Part shown: positions 1-64,000 of the stretch, piece after piece
How positions within the stretch are numbered: the first letter of the stretch is position 1
How the letters are laid out: every line of letters starts with the position of its first letter
Source of the DNA: Kaistia hirudinis
Lineage (GTDB): Bacteria > Pseudomonadota > Alphaproteobacteria > Rhizobiales > Kaistiaceae
DNA: 64,000 bases
Assembly (NCBI RefSeq): GCF_014196455.1
Contig: NZ_JACIDS010000001.1
Span: 434,001 to 498,000 of the forward strand
Direction: 5' to 3'
Position numbers and translations under genes: made by a program
Notes under the pieces: generated by a model
The model's input: only the letters and a program-made list of their open reading frames with translations
Databases searched by the model: none
What the model was told of the DNA's origin: nothing

Positions 1-703
1 CGATCATGCTCTTATAGAGCGTGAGGGCTGCGACGGCCTCGGGGCTGGCGACGCCGGACTTGCCGTCCTTGATGATCTCGCCGCCATGGGTCCACAGCGA
101 ATAGTACCAGTAGGCGTCGGTCTCGATTTCCTTGCCCTGCAGCGCGAAGCCGTAGCTGTCGCCGCCGAGCGCCTTGATCTTCTTCGCCGTGTCGACCACG
201 CCGTCCCAGTTGGCCGGCGGCTCGTTCACGCCGGCCTTCGCCAGCAGGTCCTTGTTGTAGTACATGGCGCGGGCCGAGGCCGCGATGGGCAGGCCGTAGA
301 GCTTGCCGTCCAGCGTCGAGGGCGCCAGGAAGGCGTCGATGAAGCCAGCCTTGAATTCCGGCGTGATGTAGGAATCCATCGGCTCGGCGATGTCGTTCTT
401 GACGTAGTCGAGCAGCCAGCGCGTGCCGATCATCGAGATGTCGGGCGCGGTGCCGCCGGCGATGTCGGTCGTCAGGCGCTGCTGGAGGTTATCCCACTGG
501 ATGACCTCGATCTTCACCTCGTCGCCGGGATGCTTGGACATGTAGTCCTTGGCCATCTCCTCGAAGAGGCCCTGCGTCGCGGCGCTGTAGTAGCCCAGCA
601 CGACGCGGATGGTCGCGGCGTCCGACGCCGTCGACATCCCGACCAGCGCGGCGGCGCCGGCCAGCAAACTCAGAACCCTGCGTGTTCCCGTCTTGTGCAT
701 CAT
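1..703 (-). CDS. ABC transporter sugar-type substrate-binding protein (partial, C-terminus beyond window)
   Basis: The minus-strand frame opens with tandem ATG codons at 703 and 700, preceded by an AGGAG ribosome site, and runs off the left edge of the window. The first ~30 residues form a Sec signal peptide (basic MHKTGTRR, then a hydrophobic stretch ending near SDAAT). The mature part has features of family 1 solute-binding proteins: an opening strand followed by DYMSKHPGDEV, QWDNLQQRLTTDIAGGTAPD, and later GLPIAASARAMYYNKDLLAKAG. Such proteins deliver sugars or sugar derivatives to an inner-membrane ABC importer. The permeases and ATPase would lie to the left of the window. It is the last visible gene of a minus-strand run with an RpiR regulator, so that regulator may control it. 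The substrate cannot be read from the sequence. Confidence 0.85.
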   Translation of the reverse strand, partial: MMHKTGTRRVLSLLAGAAALVGMSTASDAATIRVVLGYYSAATQGLFEEMAKDYMSKHPGDEVKIEVIQWDNLQQRLTTDIAGGTAPDISMIGTRWLLDYVKNDIAEPMDSYITPEFKAGFIDAFLAPSTLDGKLYGLPIAASARAMYYNKDLLAKAGVNEPPANWDGVVDTAKKIKALGGDSYGFALQGKEIETDAYWYYSLWTHGGEIIKDGKSGVASPEAVAALTLYKSMI

Positions 704-1136
704 ACCACTCCTGCTGGCATTCATCGCGTGAATGCTCTTTGAAACAGATGTGCGCCGCCGGGACGATCTCCCGGCGTCCCTGCGAGCCGCACCACAATGG
801 TTTGCGGTGCCCGCCGCGGCGGACTCCGAAATGTCGGATGGTCTCCCTCGCTTCACCGCATCGGACCCCTGGCCCGAGCGCGATGCCTTCCCTCTTCCGG
901 GCAGCGTTGCTCGCCGCTCACACCTCGATCATGAAACCGCGCGCAGGCCTCTGCCAAGCGTTATTTTTGATTTTCGCATCATTTGTTTGTGGAAGCCGCG
1001 CAACGAAGCGGTTGGCTGGACAGGAATTGATCCAAAAAACAAAATCAGGGCAGCCAATGCCGCATTCGTCATCGCCCGGCCTCGGCAGGGCGATGACGTT
1101 TGACTGCCGGGACCGCCTCGGCCCGCCTCGCTGCCG
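704..1136. other. 433-bp intergenic region upstream of the binding protein
   Basis: No convincing gene is present; the frames here lack coding character. The stretch near 955-1045 is clearly A/T-richer than its surroundings, as expected for the promoter of the binding-protein gene that starts at 703. A strong hairpin (1067-1098) sits on the amidohydrolase side. I could not identify a repressor site with confidence. Confidence 0.5.
1067..1098 (-). terminator. Hairpin downstream of the amidohydrolase gene
   Basis: A perfect 11-bp inverted repeat, CGTCATCGCCC (1067-1077) and GGGCGATGACG (1088-1098), encloses a 10-nt loop. It starts 39 nt past the stop codon of the minus-strand amidohydrolase gene. 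There is no long U tract after it, so it could be an intrinsic terminator of the weak-tail type or an mRNA 3'-end stabiliser. Confidence 0.5.
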
Positions 1137-2279
1137 TCAGTCGGCGCGAGGATGCCACCAGTTTCCGCCGACCACCATGCCCTCGGCGAAGATGCGCTCG
1201 GACGCGGTGACCGTCTCGCCGATCGCGTCGACGAGCGGGAACGCGCCCTCGCGGATCGACAGCACGCTCGCATCGCCGACCGCGCCGACCTTCAGCGTGC
1301 CGAGCTCCGGACGGCGCAGCGCCTTGGCGGCCTTGACCGTGGAGGAGGCGACGATGTCAGCGAGCGGCATGCCGAGCGCGAGGAACTTGGACAGTGTCGT
1401 GACCTGATCGAAGGCCGGGCCGTGAATGCTCATCGCATGCACGTCGGAGGAGATGACGTCGGGTTGGAAGCCCTGCGCCAGCATCGCGCGGCCGGACTTC
1501 CAGCCGAAGGAGCCCATGCCGTGGCCGATGTCGAAGATCACGCCGCGCTCGCGCGCCGCGATGACCTCCGGCCGGATCTTGCCGTCGCCCGAGACGGGCG
1601 CGTTCGGGAAGGGGCGGAAAGCGTGCGTCAGCACGTCGCCGGGCCGCAGCCGGTCCACCACCTCGCCATAAGTGGGCGGCGGCTCGTCGATATGGACCAT
1701 CACGGGCAGGCCGGTCTGGTCGCCGACATCGAGCGCCACGTCGAGCGGCGCGATGCCCGAGGGGCCGCTGGCGTTGCGGCCGATGCGCACCTTGATGCCG
1801 ATGATCACGTCGCGATTGGCGTCGGCGACCTCCGCCGCGTCGCGGGCGGCGAGCAGGCGCTGGTCATGGCCTTCGCCGACGGAGATGCGCGGCGAGAAGG
1901 CATAGATGCCCGCGAATGAGACGTGCAGATAGACGAGGATGCGGATCGCCGACGGCTCGATCACATGCTTGCGGAAGCCGGGGAAGTTGCCCGGGCCGGC
2001 GCTGCCGGTGTCGACGCAGGTCGTGACCGCGGTCTGGCGCGCATAAGCCTCGGGATCGACGCCGAGCGAAGTGCCGCCCCAATAGACATGGGTGTGGAGG
2101 TCGATCAGTCCGGGCGTGACCAGCTTGCCCGAAACGTCCTGCACCGCGGCGGCGCTGGAGGCGAGGTTTTCGCCGATCGCGGCGACCTGGCGATTGCGGA
2201 AGGCGACGTCGACGACGGCGTCTAGACCCTGCGACGGGTCGATGACGCGGCCGTTCGTCAGAACGAGATCGTATGTCAT
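1137..2279 (-). CDS. Amidohydrolase/deacetylase family metallohydrolase (cog3964 type)
   Basis: The 380-residue protein begins MTYDLVLTNGRVIDPSQGLD, the usual N-terminal beta-sandwich of the amidohydrolase superfamily. It continues with the metal-binding LIDLHTHVYWGG motif near residue 70, an ITIGIKVR-like lysine segment (VIIGIKVRIG), VHIDEPP, LTHAF and SSDVHAM, which supply the remaining metal ligands. Proteins of this group are often mislabelled dihydroorotase; a characterised Agrobacterium member hydrolyses N-acetyl-(R)-mandelate and related esters. I chose the ATG at 2279 because GAGG precedes it and the family N-terminus starts there; an upstream in-frame start would add 12 residues. Together with the SDR, the RpiR regulator and the binding protein, it probably belongs to a small-molecule catabolic unit. 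The substrate is unknown. Confidence 0.85.
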   Translation of the reverse strand: MTYDLVLTNGRVIDPSQGLDAVVDVAFRNRQVAAIGENLASSAAAVQDVSGKLVTPGLIDLHTHVYWGGTSLGVDPEAYARQTAVTTCVDTGSAGPGNFPGFRKHVIEPSAIRILVYLHVSFAGIYAFSPRISVGEGHDQRLLAARDAAEVADANRDVIIGIKVRIGRNASGPSGIAPLDVALDVGDQTGLPVMVHIDEPPPTYGEVVDRLRPGDVLTHAFRPFPNAPVSGDGKIRPEVIAARERGVIFDIGHGMGSFGWKSGRAMLAQGFQPDVISSDVHAMSIHGPAFDQVTTLSKFLALGMPLADIVASSTVKAAKALRRPELGTLKVGAVGDASVLSIREGAFPLVDAIGETVTASERIFAEGMVVGGNWWHPRAD

Positions 2280-2388
2280 GATGCCTCGATAACGATGCGC
2301 AGGCTCCTCGCGCACCCGCCCGGCATCATGCGTCGGCGCCTTCCGATCGCCAAGGCCATTCTTTCATTTTTGGTTCATTTCGCACGCG

Positions 2389-3366
2389 TCAATCCGACAG
2401 CGACTTGGTCGTGTCCGCGTCGCGATAGGTCGTGAATTGCTGCTTGATTCGGCGCAGCTTCTCGAGCGCCGCCGGACGGGCGCTCACCGCCGCGCCATAG
2501 GCGAGCATGTCGAGCACGGCGAGAAAGCCGTAGCGCATCGGCGTCGGCCCGCGCACGTCGAGCACGTCGGCGACATCGGGCGTCAGCGCCACGTCGACGG
2601 CTGCCGCGAGCGGCGAACGTGGGACGGTGAGGGCGATGGTGCCCGCGCCATAGCTGGCGGCGATCTTCACCGTGCGGATCAGTTCCGGATTGGTGCCGCT
2701 CAGTGAGGAACACAGGATGACGTCGTCGCGGCCGACCGTGGCGGCCAGCATCATCTGCATCTGGTGGTCCGAGGAGGTGCTGACGCGCAACCCGAGGCGG
2801 AAGAGGCGGTTATGCGCCTCCTCGACCAGCCAGCTCGAAACGCCGCCGCTGCCGAAGGCATAGATCATCTGGCTGCGGCCGATCATGTCGATCGCGCGCT
2901 GCAATGCGCCGAGATCGATCGTCTGCTGCGCCCGCAGGATCGCGTCCTGGGCCCGCATGACGACGCGCTCCGAGACCTCGGCGAGCGTCGCCGGCGGCGT
3001 CGGCGGCTCGAGATAGGGCAGGCCGATGCGCATCGACCCCATGACCTTGAGCTTCAGGTCACGCAGCCCCTCGCAGCCGAGCAGGCGAGCGAAGCGGGTG
3101 ATGGTCGGCGCGGAGACGCCGAGCCAGGGGACGAGTTCCTCGACCGGCTTTTCCACGAACAGGCGGGGATAGCCGAGAATGGCCTCGGCGATCCTGCGAT
3201 GCGAGCGCGAGAGCTGCGGCGCCCGGTCCACGATCACGGCCAGGATATCGTTCGCGGGATAGTCCGCAGCGGTCGCCTGGGCGGACCCGAGCTCGCCGTC
3301 CTGCGTTCCCGATAGGCCCGTGTCGTCCTCGCCCTGCATGGGAGGTTCCGAAGCTGGAAGTTTCAT
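2389..3366 (-). CDS. MurR/RpiR family transcriptional regulator (HTH + SIS domain)
   Basis: This 325-residue protein has an N-terminal HTH_6 domain (roughly residues 40-120, including RIAEAILGYPRLF and WLGVSAPTITRFARLLGCEG). A C-terminal sugar-isomerase-type SIS domain follows, with IYAFGSGGVSSWLVEEAH and VILCSSLSGTNPELI as the phosphosugar-binding loops. RpiR regulators sense phosphosugars and usually control the neighbouring catabolic and transport genes. It sits between an SDR gene and an amidohydrolase gene on the same strand, so local control is the natural inference. The first 30 residues are not conserved in the family; an internal ATG at residue 10 is an alternative start, and neither has a strong ribosome site. 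Confidence 0.88.
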   Translation of the reverse strand: MKLPASEPPMQGEDDTGLSGTQDGELGSAQATAADYPANDILAVIVDRAPQLSRSHRRIAEAILGYPRLFVEKPVEELVPWLGVSAPTITRFARLLGCEGLRDLKLKVMGSMRIGLPYLEPPTPPATLAEVSERVVMRAQDAILRAQQTIDLGALQRAIDMIGRSQMIYAFGSGGVSSWLVEEAHNRLFRLGLRVSTSSDHQMQMMLAATVGRDDVILCSSLSGTNPELIRTVKIAASYGAGTIALTVPRSPLAAAVDVALTPDVADVLDVRGPTPMRYGFLAVLDMLAYGAAVSARPAALEKLRRIKQQFTTYRDADTTKSLSD

Positions 3367-3423
3367 TTTCTGATCAAATCGCGCCTCAGAATGACACAGG
3401 TTGGCGGGCCGCGAAACGATCGA

Positions 3424-4218
3424 TCACATCTCCTCGTGCGTCAGCTCGTTCGCCATCAGCCGGTTGCCGGCCATCAGGCCGCCATCGACCGGCAGCATGG
3501 CGCCGGTGACGAAGGAGGCGTCGTCCGAGGCGAGGAAGGTGATCGCCTTCGCGACCTCGCGCGGCTCCGCGACGCGGCGCAGCGGATACCATTTCAGCAG
3601 CGTCTCGAAGGTTTCCGGCTTGTTCTTCACGCGCTCGGCCCAGGCGGGCGTACGCACCGTGCCGGGGCAGACGATGTTGGCGCGGATGTTGAACGCGCCA
3701 TATTCGGTCGCCATGAAGCGGGTATAGCTGACCAGCGCCGCCTTGGCCGCGCTATAGGCCGGCTGGCCGAGCGTGGCGAGGCCGTTGACCGAGCCGACGA
3801 CCACGATCGAACCGGAACGGCGCGCCTTCATGCCGTCGATCGCCGTCGCGATCGTATGGAACTGACCGGCGACATTGTCGGCGATATCGTCGCGCCAGGC
3901 TTCCGGACTGGTCTTGGCCAGCGTCGCCGGGCGTCCGCCAATATTGGCATTGGCAACGACGATATCGATCGGACCGGCCTGCTCGACCGCGGCATCGACG
4001 GCCGCGCGCAGCGCCTCGAGGTTTCCGATATCGGCCGGCGCGGCAAAGACCGGCCAGCCGGCGCGCGCCAGCGCGTCTGTGCGGGCGAGCACATCCTCCG
4101 CCTTCACGTCGCAGAGGATCACCTTCGCCCCCTCGGCGAGGAAATCCTCGACGATGGCCGTGCCGATGCCGCCGACCGCCCCGGTCACCAGGGCGACCTT
4201 GCCTTCAAGACGCTTCAT
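3424..4218 (-). CDS. SDR family NAD(P)-dependent oxidoreductase
   Basis: The 264-residue protein is a classical short-chain dehydrogenase. It has an N-terminal Rossmann fold beginning MKRLEGKVALVTGAVGGIG with the glycine motif, a DVKAED acidic stretch after beta-2 that suggests NAD preference, VANANIGG (the NNAG-like element), VVGSVNG with the catalytic serine, and YSAAK with the catalytic Tyr and Lys. The C-terminal PVDGGLMAGN is the usual SDR ending. The ATG at 4218 has a GGAG site upstream and begins at the family N-terminus. It lies 14 nt after the TIM-barrel-like gene and is probably cotranscribed with it. The substrate is most likely a sugar or polyol derivative, by context only. Confidence 0.88.
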   Translation of the reverse strand: MKRLEGKVALVTGAVGGIGTAIVEDFLAEGAKVILCDVKAEDVLARTDALARAGWPVFAAPADIGNLEALRAAVDAAVEQAGPIDIVVANANIGGRPATLAKTSPEAWRDDIADNVAGQFHTIATAIDGMKARRSGSIVVVGSVNGLATLGQPAYSAAKAALVSYTRFMATEYGAFNIRANIVCPGTVRTPAWAERVKNKPETFETLLKWYPLRRVAEPREVAKAITFLASDDASFVTGAMLPVDGGLMAGNRLMANELTHEEM

Positions 4219-4232
4219 TATCGATGCTCCGA

Positions 4233-5423
4233 TCAATCGAGACTGGCAAAGGCCCGGCCGATCCATTCGAGATTGGACCGGCGCACATGGCCATAATTGT
4301 AGAAGGCGAAATCGCTGAGCCCCGCCGCCGAGAGGCCGTGGATCGCAGCGGTGAAGCCGCCTTCATCGGCAAAATCCGGCGGGCCGGGCCGCAGGATCGC
4401 GCGCAGCTTCGCCTCATTGCCGAGCCGGCGGCGTACCTCGCCGAAATCAGCGATCACCGCGGCCACGCTCGGCTCATAGAGGCAGAGCTCGATCCCGTAC
4501 GCCGCCGCGGCGAGCGCGACGAGATCGCTGCCCTCATACCAGGCGGCCGCGCTCGGGCGCTGGACGGAGGGGATGACGAAGAGTTCCGCATCGGGCCGCA
4601 CTGCCGCCCGGATCTCGGCGACGAGCGAGGTCACGACATCGCAGCGCCAGCGCAGGAAGGCGCCGAGCTCGGCATCCTGCACGAGATCGGCCTCCAACCA
4701 GGCGCGGCCGATTGCGGGCGGCGTATCGCAGGACGCGGCGAGATAGGCCGTCACCCGCGCCCCGACGCGCTGGCGCAGCCCTTCGGCATCGATGCCGGCG
4801 GCCGTCGCGCCCGCGCGGCAATGGTCGCAGAAGCAGAGGCCGAGGTTGAAATCGAGCCACGGATTGGCGCCGACCAGCGCGAATTCGTGATGATAGCCGT
4901 GCTGATAGGGCAGCCAGCCTGGCGTTTCGAGCGAGAGGCCACGGATCGGATAGCGGTCCGCGATATCGGCCGAGAGTGCGACGGCATAGGCGCGTGCATC
5001 GGGATGAGCCGGGCAGAGGCTGTAGAGATACGGATCGCCGAAGGCGTTGCGCACCACCGCCTCGGGATGCAACTGGCCGAGCCGGCTGTTGTGCATCAGC
5101 ACGGTCCAGGCGTTGACGGCGATGTCGTCGCGCGCGGCGAAGACGCCGAACGGATCGCCATCCGCCGCGACGGCGCTCACCGCCGGCCGGATGCGGCCAT
5201 AGCGCTCCGGCGTGACGTGGCAATGCACCGTGCCGTCCTCGGGGAAATAGACGTGTCCGCTGCGTCCATGCGGGCGGAGGAACTTGCCGGCGTGATAGCT
5301 CGCCGCGATCGAAAGCGTGTCGAGCGACAGGCGCTTCATATCGGCGACAAAGGCGTCAGGCTCCTCCTCGGCAAGGTCCCAGGCATAGGCATAGAGGGCG
5401 CGATAGCGTCCGTCGCTCGTCAT
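4233..5423 (-). CDS. Uncharacterised TIM-barrel-like protein, possible glycoside-hydrolase-fold enzyme
   Basis: The 396-residue protein begins MTSDGRYRALYAYAWDLAEE and contains ADMKRLSLDTLSIAASYHAG, FLRPHGRSGHVYFPEDGTV, AWTVLMHNSRLG, a CFCDHCRAGA cysteine cluster near residue 210, and several W/D/E-rich strands. The repeating strand-helix pattern and the YAWDL / AASYHAGK segments look like a family of uncharacterised TIM-barrel proteins found beside sugar catabolism genes; I do not know an assigned activity. It is the first gene of the minus-strand cluster, upstream of the SDR gene. The reading frame extends much further upstream without a stop, but the family start, the tight fit with the cluster and the divergent methyltransferase gene make the ATG at 5423 the sensible choice. 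Confidence 0.7.
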   Translation of the reverse strand: MTSDGRYRALYAYAWDLAEEEPDAFVADMKRLSLDTLSIAASYHAGKFLRPHGRSGHVYFPEDGTVHCHVTPERYGRIRPAVSAVAADGDPFGVFAARDDIAVNAWTVLMHNSRLGQLHPEAVVRNAFGDPYLYSLCPAHPDARAYAVALSADIADRYPIRGLSLETPGWLPYQHGYHHEFALVGANPWLDFNLGLCFCDHCRAGATAAGIDAEGLRQRVGARVTAYLAASCDTPPAIGRAWLEADLVQDAELGAFLRWRCDVVTSLVAEIRAAVRPDAELFVIPSVQRPSAAAWYEGSDLVALAAAAYGIELCLYEPSVAAVIADFGEVRRRLGNEAKLRAILRPGPPDFADEGGFTAAIHGLSAAGLSDFAFYNYGHVRRSNLEWIGRAFASLD

Positions 5424-5585
5424 TGTCCCCGCTTTCGATGTCGTTGCTCGACGTCGGTCTTCTGTTTGAGGGCGCGATGATAGCGAAAGGCGGCGTCCCC
5501 GGAAGGGGCGAATTGACTGTCGGGCGCTCGGCCGGAGGAATAGGATGCAGGCGGGATCGAGGGGCGCTTGGGAGGAGTGACTGCG

Positions 5586-6401
5586 ATGCCTGCTGACGTG
5601 ATGTTCCAGGGCCGGGTTCCCGAGCTCTATGATCGGCTGATGGTTCCCCTGATCTTCGAAATCTACGCGCAGGATGTCGCCGCGCGCGTCGCGGCGCTCA
5701 AGCCGCGCGACGTGGTCGAGATCGCGGCCGGCACGGGCGCGGTCACGCGCGAACTGGCGAAGAGCCTCGGTCCGGATACGCGCGTCACGGTCACGGATCT
5801 CAGCGAGCCCATGCTCGAGGTGGCGCAATCGCGCCAGGCGCCCGACAGCCGGTTTCGCTGGCAGGCGGCCGATGCGATGGCGCTGCCCTTTGCCGATGAC
5901 AGCTTCGATGTCGCCGTGTGCCAGTTCGGCGTCATGCTGATGCCCGACAGGGCCGCGGCCTATGGCGCGGCGCGGCGTGTCCTGCGGCCGGGCGGGCACT
6001 ATCTCTTCGCCGTCTGGGACATGATCGAGCGAAACGCCTTCGCCGCCGCCGTCGAGGCGGCGCTGGCCGACATCTTCCCGGGCGCGCCGGTCGATTTCCT
6101 GCGCCGTCTGCCGCATGGCTATTACGACGCCGCCGTCATCAAGGCGGAACTCGCGGGCAGCGGCTTCGCGGACATCGCGATCGATACCGTTGCCAGGACG
6201 TCCCGGGCCGATACGGCGCTCGCCGCCGCCACGGCCTACTGCCAGGGAACGCCGATTCGGGGGGAGGTCGAGGCGCGCTCGCCGGGATCGCTCGCCGCCG
6301 TCACCGAACGCGTGGCGGCAGCGTTTGCCGCGCGATTCGGCGACGGTCCGATCGAGGGGCCGATCAGCGCTCTGATCGTCTCTGGCCGCAAAGCGGGCTG
6401 A
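5586..6401 (+). CDS. Class I SAM-dependent methyltransferase
   Basis: The 271-residue protein has the Rossmann-type methyltransferase motifs: motif I VVEIAAGTGAVTRELA (about residues 42-57), the acidic end of beta-2 in VTVTDLSEPML, DAMALPFADDSFDVAVCQFG for motifs II-III, and ARRVLRPGGHYLFAVWD. It resembles UbiE/Methyltransf_11 small-molecule enzymes, with a plain methyltransferase fold and no extra domain to reveal the substrate. The ATG at 5586 follows a GGAGGAG site at 5571-5577 by eight bases, so I preferred it over the TTG at 5568. It is transcribed divergently from the catabolic cluster and followed by tRNA-Asn; no functional partner is evident. Confidence 0.85.
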   Translation: MPADVMFQGRVPELYDRLMVPLIFEIYAQDVAARVAALKPRDVVEIAAGTGAVTRELAKSLGPDTRVTVTDLSEPMLEVAQSRQAPDSRFRWQAADAMALPFADDSFDVAVCQFGVMLMPDRAAAYGAARRVLRPGGHYLFAVWDMIERNAFAAAVEAALADIFPGAPVDFLRRLPHGYYDAAVIKAELAGSGFADIAIDTVARTSRADTALAAATAYCQGTPIRGEVEARSPGSLAAVTERVAAAFAARFGDGPIEGPISALIVSGRKAG

Positions 6402-6498
6402 GCATCGCTGCGGCTGCAAGCTGCGGCGCGGCAAGGGCGACGCGGCGGCTTTCCGCCCGCCCATGGCCGAGACATCCACAGGCGCCGATATTTGCTCT

Positions 6499-6527
6499 TT
6501 GCAAGCCGATGCCGCCTTTGCTATAGG
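6499..6527 (+). promoter_or_regulatory. Sigma-70-type promoter for tRNA-Asn
   Basis: A -35 box TTGCAA (6499-6504) and a -10 box TATAGG (6522-6527) are separated by 17 bp. The tRNA begins 25 nt after the -10 box, so the match to a housekeeping promoter is good in both sequence and position. Confidence 0.65.
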
Positions 6528-6552
6528 GGCGCCGCGGCACCAAACGCGCCGT

Positions 6553-6628
6553 TCCGCGATAGCTCAGTTGGTAGAGCAGGTGACTGTTAATCACCGGGTC
6601 GTTGGTTCGAGTCCAACTCGCGGAGCCA
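6553..6628 (+). tRNA. tRNA-Asn (GTT)
   Basis: A complete 76-nt cloverleaf: acceptor TCCGCGA pairs with TCGCGGA, the D arm is AGCTCAGTTGGTAGAGCA, the anticodon GTT is at 6586-6588 in a CTGTTAA loop, and GGTTCGAGTCC forms the T arm. The 3' CCA is encoded (6626-6628). Confidence 0.97.
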
Positions 6629-6635
6629 GTTTCTT

Positions 6636-6669
6636 CAAGGGCCCGGATCGGAAACGATCCGGGCCCTTG
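6636..6669 (+). terminator. Strong hairpin downstream of tRNA-Asn
   Basis: A 15-bp perfect stem (6636-6650 with 6655-6669) is closed by a GAAA tetraloop and starts eight bases after the tRNA CCA. It is placed as a transcription terminator, but only a short mixed tail (TTGGACTTTC) follows instead of a clean U run. Confidence 0.65.
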
Positions 6670-7255
6670 GACTTTCGGGGTGGCGTCCCCCGGATGGTTG
6701 GCCTTCTCCGCGCTGCGCATTCAGGCGCGAGACTGACGCCGCGGGCGAGGGCGAGCGCATGGCACCTACCCAGGCGGCAAACGGTCGTCATGCTGCGAGG
6801 ATTCTTCGATCGGCCCGCGCATTCGGCCGCGTTTGTGCCCGGAAGGCGCCGGCGGAGACCTGAAAGGGCGACATTGATGGTCGTCCGGGCTCCCGCACCA
6901 AAACCTTGATATCTCGAACGAAGCTAAAATTGTAACGGAAGCGTTAAAGCTCTCGTTAACGCCCTAAACATTGCATTTTAATCGATTCTTGCACGTAGCG
7001 TCGAAATGCGGTTCTTCGTCTTCAAGACTGAAGGCCGGGAAGTGGATAGAAGCCAGCCTTCGATCGCAATTGCAATGCCTCCGATCTTGTCATGTTCAAC
7101 GCGGCCGCAAGCTGCGATCGGAGAATGCTGCGATTTTGTACCGTAATCCGACGCCTCGTTTCTTTTACGAAAGCCGAGAACGCCGGAAGTGTTCTGTCCA
7201 ATCATGAAAAGCCGGGGGGCTTATTGGCTATTTAGATTTGTGACGAGGAAACACA
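6670..7255. other. Intergenic region, no gene recognised
   Basis: About 590 bp without a credible gene. The right part (roughly 6905-7255) is noticeably A/T-richer than the window average and shows several small imperfect inverted repeats. It presumably carries the promoter for the HExxH protein gene at 7256. Short open frames here show no coding bias or family features. Confidence 0.5.
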
Positions 7256-7762
7256 ATGACGACCTGCATCAATACAGATGCGGAGACCGCAAGAGCCGTT
7301 CGCATCGGCCTGGACACTTCAAAGGACGCAGTCGGTTCGCGCACAACGCGCCCGGCTCTGCGTTGGGCCATCGCGGCGGTGGCCTGCTTCATCGCCGCGC
7401 CCGCCCTGGCACTGCCCTTCGCGCCGATGCCTGACGTGCCGCGCGACATCTGCGGCATCGAGATTCCGCCGGCGCGCTATGACCGCCCCGCGAAGCTTCC
7501 GCTCGATGGCCCGCATTATGTCTCGGCGGATGCGGTAGCCCGTGAATGCGTGGGGTCAGGCGAACACGACGCCGTCGGCTGCACGACCATGACCGGACTG
7601 CGGGACTCGAAAGGGTTTCATGCGCTGGCCGCACGCGTCGTGATCGCCGCACGTCCCGTCGCTGGAACCGCCTCCGCCTGCACCCCCGCCAAGTGGCGCG
7701 CGTCGATCCTCCGGCACGAGCGTGCCCATCTCGCCGGCTGGCCGCAGAACCACCCGCGATAG
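7256..7762 (+). CDS. Small secreted or membrane-anchored protein with HExxH motif (putative metallopeptidase-like)
   Basis: The 168-residue protein has a polar N-terminus and a hydrophobic segment at about residues 37-53 (ALRWAIAAVACFIAAPALAL), which may be a signal peptide or an anchor with a late cleavage site near ALA. The mature part is short and ends with HERAHLAGWPQNH, a zinc-type HExxH followed by GW and a third histidine. The HExxHxxGWxxxH arrangement is typical of small uncharacterised proteins resembling transfer-associated peptidases. Two cysteines (ECVGS..., GCTTM) plus one further on may form disulfides. GAGGAAA lies before the ATG. I do not recognise a named family, and no partner gene is adjacent. 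Confidence 0.65.
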   Translation: MTTCINTDAETARAVRIGLDTSKDAVGSRTTRPALRWAIAAVACFIAAPALALPFAPMPDVPRDICGIEIPPARYDRPAKLPLDGPHYVSADAVARECVGSGEHDAVGCTTMTGLRDSKGFHALAARVVIAARPVAGTASACTPAKWRASILRHERAHLAGWPQNHPR

Positions 7763-8074
7763 ACGATCGAAGACCCCGACAAAGGAGGCGCGCCCCGACA
7801 AGGTCGCGACGCCGCGCTTTCGAAGTCTCGACGCACCTTCCGGCGCAAGGCGCGGCTCCGCTCCCGAAAGCGGAGCGCGGCAACCCCACGCAGCTGAATC
7901 CCCCGAACCGTCCGTGTTCGCTCCCGCCGCGCCATGGCGGGCGATCCGCGCGTTCGCGCCCATGCCCGACGCGCAAAGCCGCCCCGTCGCGCCCTTTTGC
8001 AGTTGACGGCGCGGCCTTCTGCGTCCATTCCCGCTGCATCGGCGACGGAAGGTCGTGTGGAGAGCGAACGGATC
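7763..8074. other. Intergenic region between the HExxH gene and sdhE
   Basis: About 310 bp. Open frames cross it on both strands, as expected at this GC content, but none has a start with a ribosome site or a recognisable protein. It probably contains the promoter of sdhE. Confidence 0.4.
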
Positions 8075-8377
8075 ATGAACGGATCGTCTGCGAAGGGGTC
8101 GGAAACTCCCGGCGCGGGGCTGGACGTGCGCCGGCGGCGCACCCATTTCAGAGCCTGGCATCGCGGCATGCGCGAGACGGACCTGATCCTCGGCCGCTTT
8201 GCGGATGCCGAAATCGCCAACCTCACCGATGACGAGATGGATGCGTTCGAGGCACTGCTCGACGAACTCGATCGCGACATCCTGGCCTGGCTGACCGGCG
8301 AGGCTTCCGTGCCGGAGGAGGTGGCGACGCCGCTTTTCCTCAAGCTCGCCGCCTTCACCGGGGCGACGCTCCGCTAG
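8075..8377 (+). CDS. sdhE: FAD assembly factor SdhE (succinate dehydrogenase assembly factor 2 family)
   Basis: A 100-residue protein of the SdhE/CptB family that promotes covalent attachment of FAD to SdhA in the cytoplasm. The diagnostic segment FRAWHRGMRETDLILGRFAD holds the RGxxE flavinylation motif (RGMRE, about residues 25-29), and LTDDEMDAFEALLDELDRDI follows as the usual helix pair. The ATG at 8075 has GGAGAG upstream and gives the family length; the open frame continues further upstream without support. It lies 32 nt before mfd, a neighbourhood common in alphaproteobacteria, although the functions are unrelated. Confidence 0.9.
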   Translation: MNGSSAKGSETPGAGLDVRRRRTHFRAWHRGMRETDLILGRFADAEIANLTDDEMDAFEALLDELDRDILAWLTGEASVPEEVATPLFLKLAAFTGATLR

Positions 8378-8409
8378 TTCCGTCCATCGGCGCCTCTCCT
8401 GCGCCAGCC

Positions 8410-11400
8410 GTGCCTCTGGTTGAAACGCCCCCACCGATGATCCGCTTCGACACCATCCTCTCCCGCCGCGCCACCGTGCTCTCCGGCGTGCCCGACGGCT
8501 ATGACGGCAAGGTCGTCGCGGATATCGCGGCTCTGGCCGCGCGCGAGGGCAGGGGCGCCGTGCTCGTCGTCGCGCGCGACGGCAACCGCATGGCCGATCT
8601 CGAACAGGCGATCCGCTTCTTCGCGCCAGCGCTGGCGACGATCTCGTTCCCGGCCTGGGATTGCATGCCCTATGACCGCGTCTCGCCCAACAGCGCGGTG
8701 GTCTCGCGCCGCATGGCCGCGCTGGCGACGCTCGCCCGCTATCAGCCGAAGCAGGGCCAGGCGCTGGTCGTCCTGACCACGGTGAATGCCGTCGTCCAAC
8801 GCGTGCCGAAGCGCACGATGATCGCGCGGCAAAGCCTGTCGCTCGCCAGCGGCAACCAGCTGGCGATGGAAACGCTCATCCGTTGGCTCGAGGACAATGG
8901 CTTCCTGCGCACATCGACCGTGCGCGAGGCCGGCGAATATGCCGTGCGCGGCGGCATCGTCGATCTGTTCGCGGCCGGGCAAAGCGAGCCGGTGCGCGTC
9001 GATTTCTTCGGCGATACGGTCGATTCGATCCGCACCTTCGATGCCGAGAGCCAGCGCACGCTGGCGCAGCAGAAGCGGCTCGATCTCGTGCCGATGAGCG
9101 AGGTGATCCTCTCGCCGGATTCGATTGCCTCGTTCCGCAAGGGCTATGTCGCGCTGTTCGGTGCATCGGACCGCGAGGACCTGCTCTACCAGTCGGTCAG
9201 CGAGGGACGCCGCTATACCGGCGTCGAGCACTGGCTGCCGCTCTTCGTCGACGGCCTCGACACACTGTTCGATTATCTCCCCGACGCGCCGGTGGTCACC
9301 GATCATCTGGTCGAGGAGGCGCTGGCCGAGCGGCTCGCCGATATCAAGGATCACTACGACGCGCGCCGCGAGGCGATGGGCAAGCCGCAGGGCGGGCCGC
9401 CCTATCGCCCGCTGCCGCCCGAGCAGCTTTACCTGTCGCGCGAGGAATGGGGCCGGCGCGAGGGCAGCGCCACGCTGATCCGCCTGACGCCATTCGCCGA
9501 GCCGGACGACACCGCGGTGATCGACCTCGGCGCGCGGCATGGCCGCACCTTCGCCGCCGAGCGCACGGCCGGCAATGTCAACGTCTTCGACGCCGTGATC
9601 CAGCACATGGCGGGGCTGCGCGAGAAGAAGCGCGTGGTCATTGCGAGCTGGAGCGAGGGCGCGCGTGACCGCCTGGCGCAGGTGATGGCCGATCACGGCC
9701 TGAAGCGCGTCGAGCAGGTCACGAGCTGGCCGCAGGCGCAGAAGCTGGACAAGGGCGTCGTCGCGCTCGCCGTGCTGGGGCTCGAAGCCGGCTTCGATGC
9801 GCCCGATATCACCGTCATCGGCGAGCAGGACATTCTGGGCGATCGCCTGGTGCGTCCGCGCAAGCGCTCCAAGAAGGCGTCGGACTTCCTCAGCGAGGTC
9901 GCCGGGCTTTCGGAAGGCGATCTCGTCGTCCATGTCGATCACGGCATCGGCCGCTTCGCGGGCCTCAAGACCATCACCGCGGCCGGCGCGCCGCGCGACT
10001 GTCTCGAAATCCTCTATGCGGGCGGTGACCGGCTCTATCTCCCGGTCGAGAATATCGAGCTCCTGTCGCGCTATGGCTCGGAGGATACCGAGGCCGCGCT
10101 CGACAAGCTCGGCGGCGTCGCCTGGCAGGCGCGTAAATCCCGCCTCAAGAAGCGCATCCGCGACATGGCGGGGCAACTGATCAAGATCGCGGCCGCGCGC
10201 GCCATGCGCCATGCCGAGCCGATCGCGCCGCCGGAAGGGCTCTATGACGAGTTCGCGGCCCGCTTCCCCTATGAGGAAACCGAGGACCAGCTCTCGGCGA
10301 TCGAGGCCGTCATTCACGATCTCGGCGCTGGCACGCCAATGGACCGGCTCATCTGCGGTGATGTCGGCTTCGGCAAGACCGAGGTGGCGCTCCGCGCCGC
10401 CTTCGTTGCGGTGATGAGCGGCAAGCAGGTCGCGGTCGTGGTGCCGACGACGCTGCTCTCGCGCCAGCATTTCAAGACCTTCTCGAACCGCTTCGCCGGC
10501 TTCCCGATCCGCGTCGAACAGGCCTCGCGCCTTGTCAGCGCCAAGGAGCTGGCCGAGACCAAGAAGGGCCTCAAGGAAGGGCAGGTCGATATCGTCGTGG
10601 GCACGCATGCCCTGCTCGGCAAGGGCATCGAGTTCAAGGATCTCGGCCTCCTGATCATCGACGAGGAGCAGCATTTCGGCGTCAAGCACAAGGAGCGCCT
10701 CAAGGAGCTGCGCGCCGACGTGCATGTGCTGACGCTCTCGGCGACGCCGATCCCGCGCACGCTGCAACTGGCGCTCACCGGGGTGCGCGAACTCTCGCTG
10801 ATCACCACGCCGCCGGTCGACCGCATGGCGGTCCGCACCTTCATCTCGCCCTTCGACGCGCTCACTGTGCGCGAGGCGCTGCTGCGCGAGCGCTATCGCG
10901 GCGGCCAGAGCTTCTATGTCTGCCCGCGCGTCTCCGATCTCGCCGAGCGCAAGGAGTTCCTGGAGAGCTTCGTGCCGGAGGTGAAGGTCGCGATCGCGCA
11001 TGGCCAGATGCCGCCGACCGAGCTCGACGACATCATGAACGCCTTCTATGACGGCGCCTATGACGTGCTGCTGTCGACGACGATCGTCGAATCCGGCCTC
11101 GATATCCCGACCGCCAACACGCTGATCGTGTACCGCGCCGACATGTTCGGCCTGGCGCAGCTCTACCAGCTGCGCGGCCGCGTCGGCCGCTCCAAGACGC
11201 GCGCCTATGCGCTGTTCACCGTGCCGGCCGACAAGCGCCTGACGGGGACGGCCGAACGCCGCCTCAAGGTGCTGCAATCGCTGGATACGCTCGGCGCTGG
11301 CTTCCAGCTGGCGAGCCACGACCTCGATATCCGCGGCGCCGGCAATCTGCTCGGCGAGGAACAGTCCGGCCATATCAAGGAAGTCGGCTACGAGCTCTAT

Positions 11401-11940
11401 CAGCAGATGCTGGAAGAGGCGGTCGCGCAGCTTCGCCAGGGCGGGGACGATGAGGAGGCCGATGATGGCCGCTGGTCGCCGCAGATCACCGTCGGCACGC
11501 CGATCATGCTGCCCGAGACCTATGTGCCGGATCTGCAGCTGCGCCTCGGCCTCTATCGCCGCCTCGGCGATCTCGAGGACCCGGGCCAGATCGATTCCTT
11601 CGGCGCGGAACTGATCGACCGCTTCGGACCGCTGCCGTCCGAGGTCGAGCACCTCCTGAAGATCGTCTACATCAAGGCGCTCTGCCGCAAGGCCAATGTC
11701 GAGAAGGTCGACGCCGGCCCGAAGGGCATGGTCATCGCGTTCCGCAATTCCACCTTCGCGAACCCGGCCGGCCTCATCCGCTATATCGGCGAGCAGGGGA
11801 GCCTCGCAAAGGTGCGTCCGGACCAGAAGATCGTGCTGATCCGCGACTGGGAAGACCCGGAAAAGCGCCTCAAGGGCACCGCCGTGGTGATGACCCAGCT
11901 CGCGCGGCTGGCGGACGAGGCAAACAAGAAAGCGGCGTGA
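8410..11940 (+). CDS. mfd: Transcription-repair coupling factor
   Basis: The 1176-residue length is normal for Mfd. Domains in order are the UvrB-like damage-recognition region (about residues 10-340), the RNA polymerase interaction domain (DLVVHVDHGIGRFAGLKTI, about 500-570), a DExH translocase (Walker A GDVGFGKTEVALRA near 655, box II DEEQHFGV, motif III LSATPIPRTL, motif VI QLYQLRGRVGRS), and a C-terminal TRCF domain that autoinhibits UvrA binding (ELIDRFGPLPSEVEHLL). Mfd pushes stalled RNA polymerase off lesions and recruits UvrA. The annotated GTG at 8410 precedes a second possible ATG start at 8437 (MIRFDTIL) that could be the true one. It is probably cotranscribed with sdhE. Confidence 0.97.
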   Translation: MPLVETPPPMIRFDTILSRRATVLSGVPDGYDGKVVADIAALAAREGRGAVLVVARDGNRMADLEQAIRFFAPALATISFPAWDCMPYDRVSPNSAVVSRRMAALATLARYQPKQGQALVVLTTVNAVVQRVPKRTMIARQSLSLASGNQLAMETLIRWLEDNGFLRTSTVREAGEYAVRGGIVDLFAAGQSEPVRVDFFGDTVDSIRTFDAESQRTLAQQKRLDLVPMSEVILSPDSIASFRKGYVALFGASDREDLLYQSVSEGRRYTGVEHWLPLFVDGLDTLFDYLPDAPVVTDHLVEEALAERLADIKDHYDARREAMGKPQGGPPYRPLPPEQLYLSREEWGRREGSATLIRLTPFAEPDDTAVIDLGARHGRTFAAERTAGNVNVFDAVIQHMAGLREKKRVVIASWSEGARDRLAQVMADHGLKRVEQVTSWPQAQKLDKGVVALAVLGLEAGFDAPDITVIGEQDILGDRLVRPRKRSKKASDFLSEVAGLSEGDLVVHVDHGIGRFAGLKTITAAGAPRDCLEILYAGGDRLYLPVENIELLSRYGSEDTEAALDKLGGVAWQARKSRLKKRIRDMAGQLIKIAAARAMRHAEPIAPPEGLYDEFAARFPYEETEDQLSAIEAVIHDLGAGTPMDRLICGDVGFGKTEVALRAAFVAVMSGKQVAVVVPTTLLSRQHFKTFSNRFAGFPIRVEQASRLVSAKELAETKKGLKEGQVDIVVGTHALLGKGIEFKDLGLLIIDEEQHFGVKHKERLKELRADVHVLTLSATPIPRTLQLALTGVRELSLITTPPVDRMAVRTFISPFDALTVREALLRERYRGGQSFYVCPRVSDLAERKEFLESFVPEVKVAIAHGQMPPTELDDIMNAFYDGAYDVLLSTTIVESGLDIPTANTLIVYRADMFGLAQLYQLRGRVGRSKTRAYALFTVPADKRLTGTAERRLKVLQSLDTLGAGFQLASHDLDIRGAGNLLGEEQSGHIKEVGYELYQQMLEEAVAQLRQGGDDEEADDGRWSPQITVGTPIMLPETYVPDLQLRLGLYRRLGDLEDPGQIDSFGAELIDRFGPLPSEVEHLLKIVYIKALCRKANVEKVDAGPKGMVIAFRNSTFANPAGLIRYIGEQGSLAKVRPDQKIVLIRDWEDPEKRLKGTAVVMTQLARLADEANKKAA

Positions 11941-11956
11941 GGCGCACACCTTCTTG

Positions 11957-12030
11957 AGCCCTCCCCTTGAGGGAGGGCCGAAGGCGCGGAGCGGCTTCGG
12001 GGAGGGGCTCGCTTCGGCGGAAGCCGAAGC
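11957..12030. repeat. Dispersed C/G-rich palindromic repeat after mfd
   Basis: A compact element made of CTCCCCTTGAGGGAGGG, then GGCTTCGGGGAGGGG, then a GCTTCGGCGGAAGCCGAAGC hairpin. It starts 16 nt after the mfd stop and may also serve as its terminator. Related CTCCC...GGGGAGGG cores occur at 21231-21270 and 22441-22485 inside cobN. Confidence 0.7.
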
Positions 12031-12074
12031 GTTCTTTGCCGCCGATCGTCGCGATCAGCTCCGCCACCGCCGCG

Positions 12075-12161
12075 TGTCATTGCCGGGCTCGACCCGGCAA
12101 TCCAGCCTTGCCGCCACTGCCCGGGGAGGCCTGGATTGCCGGGTCGAGCCCGGCGATGACA
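12075..12161. repeat. Palindromic intergenic repeat (TGTCATTGCCGGG family)
   Basis: Outer arms TGTCATTGCCGGG and CCGGCGATGACA are inverted copies, and inside them GACCCGGCAATCCAG pairs with CTGGATTGCCGGGTC. The whole unit could fold into one long hairpin. It is related in design to the 93-bp GTCATCCCGG units at 14411-14503 and 21319-21411. Confidence 0.75.
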
Positions 12162-12215
12162 GAGTCGGGTGGCGGCTGACGGAGTTCGAGACCCCGGTGC
12201 CGCTATCCGATGCCC

Positions 12216-12986
12216 TCAGCGCCGCTTGAACACCGGCGCCCGCTTCTCCTTGAAGGCGGCGCGGCCTTCCCTGGCGTCTTCGGTTGCGAAGCAGATCGTC
12301 TGCAGGTCGCGCTCATATTCGATCGCCTTGTCGAGCGGCATCGAATGGGCGGCCTGGAGGTTGAGCTTCGCCGTCTCGGCGGCGATCGGCGCGCGGCTGG
12401 CGATGGCATCGGCGATCGTGCGGGCGCGAGCGAGAAGTTCGGCCTGCGGCACGACGTCGGAGACGAGGCCCCAGGCGAGCGCCTTTTCGGCGGGGATCGG
12501 GTCGCCGGTCATGAGCATCAGCGCCGCATTGGACGCGCCGATCGAATGGCTCAGGAAGGCCGCCATGCCGCCGCCGCCGATCCAGCCGAGCTTGATCTCC
12601 GGCGCCGCGAACTGCGCATTGTCCGAGGCGATGCGGATATCGCAGCTCATCGCCGTCTCGAGCCCGCCGCCGAAGGCATAGCCGTTGACCGCCGCGATGG
12701 TCGGCTTCAGCAGCTTGCGGATCGCGTCGCAATAATCCGAGCGATTGCGGAACTGCCAGGGTGTCTCGTAGGTGTCGAGTTCCTTGATGTCGGAGCCCGC
12801 GCAGAACGAGCGCTCGCCCGCGCCGGTGACGATCACGACGCGGATCGTGTCGCTGTCATTGCATTCCTCGACGGCCGCCACGATCGCCTTCGCCATTTCG
12901 GGCGTGACGGCGTTCAGCTTTTGCGGGCGGTTGAGCGTGATGGTGGCGACGGCGCCATCGACCTCGAAGCGGATATCCTCGGTCAT
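12216..12986 (-). CDS. Enoyl-CoA hydratase/isomerase family protein (crotonase superfamily)
   Basis: The 256-residue protein begins MTEDIRFEVDGAVATITLNR, the standard crotonase N-terminus. The two oxyanion-hole regions are present: SFCAGSDIKELD (about residues 60-71) and GYAFGGGLETAMSCDIRIA (about 101-119). EIKLGWIGGGG and DVVPQAELLARA follow as in the family. Members hydrate or isomerise acyl-CoA thioesters. Only 5 nt separate it from the upstream CaiB/BaiF CoA-transferase gene, so the two are one operon: CoA transfer onto an acid, then a crotonase step, a pairing reminiscent of CaiB/CaiD in carnitine metabolism. I cannot assign that substrate. Two LacI-type operator candidates lie upstream of the pair. 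Confidence 0.88.
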   Translation of the reverse strand: MTEDIRFEVDGAVATITLNRPQKLNAVTPEMAKAIVAAVEECNDSDTIRVVIVTGAGERSFCAGSDIKELDTYETPWQFRNRSDYCDAIRKLLKPTIAAVNGYAFGGGLETAMSCDIRIASDNAQFAAPEIKLGWIGGGGMAAFLSHSIGASNAALMLMTGDPIPAEKALAWGLVSDVVPQAELLARARTIADAIASRAPIAAETAKLNLQAAHSMPLDKAIEYERDLQTICFATEDAREGRAAFKEKRAPVFKRR

Positions 12987-12991
12987 GACGC

Positions 12992-14185
12992 TCAGTCCTT
13001 CGCCTGCGCGACCGCGCCGTCGGCGATCAGCTTGTCGATGGTCCCGTCGTCATAGCCTGCCTCTTCCAGCACGGCGCGGGTGTCCTGGCCGGCCACGGGC
13101 GCGCCGCGCTCGACGACCGACGGCGTCTTGGAGAACTTGATCGCGAAGCCCGGCGTCTTCACATGGCCTTCCGTCGGATGGTCATATTCGACGAAGGTGC
13201 CGTTGTGCTTGATCTGCTCGTCCTCGACGAGGTCGGCATAGCCATAGACGGGCCCGCACCAGATGTCGGCGGCGCGCAGCAGCTCGAGCCATTCGGCCGA
13301 GGTCTTGGTCTTCAGCCGGTCGCGCGTCTTGGCGAAGATCTCGTCGCGCTTGGTCCAGGTGTCGACCTCGTCGTCCATGGTCAGGAAGGACGGCTCGCCG
13401 ATCACCTCGCCGAGCGTCGCGAGCTTCGGGAACGAGACGATGATGAAGCCGTCCGAGGTCGCGAAGGCGCCATAGGGCGCGCGGATATAGACATGGGCGT
13501 GCGGCTCGGCGGAGCGGACCTGCGGCTTGCCGGCGACCGTGAAGACGGAGAGCTCCTGCATCTGGATCGTGGTGATCGCGTCCAGCATGTTGACCTGCAC
13601 GAGCTGGCCCTCGCCGGTGCGCTCGCGGTGCAGCAGCGCGGCCAGCGCGCCCTCGAAGGCGGTGTAGGCGGTGATCGCATCGACGAGATACTGGCCCGCG
13701 GCATTCGGCGGCTCGCCGGCGCGTCCGGCCGAGAGCATCGCGCCCGACATGCCCTGCAGCACGAGATCCTGGCCGGGGCGGTCGCGATAGGGCCCGTCCT
13801 CGCCATAGCCCGAAATCGAGACGTAGACGAGCTTCGGGTTGATCTTGGAGAGGCTCTCATAATCGACGCCGAGGCGCTTGGCGACGCCGGGGCGATAGTT
13901 CTGCAAGAAGACGTCGGCCGTCTTCACCAGCTCCATCAGGACGGCCTTGCCCTCCGGGTTCTTCAGATCGACGGCGAGCGAGCGCTTGTTGCGGTTCAAG
14001 GACAGGAACGAGACGTTGACCTTGTTGCCGCGCGCGCCGCCGGCCGCGACATGCCGCTGCCACTCGCCCGTCAGCGGCTCCACCTTGACCACATCCGCGC
14101 CGAGATCGCCGAGGCGCTGCGCCGCGAACGGCCCTGCCATCGCGATCGAACAGTCGAGGACGCGGTACCCACTCAGAATGCCCAT
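12992..14185 (-). CDS. CaiB/BaiF family CoA-transferase (class III)
   Basis: The 397-residue protein has the class III CoA-transferase hallmarks: MGILSGYRVLDCSIAMAGPF at the N-terminus, RLGDLGADVVKVEP, FLSLNRNKRSLAVDLKNPEGK, and PGQDLVLQGMSGAM carrying the conserved aspartate that forms the acyl-anhydride intermediate. These enzymes move CoA between carboxylic acids in the cytoplasm. The ATG at 14185 starts exactly at the family N-terminus; an upstream ATG would add 18 residues and place the operator sites inside the gene. It is followed 5 nt later by a crotonase gene. The actual acid is unknown. Confidence 0.9.
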   Translation of the reverse strand: MGILSGYRVLDCSIAMAGPFAAQRLGDLGADVVKVEPLTGEWQRHVAAGGARGNKVNVSFLSLNRNKRSLAVDLKNPEGKAVLMELVKTADVFLQNYRPGVAKRLGVDYESLSKINPKLVYVSISGYGEDGPYRDRPGQDLVLQGMSGAMLSAGRAGEPPNAAGQYLVDAITAYTAFEGALAALLHRERTGEGQLVQVNMLDAITTIQMQELSVFTVAGKPQVRSAEPHAHVYIRAPYGAFATSDGFIIVSFPKLATLGEVIGEPSFLTMDDEVDTWTKRDEIFAKTRDRLKTKTSAEWLELLRAADIWCGPVYGYADLVEDEQIKHNGTFVEYDHPTEGHVKTPGFAIKFSKTPSVVERGAPVAGQDTRAVLEEAGYDDGTIDKLIADGAVAQAKD

Positions 14186-14217
14186 TTCGGCCAACCTTGC
14201 ATTGTGCTTACACCCGA

Positions 14218-14231
14218 TGGAAGCGCTATCA
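14218..14231. promoter_or_regulatory. LacI-type operator candidate 1 (CaiB promoter)
   Basis: TGGAAGCGCTATCA matches the common LacI-family palindrome TGTTAGCGCTAACA at 11 of 14 positions, including the central AGCGCT. It lies 33 nt upstream of the CaiB/BaiF start, where a repressor would block transcription. Confidence 0.5.
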
Positions 14232-14240
14232 GGAATCATG

Positions 14241-14254
14241 CGTGAGCGCTAACA
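14241..14254. promoter_or_regulatory. LacI-type operator candidate 2 (CaiB promoter)
   Basis: CGTGAGCGCTAACA matches TGTTAGCGCTAACA at 12 of 14 positions. Its centre is 23 bp from the first site, about two helical turns, so two dimers could sit on one DNA face. The lacI gene ends about 285 bp away. Confidence 0.6.
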
Positions 14255-14410
14255 TAATTCGCGCCAAGCGAATTGTCTCGGGGAAGGCTGTGGCAGAAGA
14301 GGGGATGTGAAGAGGGGAGGCGGGCGGCCAGGTAAGCCCGACGCCTCGACCCGGAGCGCGGAGAAGCTCCCGCAGCCCAGAGGGTCGGCTCCCAGGCCCG
14401 TCCAGATGCC

Positions 14411-14503
14411 GTCATCCCGGCGGAAGCCGGGATCCATTCAGCCTGAGGCGTCTCGTCGTCATGTGCCTCGGCTGCATGGATCCCGGATCAAGTCCGGGAT
14501 GAC
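14411..14503. repeat. 93-bp palindromic repeat (GTCATCCCGG...CCGGGATGAC), intergenic copy
   Basis: The ends GTCATCCCGG (14411-14420) and CCGGGATGAC (14494-14503) are inverted copies, and inner arms AAGCCGGGATCCAT / ATGGATCCCGGATCAAG and CAGCCTGAGGC / GCCTCGGCTG also pair. It lies between the CaiB promoter region and the end of lacI. A copy of the same length is found inside the cobN reading frame at 21319-21411, with about 15 differences by eye, concentrated in the hairpin tip. Confidence 0.85.
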
Positions 14504-14537
14504 GCCGGAGAACGGGGCGACGCCGGCGAATCGAGGC

Positions 14538-15599
14538 TCAGCCGCTCTCCCGGACGATCAGTTCGAAGCCGACATCGATGGTCTTCGGACCGTCCTCGCG
14601 CCGCGTGCCGGCGGCGTCGGACATGAGGTCGAGCAGCAGGCGGCCGGCCTCGGCGCCGATGCGGCGCGTCGGCACGGCGATGGTCGTGAGCGAGGGGATG
14701 ATGTGCCGGGCGAACTCGAAATCGCCGAAGCCGGTGATGGCGAAGCGGCCGGGAACCGCGATGCCGCGGCGCATGGCGGCGAGCAGCACGCCGGCGGCGG
14801 TGATGTCGCTCGACAGCACGATCGCGTCGGCGTCGGGATGCTCCCTCTCGACGCGCTCCAGCACCGCGCCGCCGTCCTCCATCGTCAAGGCGAGGTCGCT
14901 GCAATCGACGAGACGCGGCGTCTCGTCCGGCCAGATCCGCTCGGACGCCGCAACGAAGCCGTCACGGCGCATGCGCGCGCGGCTGTCGCCGGCCCGCAGC
15001 ACGCCGGCGAAGACGAGGCGGCGGCGGCCCGTCTCGGCGAGGTGGCGCACGATCGCATCCATCGCATCGGTATTGGAGAAGCCGATCTGCCGGTCGATCG
15101 GGCGGCGGGAGAGGTCCCAGCCCTCGACGACCGGGATGCCGGCCCGTTTCATGAGCGAGACGGCGCCGCGCGTATGCCGCGTTCCGACGATGAAGAGCCC
15201 GTCCGGGCGGCGGCCGAGCAGCGAGCGGATCAGGTCCTCCTCGCGGTCCAGCCGATAATCGGTATTGCCGACGAAGAGCTGGTACCCCTTGGCAACGACG
15301 ACGTCGGAAAGCGACTGGATCGTCTCGGCGAAGACCGAGGTTGAGAGCGTCGGGATGATCGCCGCCACGGTCATGCTGCGCGAGGAGGCGAGGACGCTGG
15401 CCGCGAGATTGTGGACATAATGCGTCTTGCGGATCGCGGCGGTGATGAGCTCCAGCGTTTCGGGCGCCACGGTGCGCGGCTCGCGCAGCGCGCGCGAAAC
15501 GGTCTGCATCGAGACGCCGGCCTCGGCTGCGACGTCCGCCATGGTGACGCCGGCGCGCCGCGCCCGCGCCTTGCGCCGCGGGGCCTTGGTCTCGCTCAC
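14538..15599 (-). CDS. LacI family transcriptional regulator
   Basis: The protein is 353 residues. The N-terminal LacI helix-turn-helix is clear: VTMADVAAEAGVSMQTVSRA, followed by the hinge region (YVHNLAASVLASSRS). The rest is a periplasmic-binding-protein-like effector domain (GLFIVGTRHTRGAVSL, AIVLSSDITAAGVLLAAMRRG, FAITGFGDFEFARHIIPSLTTI). It represses transcription in the absence of its effector, usually a sugar. The GTG start at 15599 overlaps the stop codon of the lactonase gene as GTGA, indicating translational coupling. Three operator-like sites, two before the CaiB gene and one before the lactonase gene, are its probable targets. Confidence 0.92.
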   Translation of the reverse strand: MSETKAPRRKARARRAGVTMADVAAEAGVSMQTVSRALREPRTVAPETLELITAAIRKTHYVHNLAASVLASSRSMTVAAIIPTLSTSVFAETIQSLSDVVVAKGYQLFVGNTDYRLDREEDLIRSLLGRRPDGLFIVGTRHTRGAVSLMKRAGIPVVEGWDLSRRPIDRQIGFSNTDAMDAIVRHLAETGRRRLVFAGVLRAGDSRARMRRDGFVAASERIWPDETPRLVDCSDLALTMEDGGAVLERVEREHPDADAIVLSSDITAAGVLLAAMRRGIAVPGRFAITGFGDFEFARHIIPSLTTIAVPTRRIGAEAGRLLLDLMSDAAGTRREDGPKTIDVGFELIVRESG

Positions 15600-16684
15600 G
15601 GCGCGACGAGCCGCACGCACATCGGCGTGCCGATGGCGAGGCGGCTGTCGGTCCGCGTCAGCCGGCCGGTGGTTGGATCGCGGCGGAAGAGGACGATCGA
15701 GTCGCCGTTCTGGTTGGCGACGAGCAGGCTGTTGCCGCTCGGGGTCAGCGCGAAATTGCGCGGCGTCGCGCCGCCGGTCGGCACCTGCTCGATCAAGGTG
15801 AGGGCACGGCTCGCGGCATCGACGGCGAAGACGCTGATCGAATCATGGCCGCGATTGGACGCATAGACGAAGGCGCCATCGGGCGCGACGTGGATGTCGG
15901 CGGCGTGGCTTTGCACACCCTCCGGGATCGCCGGAACGAGCGAGAGGAGACGCAGTTCATTGCCCTCGATCCCGACCGAGGCCGTGGTGGAGGTGAGTTC
16001 GTTGCTGACAAAGAAGGAGCGGCCATCGGGATGGAACGCGACATGGCGCGGCCCGGAGCCCGGCGGCATGGCGAGGCGGGCGCGCTCCGTCAGCGTCCCG
16101 TCCTCGCCGAGCGCGAGCAGGGTGATCGTGTCCGTGCCGAGATCGGCGGCGATCCAGTGGCGTCCATCCGGGGCGGGGACGATGCAATGCGCGTGGCTGC
16201 GCTCCTGCCGCTCGGGATCGGGGCCCGTTCCGACGAAGCGGAGCGAGGAGACCGCCGGCGCCAGGCTGCCATCGGCGCGGATCGGGAAGACGGCGAGCGA
16301 CTGGTCCGGACCGCCTTCGCCCATGGAATAATCGGCGACGAGCAGATGCCGTCCATCGGGGCTGACATGGCTATAGGCGGCAATGCTGCCGAGCGTCGTC
16401 TGCTTGTTGAGATAGGTGAGGGCGCCGCTTGCCGGATCGATGCGATAGGCGGAGACGGTGCCCTCGCGCCAGGAGGCGACCTCCGAGGTGGCGTAGAGCG
16501 TCCGCCCCGCCGCGTCGAACGACAGGAAGGTTGGGTTGTCGATGTCGGTGCTCTCGGCGAGCGGTGCGAATGTGCCGGCGTCCTCGACGAAGCGATAGAC
16601 CGAAAGGCCGGTGCCGCGCGCACCTTGGAAATAGGGCGCCTCGCGATTGAGCGAGCCGATGAAGAGGGTGAGCGGCGACGGCAA
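15596..16684 (-). CDS. Lactonase family beta-propeller protein (6-phosphogluconolactonase-like)
   Basis: The protein is 362 residues, with the seven-bladed propeller pattern of the YbhE/Pgl lactonase family: FIGSLNREA at the start, repeats such as NPTFLSFDAAGRTLYATSEV, YSHVSPDGRHLLVADYSMG, HCIVPAPDGRHWIAADLGTD, RHVAFHPDGRSFFVSNE, and FALTPSGNSLLVANQNGDSI at the end. Members open sugar lactones in the cytoplasm. I chose the TTG at 16684 because an AGGGAAC site precedes it, it starts just before the first propeller strand, and a LacI-type operator lies 28 nt upstream; the longer ATG at 16810 would put that operator inside the gene. The end overlaps the lacI start by 4 nt. Confidence 0.8.
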   Translation of the reverse strand: MPSPLTLFIGSLNREAPYFQGARGTGLSVYRFVEDAGTFAPLAESTDIDNPTFLSFDAAGRTLYATSEVASWREGTVSAYRIDPASGALTYLNKQTTLGSIAAYSHVSPDGRHLLVADYSMGEGGPDQSLAVFPIRADGSLAPAVSSLRFVGTGPDPERQERSHAHCIVPAPDGRHWIAADLGTDTITLLALGEDGTLTERARLAMPPGSGPRHVAFHPDGRSFFVSNELTSTTASVGIEGNELRLLSLVPAIPEGVQSHAADIHVAPDGAFVYASNRGHDSISVFAVDAASRALTLIEQVPTGGATPRNFALTPSGNSLLVANQNGDSIVLFRRDPTTGRLTRTDSRLAIGTPMCVRLVAP

Positions 16685-16711
16685 GTTGGCGTTCCCTAGG
16701 AGCTTTTCTGA

Positions 16712-16725
16712 CGTTAACGCTATCA
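16712..16725. promoter_or_regulatory. LacI-type operator candidate 3 (lactonase-lacI promoter)
   Basis: Read on the minus strand, TGATAGCGTTAACG matches TGTTAGCGCTAACA at 11 of 14 positions. It lies 28 nt upstream of the proposed TTG start of the lactonase gene and is flanked by a TCTGA...TCAGA inverted pair. This is consistent with autoregulation by the LacI protein encoded downstream. Confidence 0.5.
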
Positions 16726-16860
16726 GAGCCCCAGGGCGAAAAGAAGCGTCCCGCAGGGTCGTTCGCTCGGGAGCCTTAGCGTCGCGGACGTTCCGCTTGC
16801 CACGTCGCAACGCGATCCGTTACCACCATATAAGGAGAGTGCACGGAGACACCACGCGCG

Positions 16861-17118
16861 ATGCCCTCCATCCGTTTCGGCAAGAGAAGCGTTCGACTGC
16901 CCGAAAGTCGCCTGCTGCGGATCGGGATCGGCGGAGCCTTCATTGCCGGCGGCGTGTTCTCCTTCCTGCCGGTGCTCGGCATCTGGATGCTCCCCCTCGG
17001 CTTCATCGTTCTTTCGCATGATTTTCCGCGGATCCGCCGCATCCGCCGCCAATGGCAGGTGAAGCTGTCGCGCAAATGGGCGCGGCTGCGCGGCAAGGCT
17101 GTGACGAAGCCGGGTTGA
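16861..17118 (+). CDS. Small membrane protein of unknown function
   Basis: The 85-residue protein has a basic N-terminus (MPSIRFGKRSVRLPESRLLR), two hydrophobic segments around residues 21-37 and 39-52 (IGIGGAFIAGGVFSFLP and VLGIWMLPLGFIVLS), and a very basic C-terminal helix (FPRIRRIRRQWQVKLSRKW). The pattern of two membrane spans with a positive cytoplasmic tail recurs in small uncharacterised rhizobial proteins, but I cannot give a function. GGAG lies 15 nt before the ATG. It is divergent from the lactonase-lacI unit. Confidence 0.65.
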   Translation: MPSIRFGKRSVRLPESRLLRIGIGGAFIAGGVFSFLPVLGIWMLPLGFIVLSHDFPRIRRIRRQWQVKLSRKWARLRGKAVTKPG

Positions 17119-17174
17119 ACCGTGGCCGTTCTGCCCTTGCGCCCTCCTTGCGAACACTCTAGCGTCGCTTACGG

Positions 17175-17371
17175 CGTTGGTTCCCCCGTTCAGATCGAAG
17201 GGGCGGGGGATGAAATGGGAATCCGGTGCGGAGGTCTCCCCGAAAGGGAGGCGCCAAGGCCGGAGCTGCCCCCGCAACTGTAGACGGCGAGCGACCTCGT
17301 ATCGGGCCACTGGGCAACCGGGAAGGCGACGAGGGAGCGGTGACCCGCAAGCCAGGAGACCAGCCTGCGCC
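17175..17371 (+). ncRNA. Cobalamin riboswitch
   Basis: Conserved parts of the adenosylcobalamin aptamer occur in order: GGGAATCCGGTG at 17217-17228, GCCGGAGCTGCCCCCGCAAC with CTGTAGA following (from about 17259), and the B12 box GCAAGCCAGGAGACC (17347-17361). The end is 41 nt before the cbtB start codon, whose AAAGGAG site could be masked, suggesting translational control. Binding of coenzyme B12 would shut down cobalt uptake and the downstream cob genes. Confidence 0.95.
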
Positions 17372-17412
17372 TCGCTTTGGACTGCCGTCGGTGGGACGGC
17401 AAAGGAGACGAC

Positions 17413-17604
17413 ATGACTGAGTTCCGTTCTGCTGCCCTTCCCGCATCCGGATCGATCGCCCGATCCCCGAGCCGCGTCGCGGCCGGGCTCGCGGCCATCA
17501 TCCTCGGGCTGGTGCTCTATATCGGCACCGGATTCGCGGCGCCGAGCTTCATCCACAATGCGACGCACGATACCCGGCACGCCTTCGGGCTGCCCTGCCA
17601 CTAG
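17413..17604 (+). CDS. cbtB: Cobalt transporter subunit CbtB
   Basis: The 63-residue protein has one membrane span (about residues 23-43, AAGLAAIILGLVLYIGTGFAA) and the CbtB metal-binding tail HNATHDTRHAFGLPCH, rich in histidine with one cysteine. CbtB works with CbtA in a B12-regulated cobalt uptake system. AAAGGAG precedes the ATG at 17413; the upstream extension of the frame lies in the riboswitch. It is the first gene under the cobalamin riboswitch and is followed 15 nt later by cbtA. Confidence 0.95.
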   Translation: MTEFRSAALPASGSIARSPSRVAAGLAAIILGLVLYIGTGFAAPSFIHNATHDTRHAFGLPCH

Positions 17605-17619
17605 AACGCCGGGGTCATC

Positions 17620-18339
17620 ATGCTGAAATCCATCATCGTCAGCGCCTTCGGCGCGGGCCTCCTCGCGGGCGCGCTCCTGACGGCCGTCCAGTTCGTCACC
17701 ACCGAGCCGCTGATCCTGGCGGGCGAGGTCTATGAGAAGGCCGCCGATGCCGCGCCGGCGCCGGCCGCCACGCATGAGCATGCCGATGCGAGCGCGCCCG
17801 CCGAGGCCGAGCATCATCATGAGGAAGGTGCCTGGGAGCCGGCCGACGGCTTCGAGCGCTCCGCCTATACACTCATCGCCAATCTCCTGATGGGTGTCGC
17901 CGTCTCGGCCGTCCTCCTCGGCGCGATGACGCTGCGCGGTGGACGCATCGACGCGAAGACGGGGCTCCTCTGGGGCGTCGCAGGCTTTTTTGCTGCCTCG
18001 CTGCTGCCCTCGCTCGGGCTGTCGCCGGAGCTGCCGGGCACGGCCGCGGCGGAGATCGGCAGCCGCCAGATGTGGTGGCTCGGCACGGTCGGAGCTTCGG
18101 CCGCGGGCCTCGCGCTGGTGCTGCTCGCCAAGCCCTGGTGGAGCAAGGCGCTCGGCCTCCTCCTCGCCATCGTGCCGCATGTGATCGGCGCGCCGGAGCC
18201 GCCGACGCTGGAGGCTGCCTATCCGGCCGTACTCGGCGCCGAGTTCGTCGTGGCCTCGCTGGTCGTCAGCGCGCTGCTCTGGTCGGTCTCTGGCCTTTCC
18301 GCCGGCTGGCTGTTCAATCGGCTGTCCGGGCGTGCCTGA
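17620..18339 (+). CDS. cbtA: Cobalt transporter subunit CbtA
   Basis: The 239-residue membrane protein has about five or six spans. It begins MLKSIIVSAFGAGLLAGALL, followed by a His/Glu-rich loop (THEHADASAPAEAEHHHEEG, about residues 49-68) that probably binds cobalt, and further spans such as LIANLLMGVAVSAVLLGAMT and TVGASAAGLALVLLAKPWW. CbtA proteins lie downstream of B12 riboswitches and import cobalt for corrin synthesis. Its 3' end overlaps the GTG start of cobU by 8 nt. Confidence 0.95.
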   Translation: MLKSIIVSAFGAGLLAGALLTAVQFVTTEPLILAGEVYEKAADAAPAPAATHEHADASAPAEAEHHHEEGAWEPADGFERSAYTLIANLLMGVAVSAVLLGAMTLRGGRIDAKTGLLWGVAGFFAASLLPSLGLSPELPGTAAAEIGSRQMWWLGTVGASAAGLALVLLAKPWWSKALGLLLAIVPHVIGAPEPPTLEAAYPAVLGAEFVVASLVVSALLWSVSGLSAGWLFNRLSGRA

Positions 18340-18889
18340 CGGCGACACAGACCGAAGCGGCGGGCGAACAGCGCTCGTGCTCGGCGGCGCGCGCTCCGGC
18401 AAGAGCCGCTTCGCCGAGCAACTCGTGCTCTCCGCCCGCCTGCCGACGCTCTATGTGGCGACGGCCGAGGCGCGCGACGGCGAAATGAGCGAGCGGATCG
18501 CGCAGCATCGCGCGCGCCGCGACGCTTCATGGACCACCCGCGAGCAGCCGCTCGATCTCGTCGGCGCGCTGGCCGGCGCGGAGGGACGCGCGGTCCTCGT
18601 GGATTGCCTGACGCTCTGGCTTTCCAACCTGCTCGAAGCGGGCCGCGACCCCGTCGCCGAAGGCGAGCGGCTCGCCGCGGCGCTCGGTGCCATGGCCACG
18701 CCCGTCGTGCTCGTTTCGAACGAAGTCGGCTCCGGCATCGTGCCGATGAACGCGCTCGCGCGGCGCTTCGCCGACGAGCAGGGCCGTCTCAACCAGCGGA
18801 TCGCGCGCGCGGTCCGCAACGTCTTCTTCGTCGCGGCCGGGCAGCCCTTGCGCCTCAAGCCGCGCACCGAACCGGAGTATTCGCTTTGA
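18332..18889 (+). CDS. cobU: Bifunctional adenosylcobinamide kinase / adenosylcobinamide-phosphate guanylyltransferase
   Basis: The 185-residue protein is CobU (called CobP in Pseudomonas denitrificans nomenclature). The P-loop LGGARSGKSRFAEQL lies near residues 17-31, and VDCLTLWLSNLL and SNEVGSGIVPMN are standard signatures. It phosphorylates adenosylcobinamide and attaches GMP, making the substrate for CobS, which is encoded at 55.3-56.1 kb in this window. The GTG start at 18332 lies within the end of cbtA, and the stop overlaps the cobW start as TTGA. Confidence 0.95.
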   Translation: MPDGDTDRSGGRTALVLGGARSGKSRFAEQLVLSARLPTLYVATAEARDGEMSERIAQHRARRDASWTTREQPLDLVGALAGAEGRAVLVDCLTLWLSNLLEAGRDPVAEGERLAAALGAMATPVVLVSNEVGSGIVPMNALARRFADEQGRLNQRIARAVRNVFFVAAGQPLRLKPRTEPEYSL

Positions 18890-19902
18890 CCGCCCGCATC
18901 CCCGCCACCATCGTCACCGGCTTTCTCGGCGCCGGCAAGACGACGCTGATCCGCAATCTGATCGCCCGCGCCGATGGCAAGCGGATCGCGCTGATCGTCA
19001 ACGAGTTCGGCGATCTCGGCTTCGACGGCTCGCTGCTGTCCGATTGCGGCGAGGATGCATGCCAGCCGGATACGGTGGTCGAGCTGACCAATGGCTGCAT
19101 CTGCTGCACGGTCGCCGATGATTTCCTGCCGACGATCGAGATGCTGCTCGCGCGCGATCCAGCGCCGGATCATATCGTGATCGAGACCTCGGGCCTCGCT
19201 CTGCCGCAGCCGCTGGTGCGCGCCTTCACCTGGCCGACCGTGCGCCATCGCACCACCATCGACGGCGTCGTGACGGTCGTCGATGCGGCCGCGGTCGCGG
19301 AGGGGCGCTTCGCGCATGACGAGGCGGCGGTGGCGGCCCAGCGCGCGGCCGATCCCTCGCTCGACCACGAGGACCCGATCGAGGAACTGTTCGAGGACCA
19401 GCTCTCCTGCGCCGATCTGATCGTGCTGTCGAAGGCCGATCTCATCGATGCGAAGCAGCTCGCCGAAGTCGAGGCGATCGTGCGCCGCGATGCCCGCGCG
19501 GCGGCGAAGAGCGTCATCGGCACGCCGGAGGGCCTGCCGACCGAGATCGTGCTCGGCGTCGGTGCAGCCGCCGAGACCGAGGCCGATATCCGCAAGAGCC
19601 ATCACGATCTCGAAGGCGAGGAGCACGACCATGACGATTTCGTCAGCTTCGTGCTCGAGCTTCCCGAGGCGGCCTCGCTCGAGGCGCTGGCCGCATCCGT
19701 GCGTAATGCCATGGGCGAGCCGGGCGTCCTGCGCATCAAGGGCCGCGCCCGCGTCGCCGGCAAGGCCGTGCCGGCCGTCGTCCAGGCGGTCGGGCCGCGC
19801 GTCGACACCTATTTTGCGCCGGGCACGGATGCCGGACGGTTGGTCGTGATCGGCGAGAAGCATATCGACCGCGCCGCGATCGAAGCGCGTTTCAGGGCCT
19901 GA
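18886..19902 (+). CDS. cobW: CobW-type metal chaperone GTPase
   Basis: The 338-residue protein is a G3E GTPase: Walker A TGFLGAGKTTLIRNL at about residues 10-24, the metal-binding NGCICCTVADDF near residue 67, the NKxD-like SKADL near 183, and a His/Asp/Glu-rich linker (SHHDLEGEEHDHDD, about 238-251) before the C-terminal CobW_C domain. CobW is thought to deliver cobalt to the CobNST chelatase. The TTG start at 18886 overlaps the cobU stop (TTGA) and places TARIPATIV at the family N-terminus. cobN follows after 4 nt, which supports a direct functional link. Confidence 0.93.
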   Translation: MTARIPATIVTGFLGAGKTTLIRNLIARADGKRIALIVNEFGDLGFDGSLLSDCGEDACQPDTVVELTNGCICCTVADDFLPTIEMLLARDPAPDHIVIETSGLALPQPLVRAFTWPTVRHRTTIDGVVTVVDAAAVAEGRFAHDEAAVAAQRAADPSLDHEDPIEELFEDQLSCADLIVLSKADLIDAKQLAEVEAIVRRDARAAAKSVIGTPEGLPTEIVLGVGAAAETEADIRKSHHDLEGEEHDHDDFVSFVLELPEAASLEALAASVRNAMGEPGVLRIKGRARVAGKAVPAVVQAVGPRVDTYFAPGTDAGRLVVIGEKHIDRAAIEARFRA

Positions 19903-19906
19903 GGCC

Positions 19907-22900
19907 ATGCATCTCGTTGCCGGCGAAACGGAGCGGATCGACGACGGCGCCACCGCCGTCGATCTCGATCAATCGCCCGGCGACATCGTCATCCTCTCGG
20001 CGGCCGATTCCGAGCTCGCCGCCTTTGCCGCCGCCGAGGCGCGCGCGGGGGCGGGGCCGAGCCTTCGCCTCGCCAACTGGACCAGGCTGCAGCATCCCTA
20101 TTCCGTCGATCTCTACATCGAGAAGACGCTGGCGAAGTCGAAGCTCGTTTGCCTGCGCATGATGGGCGGCACGGGCTATTGGCCCTATGGCCTCGAGGCG
20201 ATCCGCGCGCTGGCGCGCGGTGGCGGGCCGCAATTGCTGGTCGTGCCCGGCGAGGATCGCTGGGATCCGGCGCTCGCGCCCTATTCGACCGTCGATCCCG
20301 ACGCGGGGCGGCATTTCTGGCGCTGCTGCGTCGAGGCGGGGCCGGACAATATCGGCCGCGCCCTCGGCCTCGCCCGTCATCTCGTCGGCGCCGGCGCGGC
20401 GCCGGACGAACCCGAGCGGCTGCCCGAAATCGGATTCTGGCTGCCGGGTCGCGGCGTGATCGATCGCGATGCGGCGCTTGCCGCGGTTCGTGACCGTCCC
20501 TACGCACCGATCGTCTTCTATCGCGCGCTCATCGAGGGCGGCTCGACCGGGCCGGTCGATACGATGGCCGCTGCGCTCGACCGCGAGGGGTTCGGCGCCG
20601 TCGGCATCTTCGTCACCAGCCTGAAGAAGGGCGAGGTGGCGGATGGGCTCGCCGCTTTCCTCGCCGCGGCGCCGCCCGCCGTGGTGCTCAACGGCACCGC
20701 CTTTGCGCTCTCGAAGCCCGGCCGGAAGCACGAGCCGACCGTGCTCGACGCGCCGGGCCGCCCGGTGTTGCAGATCGTCTTCGCGGGCACCAGCCGCGCC
20801 GCATGGCAGGAATCGAAACGCGGCCTGCCGCCGCGCGACCTGATCATGAATGTGGCCCTGCCCGAGGTGGATGGCCGCATCCTGAGCCGTGCCGTCTCGT
20901 TCAAGGAAGAACTCGCCCGCGACGGCGCGACGGACAGCCGGATCATCGCCTATCGCGCCGACGAGGACCGCATCGCCTTCGTGGCCGCGCTCGCCGCCAA
21001 CTGGGCCCGGCTCGGCCGCAAACCGGCACCGGAGCGCCGGATCGCGCTGATCCTCTCCAACTATCCAGGCCACGACGCCCGCATCGGCAATGGCGTCGGG
21101 CTCGACACGCCGGAAAGCACGACGCGCATCGCCGCCGCCATGGCATCGGCCGGCTATCATCTGCCGGGCTTCCCGCAAACCGGCGCGGCGTTGATGGATG
21201 TGCTGCTCGGGAGGGGGGATGCCGCGGTCTCGTCCCCTCTCCCGCGAAGCGGGGGAGGGTTGGGGAGGGGGCCTGCAGCCGAAGCGTCCGAGGCGGGAGC
21301 CGTTGCATCCGATTCGGCGTCATCCCGGCGAAAGCCGGGATCCATGCAGCCTGAGGCGGTTTATCACCCTGCGCCTCAGCTGAATGGATCCCGGGTCGAG
21401 CCCGGGATGACGGCAGAGGATGGGGGAGGCGAAACAACACTCTCCCTCGCCGCCTACCGCGCCTTTTACGACGCCCTGCCGCCCGCCATTCGCGCCGCGC
21501 TGGCGGAACGCTGGGGCGCGCCGGAGGACGATCCGCACTGCGTCGACGGCGCCTTCCGCCTGCCAATCCATCGTTTCGGTCATGTCGTCGTCGGCATCCA
21601 GCCGGGGCGGGGCTATGCGATCGACCCGAAAGCGACCTATCACGACGCGGACCTCGTGCCGCCGCATCATTATCTCGCCTTCCATGCCTGGCTGCGGCAA
21701 TCGTTCCGCGCCGATGCCGTGGTTCAGGTCGGCAAGCATGGCAATCTCGAATGGCTGCCGGGCAAGGCACTCGGCCTTTCCGCCGAATGCTGGCCGGAAG
21801 TGGCGCTCGGCCCGACGCCGCTCGTCTATCCCTTCATCGTCAATGATCCCGGCGAGGGCGCACAGGCGAAGCGCCGCGCGGCGGCCGTGATCATCGACCA
21901 CCTGATGCCCGCGCTGACCCGTGCCGGGCCACAGGACGCCTTCGCCGAGATCGAGACGCTGATCGACGAATATCATCTCGCCGCCGGCGTCGATCCCAAG
22001 CGGCGCGACCATATCGAGGGCGAGATCCTGGCGCTGGCGGCGCGCTACGGCATCGACCGCGACCTCGCCATCGGCAGCGACGATCCCGACCGGGCGCTCC
22101 GCGCAATCGACGCGCATCTCTGCGACATCAAGGAGTTGCAGATCCGCGACGGGCTGCACCTCTTCGGCGTCAGCCCGCAAGGCGCGGCGCGGATCGACAC
22201 GCTGCTCGCCATCGCCCGCATTCCGCGCACGGGCGGACGGGCGGAGGATGCATCGCTCACCCGCGCGATCGCCTCCGATCTCGGCTTGACCGGCTTCGAC
22301 CCGCTCGCCGCCGATCTCGGCGCGGACTGGCACGGGGAGCGGCCGGCAGCGCTGGCGGGGCTCGGCGACGGGGCATGGCGGACGCAGGGCGACACCGTCG
22401 AGCGGATCGAGGCACTGGCGCGGGAGTGGGTGGGGTCAGCCCTTCTCCCTTCTCCCCCGTGGGGGAGGATCGGGGAGGGGGGAGCCGTCCCGAACGGAGA
22501 CACCTCGGCCTCTTCACCTCTCCCAGAGGGAGAGGTCGGCCCGCAGGGCCGGGTGAGGGGTTACGGCCTCACCGGAGAATTCCCTAACCCCTCACCCGCC
22601 GGCCTTCGGCCGTCGACCTCTCCCTCCGGGAGAGGTGATGAGGCCTTTCCGCCTCCGCCCGGCCCCGCCACCGCGCCGATCCTTGACTGGATCGCCACCG
22701 ACCTCGCCCCAGCGCTCGATCGTTCCGGCGCGGATGAGATCGCCGGCGTGCTCGGCGCGCTGGATGGCCGTTTCGTACCGCCGGGCCCCTCCGGCGCGCC
22801 GTCGCGGGGGCGGGCCGACGTGCTGCCGACGGGCCGGAACTTCTACGCCGTCGATACGCGCGCGATCCCGACCGAGGCCGCTTGGCGGCTGGGGCGCGCC

Positions 22901-23992
22901 GCGGCGGAAGCGCTGGTGATGCGCTATCTCCAGGACGAGGGCGAATGGCCGCGCTCGGTCGCCATCTCCGCCTGGGGTACGGCGAACATGCGCACTGGTG
23001 GCGACGACATCGCGCAGGTTCTGGCGCTGATCGGCGCCGAACCCGTCTGGGAGCCGGGAACGGGCCGCGTCACCGGCTTCCGCGTCCTGACGCTCGCCGA
23101 GCTGAAGCGGCCACGGGTCGATGTGACCTTGCGGATCTCCGGCCTTTTCCGCGACGCCTTTCCCGAGCAGATCGACCTGATCGATTCCGCCATCCGCGCC
23201 ATTGCCGAGCGCGAGGAAGACGAGAGCGCCAATCCGCTCGCCGCCGCTCGCCGCCGCGATCTCCACGCCGCCCGCATCTTCGGCGCGGCGCCTGGAGCCT
23301 ATGGCAGCGGATTGCAGACGCTGGTCGATCATTCGATCTGGTCCGACAAGCGCGAACTCGCCACAGCCTTCCAGGCCGCCAGCGCCTATCGCTATGGTGC
23401 CGGCGTCGATGGCGTCGCGGCGGAAGAGGCGCTGTCCGCCCGCCTCGCCTCGATCGACGTCGTCGTCCAGAACCAGGACAATCGCGAGCACGACATTCTC
23501 GACAGCGACGAGTACTGGCAGTTCCAGGGCGGCCTCGCCGCATCGGTCGAGCAGGCCCGTGGTTCGGCGCCGCGACTCTATTTCGGCGACCATGCCCGCG
23601 CCGAGACGCCCATCGTCCGTCCGCTCACCGAGGAGATCGGGCGGGTCGTGCGCGGCCGGGCGACCAACCCGAAATGGATCGCCGGCTGCATGCGCCATGG
23701 CTATCGCGGCGCCAGCGAGATGGCATCGACCGTCGACTTCCTGTTCGGCTATGCCGCGACCACCCATGCCGTCGGCGATCATCATTTCGATGCGCTCTAT
23801 GACGCCTATCTCGGCGACGAGCGCGTCCGCGCCTTCATCGGTTTCGCCAATGGCGGCGCGCTGGCGACGATGGCGGAGCGTTTTGCCGAGGCGATCGAGC
23901 GCGACCTGTGGTCGCCGCGCCGCAACAGCGTACACCAGCATCTGGCTGAACTGAGCCGCAACCGGCCGCAGTCATGGAAGGACATGGAATGA
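19907..23992 (+). CDS. cobN: Aerobic cobaltochelatase subunit CobN, with two in-frame repeat-derived insertions
   Basis: CobN is the large subunit that inserts cobalt into hydrogenobyrinate a,c-diamide together with the CobST ATPase. Family landmarks are present throughout: LRMMGGTGYWPYG near residue 83, QVGKHGNLEWLPGKALGLS near 607, DGRFVPPGPSGAPSRGR near 950, DVLPTGRNFYAVDTR and WGTANMRTGGDDIAQ. At 1361 codons it is longer than expected for this enzyme. The excess lies in two segments, about residues 439-507 and 845-918, that are low-complexity, Pro/Gly/Ser-rich and encoded by palindromic repeats. Both segments fall between conserved blocks, and the frame stays open, so the protein is probably still made and active. 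cobO overlaps the stop codon as ATGA. Confidence 0.95.
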   Translation: MHLVAGETERIDDGATAVDLDQSPGDIVILSAADSELAAFAAAEARAGAGPSLRLANWTRLQHPYSVDLYIEKTLAKSKLVCLRMMGGTGYWPYGLEAIRALARGGGPQLLVVPGEDRWDPALAPYSTVDPDAGRHFWRCCVEAGPDNIGRALGLARHLVGAGAAPDEPERLPEIGFWLPGRGVIDRDAALAAVRDRPYAPIVFYRALIEGGSTGPVDTMAAALDREGFGAVGIFVTSLKKGEVADGLAAFLAAAPPAVVLNGTAFALSKPGRKHEPTVLDAPGRPVLQIVFAGTSRAAWQESKRGLPPRDLIMNVALPEVDGRILSRAVSFKEELARDGATDSRIIAYRADEDRIAFVAALAANWARLGRKPAPERRIALILSNYPGHDARIGNGVGLDTPESTTRIAAAMASAGYHLPGFPQTGAALMDVLLGRGDAAVSSPLPRSGGGLGRGPAAEASEAGAVASDSASSRRKPGSMQPEAVYHPAPQLNGSRVEPGMTAEDGGGETTLSLAAYRAFYDALPPAIRAALAERWGAPEDDPHCVDGAFRLPIHRFGHVVVGIQPGRGYAIDPKATYHDADLVPPHHYLAFHAWLRQSFRADAVVQVGKHGNLEWLPGKALGLSAECWPEVALGPTPLVYPFIVNDPGEGAQAKRRAAAVIIDHLMPALTRAGPQDAFAEIETLIDEYHLAAGVDPKRRDHIEGEILALAARYGIDRDLAIGSDDPDRALRAIDAHLCDIKELQIRDGLHLFGVSPQGAARIDTLLAIARIPRTGGRAEDASLTRAIASDLGLTGFDPLAADLGADWHGERPAALAGLGDGAWRTQGDTVERIEALAREWVGSALLPSPPWGRIGEGGAVPNGDTSASSPLPEGEVGPQGRVRGYGLTGEFPNPSPAGLRPSTSPSGRGDEAFPPPPGPATAPILDWIATDLAPALDRSGADEIAGVLGALDGRFVPPGPSGAPSRGRADVLPTGRNFYAVDTRAIPTEAAWRLGRAAAEALVMRYLQDEGEWPRSVAISAWGTANMRTGGDDIAQVLALIGAEPVWEPGTGRVTGFRVLTLAELKRPRVDVTLRISGLFRDAFPEQIDLIDSAIRAIAEREEDESANPLAAARRRDLHAARIFGAAPGAYGSGLQTLVDHSIWSDKRELATAFQAASAYRYGAGVDGVAAEEALSARLASIDVVVQNQDNREHDILDSDEYWQFQGGLAASVEQARGSAPRLYFGDHARAETPIVRPLTEEIGRVVRGRATNPKWIAGCMRHGYRGASEMASTVDFLFGYAATTHAVGDHHFDALYDAYLGDERVRAFIGFANGGALATMAERFAEAIERDLWSPRRNSVHQHLAELSRNRPQSWKDME
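21231..21270. repeat. CTCCC...GGGGAGGGG palindromic element inside cobN
   Basis: CTCTCCCGCGAAGCGGGGGAGGG followed by TGGGGAGGGG forms a short hairpin core of the same style as the elements at 11957-12030 and 22441-22485. It is the left part of the first insertion in the cobN frame and is read as SSPLPRSGGGLGRG. Confidence 0.7.
21319..21411. repeat. 93-bp palindromic repeat, coding copy inside cobN
   Basis: Inverted ends GTCATCCCGG (21319-21328) and CCGGGATGAC (21402-21411) and inner arms AAGCCGGGATCCAT / ATGGATCCCGGG match the intergenic copy at 14411-14503 in length and layout. Being 93 bp (31 codons) and stop-free in this frame, it is translated as part of CobN, including SSRRKPGSMQPEA and NGSRVEPGMTAE. 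Confidence 0.9.
22441..22485. repeat. Second CTCCC...GGGGAGG element inside cobN
   Basis: TTCTCCCCCGTGGGGGAGGA followed by TCGGGGAGGGGGG gives the same hairpin-plus-G-run pattern as the elements at 21231-21270 and 11957-12030. It opens the second insertion of cobN and is read as LLPSPPWGRIGEGG. Confidence 0.7.
22508..22644. repeat. Long imperfect palindrome (CACCTCTCCC...GGGAGAGGTG) inside cobN
   Basis: The outer arms CACCTCTCCC (22515-22524) and GGGAGAGGTG (22628-22637) are inverted copies; GGCCGGGTGAGGGG (22547-22560) faces CCCCTCACCCGCCGGCC (22588-22604) as inner arms. Each outer arm also contains its own small hairpin. The whole element is read without a stop in the cobN frame. Confidence 0.85.
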
Positions 23993-24612
23993 CGGATATG
24001 CCGAGCGAGGACGAGATCAACGCCCGCCACGCCGAGAAAATGAAGAAGATCAAGGCGGCACGCGACAAGATCCTCGCGACCAAGACGGTCGAGAAGGGGC
24101 TTCTGATTGTCCATACCGGCAAGGGAAAGGGGAAATCCACGGCCGCCTTCGGGATGATCTTCCGTTCGCTCGGCTATGGCTTTCCCGTTGCTGTCGTTCA
24201 GTTCGTCAAAGGCTCGTGGGAAACGGGTGAAAGACTGGCGCTCGAGCGCTTCGGCGATCTCGTCACGATCAACCGGCTCGGCGAGGGCTTCACCTGGGAA
24301 ACTCAGGACCGCGCACGCGACATGGCCGCCGCCCGGCAGGCCTGGGAGACCGCCAAGTCATTGATTCGGCAGGGAGATCATCACATCGTCTTGCTGGACG
24401 AACTCAATATCGTGCTGCGCTATGACTATCTTCCGCTCGACGAGGTCATCACCTTCCTGAGGGAAGAAAAACCGCATGATCTCCATGTCATCATCACAGG
24501 CCGCAATGCGCCCGATCAATTGATCGAGATCGCGGATCTCGTCACGGAAATGGAAATGATCAAGCATCCGTTCCGTTCGGGCGTCAAAGCGCAGAAGGGC
24601 ATCGAGTTCTAG
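23989..24612 (+). CDS. cobO: Cob(I)yrinic acid a,c-diamide adenosyltransferase
   Basis: The 207-residue protein is CobO (BtuR/CobA type). The ATP-binding P-loop [15 protein letters not shown] lies near residues 43-57, [13 protein letters not shown] and [12 protein letters not shown] are conserved, and the C-terminus [15 protein letters not shown] is typical. It adenosylates the corrin cobalt. The ATG at 23989 overlaps the cobN stop codon, which indicates translational coupling; the family N-terminus also starts here. Confidence 0.96.
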
Positions 24613-24619
24613 TCAAACC

Positions 24620-26077
24620 ATGGCTACGCCCGCCATCATGTTCCAGGGAACGGGGTCGAATGTCGGCAAGTCGACGCTCGTCGCCGGTCTGGCGCGGCTG
24701 CTTTACCGGCGCGGACTGAAAGTCGCGCCGTTCAAGCCGCAGAACATGTCGAACAATGCGGCGGTGACCATCGATGGCGGCGAGATCGGCCGGGCGCAAG
24801 CATTGCAGGCCCGAGCGGCGTATATGCCGCCGAGCGTGCACATGAATCCGGTCCTCTTGAAGCCGGAGAGCGAAACGGGATCCCAGGTCATCGTGCAGGG
24901 GCGACGTTTCGCGACGATGCGCGCGCGCGAATACGGCTCCCGCAAGCGCGAATTGCTTCCCGCCGTGCTGGAAAGCTTCGCCATCATCTCGAAAGACGCC
25001 GATATCATCCTCGTGGAAGGCGCTGGCAGTCCGGCCGAGGTCAATTTGCGCGCCGGCGATATCGCCAATATGGGCTTCGCCGAGGCCGCCGATCTGCCCG
25101 TCGTCCTGATCGGCGACATCGATCGCGGCGGCGTCATCGCGAGCCTCGTCGGCACACATACCGTGCTCGCCGAGCTGGATCGACGCCGCATCAAAGGCTT
25201 CATTATCAATAAGATGCGCGGCGATCCTCGCCTGTTTGATGAGGCGCTGCCGCTGATCCAATCGGCGACGTCCTGGCGTCCGCTCGGCGTCGTGCCGCAT
25301 TTCGCCGATGCCGCGCGCCTGCCCGCCGAGGACACGGTCGGCCTCGCCAGCGGTCCCGCACGGCAAGGCGGGGTTCGTATCGCCGTCCCGATGCTGCCGC
25401 GCATCGCCAATTTCGACGACCTCGATCCGCTCCGCCAAGAGCCGGGCGTCGAGATGGTGCTGGTGGCGGCAGGCGAGCCGATCCCCGTCTGCGATCTCAT
25501 CCTGCTGCCCGGTTCCAAATCGACCATCGCCGATCTCGCCTTCCTGCGGCAGCAGGGCTGGGACATCGACATCGTCGCGCATCGCCGCCGCGGCGGAGCG
25601 ATCGTCGGTCTCTGTGGCGGCTATCAGATGCTGGGGCGCTCGATCGGGGATCCGGGCGCCATCGAAGGCGTGGCCGGTCGGGTCCCCGGGCTCGGCCTGC
25701 TGGATGTCGATACGATCCTCTCGGCCGACAAGCGCACCCAACCCTTCATCGGCACGGAGGCGGCGTCAGGCCTCGCCGTCGCCGGCTACGAAATCCATCT
25801 CGGTCGCAGCGACGGGCCGGACCATGCGCGTCCGTGGCTCGTCGGATCCGAGGGCGGGGAGGGTGCGATCTCGCCCGATGGGCGGGTCCGCGGCTCCTAT
25901 GTCCACGGCGTCTTTGCGTCCGATGCGTTCCGTCGGCCGTTTCTGGAAGGCCTCGGCGGCGAGGCTTCGGATTTCGCCTATGAAGCGGCGGTCGAAGCGG
26001 CCCTCGACGGTCTTGCCGACCATCTCGCGGCGCATCTCGACATCGAAGCGATCCTCAGGATAGCCGCCAGAGGCTGA
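24620..26077 (+). CDS. cobQ: Cobyric acid synthase (glutamine-hydrolysing)
   Basis: The 485-residue enzyme amidates adenosylcobyrinic acid a,c-diamide at four positions. The N-terminal dethiobiotin-synthetase-like domain has the P-loop [19 protein letters not shown], and [11 protein letters not shown] is the family signature. The C-terminal class I glutaminase domain carries the catalytic cysteine in [11 protein letters not shown] near residue 331 and the histidine in SYVHGVF near 427. It is 7 nt downstream of cobO. Its last 23 bp overlap the end of the convergent cobD gene. Confidence 0.96.
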
Positions 26078-27047
26078 TGATGACGATGAGGACCCCACCG
26101 AGGATGCCCGCGACCTGAAGCACGCGGAGCGCCCGGCGAAGGTCGCTCATGGATGCGTCATGGCGGGCGGAATCGTTCAGGAACGGATCGTCGACCACGA
26201 GTTCGCCATAGCGGCGCGGCCCGGCGAGCGCGATGTCGAGCGCGCCGGCCATGGCGGCCTCGGGCCAGCCGGCATTGGGCGAGCGGTGCTTGCCGGCATC
26301 ATCCAGCATCACGAGCATGGAACGCTTGATCGTTCCGCCGACGAAGGGCGCGGCCATGGCGATCAGGAATCCCGAGAGGCGGCTTGCCGGCAGGTTGACG
26401 AGGTCGTCGAGGCGCGCGGCGGCCCAGCCGAAGGCGAGATGGCGCGGCGATTTGTGGCCGATCATCGAGTCGGCCGTGTTGATCATCTTGTAGGCGAAGA
26501 GGCCCGGCAGGCCGAGCAGGGCGAACCAGAGCGCCGGCGCGACCAGACCGTCGGAGAAGTTCTCGGCCGTCGATTCGATCGCGGCCCGCGCCACGCCGGC
26601 CTCGTCGAGCTTGTCCGGATCCCGGCCGACGATACGGGAAACGGCCACCCGCGCCTCGCGCAATCCGCCCGCCGCGAAGGCGCGGCGAACCTCGTCGACA
26701 TGGTCATAGAGGCTGCGCCCGGCGAGGAAGACCGCCGCGACGAGGACGACGAGCGTGTAGCCGAGCGGCGTCGCGAGCAGCAGCCGCTCGACAAGCCGGC
26801 CGGCACCGAGCGCAAGCAGGACGATGAGCACCAGGGCGAGCGCGCCAAGCCAGCACCGCGCGCGCTCCCGGCCAGCCTCGGGCGGGGCGGCGTTCAAGCT
26901 GCGGTCGAGCCTGCCGATGAGCGCGCCGAACCAGGTCACCGGATGCGGGAGCCGACGCCAAAGCCAATCGGGATCGCCGATCACCGCATCGACCGCCAGC
27001 GCTGCGAGCAGCAGCCAGAGCCGGATATCGAAGGAGAGAAGCGTCAT
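26055..27047 (-). CDS. cobD: Adenosylcobinamide-phosphate synthase CobD/CbiB
   Basis: The 330-residue integral membrane protein begins [20 protein letters not shown] and has four or more spans. Diagnostic segments are [40 protein letters not shown] and [19 protein letters not shown]. It attaches the aminopropanol arm to cobyric acid, the step after CobQ. It converges on cobQ and the two coding regions share 23 bp, so it is transcribed separately from the riboswitch operon. No cobC-like decarboxylase gene adjoins it. Confidence 0.95.
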
Positions 27048-27254
27048 GGCCCGCCTGCCTCCATATCGGCCTGTCGATGGTCCCGACGCATGGCGTCTCC
27101 GTGCGCTTTTCGCAACGCTTCTGAACTAGCCGTTCGCGCGCGGCTGGCCAAGACGCCCCCGGCCGACGTCCGCCAGTTGTCAACCGGCGCCGATCGCGGT
27201 CATATCGCCGACCTGAGGTCCTGCGGTCCTTTGCAAAGAGAGAAAAGAAAAGAC

Positions 27255-28130
27255 ATGAAGGGAATAATCCTCGCGGGGGGAAGTGGCACGCGGCTGCATC
27301 CGATGACGCTGGTCACGTCGAAGCAGCTGATGCCGATCTACGACAAGCCGATGATCTACTATCCGCTGACGACGCTGATGCTGGCGGGTATTCGCGATAT
27401 CCTGATCATCTCGACGCCGCTCGACCTGCCGGCGTTCCAGCGGTTGCTCGGTGATGGCTCCGCCTGGGGCCTTTCGATCAGCTATCGCGTGCAGCCGAGC
27501 CCCGACGGGCTCGCGCAGGCCTTCATCATCGGCGCCGATTTCGTCGCCGGCTCGCGCTCCTGTCTCGTCCTCGGCGACAACATCTTCTACGGCCACGGCC
27601 TGCCCGAGCTGCTGGCGGCGGCGACGAACCGTGCCGAGGGCGCGACGGTCTTCGCCTATCATGTCACGGATCCCGAGCGTTACGGTGTGGTCGAGTTCGA
27701 TGCTTCGATGCACGCGGTGTCGATCGAGGAAAAACCCAAGGCGCCACGCTCCAACTGGGCGGTGACCGGGCTCTATTTCTACGACGAGGCGGTCGTCGAC
27801 ATCGCCGCCGATCTCAAGCCGTCGGCGCGAGGCGAGCTCGAAATCACCGACGTCAACCGGGCCTATCTGGAGCGGGGCGCACTCTCCGTCGAGCTGATGG
27901 GCCGCGGCTATGCCTGGCTCGATACCGGCACGCCGGACAGCCTGATCGAGGCGGCGGAGTTCGTGCGCACGCTGGAAAAGCGCCAGGGCTTCAAGATCGC
28001 CTGTCCCGAGGAGGTCGCGTGGCGGCTCGGCTTCATCGACGATGCCCAGCTGGAGCAGCGCGCCGTATTGCTCGGAAAGAGCAGCTACGGCCAGTATCTG
28101 CGCCGCCTGGTCGCCGACGGCGTCCGTTAA
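27255..28130 (+). CDS. rfbA: Glucose-1-phosphate thymidylyltransferase
   Basis: The 291-residue enzyme makes dTDP-glucose, the precursor of dTDP-rhamnose and other surface sugars. The nucleotide-binding [20 protein letters not shown] opens the protein, followed by [49 protein letters not shown] and [16 protein letters not shown], which are typical of RfbA/RmlA. The ATG at 27255 is fixed by the family N-terminus, with a purine-rich but weak ribosome site; the frame is open far upstream opposite cobD. No rfbB, rfbC or rfbD gene is adjacent, which is unusual because the four are commonly clustered. Confidence 0.95.
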
Positions 28131-28222
28131 AGCGACCGTCGACGAGCCTTTTGCTGCATCGTGATCTTGCGCGCGCAGGAAATGCCTGTCGAAATAGGTT
28201 CGACAGGCTGGAGGCTCGTGCC

Positions 28223-28711
28223 ATGACGATTGCCGCGACACTGGAGAAGCTCACTCTCTTCGAAGGTTTCTCACCCGCCGACATCGAGACGCTCGCGAAC
28301 CGCGCCCATATCCGCTCCTTTCCGGCCGGCGACGCGCTGATCCGTCAGGGCGATCTCGATGCCTGCATGTTCGTCCTTCTGAGTGGCAAGGCCCGCGTGA
28401 CGTTTCACGCGCCCGGCGGCTCGCGCGAGGTCGCGGTCGTCGGCAAGGGCGACATTGTCGGCGAGATATCGGTCCTCACCGGCTCGGCGCGCACTGCGAC
28501 GGTGACGGCGATCGAACCGGTCTCAGCCATCGAGATCGACAAGCCGGCCTTCTCCGATGCGATCGCCGGCCGCAAGCCCTTGCTGGAGCACATCGCGTCC
28601 ATTGTCGAACAGCGCCGCGCGGAACTCGCCCATGTGCGGCAGGAGGCGGAACATGCCGAAGCGACGAGCAGCGGCAGCTTCCTCGAGCGGTTGACCCGGC
28701 TCTTCAGCTGA
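28223..28711 (+). CDS. Cyclic nucleotide-binding domain protein
   Basis: The 162-residue protein consists of one cNMP-binding beta-barrel: LFEGFSPADIETLANRAHIR, AGDALIRQGDLDACMFVLLSGKA, and GKGDIVGEISVLTGSARTATVTA with the phosphate-binding cassette, then a C-terminal helix (VEQRRAELAHVRQEAEHAEA). There is no helix-turn-helix, so it is not a Crp/Fnr transcription factor. It may sense a nucleotide as a stand-alone adaptor. GGAGG lies nine bases before the ATG. The neighbours give no clear functional link. Confidence 0.85.
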   Translation: MTIAATLEKLTLFEGFSPADIETLANRAHIRSFPAGDALIRQGDLDACMFVLLSGKARVTFHAPGGSREVAVVGKGDIVGEISVLTGSARTATVTAIEPVSAIEIDKPAFSDAIAGRKPLLEHIASIVEQRRAELAHVRQEAEHAEATSSGSFLERLTRLFS

Positions 28712-28743
28712 GGTGGACCCACACACTGCGGTCCCGGAGGGGA

Positions 28744-30465
28744 CTAAGGGGGCGCAGTGTCAAGGCGAATGAAGATGGCTTCATCGGGATCAGCCATGCC
28801 TGGCAGAACGATGCGGGGTACGTTGCGTGTCTCCAGCAATCGGTATCCGTCTGGATTGTAGCCAACTTGCCGGATGAAGTAGCGCACATCCTGATTGAAG
28901 CGGTTGTCCCAGTCGCCGATTCGCTTGGTGGTGGGCGAATCGAAGACCCATCCGGCATTGATGATTTCCCGATCGACACCGCGGGCGACGAGTTCCTCGG
29001 TCAGCGCCCCGATGGCGCGTCGCTCCTCCATGTGATTGTAGAGCTCCATCGTCGAGTAGGCGCCCATCGCAGCGAGCACGGCGCCGGCGGCGATGCGTGA
29101 CGCATGGCGCGGTAGGACCGGTGTCCGGGGCGCCGACGGACTGTCCCGGGCGACGATGAGGATGACGAGCCATGGGATCAGCGGCAGCACATAGCGATCC
29201 CAGACCGGATCGGCGATGAAGATGGACGCCACCATCGCCAGGAAGCCGAAGAGACCGAAGAAGCCGGCTCGGCGTTGGAACGTATCCATCTTGGCGTGAA
29301 GGAAGAGCGACACGGTGCGCTGTCCCACCAGCACGACCAGAAGGGTGCCGCCGATCGTGGAGAAAAAGGTGAGCGTGACCCTGACCCAGCGTGGGATCTC
29401 GATCCCGTCGGCGCCGATCCCGAAGCCCCTCCCGCCCCAAGTGTTCCACCATGTCGGCATCATATCGTTGGCCTCGATCAGGATCCAACCCCAACCGAAG
29501 CCAACGGCCAATACGAGAATCACGGCGGCCCAGGCGAGGCGACGCCCCAAGACTGAGAGGGAGTCGCAGGAGACCCACAGGCTGAGCGGGAGCAGGCACA
29601 GGCCGAGGTAGAGCGTGAGGTTCTTGGCGACGAAAGCGAGCTTCGTCAGCAGCCATTCCGGGTTCGTGAGGCGGTTCTGCGCGTCGTAGAGCTGCGAACC
29701 GAAACTGCCCGAGATGCCGCCTGTGGCGGTCAGCCAGCGCTGATAGGCGAACTGGATGATGAAGAACGCAATTGCGGGCAGGATCGCCAATCCGATGTGC
29801 CGGGGTGTCCTTGGCCCCGACAGGATGGCCGCCACCGCAAAGGCGATCGGTATGGCGAATCCAGTCTGACGCGACAGCAGTGCGGCAGCGGCAAGGAGCC
29901 AGCCGAGCGCCGCCATCAGCTTCGAGTCACGCTTCAATGCGGCGATCAGGAAGAAGACCGAGGCCGTCTGGGCGGTCATGTAAGGCACGTCGGACATGAA
30001 GCCATAGGCGTGCAGAAGGAAGAGCGGAAACGCCATCGTCGAGAGGGCGGCTATGGCGGCTGTCGATCGGCGAGCCCCCAGCGAGGTCGCAATCAGATAA
30101 GTCAGGGCGAGGCAGAGATATGCCGCCACGAGCGTCGAAATGCGCAGCGACTCGTAACTGAAGCCCAGCAACCAAGCGAATGCTCCGCCCCATAGCACAT
30201 TGGTCAGCAGATTGGTCGCAACCCAATTGTCGAGCTTGAGTGAGCCGGTCTCGACGAGCGTCCGCGTCGTCAAGGCGTAGGCCCAATCATCGTTCTGTGC
30301 GAAATTGCCCGTGTATCCGATGATGAGGAGCAGAACGAGCCAGGCACCCAGCAGAAACGAAAGGCCTGTCAATTCACTGCGCTGGAGCAGGGTCGCCTCC
30401 TGAGGAAGTTGAATGCGGGGGATGAGCGCCAGGCGCCGATCGTTCCGCACTGTCCTTCGAAACAC
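28744..30465 (-). CDS. Multi-spanning membrane glycosyltransferase-like protein (GT39/ArnT-like)
   Basis: The 573-residue protein has about ten to twelve membrane spans. The first span is followed by NFAQNDDWAYALTTRTLVE, whose paired acidic residues in the first periplasmic loop match the layout of ArnT/PMT-type (GT-C) glycosyltransferases. Further landmarks are MSDVPYMTAQTASVFFLIAA and PVWDRYVLPLIPWLVILIVA. Such enzymes transfer sugars from polyprenyl carriers in the periplasm. Acceptor and donor are unknown. The GTG at 30465 is the longest start and has no convincing ribosome site; the true start could be up to 30 codons further in. Base composition looks slightly less GC-biased than the neighbours, a weak hint of transfer. 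Confidence 0.7.
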   Translation of the reverse strand: MFRRTVRNDRRLALIPRIQLPQEATLLQRSELTGLSFLLGAWLVLLLIIGYTGNFAQNDDWAYALTTRTLVETGSLKLDNWVATNLLTNVLWGGAFAWLLGFSYESLRISTLVAAYLCLALTYLIATSLGARRSTAAIAALSTMAFPLFLLHAYGFMSDVPYMTAQTASVFFLIAALKRDSKLMAALGWLLAAAALLSRQTGFAIPIAFAVAAILSGPRTPRHIGLAILPAIAFFIIQFAYQRWLTATGGISGSFGSQLYDAQNRLTNPEWLLTKLAFVAKNLTLYLGLCLLPLSLWVSCDSLSVLGRRLAWAAVILVLAVGFGWGWILIEANDMMPTWWNTWGGRGFGIGADGIEIPRWVRVTLTFFSTIGGTLLVVLVGQRTVSLFLHAKMDTFQRRAGFFGLFGFLAMVASIFIADPVWDRYVLPLIPWLVILIVARDSPSAPRTPVLPRHASRIAAGAVLAAMGAYSTMELYNHMEERRAIGALTEELVARGVDREIINAGWVFDSPTTKRIGDWDNRFNQDVRYFIRQVGYNPDGYRLLETRNVPRIVLPGMADPDEAIFIRLDTAPP

Positions 30466-30502
30466 GCCGGAGGCTCAAGCCAAAATCAACCCCGGACTGG
30501 CA

Positions 30503-31564
30503 TCATTCTGCGGGATGCGGTGTACGTCGTGCCTGCATCGGGGAGTTCGGCGAAAATCCGATCTCGCCTCTCACTGCGTCGAAGAGAATCCGGTAGTAGC
30601 GGAAGACCACGCCGCCGGAATTGAACCCCTTAACGGAGCCGTGCGGCGGGGCATAGCGATAGCGGTCGATCCAGACGCGCGAACCGGCCTTGACGGTCAG
30701 TTTCATCACGCCCGGGACTTCGGTCGTCACAATCGCGCCGTTTGGCACCTGATGGCCGAGTTGATGTCGCCCGGTCTCGGGCGTCTCGAAACTGCCGTTT
30801 CCTGCGCCCGTGTCGAACACTGTTGCGAAACAGCCCGGCCGGCCCCCGTCGACGGAAAAGCAGGCGGGGATGCTCTTGGTGTTCCAGGCCGTGAGGCCAT
30901 CGGGTTGCGGACGGTCGGCTGGCGCGAAGGGGGCGCGCGCATAGCCCTGGGTGTTCTCAGGCGTGAGCCCGACGTCGAGATGCGGCGAAACACCGGGTTC
31001 GGCGAAGTCGTTGGCGACAACGATGAACCCGGAGGCCAAATTGCCGGGGAGCCGTGCCAACGGGTTGAACACCGCGAACGGGCCATAGGCGACGCCCATC
31101 ACCCCCATCTGGGTCGGTGCCCAGCCGGGACATTTCGGTTTCTCCGGCTTGCAGGTGACGGATTGGACAACCTGAATCGCGATCGGCTTCAGCGTCGCGA
31201 CATGCGGCTCCGCGCCGGGAAACGCGACGATGGCGTAGCCGAGCACCCCGCTCAGGACATTGCCGCTGCTATAAGAATAGGTGAGGCGGGTGTTGGTCAG
31301 CCGGACGGCCGGGCCGACGGCCTCGGCCCGAATGCGGAGGCCGGTCGATCCCGTATCGAGCAACACGTCGGCGGGCGGCCCGCCGCCAGCCTCGACGGCG
31401 ATGAAATTGTGGAAGCCGCTGTCTCCGGGGCGCGCCTTCAGAGGGATCGTGGCGGTCTCGGGGGCCACCGGTTGCGATGGCGCATCGGCGCGTGCGTCCG
31501 TCGCCCAAGCGGCGATACCGGCCAGGGCGATCGACGTCAGGATGCCCGCCGCGCGAGAGACCAT
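30503..31564 (-). CDS. Secreted protein with two DTG motifs (DUF3443 or pepsin-like aspartic-protease fold)
   Basis: The 353-residue protein begins with a signal peptide (MVSRAAGILTSIALAGIAAW...ADA). Two motifs stand out: VLLDTGSTGLRI near residue 70 and ATVFDTGAGNGSF near residue 235. Two D-T-G triads at this spacing are the hallmark of bilobed aspartic proteases and of the related DUF3443 proteins. Cysteine pairs (TCKPEKPKCPG, ACFSVDGGRPGCF) suggest disulfides in the periplasm. I cannot say whether it is an active protease. The ATG at 31564 was chosen because the signal peptide starts there; the longer frame adds 25 unconvincing residues. The next gene downstream is the membrane glycosyltransferase-like gene, 37 bp away. 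Confidence 0.7.
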   Translation of the reverse strand: MVSRAAGILTSIALAGIAAWATDARADAPSQPVAPETATIPLKARPGDSGFHNFIAVEAGGGPPADVLLDTGSTGLRIRAEAVGPAVRLTNTRLTYSYSSGNVLSGVLGYAIVAFPGAEPHVATLKPIAIQVVQSVTCKPEKPKCPGWAPTQMGVMGVAYGPFAVFNPLARLPGNLASGFIVVANDFAEPGVSPHLDVGLTPENTQGYARAPFAPADRPQPDGLTAWNTKSIPACFSVDGGRPGCFATVFDTGAGNGSFETPETGRHQLGHQVPNGAIVTTEVPGVMKLTVKAGSRVWIDRYRYAPPHGSVKGFNSGGVVFRYYRILFDAVRGEIGFSPNSPMQARRTPHPAE

Positions 31565-31718
31565 TTCAGACGAGCCCGCTCTTGGACGGCTCCTCCGCCA
31601 TTGCGACAGACCGGCCATCGGGTATTCCGCCCGCGTCACGGCCCTCCTCGGGCCTGATCAACCGCGAAACGCCATCGCAGTGACGGACTGGCGTTCGACG
31701 CGGTTTCTGAAGGGGAGT

Positions 31719-31794
31719 TGGTGAGCCCGATGGGATTCGAACCCATGACCCCATGATTAAAAGTCACGTGCTCTACCGGCTGAGCTACGGGCTC
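31719..31794 (-). tRNA. tRNA-Lys (TTT)
   Basis: A complete 76-nt cloverleaf on the minus strand: acceptor GAGCCCG pairs with CGGGCTC, the anticodon loop is CTTTTAA with anticodon TTT, the T arm is GGGTTCGAATCCC, and CCA is encoded. It lies between the DTG protein gene and an amino-acid binding protein gene. Confidence 0.97.
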
Positions 31795-31839
31795 ACGCGA
31801 GACGGCACCGGTGATTGCGGCCGCCACGAATTGGCCGGG

Positions 31840-31868
31840 ACCCTAGTGGCAAGGGCAGGGACCGTCAA
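31840..31868 (-). promoter_or_regulatory. Promoter for tRNA-Lys
   Basis: On the minus strand, TTGACG (31868-31863) and TAGGGT (31845-31840) are spaced by 17 bp. The tRNA begins 45 nt downstream of the -10 box. The -35 box is strong, the -10 box less so. Confidence 0.5.
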
Positions 31869-31937
31869 GCACGCCCGGCCCGAAGCACACACCCCGTCGC
31901 ATCCGGCGTCATCCACCGGTTCGCGTCGTGCGCGCGC

Positions 31938-32963
31938 CTATCGAATCGGCGGCGCGTACTGGATGCCGCCGCGGCTCCAGAGCTGGTTCAGGCCGCGCGG
32001 GATGCCGAGCTTCGAATCGACGCCGAGGTTGCGCTCATAGATCTCGCCGTAGTTTCCGACCTTGGCGACGACATTGATCGCCCAATCGTTGGATAGCCCG
32101 AGCTTGGTGCCGAAATCGCCGTCCGTGCCGACGAGGCGCGCGACCTCCGGCTTCTTCGAGGCCCTGGCCTCGTCGATTCGGTCGGAGGCGACGCCGAGCT
32201 CCGCGGCGTTGATCAGCGCGAATGCCACCCACTGCACGATCAGCCGCCACTGCGGATCATCCGCGCGCACGGCCGGTCCGAGCGGCTCCTTGGAAATGAC
32301 ATCGGGGAGGATGATGCTCTCTGCCGGATCGGGCAGGCCGGCCTTTTCGGCGTAGAGCTGGGAGACGTCCGAGGTGACGACGTCGCATTTGCCGGATTTG
32401 TAGTTCTCGGCGGTCTCGGCCACCGTCGCGGAGGCGACCTCCGTGTATTTCATGTTGTTGGTCGTGAAAAAGTCGATGAAGTTCGGTTCCGTCGTCGTCC
32501 CGGTCTGGACGCAGACCGTCGCACCATCGAGATCGAGGGCCGAGGTCTTGCCACTCGCGCGGCGGACCATGAAGCCCTGACCGTCATAGTACGTGACAGC
32601 GGCGAAATTGATGCCGAGATCCGCCTCGCGGCCGAGCGTCCAGGTCGAATTGCGCGACAGCAGGTCGATCTTGCCGGACTTCAGCGCGTCGAAACGATCC
32701 GTTGCCGAAAGCGGAACATAGGTGACCTTGTCGGGATCGCCGAGCACAGCCGTCGCGACGGCACGGCAGAAGTCGACGTCGAAACCTGCCCATTTCCCGT
32801 TGTCGTCCGCCAGACCAAAGCCGAGCAGGCCCTGGTTGACGCCGCAGTTCAGCGTGCCGCGCTGCTTGACCGTGTCGAGGGTCGCGGCGCCGGCCGTGCC
32901 GGCCGCGAGCATGAGCGCGAGGCCGACGCCACGCGCCAGCAACTGGGTCGGTCGAGACGACAT
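31938..32963 (-). CDS. Amino-acid ABC transporter substrate-binding protein (AapJ/BztA-like)
   Basis: The 341-residue periplasmic protein has a signal peptide (MSSRPTQLLARGVGLALMLAAGTAGA) and the type 3 solute-binding fold: TLNCGVNQGLLGFGLADDNG, GFDVDFCRAVATAVLGD, LLSRNSTWTLGREADLGINF and VCVQTGTTTEPNFIDFF. This matches AapJ/BztA general L-amino-acid binding proteins in sequence and length. The ATG at 32963 follows GGGAGAA and starts the signal peptide. The usual downstream aapQ, aapM and aapP genes are missing, so it must use a transporter encoded elsewhere or be a spare receptor. Confidence 0.9.
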   Translation of the reverse strand: MSSRPTQLLARGVGLALMLAAGTAGAATLDTVKQRGTLNCGVNQGLLGFGLADDNGKWAGFDVDFCRAVATAVLGDPDKVTYVPLSATDRFDALKSGKIDLLSRNSTWTLGREADLGINFAAVTYYDGQGFMVRRASGKTSALDLDGATVCVQTGTTTEPNFIDFFTTNNMKYTEVASATVAETAENYKSGKCDVVTSDVSQLYAEKAGLPDPAESIILPDVISKEPLGPAVRADDPQWRLIVQWVAFALINAAELGVASDRIDEARASKKPEVARLVGTDGDFGTKLGLSNDWAINVVAKVGNYGEIYERNLGVDSKLGIPRGLNQLWSRGGIQYAPPIR

Positions 32964-33030
32964 GGACGATTCTCCCGGATCGGCTTCTGGCTGAGGCGGC
33001 CGAGCAGCGGCCGCCCATATTGGGGCGGTG

Positions 33031-33642
33031 CTAGAGTTTGGCGCGCTGCTGCACGACGACCTTGGTGCCGACCGGCACGCGGTCGAACAGATCCATGACA
33101 TCGGCATTCACCATGCGGAAGCAGCCCGACGAGACGGCATGGCCGATCGTCTGCGGCTGGTTCGTGCCGTGGATGCGGTAGACGGTGTCGCCGAGATAGA
33201 GCGCGCGCGCGCCGAGCGGATTGCCTTCGCCGCCGGCCATGAAACGGGGCAGATAGGGCTGACGCTGGATCATCTCGGGCGGCGGACGCCAGTCCGGCCA
33301 TTCCTGCTTGCGCGAGATCTTCAGCAGGCCCGACCACTGGAAGCCGTCGCGACCGACGCCGACGCCGTAGCGGATCGCGCGGTTGTCCGGCAGTACGTAG
33401 TAGAGGAAACGCTCATCGGTATTGATGATGATCGTCCCCGGCTTTTCGTTCGTCCGGTAATAGACCGGCTGGGGGCGGAATTCCGGAGGCAGGAGCGAAT
33501 CCTGCGCGCTCGGAACATAGCCGGGCTGGTCTTGAATCGGCAGCGGTGCGCGCGAATCGCCGGACTGGGCGGCGAGCGCCGATGCCGACAGGGCCACCGC
33601 AAAGACGGACGCTAGCGCCACCTTCGTGAACATCTTACGCAA
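33031..33642 (-). CDS. L,D-transpeptidase (YkuD domain)
   Basis: The 203-residue exported protein has a signal peptide (KMFTKVALASVFAVALSASALA) and a YkuD catalytic domain with GTIIINTDERFLYYV at its start and the active-site motif YRIHGTNQP...SSGCFRMVN, including the nucleophilic cysteine. Such enzymes make 3-3 peptidoglycan cross-links or attach proteins to the wall. I used the TTG at 33642 because AGAGGAAG lies six bases upstream; the ATG three codons later lacks such a site. It is preceded on the same strand by a lipoprotein gene 75 bp away, so the two may act together at the envelope. Confidence 0.9.
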   Translation of the reverse strand: MRKMFTKVALASVFAVALSASALAAQSGDSRAPLPIQDQPGYVPSAQDSLLPPEFRPQPVYYRTNEKPGTIIINTDERFLYYVLPDNRAIRYGVGVGRDGFQWSGLLKISRKQEWPDWRPPPEMIQRQPYLPRFMAGGEGNPLGARALYLGDTVYRIHGTNQPQTIGHAVSSGCFRMVNADVMDLFDRVPVGTKVVVQQRAKL

Positions 33643-33717
33643 GGGCTTCCTCTCGACTGACACGATCGATACCTCGCATTTGAGCCGCGGCCAGGGCTCG
33701 CCCTGCCGCGGCATGCC

Positions 33718-34305
33718 TCATTGCGCCGGCGCGGGGGCCGGTGCAGGGGTTGCCGGTGCCGCAGCGGTACGGGCCGCCGGCTTCGCGCCGCCCTCGGGGC
33801 AGCGCACGAAGACCATGGTTCCGTAGCGCGCCGCGACCGTCGGATCGACCCAGCCCGCGACGAGTACGCCATTCTCGAACGACATCACCTGGCGGTCCTT
33901 GAGCCCGCCCGGCGGCTGGTTCGGCGGCCCGATATAGACGCGGCCGCCGGCGCTGCGCACGAAGAGTTCGGACGGCGTCGATTGATCGGCGAGATACATC
34001 ATCACGCCGCCATTCGGGCCCTTGGTGATGATGTAGGGGTTCGAACAGAACCGCCGCGCCTCTTCCGTCGTGCGCTGAAGGTCCTTCTCCTCGCGGAACG
34101 AGCCGAGGCCCCATTTGCCGACGAGATCATCGGAGGTGATCGGCGGAAGCGGCGGGCCGGCCGGCGTCAGCTCGGGGCCGGTCATGCTCGGCGACGTGCA
34201 GCCCGCCAGATAGAGGGCGGAGAGAAGCGCGGCCGAGACCACGAGCGTCCGCAGGGGGCCTTGCGCAGGGCGAAATGCCCGCGGCATGCGTGCTGCCGTT
34301 TCCAT
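33718..34305 (-). CDS. Lipoprotein of unknown function
   Basis: The 195-residue protein has a basic N-terminus, a hydrophobic stretch and a lipobox ALYLAGC near residue 35, so it should be lipidated and membrane-anchored. The mature domain (VGKWGLGSFREEKDLQRTTEEA, YIITKGPNGGVMMYLADQS, VYIGPPNQPPGGLKDRQVM) looks like a small beta-rich fold; the tail is a low-complexity Ala/Pro run. I do not recognise a named function. AGGAGG before the ATG at 34305 is a strong ribosome site and settles the start, although the open frame extends much further upstream. Confidence 0.8.
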   Translation of the reverse strand: METAARMPRAFRPAQGPLRTLVVSAALLSALYLAGCTSPSMTGPELTPAGPPLPPITSDDLVGKWGLGSFREEKDLQRTTEEARRFCSNPYIITKGPNGGVMMYLADQSTPSELFVRSAGGRVYIGPPNQPPGGLKDRQVMSFENGVLVAGWVDPTVAARYGTMVFVRCPEGGAKPAARTAAAPATPAPAPAPAQ

Positions 34306-34440
34306 CCCTGTTCCTCCTTGGCGGCGACGCCCGATCCCCCCTGACGCGCCATGTCGCCGCATGATGGAGAGACGAGGCGCGAAAGGCAACTGTGCGGACC
34401 AGTCGATGCAGCGCGGGCCTCGCCGTGATAGGCTCCCGCC

Positions 34441-35022
34441 ATGGAGACGACGGAACTCGTGCTGTTCGATACGCCGATCGGTGCCTGCGCTCTGGCCTGG
34501 TCGCGGGATCGGTTGCGTGGCGTGCAACTGCCGGAGCGGGACGCGTCGGCAACGGCGGACCGAATCGCCGCGCGATTTCCGGACGGAATATGGGCTGAGC
34601 CATCCGCCGCGGCGCGCGATGTCGTCGCTGAGATCGTGGAACTGCTCGGTGGGGCGCCGAAGTCCCTCCTGGACATCCCGATCGACGAAGCGTCGCTTTC
34701 CGAGTTCGATCGTGCGGTCTATGGCGCGACGCGGCGTGTCCTGCCGGGCCGCACCTCGACCTATGGCGCCATCGCGGCCGAGATCGGCTCGCCCGGCGAG
34801 GCACGCGCGGTCGGGCAGTCGCTCGGCCGCAATCCGTTTCCGATCGTCGTGCCGTGCCACCGTGTGCTCGCCGCCGGCCGCAGGGCAGGCGGGTTCTCCG
34901 GTGCCGGGGGCGTCACGACGAAGCTGCGCATGCTGACGATCGAGCGCGCGAAGACCGACATAGAGCCGAGCCTCTTCGATCTCGGCGGCTTTCCGCTGGC
35001 CGCGCCTCCGCCGAGATCCTGA
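34441..35022 (+). CDS. ogt: Methylated-DNA-[protein]-cysteine S-methyltransferase
   Basis: The 193-residue protein removes O6-alkyl groups from guanine in a suicide reaction. The C-terminal domain has the active-site PCHRVLAAGRRAGGFSG with the acceptor cysteine at about residue 139, preceded by RTSTYGAIAAEIGSPGEARAV and GRNPFPIVV. The N-terminal domain (LVLFDTPIGACALAWSRDRL) is the usual RNase-H-like part. No regulatory Ada domain is present. It is divergent from the lipoprotein gene. Confidence 0.95.
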   Translation: METTELVLFDTPIGACALAWSRDRLRGVQLPERDASATADRIAARFPDGIWAEPSAAARDVVAEIVELLGGAPKSLLDIPIDEASLSEFDRAVYGATRRVLPGRTSTYGAIAAEIGSPGEARAVGQSLGRNPFPIVVPCHRVLAAGRRAGGFSGAGGVTTKLRMLTIERAKTDIEPSLFDLGGFPLAAPPPRS

Positions 35023-35029
35023 CGGAGGC

Positions 35030-35566
35030 TTACTTCTGCGGCGCCGGGAATTGCTGCTGGATCGCGTCCATGCCCTCTTCCGTCACCCGCCAGACGGGCG
35101 TGCCGACGGGCACGGTGAAGATATCGAGGAGGACGGCGTTTACCGATCCGCTGTTGACGCCGGACATCGGCATGCCGGACGGCATGTAGTAGCACTGCCC
35201 GGCGACGGCCCGTTGCGGCGCCTGACCCTTCAGATAGAGCGTCATCTCGCCTTCGAGCACGCAGGTCGTGCCGCCGGCGTCATGGAAATGGATCGGGGCG
35301 CGGGTGCCGGGCGCGCGAATCGTCCGGTTCACGATGGTTTCGCGGCCCTGGCCGTCGGGCGCGCGCAGGATGAGCTTCGATTCGAGTGAGCGCGTCGGCT
35401 TGCCGGGGAGGGCGGCCGGATCGACGGTGGCCATCTGGTCGTGGTCGTGCATGGCCTGCTGGTCCGGCGCCGGTGCCATGTCCTCTGCGCCGGCGCGGTT
35501 TGCGAACAGCCCCAGTAAGGCGATTGCGAGCGCGGCCTTGCCGCAAGCTCCAGACGATCGGTGCAT
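35030..35566 (-). CDS. Secreted cupin-domain protein
   Basis: The 178-residue protein has an N-terminal signal peptide (about residues 1-27, ending near GAEDM) and a single cupin barrel: APGTRAPIHFHDAGGTTCVLEGEMTLYL holds the metal-binding HxH and the later Glu, and CYYMPSGMPMSGVNSG forms the second cupin motif. A His/Asp-rich stretch (MHDHDQM) lies between them and the signal. The role is unknown; periplasmic cupins may bind metals or small ligands. It converges on ogt with a 7-bp gap. Confidence 0.8.
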   Translation of the reverse strand: MHRSSGACGKAALAIALLGLFANRAGAEDMAPAPDQQAMHDHDQMATVDPAALPGKPTRSLESKLILRAPDGQGRETIVNRTIRAPGTRAPIHFHDAGGTTCVLEGEMTLYLKGQAPQRAVAGQCYYMPSGMPMSGVNSGSVNAVLLDIFTVPVGTPVWRVTEEGMDAIQQQFPAPQK

Positions 35567-35748
35567 GCTGTGATCCCCCCCTGCGCTGAAGCCCTCCGCT
35601 TCTGCGCGCCGACCCGACTATACGGGCCAGGCGTCGAACGGCGACGCCCTCTGGAGCGATCTCCACAAATTGTCCGATTGCGTGCGGCTGATTCCGAGTC
35701 GCGTCCCGCAGGCGCGGGAAGTGGCAAAACTCGGCGGGTTCGTGGGAA

Positions 35749-35823
35749 TGGCGCGCCCTAGGGGAATCGAACCCCTCTCTCCACCGTGAAAGGGTGGCGT
35801 CCTGACCGATAGACGAAGGGCGC
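35749..35823 (-). tRNA. tRNA-Glu (TTC)
   Basis: A complete 75-nt cloverleaf on the minus strand: acceptor GCGCCCT pairs with AGGGCGC, the anticodon loop CTTTCAC contains TTC, the T arm is GGGGTTCGATTCCCC, and CCA is encoded. Confidence 0.97.
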
Positions 35824-35833
35824 GGCGGCGCGG

Positions 35834-35862
35834 TTTATAGATGCGATCTGCGGCGGGCACAA
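35834..35862 (-). promoter_or_regulatory. Promoter for tRNA-Glu
   Basis: On the minus strand TTGTGC (35862-35857) and TATAAA (35839-35834) are spaced by 17 bp, and the tRNA begins 10 nt after the -10 box. The match to a housekeeping promoter is good. Confidence 0.7.
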
Positions 35863-35908
35863 GGGCGCCCGCCGTCGTCCACAGGAAGCTGTCGCGCGAT
35901 CACACTTC

Positions 35909-36328
35909 TCACCACTTGCCGGTGTTCGGCATCGATGCCCAGGGCTCCTGCGGCGGCAGCGCGTCGCCGGCCTGGATCAACTCGATCGAGATGTTGTCGG
36001 GCGAGCGGATGAAGGCCATGTGACCGTCGCGCGGCGGGCGATTAATGGTGACGCCAGCCTTCATGAGACGGTCGCAGGTCGCATAGATGTCGTCGACCCG
36101 ATAGGCGAGGTGGCCGAAATTGCGGCCCTCGCCATACACTTCCGGATCCCAATTATAGGTCAGCTCGACCTGCGCGCTCTCGTCGCCGGGCGCGGCCAGG
36201 AAGATGAGCGTGTAGCGGCCCTTCTCATTCTCAATCCGGCGAACTTCTTTCAGTCCGAATTTTCCACAGTAAAAGTCGAGCGATTCGTCGACGTTCGTGA
36301 CGCGGACCATGGTGTGGAGATACTTCAT
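35909..36328 (-). CDS. gloA: VOC family protein, lactoylglutathione lyase (glyoxalase I)
   Basis: The 139-residue protein has the paired beta-alpha-beta-beta-beta units of glyoxalase I: MKYLHTMVRVTNVDESLDFY at the start with the first metal ligand (His5), then AQVELTYNWDPEVYGEGRNF with a glutamate ligand, FGHLAYRVDDIYATCDRL with the next histidine, and NISIELIQ with the last glutamate. The enzyme removes methylglyoxal via its glutathione adduct. The length is standard. No partner glyoxalase II gene is adjacent. Confidence 0.93.
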   Translation of the reverse strand: MKYLHTMVRVTNVDESLDFYCGKFGLKEVRRIENEKGRYTLIFLAAPGDESAQVELTYNWDPEVYGEGRNFGHLAYRVDDIYATCDRLMKAGVTINRPPRDGHMAFIRSPDNISIELIQAGDALPPQEPWASMPNTGKW

Positions 36329-36617
36329 GGCTGGATCGCCTCCCTCTGATTCTGTTGGCGTTTCGCATGGCGGGCCTCAAAGGCACCGCAGGCGGGATGG
36401 GGACCATAGGCCGGCTGGCCGGTGCGGCCAAGCTCTGCCGGGATGGGAACCTCTCGTTAGCGGAAATCCGCGGTTGTGTCGTCTTGGTCACTGGTCATGA
36501 GTGGCTTGGGTGCTATTGTCCGGCTGAGGAATCGGTCGTGGAACCACCGTTCGGTGGGAAGGGGCTCGCGACCCGTCACAATAGAGGCCGCGCTGCGGCC
36601 ACTCTGGGGGCCAGCAT
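36329..36617. other. Leader region before the cold-shock gene
   Basis: 289 bp between the divergent gloA and the two-domain cold-shock gene. No credible coding sequence is present. It presumably carries both promoters and the cold-shock mRNA leader; I see several G/C-rich potential stems but no recognisable RNA family. Confidence 0.4.
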
Positions 36618-37202
36618 ATGGGGTCCAAGAATAGCGTCGGGCCATCGCCGTCCGCCGCGGACAACGAAGATGGAGGCGGCCTCGATCTGATCGAGGTTGC
36701 TGGTGCCATCAAGTGGTTCGACGCGTCGAAAGGGTATGGGTTCATCGTTCCCGACGATGGTACGCCCGACGTGCTGCTGCACGTGACCTGCCTTCGTCGC
36801 GATGGCTATCAGACGGCCTATGAGGGCGCGCGCATCCTGTGCGAGGCCTCGAAAGGCACGCGTGGTCTGCAGGCGTTCCGCATCCTGTCGATGGATGAAT
36901 CGACAGCCGTGCATCCGGCGCAGGCCGGGCCGCCACGCACGCATTCCGCCGTGACGCCGACCAGCGGCCTCGAGCGGTGCGTGGTCAAGTGGTTCAACCG
37001 CGTGAAGGGCTACGGCTTCGTCTCGCGCGGCGAGGGGACCGAAGACATCTTCGTCCATATGGAGACATTGCGCCGCTACGGCATGATGGAACTTCGTCCC
37101 GGCCAGACGGTGCTCGTGCGGTTCGGACCCGGCGACAAGGGCCTGATGGCCGCCGAGATTCGTCCCGACGGATCGGCGGGCGGTCTGCCGGGCTCGCATT
37201 GA
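36618..37202 (+). CDS. Cold-shock protein with two cold-shock domains
   Basis: The 194-residue protein has two CSDs. The first (about residues 27-88) reads GAIKWFDASKGYGFIVPDDG with LLHVTCLRRDGYQ; the second (about 119-180) reads CVVKWFNRVKGYGFVSRGEG with IFVHMETLRRYGM. Each contains the KGYGF nucleic-acid-binding motif; the second RNP-like motif is LLHV in the first domain and IFVH in the second. A proline-rich linker separates them. Two-CSD proteins of this type are common in alphaproteobacteria and bind RNA or single-stranded DNA. Its stop codon overlaps the TTG start of the DUF192 gene. Confidence 0.95.
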   Translation: MGSKNSVGPSPSAADNEDGGGLDLIEVAGAIKWFDASKGYGFIVPDDGTPDVLLHVTCLRRDGYQTAYEGARILCEASKGTRGLQAFRILSMDESTAVHPAQAGPPRTHSAVTPTSGLERCVVKWFNRVKGYGFVSRGEGTEDIFVHMETLRRYGMMELRPGQTVLVRFGPGDKGLMAAEIRPDGSAGGLPGSH

Positions 37203-37681
37203 GCGCCTTTCGCTTGCGTGACATCGCCCGGCTTCCAGCGCGTCTGGCGGCTTTCTCGTTTCTGATTCTGGCTGCGTGGTTGCCCTTGGCGGTTCACGCG
37301 GCGGAACGGGCGCGCGAACTCACCATCGAGACGACCAGCGGTCCGCACCGATTCTCGGTCGAGTGGGCGACCACCGATGCCGAGCGCGAGCGCGGGCTCA
37401 TGTTCCGCAAGAGCATGGCCGCGGATCACGGCATGATGTTCGACTTCGGCGACGAGGAGCCGGTGGCGTTCTGGATGAAGAACACGCCGCTGTCGCTCGA
37501 CATGCTCTTCATTGCCGATGACGGTACCGTGAAGCGGATCGCGCATCGTGCGAAGCCCTATTCGCTCGACGTGATCCCGAGCGGCGCGGCTGTGCGCTAC
37601 GTGTTCGAGATCGTCGGCGGTACGGCGGACAAGCTTGGCATCGCGCCGGGCGCTAAGGTCGTATTCGGCACCTCGCACTAG
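37199..37681 (+). CDS. DUF192 family secreted protein
   Basis: The 160-residue protein has an N-terminal hydrophobic signal (LAAFSFLILAAWLPLAVHA) and one DUF192 domain: FSVEWATTDAERERGLMFRK, FDFGDEEPVAFWMKNTPLSL and DMLFIADDGTVKRIAHRAKP. The WMKNT motif is diagnostic. The biochemical role is unknown. The TTG start at 37199 forms TTGA with the stop of the cold-shock gene, so translation is probably coupled; a second TTG at 37214 is possible. Confidence 0.88.
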   Translation: MSAFRLRDIARLPARLAAFSFLILAAWLPLAVHAAERARELTIETTSGPHRFSVEWATTDAERERGLMFRKSMAADHGMMFDFGDEEPVAFWMKNTPLSLDMLFIADDGTVKRIAHRAKPYSLDVIPSGAAVRYVFEIVGGTADKLGIAPGAKVVFGTSH

Positions 37682-37712
37682 CGCCGGTCTTCACTTGCGA
37701 CTTCGGGGCGCC

Positions 37713-37740
37713 TTGCGAGGCGGGCTGCTTTTCGTATAAG
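37713..37740 (+). promoter_or_regulatory. Promoter for tRNA-Pro
   Basis: TTGCGA (37713-37718) and TATAAG (37735-37740) are spaced by 16 bp, and the tRNA begins 19 nt after the -10 box. Confidence 0.6.
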
Positions 37741-37759
37741 TCAGCGCTGTCGCGGAGAG

Positions 37760-37836
<77 letters not shown>

Positions 37837-37871
37837 CGACATCGGGCAATGGAAGGGAATGGACCGCAAGC

Positions 37872-38177
37872 ATGGTCGCACGCATCTTCAAGCCGGCAAA
37901 GACGGCGATGCAGTCGGGCAAGGCGAAGGCCGATCGTTGGATGCTGACCTTTGAGCCCGAGAGCCCGATCACGGTCGAGCCGCTGATGGGCTACAACGCC
38001 ACCGGCGACATGAACCGCCAGATCAAGCTGTCCTTCGAGACGAAGGAAGAAGCGGTCGCCTATGCGGAAAAGAACGGCATCCCCTATCGGGTGTTCGAGC
38101 CGCATCTCGATAGCCGCAAGAAGATTTCCTATTCCGACAATTTCAAGTTCGGCCGCGCCCAGCCCTGGACGCATTGA
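37872..38177 (+). CDS. NADH dehydrogenase accessory subunit, NDUFS4-like (ETC complex I conserved region)
   Basis: The 101-residue protein begins MVARIFKPAKTAMQSGKAKA and contains WMLTFEPESPITVEPLMGYN, DMNRQIKLSFETKEEAVAYA, NGIPYRVFEPH and a final FGRAQPWTH, all typical of the bacterial NDUFS4 homologue. It is an accessory subunit of respiratory complex I in alphaproteobacteria, relatives of the mitochondrial ancestor. The length is normal. It sits between two tRNA genes, away from the nuo operon, as is usual. Confidence 0.94.
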   Translation: MVARIFKPAKTAMQSGKAKADRWMLTFEPESPITVEPLMGYNATGDMNRQIKLSFETKEEAVAYAEKNGIPYRVFEPHLDSRKKISYSDNFKFGRAQPWTH

Positions 38178-38275
38178 GCCTCGCGGATCGGCGCCGATCT
38201 TTCGGCCTCGCCTGATCGCGAACGGACGTGATTTGTCTGCCGTCCTTTGCTAGAGCGGGAACGGCGACGCCTTGT

Positions 38276-38352
38276 GGCCCCGTAGCTCAACCGGATAGAG
38301 CACCCGCCTTCTAAGCGGGTGGTTGCGTGTTCGAGTCACGCCGGGGTCACCA
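38276..38352 (+). tRNA. tRNA-Arg (TCT)
   Basis: A complete 77-nt cloverleaf: acceptor GGCCCCG pairs with CGGGGTC (one G-T wobble), the anticodon loop CTTCTAA contains TCT at 38310-38312, the T arm is GCGTGTTCGAGTCACGC, and CCA is encoded. A possible -35 TTGTCT (38233-38238) lies upstream, but I find no well-spaced -10 box. Confidence 0.97.
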
Positions 38353-38385
38353 AACCTCCCAATTCACCGCGAATTTGCCGAGCGC

Positions 38386-39249
38386 TCAGGCGCGGCGGTT
38401 CTCCGACCGGAAGCGGCTTGGCGATACGCCTTCCCTGCGACGGAACATGCGCGAGAAGTAATAGGGATCATCGAAGCCGACGGCGCGGGCGATCGCCTCG
38501 ACAGGCGTGTCCGTCGTCGCCAGGAGTTCCTTGGCCCGGTCCATCCGCACGCGCAGCTGGAAGCTCTTCGGCGAGACGGCATGGGACGCGATCATGCGCC
38601 GCCGCAGCGTCGCTTCTGACATGCCGAAGCGGGCGGCGAGCGCGCCAAAATCGAGCGGGCCGAGTGCCTCCGAGCGGATCGTCGCCGCGATCTCTTCCGG
38701 CGAACTCCCGATCCCGGCGGATGGTCGCTCGTTTGCGCGGCTGCAGGCGACGATGAGCTCATGGACCAGCGCGGCGGCCGCAGCCGCATAGGACGGCCGC
38801 AACTCGATCAGTTCATCGCGGATGCGCCGGAACCGCGCCGAGAACGGGGCCGCATCGGCGAGCGTGACGGCCGGACGCCGCCGATCGAGAAAGCCGGAAG
38901 CCGCGAGATCCTCGACCAGCCGTCCCTCGAAGAGCAGCCAGTGCTCATGCCATGACGATCCAGGGTCGGGGCCGTATCCGTGCCGCTCCCCCGGAAACAG
39001 GAAGAACAGGGACGGGGCCTCGATTCGGACACGCCCGCCGGCTTCGGTCTCGAGCCAGCCCGCGCCGCTGTCGACCAGAACGGCCGCGTGGCAGCCGAGG
39101 CGGCGGCCCTTGAGGCGCGTCAGAACATGCTGCGTGCCGGCGCCGGTGCAGGCGAGCGCGCGCGAGAGCGGATCGGCCGCCGGCGTGCGGAAGACGGCGA
39201 GTGGTTTTGCGCGCGGCGCGGGCCTGCCATCATTGAGCGAAAAGTCCAT
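38386..39249 (-). CDS. AraC family transcriptional regulator
   Basis: The 287-residue protein has an N-terminal AraC_binding cupin-like domain (VLVDSGAGWLETEAGGRVRI, FFLFPGERHGYGPDPGSSWH) and a C-terminal double helix-turn-helix: LAARFGMSEATLRRRMIASH, MDRAKELLATTDTPVEAIAR and AVGFDDPYYFSRMFRRREGV. It probably responds to a small ligand. The ATG at 39249 is the second in-frame ATG and begins the domain. It is divergent from the PhyH-type dioxygenase gene with an 81-bp gap, so control of that gene is likely. Confidence 0.92.
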   Translation of the reverse strand: MDFSLNDGRPAPRAKPLAVFRTPAADPLSRALACTGAGTQHVLTRLKGRRLGCHAAVLVDSGAGWLETEAGGRVRIEAPSLFFLFPGERHGYGPDPGSSWHEHWLLFEGRLVEDLAASGFLDRRRPAVTLADAAPFSARFRRIRDELIELRPSYAAAAAALVHELIVACSRANERPSAGIGSSPEEIAATIRSEALGPLDFGALAARFGMSEATLRRRMIASHAVSPKSFQLRVRMDRAKELLATTDTPVEAIARAVGFDDPYYFSRMFRRREGVSPSRFRSENRRA

Positions 39250-39330
39250 CTGCCCGCTTCGTCCATGGCTGCGCGTCCACGGCAATGCTTAATCCCTGCC
39301 GTGATGCAACGGAAGGGAGGAGCCAGACCG

Positions 39331-40266
39331 ATGCACGAATCGTCGAAAACCCGGATCGATAGGGACGAAGATGACGCAATGCCCTTGCTACGCGCGTCGG
39401 GCCGTTCGCTGGATCGCTCACCGCGCCGGATGGGCTCTCTCACGCCCAGCGATCCGCGCGCGCCAAAGGATGTGCTCGTCGATCGCTACCGAGAGCACGG
39501 CTATCTCTGGCTCAAGGGTCTCTTGCCGCGCGACGATGTGCTGGCGTTTCGTGCCTATGTCTTCGCGGCCTTTGCCGATACGGGGCTGCTCGCGCCCGGG
39601 TCCGATCCGGCAATCGGCCTTGCCGGGGGCGCGGAGAATGCCGATCTGGCGCGGCGGCGCACCATGGAGCTCGTCCGCTCGGCGGCGTTCGAGGCGTTCT
39701 GCCTGTCGCCGCCGCTCTGGCGCCTGCTCGACGGGTTCCTCGGCGGCATGTCCTATCTGCACAAGCGCAAGCTGCTGCGCATGACCAAGCCCGGCCAGGC
39801 GTTCTCGACCCCGGCGCATTATGACCTCGTCTATCTGCGCGGTGGCACCGACCGCATCGTCACGGCATGGATCCCGATCGGCGACACGCCGGCTGCCATG
39901 GGCGGGCTCTGCTATCTCGAAGGCTCGCATGCCGAGGGACGACGGCTCGAAGCGGCGTTTGCGGCGGAGAATGCCGAACTGAGCGCGCAGGAGCGCATCA
40001 GCGCCTATAACAGCAAGATGGGCGAGGGCGGCTGGATATCGAAGGATCTGGTGGCGATGGCCGACCGCTTCGATACGCGCTGGCTGATCGCCGATTACGA
40101 GGCGGGCGACGTGATACTGCACAGCCCCTATATGATCCACGCCGCGACGGCGAACGACGATCCGGAAGGGCGTATTCGCCTCTCCTGTGACATTCGCTAC
40201 CAGAATGTCCGCGACGAGATCGATGCGCGCTGGTCCAATCACTGGAGCTTCGACGACATGCTCTAA
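39331..40266 (+). CDS. Phytanoyl-CoA dioxygenase (PhyH) family protein
   Basis: The 311-residue protein is a probable Fe(II)/2-oxoglutarate oxygenase. The iron ligands are visible as HYD in PAHYDLVYLRGGTDR near residue 166 and the histidine in HSPYMIHAATAND near 270; RIRLSCDIRY supplies the 2-oxoglutarate-binding arginine. GGLCYLEGSHAEG is another family segment. GGAGGAG before the ATG at 39331 sets the start. The substrate is unknown; the divergent AraC regulator suggests inducible use of a specific compound. Confidence 0.88.
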   Translation: MHESSKTRIDRDEDDAMPLLRASGRSLDRSPRRMGSLTPSDPRAPKDVLVDRYREHGYLWLKGLLPRDDVLAFRAYVFAAFADTGLLAPGSDPAIGLAGGAENADLARRRTMELVRSAAFEAFCLSPPLWRLLDGFLGGMSYLHKRKLLRMTKPGQAFSTPAHYDLVYLRGGTDRIVTAWIPIGDTPAAMGGLCYLEGSHAEGRRLEAAFAAENAELSAQERISAYNSKMGEGGWISKDLVAMADRFDTRWLIADYEAGDVILHSPYMIHAATANDDPEGRIRLSCDIRYQNVRDEIDARWSNHWSFDDML

Positions 40267-40352
40267 GCGGCTGCGACCCTGTCGCCTCCGGCCGCGACAG
40301 GGTGTAAGGGTGCGCTCATCCTGCTGGCCGCCCTGCCCGAGAGAGCCCGTCA

Positions 40353-41189
40353 ATGAGCCTTGCGCCCAATGCCCATGTTTCCGCCGGCAATGTCATGTTC
40401 GGCAATGATCTGCCGCTGACGCTGATTGCCGGCCCGTGCCAGCTCGAGAGCCGCGACCATGCGTTCGACATGGCCGGCCGTCTCAAGGAGATCACCAGCC
40501 GCCTCGGCATCGGGCTCGTCTACAAGACGTCATTCGACAAGGCGAACCGCACGTCGATCGCCGGCCGGCGAGGCATGGGCCTCGATGCGGCCTTGCCGAT
40601 CTTCGCCGACATCAAGGGCGAATTCGATGTGCCGGTGCTGACCGATGTGCATGAGCGGGAGCAATGCGCGATCGTCGCCGATGTCGTCGACATCCTCCAG
40701 ATCCCCGCCTTCCTGTCGCGCCAGACCGATCTCCTGATCGCGGCGGCGGAGACGGGCCGCGTCGTGAACGTGAAGAAGGGCCAGTTCCTCGCCCCCTGGG
40801 ACATGAAGAACGTGCTCACCAAGATCACGGAGAGCGGCAATCCGAACGTGCTGCTGACCGAGCGTGGCGCGTCCTTCGGCTATAACACCCTCGTCTCCGA
40901 CATGCGCGCGCTGCCGATCATGGCGGCGATGGGCGCACCGGTCGTCTTTGACGCGACCCATTCGGTGCAGCAGCCGGGCGGGCAGGGGGCCTCGACTGGC
41001 GGACAGCGGGAGTTCGTCGCCGTGCTGGCGCGGGCGGCGGTCGCCGTCGGCGTGGCAGCGGTCTTCATCGAGACGCACCAGGATCCTGACCATGCGCCGT
41101 CGGACGGGCCGAACATGGTGCCGATCGACCAGATGGAAGCGCTGCTGGAGCGGCTGATGGCCTTCGACCGGATCGCTAAGGCGGGTTGA
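40353..41189 (+). CDS. kdsA: 3-deoxy-8-phosphooctulonate synthase (KDO-8-P synthase)
   Basis: The 278-residue enzyme condenses phosphoenolpyruvate with arabinose 5-phosphate to make KDO-8-phosphate for lipopolysaccharide. Conserved motifs are [14 protein letters not shown] near residue 30, [45 protein letters not shown], and [19 protein letters not shown]. The length is normal. It is followed by eno, an arrangement common in alphaproteobacteria and in keeping with shared use of phosphoenolpyruvate. Confidence 0.97.
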
Positions 41190-41286
41190 AGCCCCGCCAA
41201 AGGCGCGTTCACGACAACGTCACGGCTGAGGCGGCATAGCTTCGGCCGTCGTGCAGCCACTTCCAGAACGGCCGGAGCCGCGATAG

Positions 41287-42615
<1,329 letters not shown>

Positions 42616-42628
42616 TTCGCCCGTGAAA

Positions 42629-42663
42629 GGTGGCCGGCCCCGTTTTTGGGGGCGCCGGCTACC
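42629..42663 (+). terminator. Hairpin downstream of eno
   Basis: GGTGGCCGGC (42629-42638) pairs with GCCGGCTACC (42654-42663) with one G-T wobble. A further CCCC/GGGG step and a TTTTT run lie in the loop. It begins 14 nt after the eno stop. The T run is in the loop instead of the tail, so it is an imperfect intrinsic terminator. Confidence 0.5.
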
Positions 42664-42675
42664 CTATGCCCTGTA

Positions 42676-42687
42676 TCCCAAATGGGA
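42676..42687. promoter_or_regulatory. Palindrome TCCCAAATGGGA upstream of the XRE-cupin gene
   Basis: TCCCA and TGGGA are inverted arms around a central AA, within an A-rich stretch. It lies about 230 bp before the XRE-cupin regulator gene and could be its own operator; no second copy was found in the window. Confidence 0.3.
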
Positions 42688-42914
42688 AAAATTGCACAGG
42701 ACGGCCATCGCCCACCGCAACTATTGCGGTGGTTCCGGTGCATGATGCGCGTTTTGTCAGGCCTCCAATGAAATTTATCGTTGTCGGCGCGATCGTCAGC
42801 GAGCCAAACTACCCGAAGCTTCGGATGACGGCTCGTTGGACAGGCAAGACCGCCCTGGCGCGGTGATGACTGGATCGGCCGGACCGCCCGCCGGAGCGCA
42901 GCAGCGGGACGGGA

Positions 42915-43520
42915 ATGGACGGGGCGGCTCTCAAGATCGGCTCGAGAATTCGGGAGGCACGCCGCCAGCGCAATCTGACGCTGCAGCGCGTTTCATCGAA
43001 ATCAGGGCTTTCCATCGGGTTTCTCTCGCAGGTCGAGCGCGACATCACGCGTCCCTCGCTGAGTTCGCTCGTGACGATTGCGCGCTCGCTCGATGTGCCG
43101 GTGAGCGCCTTCCTGCATCGCCCCGACCTTCCCAATGCGGTGTCGCGGGCCGAGGGCCGCAGTGCGCATTCGGCCGGGCCCGGGGGCCTGCATCTCGAAC
43201 AGCTTTCGACGACCTTCCCGGGACAGCTGCTGAATGCCGTCAAGCTGGACGTGCCACCGCATTATCGCGGCGCCGGCCGGCCGTTCGAGGGCGAGCAGGT
43301 GGTCTATGTGCTCAAGGGGACGGTCCGCTACCTCCTGGACGGAACGATCTACGAACTGGAGGCAGGCGACGCCTTCCATTTCAGCCTGAACCGGCCCTAT
43401 GAGATCAGCAATCCGACGGATCAACCCTCGGAGGTTCTGACGGTTGGGACCGAGCCGCACAATGCCGGTCTGGTCGACGGCCACCAGGCCGGAGAGCCCA
43501 AACACATGAACGGGGACTGA
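42915..43520 (+). CDS. XRE family regulator with C-terminal cupin domain
   Basis: The 201-residue protein joins an N-terminal XRE helix-turn-helix (KIGSRIREARRQRNLTLQRV, SSKSGLSIGFLSQVERDITR, about residues 7-60) to a C-terminal cupin (FEGEQVVYVLKGTVRYLLDG, YELEAGDAFHFSLNRPYEI, about 120-185). Such regulators often control amine, amino-acid or polyamine metabolism in response to a small molecule bound by the cupin. No target operon is adjacent, so it may act elsewhere. It converges on dinB. Confidence 0.92.
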   Translation: MDGAALKIGSRIREARRQRNLTLQRVSSKSGLSIGFLSQVERDITRPSLSSLVTIARSLDVPVSAFLHRPDLPNAVSRAEGRSAHSAGPGGLHLEQLSTTFPGQLLNAVKLDVPPHYRGAGRPFEGEQVVYVLKGTVRYLLDGTIYELEAGDAFHFSLNRPYEISNPTDQPSEVLTVGTEPHNAGLVDGHQAGEPKHMNGD

Positions 43521-43529
43521 CCGGAGGCG

Positions 43530-44801
43530 TCAGTCCTCGGCCCGGAACGTGAGCCCATGCCCGACGGCGTCGCGGCCGAAGCGTCCGCGCAGCCTGTCGA
43601 TTGCCGCTTCCGCAGCGGCTCGCTTGGCCGCTGCGGGATCGACGAGATCATCAGGATCGGCGAGCGCGGGATCGGCGAAATTGGACAGCGAGACGCCGAT
43701 CAGCCGATAGGCCGTGCCGTCGAGTTCGGCCTCGAGCAGGTCTTCGGCCACGCGAAAGATCCTGTCTGCGAGGCGCGTCGGGTCGGCGAGCTGGCGATTG
43801 CGGGTGCGGATGCGGAAATCGTCGGACTTCATCTTGAGCGTAACGGTCCAGGCCGCGAGGTCGGCGCGCTTCAGCCGCGCCGCCGCCTTCTCGCAGAGCC
43901 GGCGGAGGATCGGCCGCAGATGGTCACGGTCGCGATAGTCCTTGTCGAATGTCGTCTCGGCGCCAATCGACTTCGCCTCATGACGCGGATCGACGGCGCG
44001 GCGGTCGTCGGCGCGGGCGAGGCGGGCGAGCCGCAGACCCATTGCGCCATAGCGGCGGGCGAGGTCCCCCTCATCGGTTTGCTGGATCTGGCCGACCGAG
44101 CGGATGCCGTCTTCGGCCAGCTTCCGCTCCATCGCCTTGCCGACGCCCCAGATCTTCGAGACGGGCAGGGCCGCGAGGAAGGGCAGGGCCTCGGCACGCC
44201 CGATCACGGAGAAGCCGCGGGGCTTGTCGAGATCGGAGGCGATCTTGGCCAGGAACTTGTTGAAGGAAAGGCCGACCGAGACGGTGACGCCCACCTCCTG
44301 CTCGATCCGGCGCGCGAACCGGGCGAGCGTCAGCGCGGGCGGGGCGCGGTGCAGCCGTTCGGTGCCGGAGAGATCCATGAACGCCTCGTCGATCGACAGA
44401 GGCTCGACCAGCGGCGTCAGCTCGCCCATTAGGGCGCGGATCTCGCGGCCGACGGCGACGTATTTCTCCATGTTCGGGCGGATGACGGTCGCCTCGGGGC
44501 AGAGTTCGAGCGCCTTGAACATCGGCATGGCGGAGCGCACGCCCTTGATCCGCGCGATGTAGCAGGCCGTCGAGACGACGCCGCGCCGCCCGCCGCCGAT
44601 GATCAGCGGCTTGTCGACGAGACTCGGATCGTCGCGCTTCTCGATTGCTGCATAGAAGGCGTCGCAGTCGACATGGGCGATCGAGAGCGCCGACAATTCG
44701 TCGTGACGCAGGATGCGGGGGCTGCCGCAACGCGCGCAGCGCCTGGCCGCCGGCGGCGCCGGAGCGAGGCAGTCACGACAGAAGGCGAAGGCGTCGGTCA
44801 T
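43530..44801 (-). CDS. dinB: DNA polymerase IV with N-terminal zinc-ribbon extension
   Basis: The 423-residue Y-family polymerase begins with FCRDCLAPA...RRCARCGSP, two CxxC pairs that look like a zinc ribbon (about residues 8-26). The polymerase core follows: [20 protein letters not shown] with the first catalytic acid, [20 protein letters not shown], and the catalytic [12 protein letters not shown] near residue 138. The thumb and little-finger region ([28 protein letters not shown]) is complete. It extends damaged primer ends at low fidelity during stress. The zinc ribbon is not part of Escherichia coli DinB but occurs in alphaproteobacterial homologues. Confidence 0.94.
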
Positions 44802-45012
44802 CGCGCGGCGATCCGGCCAGGGGCGTCGACGGTTCGATCGGCCACATCCGTCTTAGCGCGTCGGCCGGCCGAGGTGAAGGCGCGCGCGGTCCGCCAGAGG
44901 CGGGCGCGTGTGACGCTGCGCTCGGCTCAGGTTGCGGCGCGGCGAGCGGCGGTGATATAGCGGGCCGGACTCCCGGATAAGGCTTAAAGCGCCAAGCTCG
45001 AAGGATCCCGCC

Positions 45013-45300
45013 ATGAGCGTCGATATCGCCACCGTCAAGCGCGTCGCGCATCTCGCGCGCATCGCCATCACGGAGGAGGAGGCGGCTTCGTTCCAGAACG
45101 AGCTCAACACGATTCTCGGCTTCGTGGAGCAGCTGGGCGAACTCGACGTTTCCGAGGTCGAGCCGATGACCTCGGTGGTGGAGCAGACGATGAAGATGCG
45201 CGCGGATGTCGTCACCGACGGCTTCTATTCGGCCAAGGTCGTGGCCAATGCGCCGGCCTCGGACGACGAGTTCTTCGTCGTGCCGAAGGTGGTCGAGTGA
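45013..45300 (+). CDS. gatC: Asp-tRNA(Asn)/Glu-tRNA(Gln) amidotransferase subunit C
   Basis: The 95-residue subunit begins [20 protein letters not shown] and contains [20 protein letters not shown] and the C-terminal FFVVPKVVE, typical of GatC. It stabilises the GatCAB complex, which converts mischarged Glu-tRNA(Gln) or Asp-tRNA(Asn) to the correct amide. It is 32 nt before the gatA ATG. No gatB gene is adjacent in this window. Confidence 0.97.
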
Positions 45301-45332
45301 CCGGACGCCCCTCTTCGAACATCGAGACAGAC

Positions 45333-46817
45333 ATGACGCGCGCATCGGATCTCACCAGCCTGACCATTGCCGAAATTCGCGACGGCCTTGCCGCGCGCGC
45401 CTTCTCGGCCACCGAGCTCACCAAGGCCTATCTCGCCGCGATGGAAGCCGCGCGCGCACTGAACGCCTATATCGTCGAGACGCCCGAGAAGGCGCTCGCC
45501 ATGGCGGCCGCATCGGACGAGAGCATTGCGCGTGGCGAGCAGCGCCCGCTCGAAGGCGTGCCGATCGGCGTGAAGGACCTCTTCGCGACGGAAGGCGTGC
45601 ACACGCAGGCCGCCTCGCATGTGCTCGACGGCTTCAAGCCGCCTTATGAATCGACCGTCACCGCCAATCTGTGGCAGGACGGCGCCGTCATGCTCGGCAA
45701 GCTCAACATGGACGAGTTCGCCATGGGCTCGTCGAACGAGACGTCCTATTACGGGCCGGTCGTGAACCCGTGGAAGCGCGAGGGTTCCAATCTCGAACTC
45801 GTTCCCGGCGGTTCGTCCGGTGGTTCGGCTGCTGCCGTCGCGGCGCATATCTGCGCCGGCGCGACCGCGACCGACACGGGCGGCTCCATCCGTCAGCCGG
45901 CGGCCTTCACCGGCACGGTCGGCATCAAGCCGACCTATGGCCGCTGCTCGCGCTGGGGCACGGTGGCTTTCGCGTCCTCGCTCGACCAGGCCGGCCCGAT
46001 CGCGCGCACCGTCCGCGACGCCGCGATCCTGCTGAAATCGATGGCCTCCGTCGACGAGAAGGACACCACCTCCGTCGACCTGCCGGTCGGCGACTACGAG
46101 GGTGCGGTCGGCCGTTCCGTGAAGGGCCTGCGCATCGGCATCCCGAAGGAATACCGCATCGACGGCATGCCGGCCGAGATCGAGGCGCTCTGGCAGCAGG
46201 GCATCGACTGGCTCAAGGATGCCGGCGCGGAGATCGTCGACATCACGCTGCCGCACACGAAATACGCCCTGCCGGCCTACTACATCGTGGCACCGGCTGA
46301 GGCGTCGTCCAATCTCGCGCGCTATGACGGCGTGCGCTACGGGCTGCGCGTGCCCGGCGACGACATCGTCTCGCTCTATGAGAACACCCGCGCCGCCGGC
46401 TTCGGCGCCGAGGTGAAGCGCCGCATCCTGATCGGCACCTATGTGCTCTCGGCCGGCTATTACGACGCCTACTACGTCCGCGCGCAGAAGGTCCGCACGC
46501 TGATCAAGCGCGACTTCGATCTGGCCTTCGAGGCCGGCGTCGATGCGATCCTGACGCCGGCGACGCCGTCGGCGGCCTTCGGCCTGAAGGAGATGGCGCT
46601 CGCCTCGCCGGTCGAGATGTATCTGAACGACGTCTTCACCGTGACGGTAAACATGGCCGGCCTGCCGGGCATCGCCGTTCCCGCCGGGCTTGGCGCGGGC
46701 GGTTTGCCGCTCGGCCTGCAGCTGATCGGCCGCCCGTTCGGCGAGGAGACGCTGTTCTCGCTCAGCGAGGTCATTGAGCAGGCCGCCGGCCGGTTTGAAC
46801 CCGCGCGATGGTGGTGA
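45333..46817 (+). CDS. gatA: Asp-tRNA(Asn)/Glu-tRNA(Gln) amidotransferase subunit A
   Basis: The 494-residue amidase carries the catalytic Ser-cis-Ser-Lys triad: the lysine in [14 protein letters not shown] near residue 80, the cis-serine and nucleophile in [20 protein letters not shown] and [32 protein letters not shown] and DPTSVDLP-like segments are also present. It releases ammonia from glutamine for the GatB subunit. A GTG at 45297 overlaps the gatC stop and could be the start, adding 12 residues; I preferred the ATG at 45333 because it gives the usual N-terminus. Confidence 0.97.
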
Positions 46818-46823
46818 GCTGAC

Positions 46824-47132
46824 ATGGCTCGCGCCCCCGAGGACTGCCACTCCAAGCAGGACATCCGCGTGGAGATCGACCGGCTCGATCGTGAGCTGGT
46901 CGAGAAGCTGGCCGAACGGTTCGCCTATGTGCGTCGCATGGCGGAACTGAAGAGCGATCCGAGCGAGGCCCTGGTACCGGGCCGGATCGGCGAAGTGCTG
47001 GACCGCGTCGCAGCCACGGCCCGCGCCGCCGGTTTCGACGAGGAGCTGGCCCGCGAACTCTGGGCGCGCCTCATCGACTGGAACGTCGCGTTCGAGCGCG
47101 ACACGATCGCAAGGCGGCTCGGCACGGACTGA
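46824..47132 (+). CDS. Chorismate mutase (AroQ type)
   Basis: The 102-residue all-helical protein has the AroQ-type pattern: DIRVEIDRLDRELVEKLAER with the first active-site arginine region, FAYVRRMAELKSDPSEALVP, GRIGEVLDRVAATARAAGFD, and LWARLIDWNVAFERDTIA. It converts chorismate to prephenate for phenylalanine and tyrosine. The stand-alone short form is usual in rhizobia. It lies 6 nt downstream of gatA and may be cotranscribed. Confidence 0.9.
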   Translation: MARAPEDCHSKQDIRVEIDRLDRELVEKLAERFAYVRRMAELKSDPSEALVPGRIGEVLDRVAATARAAGFDEELARELWARLIDWNVAFERDTIARRLGTD

Positions 47133-47146
47133 CGCATCGTTGCGGT

Positions 47147-48352
47147 TCAGGCGCTGCCGCGGCTGCGGCTCGCCTGGTCCCTCAGGATTTCGGACGCCTC
47201 GCTCGCGATCACCGTCTCCTCGTCCGTCGGCAGCACGAAGACGCTGACCCGGCTGTCGGATGCGTGAATGCGCCGGGCATTGGCCGCATTGGCCTGATCG
47301 TCGATCGCGACGCCGACCCAGGCGAGGCTCTTGCACACGGCCGCCCGCAGGGCCGGCTGATGTTCGCCGATGCCGGCGGTGAAGACGATGCCGTCGAGCC
47401 CGCCGAGGCTCGTCGCCTTGGCCGCTACTTCCTGCGCGATCGCGCCGGCGAAATAGGCCATCGCCTCGACCGCCGCGGGTTCCGTGCTCTCCGAAAGTAC
47501 CCGCGCATCCGCACTGATGCCGGAGAGGCCGATGAGCCCGCAGCGGTGATAGAGGAAATCCTCGAGGTCCGGGACCGACATCTGCTTGGCTTGGAGCAGG
47601 TAGAGCAGCACGCCTGGGTCGAGCGCGCCGCTGCGCGTCGCCATTGGGATGCCGTCGAGCGTCGAGAAGCCCATGCTGCAGCTCTGGCTGACGCCGCCAT
47701 CCAGGGCGCAGAGGCTGGCGCCGCTGCCGAGATGGGCGACGACGACGCGTCCCTTGGCGATCTCCGGCGCTTCGCGCGCGAGCGCGCCGGCGATGAACTT
47801 GTAGGAGAGGCCATGGAAGCCGTAGCGCTTCAGGCCTTCGTCATAGAGGTCCCGGGGGATCGGCAATCGCCGTTCGATCGGGCTCTGGCTGCGATGGAAG
47901 GCCGTGTCGAACGAGGCGATCTGCGGGAGATTCGGCCAGATCTTCCGGAACGCCTCGATAAGGCGGACGGCGCGCGGCTGATGCAGCGGCGCCAGATGCG
48001 ATAGCGACGCGATGCCGGCGAGCACGTCATCATCGATGAGCGTCGGACCGGCGAAGCGATCGCCGCCATGCACGACGCGATGCCCTGCGCCGATGAAGTG
48101 ATCCGACGCGAAGTGCTTCACCAGAACGTCGACCGTCTCGCGGATCAGGTCGTGCAAATCCTCCTGCAGCTCCGAACGCAGCGCGACGTCGAATTGCTCG
48201 CCGCCTTCGCTGATGTGGAGCATCAGCGGGGTCTGGCGCAGGTCGATCATGCCGCTGCCGATCCGGCGCGGCGATTCGTGCGCCTCTGCGAACAGGCCGA
48301 GCTTGATCGTGGAGGAGCCGGGGTTGAGCGTCAGGAGGAGGTTCTGGTTCAT
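47147..48352 (-). CDS. ackA: Acetate/propionate kinase
   Basis: The 401-residue acetokinase begins LLTLNPGSSTIKLGLF, the phosphate-binding N-terminus. Other signatures are YGFHGLSYKFIAGALARE, VVAHLGSGASLCALDGGVSQ, STLDGIPMATRSGALDPGVL and FTAGIGEHQPALRAAVC. It interconverts acetate plus ATP with acetyl phosphate. In alphaproteobacteria it is often beside pta and stress genes; here pta is missing, but CBS-BON, alcohol dehydrogenase and mgtA follow on the other side, a set often linked to low-oxygen response. Confidence 0.95.
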   Translation of the reverse strand: MNQNLLLTLNPGSSTIKLGLFAEAHESPRRIGSGMIDLRQTPLMLHISEGGEQFDVALRSELQEDLHDLIRETVDVLVKHFASDHFIGAGHRVVHGGDRFAGPTLIDDDVLAGIASLSHLAPLHQPRAVRLIEAFRKIWPNLPQIASFDTAFHRSQSPIERRLPIPRDLYDEGLKRYGFHGLSYKFIAGALAREAPEIAKGRVVVAHLGSGASLCALDGGVSQSCSMGFSTLDGIPMATRSGALDPGVLLYLLQAKQMSVPDLEDFLYHRCGLIGLSGISADARVLSESTEPAAVEAMAYFAGAIAQEVAAKATSLGGLDGIVFTAGIGEHQPALRAAVCKSLAWVGVAIDDQANAANARRIHASDSRVSVFVLPTDEETVIASEASEILRDQASRSRGSA

Positions 48353-48630
48353 GGATCCCGCTGTTCTGGCTGGTGTCCCGTCGCGGCGGCGCGGGCCGAC
48401 ATCGCCCGGTTGTGGCGCACCCGAAGCGGAGCATAGCGCGGAATTGCGTTTTGCCGCTGACAGGGATCAAATCGCCCCGGCCCGGATCGGCTCCCTGTCG
48501 CATTGACCTGCCGCAAGGCCCGAGCCCGTTCGGTGTGGGAATTAATATGGCGCCCTTGCTTCTCCCGTCATGGGGAGTGATCGTCGTCGCGTTCTGCCCG
48601 CTTGGTGGCGACGCAGGTCTGGAGGTTCAC

Positions 48631-49350
48631 GTGAAGGTTCAAGATATCATGACGTCGCCGGTCCTGAGCGTCCGTCCGACGACGTCCATCGTCGATGCCG
48701 CGCAGCTGATGCTGGCGCACCGCATCAGCGGACTGCCCGTCATCGATGACAGCGGCGCGCTCGTCGGCGTGGTCACGGAAGGCGACTTCTTGAAGCGCAC
48801 GGAACTCGGGACGGAGCCCAAGCGCTCGGGCTGGCTGCACGTCTTCCTCAGCGCCGGCAGGGCTGCGGACGAATATGTCCATTCGCATGGCCGCCGCGTC
48901 GAAGATGTCATGACGCGCGATATCGTGGTGACGCCGAGCAGCGCCTCGCTGGAGGAAGTGGTCGAGGCCATGGGCCGCCGCCACATCAAGCGCCTGCCGG
49001 TGGTTGACGGAGGGCAGTTGGTCGGCATCGTCTCGCGCTCCGACATCCTGAAGGCACTCGCCAACCGCCTCGCGACCGCCAGCGCGCCCGATGCGAGCGA
49101 CGAATCGCTGCGGAAGGCCATCGTCGCCGAGCTCGGCGGCCAGTTCTGGAGCGGCAACGGCTTGATTCGCGTCGATGTCGAAGGGGGCAAGGCGACCCTG
49201 AGCGGGACGATCTTCGACGAGCGGGAGCGCGATGCAGCCCGCGTCTGTGCGGAGAATGTTCCCGGCGTCCAGGCAGTCGAAGACCAGCTCGTCTGCGTCG
49301 AGCCGATCTCCGGCGTCATCATCATGCCGCCGCAGCAGCGCGAGACCTAG
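48631..49350 (+). CDS. CBS-domain pair with C-terminal BON domain
   Basis: The 239-residue protein holds two CBS domains, VQDIMTSPVLSVRPTTSIVD (about residues 3-60) and VEDVMTRDIVVTPSSASLEE (about 92-150), then a BON domain (LRKAIVAELGGQFWSGNGLI to VPGVQAVEDQLV). CBS pairs usually bind adenine nucleotides; BON domains bind membranes or lipids. No enzyme domain is present, so it is probably an energy or stress sensor. The GTG at 48631 has a GGAGG site five nt upstream and fits the domain start. The open frame extends further upstream without support. Confidence 0.9.
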   Translation: MKVQDIMTSPVLSVRPTTSIVDAAQLMLAHRISGLPVIDDSGALVGVVTEGDFLKRTELGTEPKRSGWLHVFLSAGRAADEYVHSHGRRVEDVMTRDIVVTPSSASLEEVVEAMGRRHIKRLPVVDGGQLVGIVSRSDILKALANRLATASAPDASDESLRKAIVAELGGQFWSGNGLIRVDVEGGKATLSGTIFDERERDAARVCAENVPGVQAVEDQLVCVEPISGVIIMPPQQRET

Positions 49351-49362
49351 GAGCGAGCCATC

Positions 49363-50346
49363 ATGCGGGCGATGGTGCTCCACGCGATCGGCGAACCGCT
49401 GGTACTCGAGGAGCGTGCCACGCCCGTGCCGGGCGCCGGCGAGATCATGGTCCGCGTGGAGGCCTGCGCCGTCTGCCGGACGGATCTGCACGTGGTCGAC
49501 GGCGATCTGACCGAGCCGCATCTCCCGCTCATCCCGGGCCACGAGATCGTGGGTATCGTCGAGGCAGTCGGCCCCGGCGTCGAGGCCGTTCAGGCCGGAC
49601 GGCGTGTCGGCATCCCCTGGCTCGGCCACACCTGCGGCCACTGCCCCTATTGTGCCTCCGGCGCCGAGAACCTCTGCGACACGCCGCAGTTCACCGGCTA
49701 TTCCCGCGACGGCGGCTTTGCGACACACGTGGTTGCCGACGCGGCCTTCGCCTTTCCGCTCGACCATTTCGACGATCCGGTCGCGGCAGCGCCGCTGATG
49801 TGCGCCGGCCTCATCGGCTGGCGTTCGCTGCGATTTGCGGGCGAGGCGAAGCGGATCGGCTTCTATGGATTCGGCGCGGCGGCGCATATCCTGGCTCAGG
49901 TCTGCGTGTGGCAGGGGCGGTCCGTCTATGCTTTCACGCGCGAGGGCGACGCTGCCGCGCAGGCGATGGCCCGCTCGCTCGGCGCGGTCTGGGCCGGCAG
50001 CTCGGACGAATTGCCGCCGGAGCAGCTAGACGCGGCGATCCTGTTCGCCCCCGTCGGTTCGCTCATCCCGGCCGCACTTCGCGCCGTACGCAAGGGCGGC
50101 ACGGTCGTGTGCGGCGGCATCCATATGAGCCCGATCCCGAGCTTTCCCTACGATATCCTGTGGGGCGAGCGGCGGATCGTGTCGGTGGCCAATCTGACGC
50201 GCGCGGATGCGCACGAATTCCTCGAACTCGCACCACGCGCCGGGGTGCGCACGACGACGACCGTCTATCCGCTCGAGCGCGCGAATGAGGCGCTGGCGGA
50301 TCTGCGCGCAGGGCGCTTTCAGGGCGCGGCGGTCCTGGTGCCGTAA
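49363..50346 (+). CDS. Zinc-dependent alcohol dehydrogenase family protein
   Basis: The 327-residue medium-chain dehydrogenase has the catalytic-zinc segment ACAVCRTDLHVVDG and PGHEIVGIVEAVGPGVEAVQ, the structural-zinc cysteines in CGHCPYCASGAENLCDTPQF, and the coenzyme fold at GFYGFGAAAHILAQVCVWQG. It is of the AdhA type that reduces or oxidises simple alcohols and aldehydes. It is 12 nt after the CBS-BON gene and convergent with mgtA, so it probably shares the CBS-BON promoter. Confidence 0.92.
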   Translation: MRAMVLHAIGEPLVLEERATPVPGAGEIMVRVEACAVCRTDLHVVDGDLTEPHLPLIPGHEIVGIVEAVGPGVEAVQAGRRVGIPWLGHTCGHCPYCASGAENLCDTPQFTGYSRDGGFATHVVADAAFAFPLDHFDDPVAAAPLMCAGLIGWRSLRFAGEAKRIGFYGFGAAAHILAQVCVWQGRSVYAFTREGDAAAQAMARSLGAVWAGSSDELPPEQLDAAILFAPVGSLIPAALRAVRKGGTVVCGGIHMSPIPSFPYDILWGERRIVSVANLTRADAHEFLELAPRAGVRTTTTVYPLERANEALADLRAGRFQGAAVLVP

Positions 50347-50353
50347 CGGGCTT

Positions 50354-52900
50354 TCAGTGACGCAGGAAGGCGGGGTGGTGGAGCCGCCGCCCGCTCGATA
50401 CGGCGAAGGCGAAGCGCTTGATGATCTCGGCGAGCGTCAGATAGCCGGCGCTGATCAGGACGATCGCGCCGAGCAGGGGTAGCGGTAATGAGACGAAGCC
50501 GAAGAACGCGCCGATCCCGCTGAGCGCGATGCCCAGCGAAACCGCCAGCGCGCCGAGCGAGGTGGCCGTCAGGATCGGATGGGCGCGGCTCTTCCAGAAC
50601 GGCTTGGCCGTCCGGATCACGAAGATCACCAGGATCTGCGTCAGGATCGATTCGACGAACCAGGCCGTCTGGAAGACTGGGGCCGACGCCTTGAAGACGA
50701 ATATCAGCACGGCGAAGGTCGTCAGGTCGAACAGCGACGACAGCGGCCCCATGACCAGCGTGAAATGCAGCGCCTGGCCCATGTCCCATTTCTTCGGCGT
50801 CGCCAGTTCCTCTTCGTCGGCGCGATCGAACGGAATGCCAATTTCTGAAAGGTCGTAGAGCAGATTGTTCAGGAGGATCTGCAACGGCGCCAGCGGCAGG
50901 AACGGCAGGACCAGCGAGGCGAGGGCGGTCGAGAGCATGTTGCCGAAGTTCGAGCTCGTGCCCATGCGGACATATTTCATGATGTTCGCGAAGGTGCGCC
51001 GCCCCTCGGCGACGCCATCGGCGATGACCTGGAGGTCGGTCGCGAGCAGGATGATGTCCGCGGCCTCCCGCGCGACGTCGGTGCCGCCCTCGACGGAAAG
51101 GCCGACGTCGGCGGCGTGAATCGCGGGGGCATCGTTGATGCCGTCGCCGAGGAAGCCGGTCGTGTGTCCGCGCCGCCGCAGCGCCAGCACGATGCGGCGC
51201 TTCTGGTCGGGGGAGACGCGCACGAAGAGGTCGGTGTCGACAACGCGGCTGGCGAGCGCCGCATCGGTCATCGCCTCGATTTCCTCGCCCGTGAGCATGC
51301 CTTTCGCAGGAATATCAAGGCTTTGCACGAGGTGCGCGACAACGGGGGCTGCGTCGCCGGAGATGATCTTGAGCGCGATGCCGGCCTTGCGCAGCGAGAC
51401 GATGGCATCTTTGGCCGAGGCCTTGGGCGGGTCGAGGAACACGCCGCAGCCGGCGAAGACGAGGTCGTGCTCGTCCGCTTCGGCGAGACGGCTTATGGTC
51501 GGATCGATCGGGCGATAGGCGACGGCGAGCAGCCGAAATCCCTCGCTTCCCTTCTGCTCGAACATCGCCGCGATCCGGCTGCGACCGGCCTCATCCAGGG
51601 GAACGATTGCGCCGTTCCGCTCGACATGGGTGCAGCAGGCGAGAATCGCCTCGGGAGCCCCCTTGGTCACCAGTTCGGCCTTGCCGTCGCGCAGCGTCAT
51701 GACCGAGGCGCGGCGCCGGTCGAAGTCGAAGGGGAGGTCGCAGCCTTTCGCCCAATTCTCGTCGCCCAAGCCGCCATTGGCGAGAATCGCATCGTCGAGC
51801 GCGCTGCGCATCCCGCCGATGAGAGCGCTGTTGCGGCGGAGGAGCTCTTCGACCCGCTGGCTCGATTGTCCGTCCGCGTCGATCCGGTCGACGAGCGCGA
51901 TCCGCGCTTCGGTGAGCGTGCCGGTCTTGTCGGTGCAGAGAATGTCCATCGAACCGAGGTCGTGGATGGCGGAGAGGCGCTTCACCACCACCTTCTTCTT
52001 CGACATGCGCTCCGCGCCGCGCGCCAGCGTGACCGTGACCACCATGGGCAGCAGCTCGGGCGTCAGGCCTACGGCGAGCGCGACCGCGAACAGGAAGCTC
52101 TCGACCGAGAGTCCGTGCCGCCAGAGCTGCGTCAGCAGCACGAACAGCACCAAGAAGCCGGTGAGGCGCAGGATCAGCATGCCGAGCGAGTGCAGCCCGG
52201 TCTCGAACGCCGTCGGCGGCTCGCGCTCCTGGAGCGAGGCGGCGATGGCACCGAAGCGGGTGGCGGGTCCCGTGGCCGAGACGAGGAGGTCCGCCTCGCC
52301 GCCCACGACGCTCGTGCCGGAGTACAGCACGCGGTCGTGATCGGATGCGGCCGCCTCGCGCTTCTCGACCGCATAGGTCTCGCCGGTCAGCACGGCCTCG
52401 TTGACGAGCAGTTGCTGCGCCACCAGCACCAGACCATCCGCCGGAACGAGGTCGCCGGAGGCCAGATGCACGACATCGCCCTTCACGACATCCTGAACGG
52501 GGATCGCAAGCCATGCCCCGTCGCGGCGCACGGTCGCGGTGACCGCGACGGAGCGCTTGAGCGCGTCGACGGCCTTCTCGGCCTTTTGCTCCTGCACGAG
52601 GTCGAGCACGATCGACATCAGCACGATGACGACGATGACGACGAAGCTCTGCCAGTCGCCGGTCACGCCGGAAATGAAGGCAGCGATGAGCAGGATCGCG
52701 ACGAGCGGATCGGCGAGCCGGCGCAGTGCCTTGGCGGCCAGCGTGCGGCGGATGCTCGTGACGGGAAGGTTGGGCCCGTTGCGCTTCAGCCGCGCCGCGG
52801 CCTCATCGCCGGAGAGCCCGTCGCGGCGGCTGCCGAGGAGCTTGAATGCCTCGTCGATGCTCGCCTTGAAGATTGGATCGTGCCCTGCGGTCCCGGCCAT
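50354..52900 (-). CDS. mgtA: Magnesium-translocating P-type ATPase
   Basis: The 848-residue transporter is a P3B ATPase. The phosphorylation motif DKTGTLTEARI, the TGE-type loop VLTGETYAVEKREAA, the KGAPEA nucleotide-binding segment and GDGINDAPAIHAADVGLSVE are in order, with about ten membrane spans (four-plus-six arrangement). It imports Mg2+. I preferred the ATG at 52900, because GGAGGG is spaced eight bases before it; the GTG at 52909 lies too close to that site. No long MgtA-type sensing leader is seen in the 151 bp before dusA. Confidence 0.95.
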   Translation of the reverse strand: MAGTAGHDPIFKASIDEAFKLLGSRRDGLSGDEAAARLKRNGPNLPVTSIRRTLAAKALRRLADPLVAILLIAAFISGVTGDWQSFVVIVVIVLMSIVLDLVQEQKAEKAVDALKRSVAVTATVRRDGAWLAIPVQDVVKGDVVHLASGDLVPADGLVLVAQQLLVNEAVLTGETYAVEKREAAASDHDRVLYSGTSVVGGEADLLVSATGPATRFGAIAASLQEREPPTAFETGLHSLGMLILRLTGFLVLFVLLTQLWRHGLSVESFLFAVALAVGLTPELLPMVVTVTLARGAERMSKKKVVVKRLSAIHDLGSMDILCTDKTGTLTEARIALVDRIDADGQSSQRVEELLRRNSALIGGMRSALDDAILANGGLGDENWAKGCDLPFDFDRRRASVMTLRDGKAELVTKGAPEAILACCTHVERNGAIVPLDEAGRSRIAAMFEQKGSEGFRLLAVAYRPIDPTISRLAEADEHDLVFAGCGVFLDPPKASAKDAIVSLRKAGIALKIISGDAAPVVAHLVQSLDIPAKGMLTGEEIEAMTDAALASRVVDTDLFVRVSPDQKRRIVLALRRRGHTTGFLGDGINDAPAIHAADVGLSVEGGTDVAREAADIILLATDLQVIADGVAEGRRTFANIMKYVRMGTSSNFGNMLSTALASLVLPFLPLAPLQILLNNLLYDLSEIGIPFDRADEEELATPKKWDMGQALHFTLVMGPLSSLFDLTTFAVLIFVFKASAPVFQTAWFVESILTQILVIFVIRTAKPFWKSRAHPILTATSLGALAVSLGIALSGIGAFFGFVSLPLPLLGAIVLISAGYLTLAEIIKRFAFAVSSGRRLHHPAFLRH

Positions 52901-53051
52901 ACCGTTCACCCTCCGTCCGCGGCAATGCTAAGGCAGCATTGCGATGGGTGCACGACATGCGGAGGCGCCTGCGCGAATTGGCCTCGCCCTCAACGCCGTG
53001 CTATGGGCGTCGCGCGGGAGGATCCGCCGCCAAGCGGCGCTTCGGAAGAGC

Positions 53052-54053
53052 ATGATGAGAGAGCGGTACTTCAAGGGCCCGGTTTTCGCCGTCGCCCCGA
53101 TGATGGACTGGACCGATCGTCACTGCCGGTATTTTCACCGGCAGTTGAGCCGTCATGCGCTGCTCTATACCGAGATGGTCGTGGCCGATGCGGTGATCCA
53201 TGGCAACCGCGAGAAGCTGCTGGGCTTCGATCCCGCCGAGCATCCGCTGGCCCTGCAGATCGGCGGCTCGGAGCCGGAGAAGCTGGCTGCCGCGGCGCGG
53301 ATCGGCGCTTCGTGGGGCTATGGCGAGATCAATCTCAATGTCGGTTGCCCTTCCGACCGGGTGCAGTCCGGCGCGTTCGGCGCCTGCCTGATGCTCGAAC
53401 CAGGCCTCGTCGCGGATTGCGTCGATGCGATGAAGCAGGCGGTCGATATTCCCGTGACGGTCAAATGCCGCATCGGCGTCGACGAGCAGGATCCCGAGGT
53501 CGCCCTCGACGCGCTTTCCGATCGCGTGCTGGCGGCCGGCGCCGATGCACTGTGGGTGCATGCCCGCAAGGCCTGGCTCAAGGGGCTCTCGCCGAAGGAG
53601 AACCGCGAGATTCCGCCGCTCGACTATGACCGCGTCCATCGTCTCAAGGCCCGGCTCCCGGATGTCTTCGTCGGCATCAATGGCGGGCTGAAGTCGATCG
53701 ACGACGCCAAGGCGCAGCTCGCCCATGTCGACGGCGTCATGCTCGGCCGCGCCGCCTATCAGACGCCCGGCATCCTGGCCGAGGTCGACGCGGCGATCTA
53801 TGGCGATGGCGCGTCGCTCATCGACGAGCGCTCCGCCGCCGAGGCGATGATGCCCTATCTCGAGGCCATGGCGCGGCGCGGCGAGCCGGTCCATCGCGCG
53901 ACGCGGCACATGCTCGGCCTCTTCCATGGCCGGCCCGGCGCCCGGCGCTACCGGCAGATCCTTTCGACGGAAGCCGCGCGCCGGGATGCAGGGCCGGAGA
54001 TCCTCGCGCGAGCGCTTTTCGAGATCGACCGAACCGAGGCCGCGGCGGCCTGA
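53052..54053 (+). CDS. dusA: tRNA-dihydrouridine synthase A
   Basis: The 333-residue flavoenzyme reduces uridines of the tRNA D loop. The N-terminal FAVAPMMDWTDRHCRYFHRQ is diagnostic of DusA. GEINLNVGCPSDRVQSGAFG contains the catalytic cysteine, and VKCRIGVDEQDPEV and HARKAWLKGLSPKENREIPP follow. DGVMLGRAAYQTPGILAEVD is the FMN-phosphate region. Tandem ATG codons at 53052 and 53055 follow GGAAGAG; I kept the first. The open frame continues upstream without support. Confidence 0.95.
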   Translation: MMRERYFKGPVFAVAPMMDWTDRHCRYFHRQLSRHALLYTEMVVADAVIHGNREKLLGFDPAEHPLALQIGGSEPEKLAAAARIGASWGYGEINLNVGCPSDRVQSGAFGACLMLEPGLVADCVDAMKQAVDIPVTVKCRIGVDEQDPEVALDALSDRVLAAGADALWVHARKAWLKGLSPKENREIPPLDYDRVHRLKARLPDVFVGINGGLKSIDDAKAQLAHVDGVMLGRAAYQTPGILAEVDAAIYGDGASLIDERSAAEAMMPYLEAMARRGEPVHRATRHMLGLFHGRPGARRYRQILSTEAARRDAGPEILARALFEIDRTEAAAA

Positions 54054-54136
54054 CGCCCCTTTCGCAGCCGGGGAATGCCGGCTATTGAGGGATGCTGACA
54101 TCGTCAGCGTACCCCCTTTCCTTCGGACGCTCTGTC

Positions 54137-55126
54137 ATGACAATCCGCGGCTTCACGATCGACGGCTTCCTCCTTGCGCTCGTCGCGATCGTGGCGCTCG
54201 CCATCGCATTCCCCGGACCGGGGGCGACCGGCGGCATCCTGCATATGAACGAAGTCGCGACCTATGGCGTCGCGGTGATCTTCTTCCTCTACGGCCTGAC
54301 GCTCGCGCCGGAGAAGATGAAGGCCGGCATCAAGCACTGGCGCCTGCATATCAGCGTGCAGCTCTGCACCTTCGTGCTGTTCCCAATCGTCGTCCTGGTG
54401 CTCGGAACGCCGTTCAAGAGCATGCTGCCGCTGCCGGTCTGGATCGGCTTCTTCTATATCGCCGCGCTCCCTTCGACGGTGTCCTCCTCGGTCGCGATGA
54501 CCTCGCTCGCCCATGGCAATGTCCCGGCGGCGATCTTCAACGCGACGATCTCGAGCCTCATCGGCGTGTTCGCGACGCCCGTGCTGATGGCGTGGTTCCT
54601 CGCGACGAGCGGCACCTCGATGCCGCTGCTGCCGGTGATCCTCAAGATCGTGCTGCTCGTGTTGCTGCCGATCATCGTCGGCCAGGTCGCGCGGCACTGG
54701 CTGGCCGGCTGGGCGCACCGCAACAACAAGCGCATCAAGCTGGCCGATCGCGCCATCATCCTGGCGATCGTCTACAATTCATTCTCGGATTCGATGGTCG
54801 AGGGCGTGTGGGCCGGACATGACGCGATCCTGATCGTCCAGATCGTCGTCGGCGTGATCGCGCTGTTCTACATCATCTATTGGCTGATGCTGATCCCGTG
54901 CAAGCTGATGCACTTCAATCGGCAGGATACGATCGCGTGCCTCTTCTGCGCCTCGAAGAAATCGCTCGCGACCGGCGTTCCGCTGGCGCCGATCATCTTC
55001 GGCAATGATCCGGCGCTCGGCCTGATCATCGCGCCGATCATGCTCTATCATTTCTGCCAGCTCGTGATCGTCAGCGTGATCGCCAACCGCTATGCGCGGA
55101 TCGCGATCGCCGAGGGGCACACCTAA
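54137..55126 (+). CDS. Bile acid:sodium symporter family protein (SBF-like, YfeH type)
   Basis: The 329-residue membrane protein has nine or ten spans and begins MTIRGFTIDGFLLALVAIVA. ATYGVAVIFFLYGLTLAPEK, FYIAALPSTVSSSVAMTSLA and LFCASKKSLATGVPLAPIIF are characteristic of the SBF-like family (PF13593). Members are thought to be sodium-coupled carriers for organic anions. The ATG at 54137 is the family start. It is convergent with the DUF1289-cobS pair and has no obvious link to its neighbours. Confidence 0.9.
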   Translation: MTIRGFTIDGFLLALVAIVALAIAFPGPGATGGILHMNEVATYGVAVIFFLYGLTLAPEKMKAGIKHWRLHISVQLCTFVLFPIVVLVLGTPFKSMLPLPVWIGFFYIAALPSTVSSSVAMTSLAHGNVPAAIFNATISSLIGVFATPVLMAWFLATSGTSMPLLPVILKIVLLVLLPIIVGQVARHWLAGWAHRNNKRIKLADRAIILAIVYNSFSDSMVEGVWAGHDAILIVQIVVGVIALFYIIYWLMLIPCKLMHFNRQDTIACLFCASKKSLATGVPLAPIIFGNDPALGLIIAPIMLYHFCQLVIVSVIANRYARIAIAEGHT

Positions 55127-55135
55127 GCGAGCCTG

Positions 55136-55318
55136 TCAGCCCGGCAGGGGCTGCGCGTCGGCTGCGGCGCGGCGTTCGGGGAGTTCGCGCATGATCTGCG
55201 CGCGCTCCGCGTCGGACATGGTGGACCAGCGGCCGATCTCGGTCAGCCTGCGGCCGCAGCCGCTGCAGAGCCGAGTCGCCGGGTCGATCGCGCAGAGCTT
55301 GATGCAGGGCGAGATCAT
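55136..55318 (-). CDS. DUF1289 domain protein
   Basis: The 60-residue protein reads MISPCIKLCAIDPATRLCSG then CGRRLTEIGRWSTMSDAERA, matching DUF1289 with four cysteines likely to bind zinc or an Fe-S centre. The function is unknown. Its ATG shares one base with the cobS stop codon (TGATG), so the two are translationally coupled, a pairing seen in other alphaproteobacteria. Confidence 0.88.
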   Translation of the reverse strand: MISPCIKLCAIDPATRLCSGCGRRLTEIGRWSTMSDAERAQIMRELPERRAAADAQPLPG

Positions 55319-56112
55319 CAATGGAACGCCGCCAGGGCGAGGAGCGCGGCGAGGGCGGTCGCCTGCGCGGCGGCGCCGAGTATGTCGCCCGTACGCCCGC
55401 CGATCCGGCGACGGCTCCAATCCGCGACCGTGACGGTGGCGAGCGCGGCTGCGGCGATCGTTATCAGCGACGCGAAGATGCCGGCGGCCAGCGAACCGGC
55501 GACGAGGCCGATCACCAGCGCCGACAGCAGCGCGGTTCCGAGCGCATCCGGTCCCGGTGCGCCGAGCGTGGCGGCGAGACCATCGGCGCGCGCCGGCGGC
55601 TCCTTGGCCCAGACCCAGACGATCGCGGCGCGGCCGAGCGCTTCGGCCGCGATGAGGGCGAAGGCGGCGCGCCAGGGCGAGGCCGGCAGATAGGCCGCGA
55701 GCAGCGCCGTGCGCAGGCCGACGGAGATGATGAGCGCGAGCACGCCATAGGTGCCGATTCGGCTGTCGCGCATGATCTCGAGCCGCCGCTCGACGGTACG
55801 CCCGCCGGCGAGCCCGTCGAAACTATCGGCGAGGCCATCCTCATGCAGCGCGCCGGTGAGCAGGATGCCGGCCGCCACGGCCAGCAGCGCGGCGGCGAGG
55901 GGCGGGAGGCCGAGCGCATTGGCGATCAGGAGCACCAGCCCGGCGGCGAGGCCGAGGAGCGCCCCGACGAGGGGGAAGGCGCGGGCGGCGCGGCTGAAAT
56001 CGGGCGCTCCGGCATCGGCGGCGCCGCGAAAGAAGGAGGCGGGCAGGGTCGTCAGGAAGCTCGCCGCGGCGGCAGAATCCTGCCAGATCGTGCTTCGGTA
56101 CTCATCGGGCAT
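55318..56112 (-). CDS. cobS: Adenosylcobinamide-GDP ribazoletransferase
   Basis: The 264-residue membrane protein is CobS (CobV in Pseudomonas denitrificans nomenclature). The signature GALHEDGLADSFDGLAGGRT lies at about residues 86-105, with the acidic metal-binding residues; five to six hydrophobic spans follow. It joins adenosylcobinamide-GDP from CobU (encoded at 18.3 kb) with alpha-ribazole, the last step of B12 assembly. It is divergent from cobT across 162 bp that hold no recognisable riboswitch. Confidence 0.95.
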   Translation of the reverse strand: MPDEYRSTIWQDSAAAASFLTTLPASFFRGAADAGAPDFSRAARAFPLVGALLGLAAGLVLLIANALGLPPLAAALLAVAAGILLTGALHEDGLADSFDGLAGGRTVERRLEIMRDSRIGTYGVLALIISVGLRTALLAAYLPASPWRAAFALIAAEALGRAAIVWVWAKEPPARADGLAATLGAPGPDALGTALLSALVIGLVAGSLAAGIFASLITIAAAALATVTVADWSRRRIGGRTGDILGAAAQATALAALLALAAFH

Positions 56113-56274
56113 GCTGTTTCGAACCGTCCGTTCCCGCGAAACCGTGAAGGGATCGCCATGCGGGAATGCTTGCGATCATATGGGCGAGGTTTATAGATCG
56201 CCCGCGGCCGGCCGACCAGCGACAGCGCCTCGAAGCCATCCCGCGCGACGCCAGATCCTGCTGAAGGCCTCCCC

Positions 56275-57303
56275 ATGCTCCCCTCCGCCACCGGACTTCC
56301 CTTCGACGATATTCGCGCGCTCATCGCCGCCATGCCCTCGGCAGACGCGGCGGCGGTCGCGGCGGTTCGGGCGCGCGAGGCGCAGCTCACCAAGCCGGCG
56401 GGCTCGCTCGGCCGGATGGAAGGGCTGGCGGAATGGCTCAGCGCCTGGCAGGGGCGGGAAGTGCCCGAGGTGCGGCGTCCGCTCGTCGCGATCTTCGCCG
56501 GCAATCATGGCGTCACGCGCCATGGCATCTCCGCCTTCCCGAGTTCGGTGACGCAGCAGATGGTCGAGAATTTCGCGGCCGGCGGCGCGGCGATCAACCA
56601 GATCTGCATCGCCTATGATCTCGGGCTCAAAGTGTTCGATCTCGCGCTCGATCTGCCGACCGGGGACATCACCGTGGAACCCGCGCTTGACGAGGCGGCC
56701 TGCGCCGCCACCATGGCGTTCGGCATGGAGGCGACGGCCGGCGGCATCGATCTGCTCGTGCTCGGCGAGATGGGCATCGGCAACACGACCGTCGCGGCGG
56801 CTGTCGCGGCCGGGCTCTTCGGTGGGCCGGCTACCGATTGGGTCGGTCCGGGCACCGGGCTCGACGCCGAGGGCGTGGCGCACAAGGCGGCGATCGTGCA
56901 GCAGGCACTCGCCTGCCATGCCGGCCATCTCGACGATCCGCTCGAAGTGCTGCGCCGTCTCGGCGGCCGCGAGCTCGCAGCGATCGCTGGCGCGATCCTC
57001 GCCGCGCGCATGAGCCGGATCCCCGTGCTGATCGACGGCTATGTCGCCACGGCCGCCGCGGCGGTGCTGTGGCGGCTCGATCATCATGCGCTGGATCATT
57101 GCCAGTTCGGCCATCTCTCGGCCGAGCCGGCGCATGGCCTCTTGCTGGCGAAGCTCGGCCGCAAGCCGCTGCTCGATCTCGGCATGCGCCTCGGCGAAGG
57201 CAGCGGCGCGGCGCTGGCCGCGGGCCTCGTCAAGGCCGCGGCGCAGATCCACGCCGGCATGGCGACCTTCGCCCAGGCGGGCGTTTCCGGGCGGAGCGAA
57301 TAG
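56275..57303 (+). CDS. cobT: Nicotinate-nucleotide--dimethylbenzimidazole phosphoribosyltransferase
   Basis: The 342-residue enzyme makes alpha-ribazole phosphate, the lower-ligand precursor. Signatures are LTKPAGSLGRMEGLAEWLSA near residue 39, FAGNHGVTRHGISAFPSSVT, LGEMGIGNTTVAAAVAAGLF and the C-terminal LDLGMRLGEGSGAALA. It is full length. The neighbouring divergent cobS uses its dephosphorylated product. Note that cobT here is the phosphoribosyltransferase, not the chelatase subunit of the same name. Confidence 0.96.
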   Translation: MLPSATGLPFDDIRALIAAMPSADAAAVAAVRAREAQLTKPAGSLGRMEGLAEWLSAWQGREVPEVRRPLVAIFAGNHGVTRHGISAFPSSVTQQMVENFAAGGAAINQICIAYDLGLKVFDLALDLPTGDITVEPALDEAACAATMAFGMEATAGGIDLLVLGEMGIGNTTVAAAVAAGLFGGPATDWVGPGTGLDAEGVAHKAAIVQQALACHAGHLDDPLEVLRRLGGRELAAIAGAILAARMSRIPVLIDGYVATAAAAVLWRLDHHALDHCQFGHLSAEPAHGLLLAKLGRKPLLDLGMRLGEGSGAALAAGLVKAAAQIHAGMATFAQAGVSGRSE

Positions 57304-57309
57304 CCGGTC

Positions 57310-58848
57310 TCAGGCCGTCTTGCGCCAGCGCGAACGCGGCTTGGCGTCGTCTTCGAGGATCGGCGCCAGCGGCTCCATCACGCGCGAGCGCGGGAAGCAG
57401 GCGATCGCCTCGGTGCCCTCGCGCAGCTTCGAGCGCAGCTCGAACGTGCCGTCATGCATTTCCATCATGGCCTGCACGATCGGCAGGCCGAGGCCCGTGC
57501 CCTGCTCGGCGCTCTTGATGGCGATGGCGCCCTGGCCGAAGGCGGAGAGCACGATCGGGATCTCCTCCTCGGGAATGCCGGGGCCATTGTCGCGCACGGA
57601 GACATATTCGCCGCCGCCGGCCGTCCAGCCGACGCGGATCTCGATCTCGCCGCCGGACTGGGTGAACTTGATCGCGTTGGAGAGCAGGTTGAGGACGATC
57701 TGGCGCACGGCGCGCTCGTCGGCCCAGATGCGGGGCAGGTCGGGCTCGACCTTGCGCGTGATCGAGAGGTCCTTCTTGCCGGCACGCAGCCGCATCAGGT
57801 TCTCGCAATCCTCGACGACATGGACCAGCGTGACCGGCTCCTCATTCAGCTCGTAGCGGCCGGCCTCGATCCGGGAGAGATCGAGGATCTCGTTGATCAG
57901 GTCGAGCAGATGCTGTCCGCTCGCATGCACGTCGCCGGCATATTCGCGATAGGTTGCGTTCTGCATCGGGCCCAGCACTTCGTTCTTCATCACCTCCGAA
58001 AAGCCGAGGATCGCGTTGAGCGGCGTGCGCAGCTCATGGCTCATGGTGGCGAGGAAGCGCGACTTGGCGAGATTGGCTTCCTCGGCCCGGCGCCGCGCCT
58101 CGTCGGAGATGGCCTTTTCCGTGCCGAGTTCGGCGATCAGCAGATCCTTTTCGGCGCGGTAGCGCATCATGCCAACGGTGGCCGATTGCAGGCGTTGCGA
58201 CAGCGTCAGGAAGAAGATTTCGCTGCCGATCGAGAGGAAGCTGAGCGCGAGATAGAGCACGTCCTGGCGCAGCGCGAACAGCGCGACCATGGTCAGCGCG
58301 ATCGGCGCGGTGCCGGCGACGGCGCCGGCCGGCAGGCTGGACGCGAACATGGTGCCGACAGCGAGGATCGTCAGCATGGTCGCGAACTGGAAGATCTCGA
58401 TGCCGGGCGCATGCACGACCGAGGTGGCGAGCAACAGCCCGATCCATGTCAGCCCGTAGAAGAACTCCGATGCGACGAAGATGCGTGTCCAGCGCTTGAC
58501 GTCGCCGCGCTCGGCGGTGGAACGCAGGAAGCGACGGCAGAGCCAGGCGCCGGTGGCATGCACCAGCAGGGTGACCACCGCCCAGATGGCGATGGGGATC
58601 GGCTTGAGCCAGACGGTGGCGACGAGCGCCACGAGGACCACGAGCAGGGGAACGGCATAGACGGCCGAGAGGCGGATGCCGGCATAATGGCGCAGCAATT
58701 CCTGATCGAAGGCCGGGCTGGTGCCGCCGGCCGACGTCAGGCGTTCGCGCAGGTCCCGCACCGTGCGCGCGGCCGCGCGCCGGCGCTCGGCCCGCTCGTG
58801 GTTCATCGTGCTCTTGTCTTCGGCCGTGGTGGCCGGTCCGGCCTGCAT
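57310..58848 (-). CDS. Membrane-bound sensor histidine kinase
   Basis: The 512-residue protein has an N-terminal cytoplasmic helix, about six or seven membrane spans between residues 50 and 210, and a linker helix. The HisKA domain FLATMSHELRTPLNAILGFS has the phosphorylated histidine near residue 280, and the HATPase domain has VLNLLSNAIKFTQSGGEIEI, VRDNGPGIPEEEI and QGTGLGLPIVQAMMEMHDG. No PAS or receiver domain and no adjacent response regulator are seen. Its H box resembles the PleC/PdhS-type kinases of alphaproteobacteria. The start is uncertain: ATG at 58848 (GGAAAG upstream) or 58806. It converges closely with cobT. Confidence 0.9.
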   Translation of the reverse strand: MQAGPATTAEDKSTMNHERAERRRAAARTVRDLRERLTSAGGTSPAFDQELLRHYAGIRLSAVYAVPLLVVLVALVATVWLKPIPIAIWAVVTLLVHATGAWLCRRFLRSTAERGDVKRWTRIFVASEFFYGLTWIGLLLATSVVHAPGIEIFQFATMLTILAVGTMFASSLPAGAVAGTAPIALTMVALFALRQDVLYLALSFLSIGSEIFFLTLSQRLQSATVGMMRYRAEKDLLIAELGTEKAISDEARRRAEEANLAKSRFLATMSHELRTPLNAILGFSEVMKNEVLGPMQNATYREYAGDVHASGQHLLDLINEILDLSRIEAGRYELNEEPVTLVHVVEDCENLMRLRAGKKDLSITRKVEPDLPRIWADERAVRQIVLNLLSNAIKFTQSGGEIEIRVGWTAGGGEYVSVRDNGPGIPEEEIPIVLSAFGQGAIAIKSAEQGTGLGLPIVQAMMEMHDGTFELRSKLREGTEAIACFPRSRVMEPLAPILEDDAKPRSRWRKTA

Positions 58849-59141
58849 GGACCCGTGCTTTCCAGGGGGTGGGCGCCAGGGGTGGGCGTTAGGAGTGTCG
58901 AGCCTAGCGCATGATGGTTTAAGCCCCCTTTCGATCGGCTGGTTAACGAGCCCCTTCGCAATCACCGCGCATTTCCGGCATTCCGGACGCGGGTTTGCCG
59001 GCGCAGCAAGGCCTCAGGATTGACAGCCAGACCCGAGTTGATCCATGAAGGAGAGAAATTAATTCCAATCTCGGCCGTGAATGTGGGCTCAATTAGAATG
59101 AAATCCCACAGAAGCGGCGAGATCGATAGCGGAGTTTCGCA
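58849..59141. other. Divergent intergenic region between the kinase and Lrp genes
   Basis: 293 bp with no coding sequence recognised. The segment near 59050-59110 is A/T-rich and probably carries the Lrp gene promoter. Confidence 0.4.
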
Positions 59142-59630
59142 ATGATCGACCGCCTCGACAGAAAAATCCTCCAGATCCTGCAGGAGGACGCAACGATTCC
59201 CGTGGCCGAGATCGGCCGCAGGGTCGGGCTTTCGACGACGCCGTGCTGGCGCCGGATCCAGAAGCTGGAAGAGGACGGCGTCATCCTACGCCGCGTCGCG
59301 ATCCTCGATCCGCGCAAGGTGAACGCCAAGGTGACGGTGTTCGTCTCGATCACGACCAGCCAGCACAATGAGGAATGGCTGAAGCGCTTCGCCGAAGTGA
59401 TCCGCGATTTCCCGGAAGTGGTCGAGTTCTACCGCATGAGCGGGCAGGTGGATTATCTGCTGCGCGTCGTCGTGCCGGACATCGAGGCCTATGACGCCTT
59501 CTACAAGCGCCTGATCTCGAAGATCGACATCGGGGACGTCTCCTCCGCCTTCGCGATGGAGCAGATCAAGTTCGCGACGACGCTGCCGCTCAATTATGTG
59601 CCGCTCGAAAAGGACAAGGGCGTCGTCTAG
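59142..59630 (+). CDS. Lrp/AsnC family transcriptional regulator
   Basis: The 162-residue protein has an N-terminal winged helix-turn-helix (MIDRLDRKILQILQEDATIP, VAEIGRRVGLSTTPCWRRIQ, about residues 1-60) and a RAM ligand-binding domain (VFVSITTSQHNEEWLKRFAE, VVEFYRMSGQVDYLLRVVVP). Such regulators respond to amino acids. It converges on the amino-acid ABC operon with a 15-bp gap, which makes control of that transporter possible but not proven. Confidence 0.94.
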   Translation: MIDRLDRKILQILQEDATIPVAEIGRRVGLSTTPCWRRIQKLEEDGVILRRVAILDPRKVNAKVTVFVSITTSQHNEEWLKRFAEVIRDFPEVVEFYRMSGQVDYLLRVVVPDIEAYDAFYKRLISKIDIGDVSSAFAMEQIKFATTLPLNYVPLEKDKGVV

Positions 59631-59645
59631 CCGGTAGTTGGGGCG

Positions 59646-60353
59646 CTAGCCGGTCTTGGGCGCCGACGACGCGGGGTGGATGTGCCGCGTCATGCGCCTC
59701 TCGATGATGTCGATGACGCGCCGCAGTGTCTCGACCAGGGCGAGATAGAGCACGGCCGCCCAGAGATAGACCTGGAAATCGAATGAGCGCGAGAAGGCGA
59801 GCCGCGTCTCGCCCATCAGGTCGAACACGGTCACGATCGCCGCGACCGACGAGCCCTTGATCATCAGGACGATCTCGTTGCCGAGCGGCCGGAGCGCGAT
59901 CCGGAAGGCCTGCGTCAGGATGATGTGCCGCAGCACAGCGAGCCGTCCGAGGCCGAGCGAGGCGGCGGCCTCCCATTGGCCGCGCGGCACGGCGCGGATC
60001 GCGCCGCGATAGATTTCAGCCTGATAGGCGGCGGTGTTCAAGGTGAAGGTGAGGACGCAGCAGAAGAAGGCGTCGCGAAACAGCCACCAGAGGCCGATCG
60101 CCTGCAGCTCGGGGCGGAACTGGCCGGCGCCGTAATAGACGAGGAAGGTCTGGGCGAGCAGCGGCGTTCCGCGCACCGCATAGACATAGGCATAGGACAC
60201 CCAGCGCAGCGGCGCGATCCGGCTCATCCGGGCGAAGGCGATGGGCAGCGCCAGCATCCCGCCGAGGACGATGGACAGCGTCACCAGCTCGATCGTAACG
60301 ACGAGCCCGCCCAGCATGCGCGGACCGTAGGTGGCGAGCAGTTCCCAGTTCAT
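59646..60353 (-). CDS. Polar amino-acid ABC transporter permease (HisM-like)
   Basis: The 235-residue inner-membrane permease begins MNWELLATYGPRMLGGLVVT and has about five spans. The EAA loop that contacts the ATPase reads EAAASLGLGRLAVLRHIILT, followed by AFRIALRPLGNEIVLMIKGS. It belongs to the HisM/ArtM-type half of a polar amino-acid importer. Its ATG overlaps the end of the HisQ-like gene by 4 nt. No ATP-binding gene follows, and the next gene is the convergent lrp. Confidence 0.93.
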   Translation of the reverse strand: MNWELLATYGPRMLGGLVVTIELVTLSIVLGGMLALPIAFARMSRIAPLRWVSYAYVYAVRGTPLLAQTFLVYYGAGQFRPELQAIGLWWLFRDAFFCCVLTFTLNTAAYQAEIYRGAIRAVPRGQWEAAASLGLGRLAVLRHIILTQAFRIALRPLGNEIVLMIKGSSVAAIVTVFDLMGETRLAFSRSFDFQVYLWAAVLYLALVETLRRVIDIIERRMTRHIHPASSAPKTG

Positions 60354-61063
60354 GCCGGCCTCCCGACGCCGCGGTTCGACCAGCGCTCGACCGCCGCGAT
60401 GCCGATGGAGGATACCATCGACATCAGCAGATAGATCAGGCAGGCGACGCCGAAGAAGAAGAACGGCTCCTTGGTCACGCGCACCGCGATCCCCGTCATC
60501 CGCAGCAGATCGTCGATCGCGATCACCGAGACGAGCGAGGTATCCTTGAGCAGCGCGAGCCAGAGATTGGCGAGGCCCGGCAGGGCGAGGCGTATCAGCT
60601 GCGGGAAGATGACGAGGCGGAACGTCGTCTGTCGCCGGAGGCCGAGCGCATAGGCGGCCTCATATTGCCCGCGCGACATGTTGCCGAAGGCGCCGAGAAA
60701 GACTTCCGACGCATAGGCCGAGAACACGACGCCGAGCGCCACCATGCCGGCGATAAAGCCGTTGACCTCGACCTGGCTGCCGGGCGCGACGAGGCCAGCG
60801 AGGTCCTTCAGGAGGATCTGTCCGCCGAAATAGACGATGAAGATCGTCAGCAGCTCGGGAAGGCCGCGGAACACCGTCGCATAGGCGTGGCCGAGGCCGC
60901 GCACCAGCTTCAGCTGGCTGCGGCGGGCGAAGGCGACCAGGAGGCCGAGCGCCAGTCCGAAGGGCAGGGTGGCAAGCGCCAGGCGGATCGTGAGGGACGC
61001 GCCGGCGAGGAGATCATCACCCCACCCGTCAGGCCCGAAACTCAGGAGTCGCAGTAGATCCAA
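60350..61063 (-). CDS. Polar amino-acid ABC transporter permease (HisQ-like)
   Basis: The 237-residue permease has about five spans and the family EAA loop EAAYALGLRRQTTFRLVIFP followed by LIRLALPGLANLWLALLKDT. The N-terminal LTIRLALATLPFGLALGLLV and GLPELLTIFIVYFGG are typical of HisQ/ArtQ. It pairs with the HisM-like protein as the membrane channel. It lies 66 bp after the binding-protein gene, with a hairpin between them that may reduce expression of the permeases relative to the receptor. Confidence 0.93.
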   Translation of the reverse strand: MDLLRLLSFGPDGWGDDLLAGASLTIRLALATLPFGLALGLLVAFARRSQLKLVRGLGHAYATVFRGLPELLTIFIVYFGGQILLKDLAGLVAPGSQVEVNGFIAGMVALGVVFSAYASEVFLGAFGNMSRGQYEAAYALGLRRQTTFRLVIFPQLIRLALPGLANLWLALLKDTSLVSVIAIDDLLRMTGIAVRVTKEPFFFFGVACLIYLLMSMVSSIGIAAVERWSNRGVGRPA

Positions 61064-61087
61064 CCGGCACAGTCCCCGACGAGAATT

Positions 61088-61116
61088 CCGGACGAGCCGG
61101 TCATCGGCTCGTCCGG
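61088..61116 (-). terminator. Intercistronic hairpin between binding protein and permease genes
   Basis: CCGGACGAGCC (61088-61098) and GGCTCGTCCGG (61106-61116) form a perfect 11-bp stem with a 7-nt loop, 14 nt after the stop of the binding-protein gene. There is no U run. The usual role of such elements is to protect the upstream mRNA or to attenuate transcription into the permease genes, so that the receptor is made in excess. Confidence 0.6.
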
Positions 61117-61129
61117 CTGGTCATGCCGC

Positions 61130-61897
61130 TCAGTCTTTCCAGATCGAATAGGGGAAGTACTTCGCGTTGATCTTGTCGTAGGTGCCGTCGGCCTTGATCT
61201 CGTCGATCGCCTTGGAGATCTGGTCGCGCAGGTCGCCATCTTCCTTGCGCACGGCCGCGCCGACGCCGCCGCCGAGCGGAATATCCGCGCCGACGACCTC
61301 GCAGCAGGCGCCGTCATTGGTCTTCAGCCAGTCGGCGATCTGGACCTTGTCGACCAGCAGCGCGTCGATGCGCCCGGCGACCAGATCAAGGTTCACTTCG
61401 TCCTGCGTCGGATAGAATTTGAGTTCGAACCCGGGGTACTTGGCCTCGAGATAGCCGGACTGGATGGTCGAGGACTGCGCGCCGATCGTCTTGCCCTTGA
61501 GCGCCTCGGCCGAGATGTCGGTGATGCCGGAGTTCTTCGGCGCCACGAAGGCCGAGGGCGTGTTGTAATAGGGCCGGGAGAAGCTCACGATCTTTTCGCG
61601 CTCTTCGGTCACGGACATCGAGCTGAAGATCGCATCGAACTTGCCGGCCTGAAGCGCCGGAATGATGCCGTCCCAGTCCTGCGCGACGAAGGTGCAGGTC
61701 GCCTTCATCTTGTCGCAGACGGCCTTGGCGATATCGACATCGAAGCCGCCGAGCTTCTGGTCGGAATCGATGAAGTTGAAGGGAGGATAGGCACCCTCGA
61801 CGCCAATGCGGATCGTCGTCCAATCCTTGGCATAGGCACTTGCCGTCGCCGCGACGACGATCAAGGCCGAAAGTGCAACGCGCCTCAGTGAAACCAT
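61130..61897 (-). CDS. Polar amino-acid ABC transporter substrate-binding protein (LAO/HisJ-like)
   Basis: The 255-residue periplasmic protein has a signal peptide (MVSLRRVALSALIVVAATASAYA) and the type 3 fold: IRIGVEGAYPPFNFIDSDQK, GGFDVDIAKAVCDKMKATC, DWDGIIPALQAGKFDAIFSS and MSVTEEREKIVSFSRPYY, then LVAGRIDALLVDKVQ. It resembles HisJ/ArgT proteins for basic amino acids, though the specificity is not certain. It is first of a three-gene operon with two permeases; the ATPase is absent. Confidence 0.93.
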   Translation of the reverse strand: MVSLRRVALSALIVVAATASAYAKDWTTIRIGVEGAYPPFNFIDSDQKLGGFDVDIAKAVCDKMKATCTFVAQDWDGIIPALQAGKFDAIFSSMSVTEEREKIVSFSRPYYNTPSAFVAPKNSGITDISAEALKGKTIGAQSSTIQSGYLEAKYPGFELKFYPTQDEVNLDLVAGRIDALLVDKVQIADWLKTNDGACCEVVGADIPLGGGVGAAVRKEDGDLRDQISKAIDEIKADGTYDKINAKYFPYSIWKD

Positions 61898-62011
61898 GAA
61901 ACACCTCTCATAGCGGCGTGAGCCTGCCTACTCGACGGGCCGCGACAGCACTGCTGTGCTCAACCCGGTCGAACGCGCCCCTTTGCCCAATCTATAGGCC
62001 CGCCGCATGAG

Positions 62012-62632
62012 TCAACACAGAAGCACGTCTTCCGCAAGCCACCGCTCGGCCGCCGCGAAATCTTCCGGCGTGTTGACGTTGAGGAACGGATCCGGCTTGC
62101 CGGCGGCAACGGGAAAGTCAACGACCGTGAAGCCGGTGGTTGAGAGAAAGCCGCGCACGCCGTGGCTCTTGGCGGTGCTCCGCCACTCGGCGAGCCGCTC
62201 GGAAAGACCGACGGGCCACAGCGCGACGACGGGATGATCCCGGTCACCGGATGCCGCGATGATCACGCCGCCATCCGCGCCGCGACTGCCGGCGCGCAAT
62301 CGTGCGACGAGATCACGCGGCAGGAAGGGCGTGTCGACCGGGACCGAGAGAAGATAGTCGGGCCGCGGCGTGAGGCTTTCGGCCCAGATCAGGCCGGCCA
62401 GCACGCCGCCGAGCGGGCCGGTGTCGGGTTCATCGTCCGGGATGATGGGCCATGCGAGCGGCCCGAAGCGCGACGGATCGCCATTCGCATTGAGCGCCAG
62501 ATGATCGACCTGCGGCGCGAGGATGCCGGCGATCCGGGCGAACATGGGCTGTCCGCCGAAGGGAAGCTGGGCCTTTTCCTGCCCCATGCGACGGGAGAAG
62601 CCTCCCGCGAGGATCACGCCAGCCGTCGTCAT
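62012..62632 (-). CDS. mobA: Molybdenum cofactor guanylyltransferase
   Basis: The 206-residue enzyme attaches GMP to molybdopterin. The nucleotide-binding ILAGGFSRRMGQEKAQLPFG opens the protein, PDTGPLGGVLAGL and LLSVPVDTPFLPRDLV are family segments, and LNVNTPEDFAAAERWL ends it. Its ATG overlaps the end of benE by 4 nt, so the two are coupled on the same mRNA. Confidence 0.95.
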   Translation of the reverse strand: MTTAGVILAGGFSRRMGQEKAQLPFGGQPMFARIAGILAPQVDHLALNANGDPSRFGPLAWPIIPDDEPDTGPLGGVLAGLIWAESLTPRPDYLLSVPVDTPFLPRDLVARLRAGSRGADGGVIIAASGDRDHPVVALWPVGLSERLAEWRSTAKSHGVRGFLSTTGFTVVDFPVAAGKPDPFLNVNTPEDFAAAERWLAEDVLLC

Positions 62633-63843
62633 CGTCTCCAGCGTCGATTGAGGAGCATGAGCGCTCCGCCTGCCACCAGCCCCCAGAATGCCGCGCCTAT
62701 CCCGAAAAAGGAAAGCCCCGATGCGGCGGTGACGAAGGTGACCATGGCCGCGTCGCGGTCGGTCGGCGAGGAAACCGCGCCGGCCAGCGCGCCGCCAAAG
62801 GCGCCGAAGAGGGCGAGGCCGGTCGCGGCCTGGATCAGGACGGGCGGCGCGATGGTCATCAGCGCGGCGGCCGTCGTCGCGCCGAGCCCGAGGATGACAT
62901 AGGTGATCGAGCCGGAAACCGACGCGATCCAGCGCCGGCTCGGATGAGGGTGCGCGTCCGGCCCGGCGCAGAGCGCTGCCGTGATGGCGGCGAGGTTGAG
63001 CGTGTGGCCCGCGAAGGGCGCGACGAGGATGCTGGCAATGCCGGTGCCGACGAAGATCGGCCGCAGCGGCGGGTCGTAGCCATTGATCTTGAGGACGGCG
63101 ATGCCCGGCAGGTTCTGCGACGCCATCGTGACGATGAAGAGCGGGATGGCGATCGAGATGACGGCCTGCACCGAGAGCGAGGGCACGACGAAGGTGATGT
63201 AGGGCGCAAGGCTCGGCAGCGTGTGGCCGCCCGGCGGCATATGCAGCGCGATGGTGAGAATGGCGGTCGCGACGGCGGCGGGCACGGCCCAGATCTTCTT
63301 GATCCGCCCGACGATGGCCCAGGCGAGGATGACGGGCAGCGCGAGGAGGGGCTCGGCAGCCACCGCCTTGGCGGGGGCGAGGCAGAGCCCGAGCAGGATG
63401 CCGGCCAGCATCGCGCTCGCCAGCACCGTCGGGATCGAGGCCACCAGCCGCCCGAACGGCTTGATCAGGCCCGTGGCGATGATCAGCACGCCCGTGACCA
63501 TGTAGGCGCCGATCGCAGCGGGAAAGCCGCCATCCACCATGCCCGTCGCGGCGAGGAGAACCGATCCCGGCGTCGACCAGGCGATGATGATCGGCATGCG
63601 GTAACGCCGGCTCAGGATCACCGAGAGCAGCGCCTGCCCGACGCAGATGGCCAGCAATCCCGACGCGGCCTGCTCCCGCGTCGCGCCGACCGCCATGGAG
63701 CCCTGCAGGACGACCGTGAACACGCCGGCGAAGCCGACAAAGGCGGCGATGATGCCGGCCATGATCGGCTGAAGATCATGGCCACGGGCAAGACCCGCGA
63801 GATCGGGATCGGAACCGGCAGACTGGTCCATGCGGGAATCCAT
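62629..63843 (-). CDS. benE: Benzoate/H+ symporter BenE family transporter
   Basis: The 404-residue membrane protein has eleven or twelve spans. It opens MDSRMDQSAGSDPDLAGLAR, and HDLQPIMAGIIAAFVGFAGV, WSTPGSVLLAATGMVDGGFP, MASQNLPGIAVLKINGY and FAGHTLNLAAITAALCAGPD are BenE signatures. Family members import benzoate or related aromatic acids, but many are found outside benzoate operons, and here the partner is mobA. A perfect VanR-type palindrome lies 25 bp upstream, suggesting control by a GntR regulator. A second ATG at residue 5 is an alternative start. Confidence 0.92.
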   Translation of the reverse strand: MDSRMDQSAGSDPDLAGLARGHDLQPIMAGIIAAFVGFAGVFTVVLQGSMAVGATREQAASGLLAICVGQALLSVILSRRYRMPIIIAWSTPGSVLLAATGMVDGGFPAAIGAYMVTGVLIIATGLIKPFGRLVASIPTVLASAMLAGILLGLCLAPAKAVAAEPLLALPVILAWAIVGRIKKIWAVPAAVATAILTIALHMPPGGHTLPSLAPYITFVVPSLSVQAVISIAIPLFIVTMASQNLPGIAVLKINGYDPPLRPIFVGTGIASILVAPFAGHTLNLAAITAALCAGPDAHPHPSRRWIASVSGSITYVILGLGATTAAALMTIAPPVLIQAATGLALFGAFGGALAGAVSSPTDRDAAMVTFVTAASGLSFFGIGAAFWGLVAGGALMLLNRRWRR

Positions 63844-63867
63844 TGGTAAGAGCGCCCCGAATTGTTA

Positions 63868-63881
63868 GATTGGATCCAATC
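63868..63881. promoter_or_regulatory. Perfect 14-bp palindrome GATTGGATCCAATC (GntR/VanR-type operator)
   Basis: The core ATTGGATCCAAT is the known operator of VanR, a FadR-class GntR repressor of aromatic-acid genes in Caulobacter. Here it lies 25 bp upstream of benE and 89 bp before a possible divergent gene at 63971. The regulator gene itself is not in the window. Confidence 0.6.
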
Positions 63882-63970
63882 GACGGGCAAGGGTTCGGCG
63901 AGCCGATGCCGGATGAGCCTTTGTCGCGGCGTTGGCGATGGCGGCCGGAGGCCGGGGAGGGGAGGCGGGC

Positions 63971-64000
63971 GTGAGCGCGGTTGCGGCGGATCTGGCGGGG
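63971..64000 (+). CDS. Possible start of a divergent gene, cut by the window edge
   Basis: A GTG at 63971 is preceded by a purine-rich GGGGAGGGGAGG stretch and followed by ten sense codons (VSAVAADLAG) before the window ends. A regulator gene divergent from benE would fit the operator at 63868, but ten codons cannot identify it. Confidence 0.25.
   Translation, partial: MSAVAADLAG

Follow-up and report, generated by a model that had tools for sequence, protein, structure and literature searches.

Dispersed palindromic repeats lie in frame within two loops of CobN in Kaistia hirudinis, and CTCCC-class repeats bracket DUF559 nuclease genes

The cobaltochelatase gene cobN of Kaistia hirudinis contains two in-frame inserts made up of palindromic repeats that are dispersed through the genome, and the same two loops of CobN are expanded, by elements of several classes, in other species and families. 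We conclude that the inserted segments are very probably genomic parasite DNA rather than a CobN domain, with two dispersed palindrome families, a CGTC-tagged REP pair and CTCCC-class hairpins, having inserted where flexible surface linkers are coded. CTCCC-class repeats also bracket genes for DUF559 nucleases, in this genome and in others.

Two repeat-bearing inserts in cobN

The window analysed here is a stretch of 64,000 nucleotides from a 5.26 Mb genome in 14 contigs. Its cobN ORF runs for 1361 aa with zero internal stops, and the product matches the Pfam CobN-Mg_chel profile over positions 2-1088 of 1090 and also matches NCBIfam TIGR02257. A cobalamin riboswitch lies upstream (17161-17382, 115.5 bits), which together with the otherwise intact CobN suggests that the B12 pathway is working. 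The features discussed below are as follows, in window coordinates.

14410-14504, strand not assigned: sister type A pair, intergenic (unit 14411-14503)
19907-23992, plus strand: cobN, cobaltochelatase large subunit, 1361 aa, frame intact
21221-21439, plus strand: site 1 insert in CobN, residues ~438-507, missing from relatives or replaced there, predicted as coil with pLDDT <50
21233-21271, plus strand: type B element, a CCCTCTCCC...GGGGGAGGG hairpin with a GTTGGGGAGGGGG tail (CTCCC...GGGGAGG)
21318-21412, plus strand: type A element, a CGTC-tagged REP pair by its ends and arms, made up of the 93-bp unit (21319-21411) with an outer C and G
22442-22643, plus strand: site 2 insert in CobN, residues ~846-915, predicted coil with pLDDT <50 over 849-911
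22442-22483, plus strand: second type B element
22510-22643, plus strand: type C element, a ACCTCTCCC hairpin pair with inner arms CCGGGTGAGGGG and CCCCTCACCCG

An in-frame insert with repeats makes up CobN residues ~438-507. The initial annotation, made from the letters of this DNA, had placed residues about 439-507 outside the conserved CobN layout; in our alignment, 83 aa separate the anchors in this protein versus 19 aa between the same anchors in G001 (putatively Kaistia soli). The CTCCC...GGGGAGG element and the 93-bp unit that it had described were both located in the insert, and to these we add a second insert of like nature, site 2. The type B element of site 1 matches, at 81% over 37 bp, repeats that neighbour a DUF559 gene in this genome, and that of site 2 matches both repeats flanking the DUF559 gene at G000:C2:489605-489919 at 86% over 42 bp. 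Type C is a dispersed repeat found at many further places in this genome, and the cobN element is 92% alike over 130 bp to a copy that directly adjoins the DUF559 gene at G000:C3:270766-271089.

We modelled CobN residues 320-960, a model whose best structural match is Mycobacterium tuberculosis CobN (7c6o, E 1.6e-21). Both inserts were predicted as coil, the first between helix 426-433 and strand 510-513 and the second between helices 827-846 and 923-952. Because the model was built from 21 sequences and reached a mean pLDDT of 66.5 (pTM 0.65), the low pLDDT of the inserts is weak proof of their disorder.

The 93-bp unit has the ends and arms of a CGTC-tagged REP pair

The ends and arms of the 93-bp unit identify it as a CGTC-tagged REP pair. 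The outer CGTC tag is present at 21318-21321 and, on the opposite strand, at 21412-21409. One half reads ATCCCGGC/GAAA/GCCGGGAT as stem, loop and stem, which fits an AT-starting stem of 8 or 9 bp with a loop of 4 or 5, and the other half gives a REP stem-loop on the opposite strand, ATCCCGGG/CTCGA/CCCGGGAT. An unpaired CCA tail follows both stems, and the two units are inverted with their tags outermost (the 'head' of head-to-head dimers is undefined in the available text of PMC3733652). Folding of the unit gave -39.6 kcal/mol (z -8.5), and 0 of 200 shuffles folded equally well. The intergenic sister at 14411-14503, which had been noted as a copy of the same length with about 15 differences by eye, is indeed 93 bp long and 84% identical to the cobN unit (~15 differences).

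The unit is dispersed across the genome, as 91 exact CGTC half-units against 0 for a control pattern show that its distribution is not due to chance. As in CGTC-tagged REPs, copies are numerous and mostly intergenic: 29 of the 30 best loci, from a search that scored the best 40 of 96 first-look candidates, were not judged intragenic. The cobN copy alone had coding-like sequence on both sides and one spanning frame; in terms of the count of intergenic against coding copies suggested at the outset, cobN is the sole intragenic locus among these 30. A parallel search for type C, scoring the best 40 of 70 candidates, yielded 29 loci at 27 distinct places, with both cobN rows passing the coding test. 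Across the 30 CGTC-unit loci and the 27 type C places, the cobN copies were the sole ones judged to sit within a genuine gene. One other type C candidate, L222, cleared the codon score in both flanks and lacked a Pfam match; it was judged an antisense frame and rejected. Shadow ORFs at L013, L221, L222, L027, L024 (plus strand), L009 and L012 were likewise rejected as host genes for want of a Pfam match. At L024 (minus strand) and L026 the repeat precedes the Pfam domain and is therefore probably ahead of the start codon.

Three further arrangements were seen in this genome. A TGTC-tagged inverted pair with 52-nt arms, 81% complementary, occupies 12061-12175 of the window and is apparently intergenic. 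CGTC units run head to tail at G000:C1:248888-249966 with a period of 247 bp (starts at 248888, 249135, 249382, 249629 and 249876), and G000:C5:87001-89221 holds eight CGTC half-units in four divergent pairs over ~2.2 kb.

The length of the unit, a multiple of three, is exactly 93 bp in 24 of the 29 unit loci compared in this genome. Within cobN it is read as SSRRKPGSMQPEA...NGSRVEPGMT, and this frame is open in all 23 full-length copies outside cobN, while the remaining five frames are open in 2, 0, 7, 8 and 1 of them; for resampled sequence, any given frame of the unit would be expected to be open in 0.61 of cases. Since the copies share descent, the open frame is a property of the element and not 23 independent events. 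With one of six frames open in every full-length copy checked and a length divisible by three, the unit could enter genes harmlessly. The initial annotation had likened it to the Rickettsia palindromic elements (RPE). The likeness holds in behaviour, that of a dispersed palindrome leaving the host frame open, and the reading as an in-frame dispersed palindromic repeat, RPE-like in kind, is supported. By sequence, however, the unit belongs with the CGTC-tagged REPs, and the insertion is not a single event, since two loops appear to have been entered repeatedly in several families.

Expanded CobN loops recur across families

An order-wide CobN search matched 258 of 297 genomes; 100 regions taken from among the matches listed were aligned with 24 earlier ones and the K. 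hirudinis protein (n = 125), giving a non-random sample in which the nearest CobN type and the family of K. hirudinis are over-represented. Loops were called expanded at ≥35 aa (loop 1) or ≥20 aa (loop 2). By this measure loop 1 was expanded in 21/125 proteins, loop 2 in 28/124, either in 36/125 and both in 13, all confined to five of the 35 family codes sampled (f1, f14, f22, f28 and f34). Unexpanded loops were fairly uniform, with 22-24 aa in 73 of 104 rows for loop 1 (others between 13 and 29) and 8-9 aa in 75 of 96 rows for loop 2 (others between 6 and 19), and five Kaistiaceae-group genomes had short loops. A tree built without the loop columns required at least 9 changes for loop 1 and at least 12 for loop 2, where gain and loss are indistinguishable and 33 forks among the 122 inner branches of this quick tree are open.

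The initial annotation had named, as a reading that would refute its own, an ancient CobN domain with no relation to the repeats. The alignment it had called for rules this candidate out, since site 1 in relatives is either short or filled with other repeats. For the broader notion of an old CobN domain or linker that is repetitive by chance, we found nothing beyond the conserved position of the loops; given the dispersed DNA copies, the other DNA at the site in relatives and the many short loops, we assign it next to no probability.

Most expanded loops carry a hairpin signal. Relative to codon shuffles, 39 of 49 had a hairpin signal of z ≤ -2 (20/21 for loop 1, 19/28 for loop 2), the exceptions being G093 in loop 1 and G004, G017, G254, G131, G161, G247, G026, G054 and G185 in loop 2. 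With 10/49 lacking a clear signal, some expanded loops may be decayed or of other origin. Sorted by eye, the inserts fall into classes A (CGTC pairs), B, C, D and E. In the CobN of G016, CGTC pairs are read in different frames in the two loops (SSRRKPE and VIPAKAGIH), and its site 2 insert matches many places in the G016 genome. The site 2 insert of G060 matches dispersed repeats in G060, G254, G192 and G165. Dispersal outside the K. hirudinis genome was checked for G016 and G060 and, with the G060 query, for G254, G192 and G165; these varied frames and dispersed insert DNAs indicate that what recurs is the DNA unit and not the peptide. No target-site duplication and no same-species empty-site pair was found for the CobN inserts.

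Hairpins this strong in the mRNA sense raise the question of whether the inserts are kept for a function, either in the RNA, where a hairpin could slow translation or shield the message, or in the protein, where the peptide could bind a partner, and REPs have been reported as RNA elements (PMC3733652, available text). We regard such retention as quite improbable, because element, frame and length vary within a genus and the loops are short in the five Kaistiaceae-group genomes; neutral turnover fits better.

We also scanned the full length of the aligned proteins other than G005 and G013 for inserts of ≥12 aa, and the rows concentrated at loops 1 and 2. A third entry point, after K. hirudinis residue 420, is used by 6 of 11 proteins of a sixth family (f6). 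In two f6 species (G201 L187 and G277 L188) the insert at this point contains an in-frame DUF559 domain (PF04480, E 2.8e-33 and 2.4e-26), bracketed in G201 by direct copies (160 bp, 84% alike) and in G277 by inverted copies (42 bp, 95% alike). Lone inserts occur elsewhere, for example 91 aa in G049 after K. hirudinis residue 193. The CobN of G015 (L034) has a nearly identical element composite at both loops and a repeat-rich insert of 114 aa after K. hirudinis residue 50.

This clustering could in principle reflect insertion aimed at cobN or at the DNA of its loops, whether site-specific, by homing or by gene conversion, instead of random entry followed by selection for tolerance. Consistent with aim, no locus examined in the K. 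hirudinis genome other than cobN has a clearly intragenic copy, cobN holds several elements, the two loops of G015 share a near-identical composite, and a DUF559 domain sits at the same third point in two f6 species. Set against this, the exact entry points vary within the loops, the element classes and frames are unrelated, no common target sequence was found at the CobN entry points, and many copies sit elsewhere in the genome. On balance we judge aimed insertion unlikely.

The course of events that we favour is one of random entry and selective loss. The repeats would insert by an active process, and most entries into genes would be lost through selection. Copies would persist in the CobN linkers when the insert preserves the frame and adds no stop, tolerance of disordered loops being the probable reason for their place, and the inserted segment would then be translated in the cell. 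As elements are gained, lost and swapped, the loops would be rewritten, and such turnover would account for species of one genus with different inserts at the same two points.

CTCCC-class repeats accompany DUF559 nuclease genes

The K. hirudinis genome has two DUF559 genes. One, with an abutting type C copy (L231), lies between a trpB-like gene and trpA; the other lies between genes for FAD-binding and iron-sulphur subunits and is flanked by two 144-bp copies of a type B pair, 92% alike. In relatives, a CTCCC-class hairpin was found within 300 bp of DUF559 at 22/23 loci versus 0/25 ParE toxin loci from the same genome set, and in 1/23 control windows 1000-1300 bp away, a test that was not blind, as the hairpin class had been set following an initial inspection. 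Hairpins of any class were found at 22/23 DUF559 versus 3/25 ParE loci, and repeats common to both flanks at 15/23 versus 0/25.

A class-wide draw, in which 43 of 115 genomes had DUF559, was scored with the rule unchanged. CTCCC-class hairpins were present at 20/25 DUF559 loci, flank repeats at 18/25 and hairpins in far windows at 1/25, compared with the ParE control from the order-level set; four of the five misses had flank repeats and one (L316) had neither. Loci cut by a contig end were left out of these counts (8/31 DUF559, 5/30 ParE and 4/29 class-level), and the Fisher tests assume independent loci. Within Kaistia, ten DUF559 loci occupy seven different places. Among 22 f1 survey genomes (counted without G019, G021, G022, G023, G025 and G027), DUF559 was present in 16/17 with an expanded CobN loop versus 0/5 without (p 0.0002), the sole miss among the expanded being a fragmented assembly (G006); since four of the five unexpanded genomes form one clade, independent support for this link is thin.

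The DUF559 nuclease may cut or copy CTCCC-class elements, those of cobN included, and is the best candidate for doing so, by association and not by proof. In a bolder form, which we consider evenly balanced between right and wrong, DUF559 (a Vsr-like nuclease) and its flanking CTCCC-class palindromes would make up a so far unrecognised kind of minimal mobile element in Alphaproteobacteria, in which the nuclease would move the palindromes in the way proposed for RAYT and GTAG REPs but by another chemistry, solo ends and whole cassettes would enter genes in frame, and the three CobN loops would record this activity. Less likely, though far from negligible, is a role of DUF559 genes as passengers or defence nucleases to which CTCCC palindromes offer a place to land and which do not move them. 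Insertion sequences are known to target REPs (PMC3733652, available text), DUF559 resembles Vsr repair nucleases (a weak match to NCBIfam TIGR00632) and, by weak PADLOC matches, parts of defence proteins, and the DUF559-bearing VsrA of Caulobacter is considered in PMC12907096 (available text) as an enzyme of mismatch repair. Passengers would not so readily explain repeats on both sides of the gene (CTCCC-class in 12/23 loci of relatives and 9/25 class-wide) or inverted pairs across it (15/23 and 15/25), as element ends would give, against 0/25 for ParE.

The 93-bp CGTC unit stands apart from this association. DUF559 was rejected as its mobiliser, as the DUF559 flanks hold CTCCC-class hairpins and no part of the unit matched at either K. 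hirudinis DUF559 locus (L231, L232). A tyrosine transposase as mobiliser of the repeats was rejected too: PF01797 (Y1_Tnp) had no match in this one genome, and 5 of 14 control genomes matched. We found no partner gene for CGTC units here, nor, in the available text of PMC3733652, did Di Nocera et al. report one for CGTC REPs.

Comparison with known systems

In-frame palindromes have hitherto counted as scattered oddities. CobN offers a repeated natural experiment, in which several repeat classes occupy the same loops in many species and the enzyme is apparently kept, and its loops show where a protein accepts new peptide and how repeats turn into protein sequence. The DUF559 link in turn makes it testable which enzyme spreads the common CTCCC-type palindromes. 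In the open-access literature searched, neither cobN inserts nor an association of DUF559 with palindromes came up, which does not prove absence, and neither did a partner enzyme for CTCCC-type palindromes; the main text of PMC3733652 does not contain cobN, and that of PMC12907096 does not contain 'palindrom'.

Intragenic CGTC REPs and RPE are already in print (PMC3733652, PMC10969869, as far as their available text goes). CGTC-tagged REPs were described by Di Nocera et al. in 2013 (PMC3733652), whose available text already reports copies within genes of several species. Type A shares with them the CGTC tag, the AT-starting 8-bp stem, loops of 4 or 5 bp, the CCA tail, pairing at about one spacer's distance, abundance in an alphaproteobacterium, intragenic copies and the lack of an attached transposase. 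One case given there concerns REPs at about the same site of recB in two Xanthomonas; unlike this instance of one gene in two species, two cobN loops are entered in five family codes. The same source equates RPE-6 with CGTC-1. RPE, palindromic units in frame within genes (Ogata et al. 2000, 2002, as cited in the available text of PMC10969869 and PMC5896051), have in common with the CobN inserts that in-frame palindromes stand in working proteins with the element frame open, and the cobN insert, too, is an in-frame insertion in a conserved gene. RPE belong to other bacteria, and the CobN loops differ from them in bringing together several repeat classes and frames at the same points of one gene.

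The closest parallel for the DUF559 loci is the REPtron, a RAYT transposase with GTAG REPs (PMC3733652, available text): in both, the gene of a small DNA-cutting enzyme is bracketed by palindromes scattered through the genome. The REPtron enzyme is an HUH tyrosine transposase, whereas DUF559 has by annotation a Vsr-like nuclease fold, and the K. hirudinis genome has no Y1_Tnp match. Caulobacter VsrA shares the Pfam domain DUF559/PF04480 and is assigned a Vsr-like repair role in the available text of PMC12907096. As in the REPtron, DUF559 genes are bracketed by a dispersed repeat family, and it is these bracketing repeats that the type B and type C elements of cobN match.
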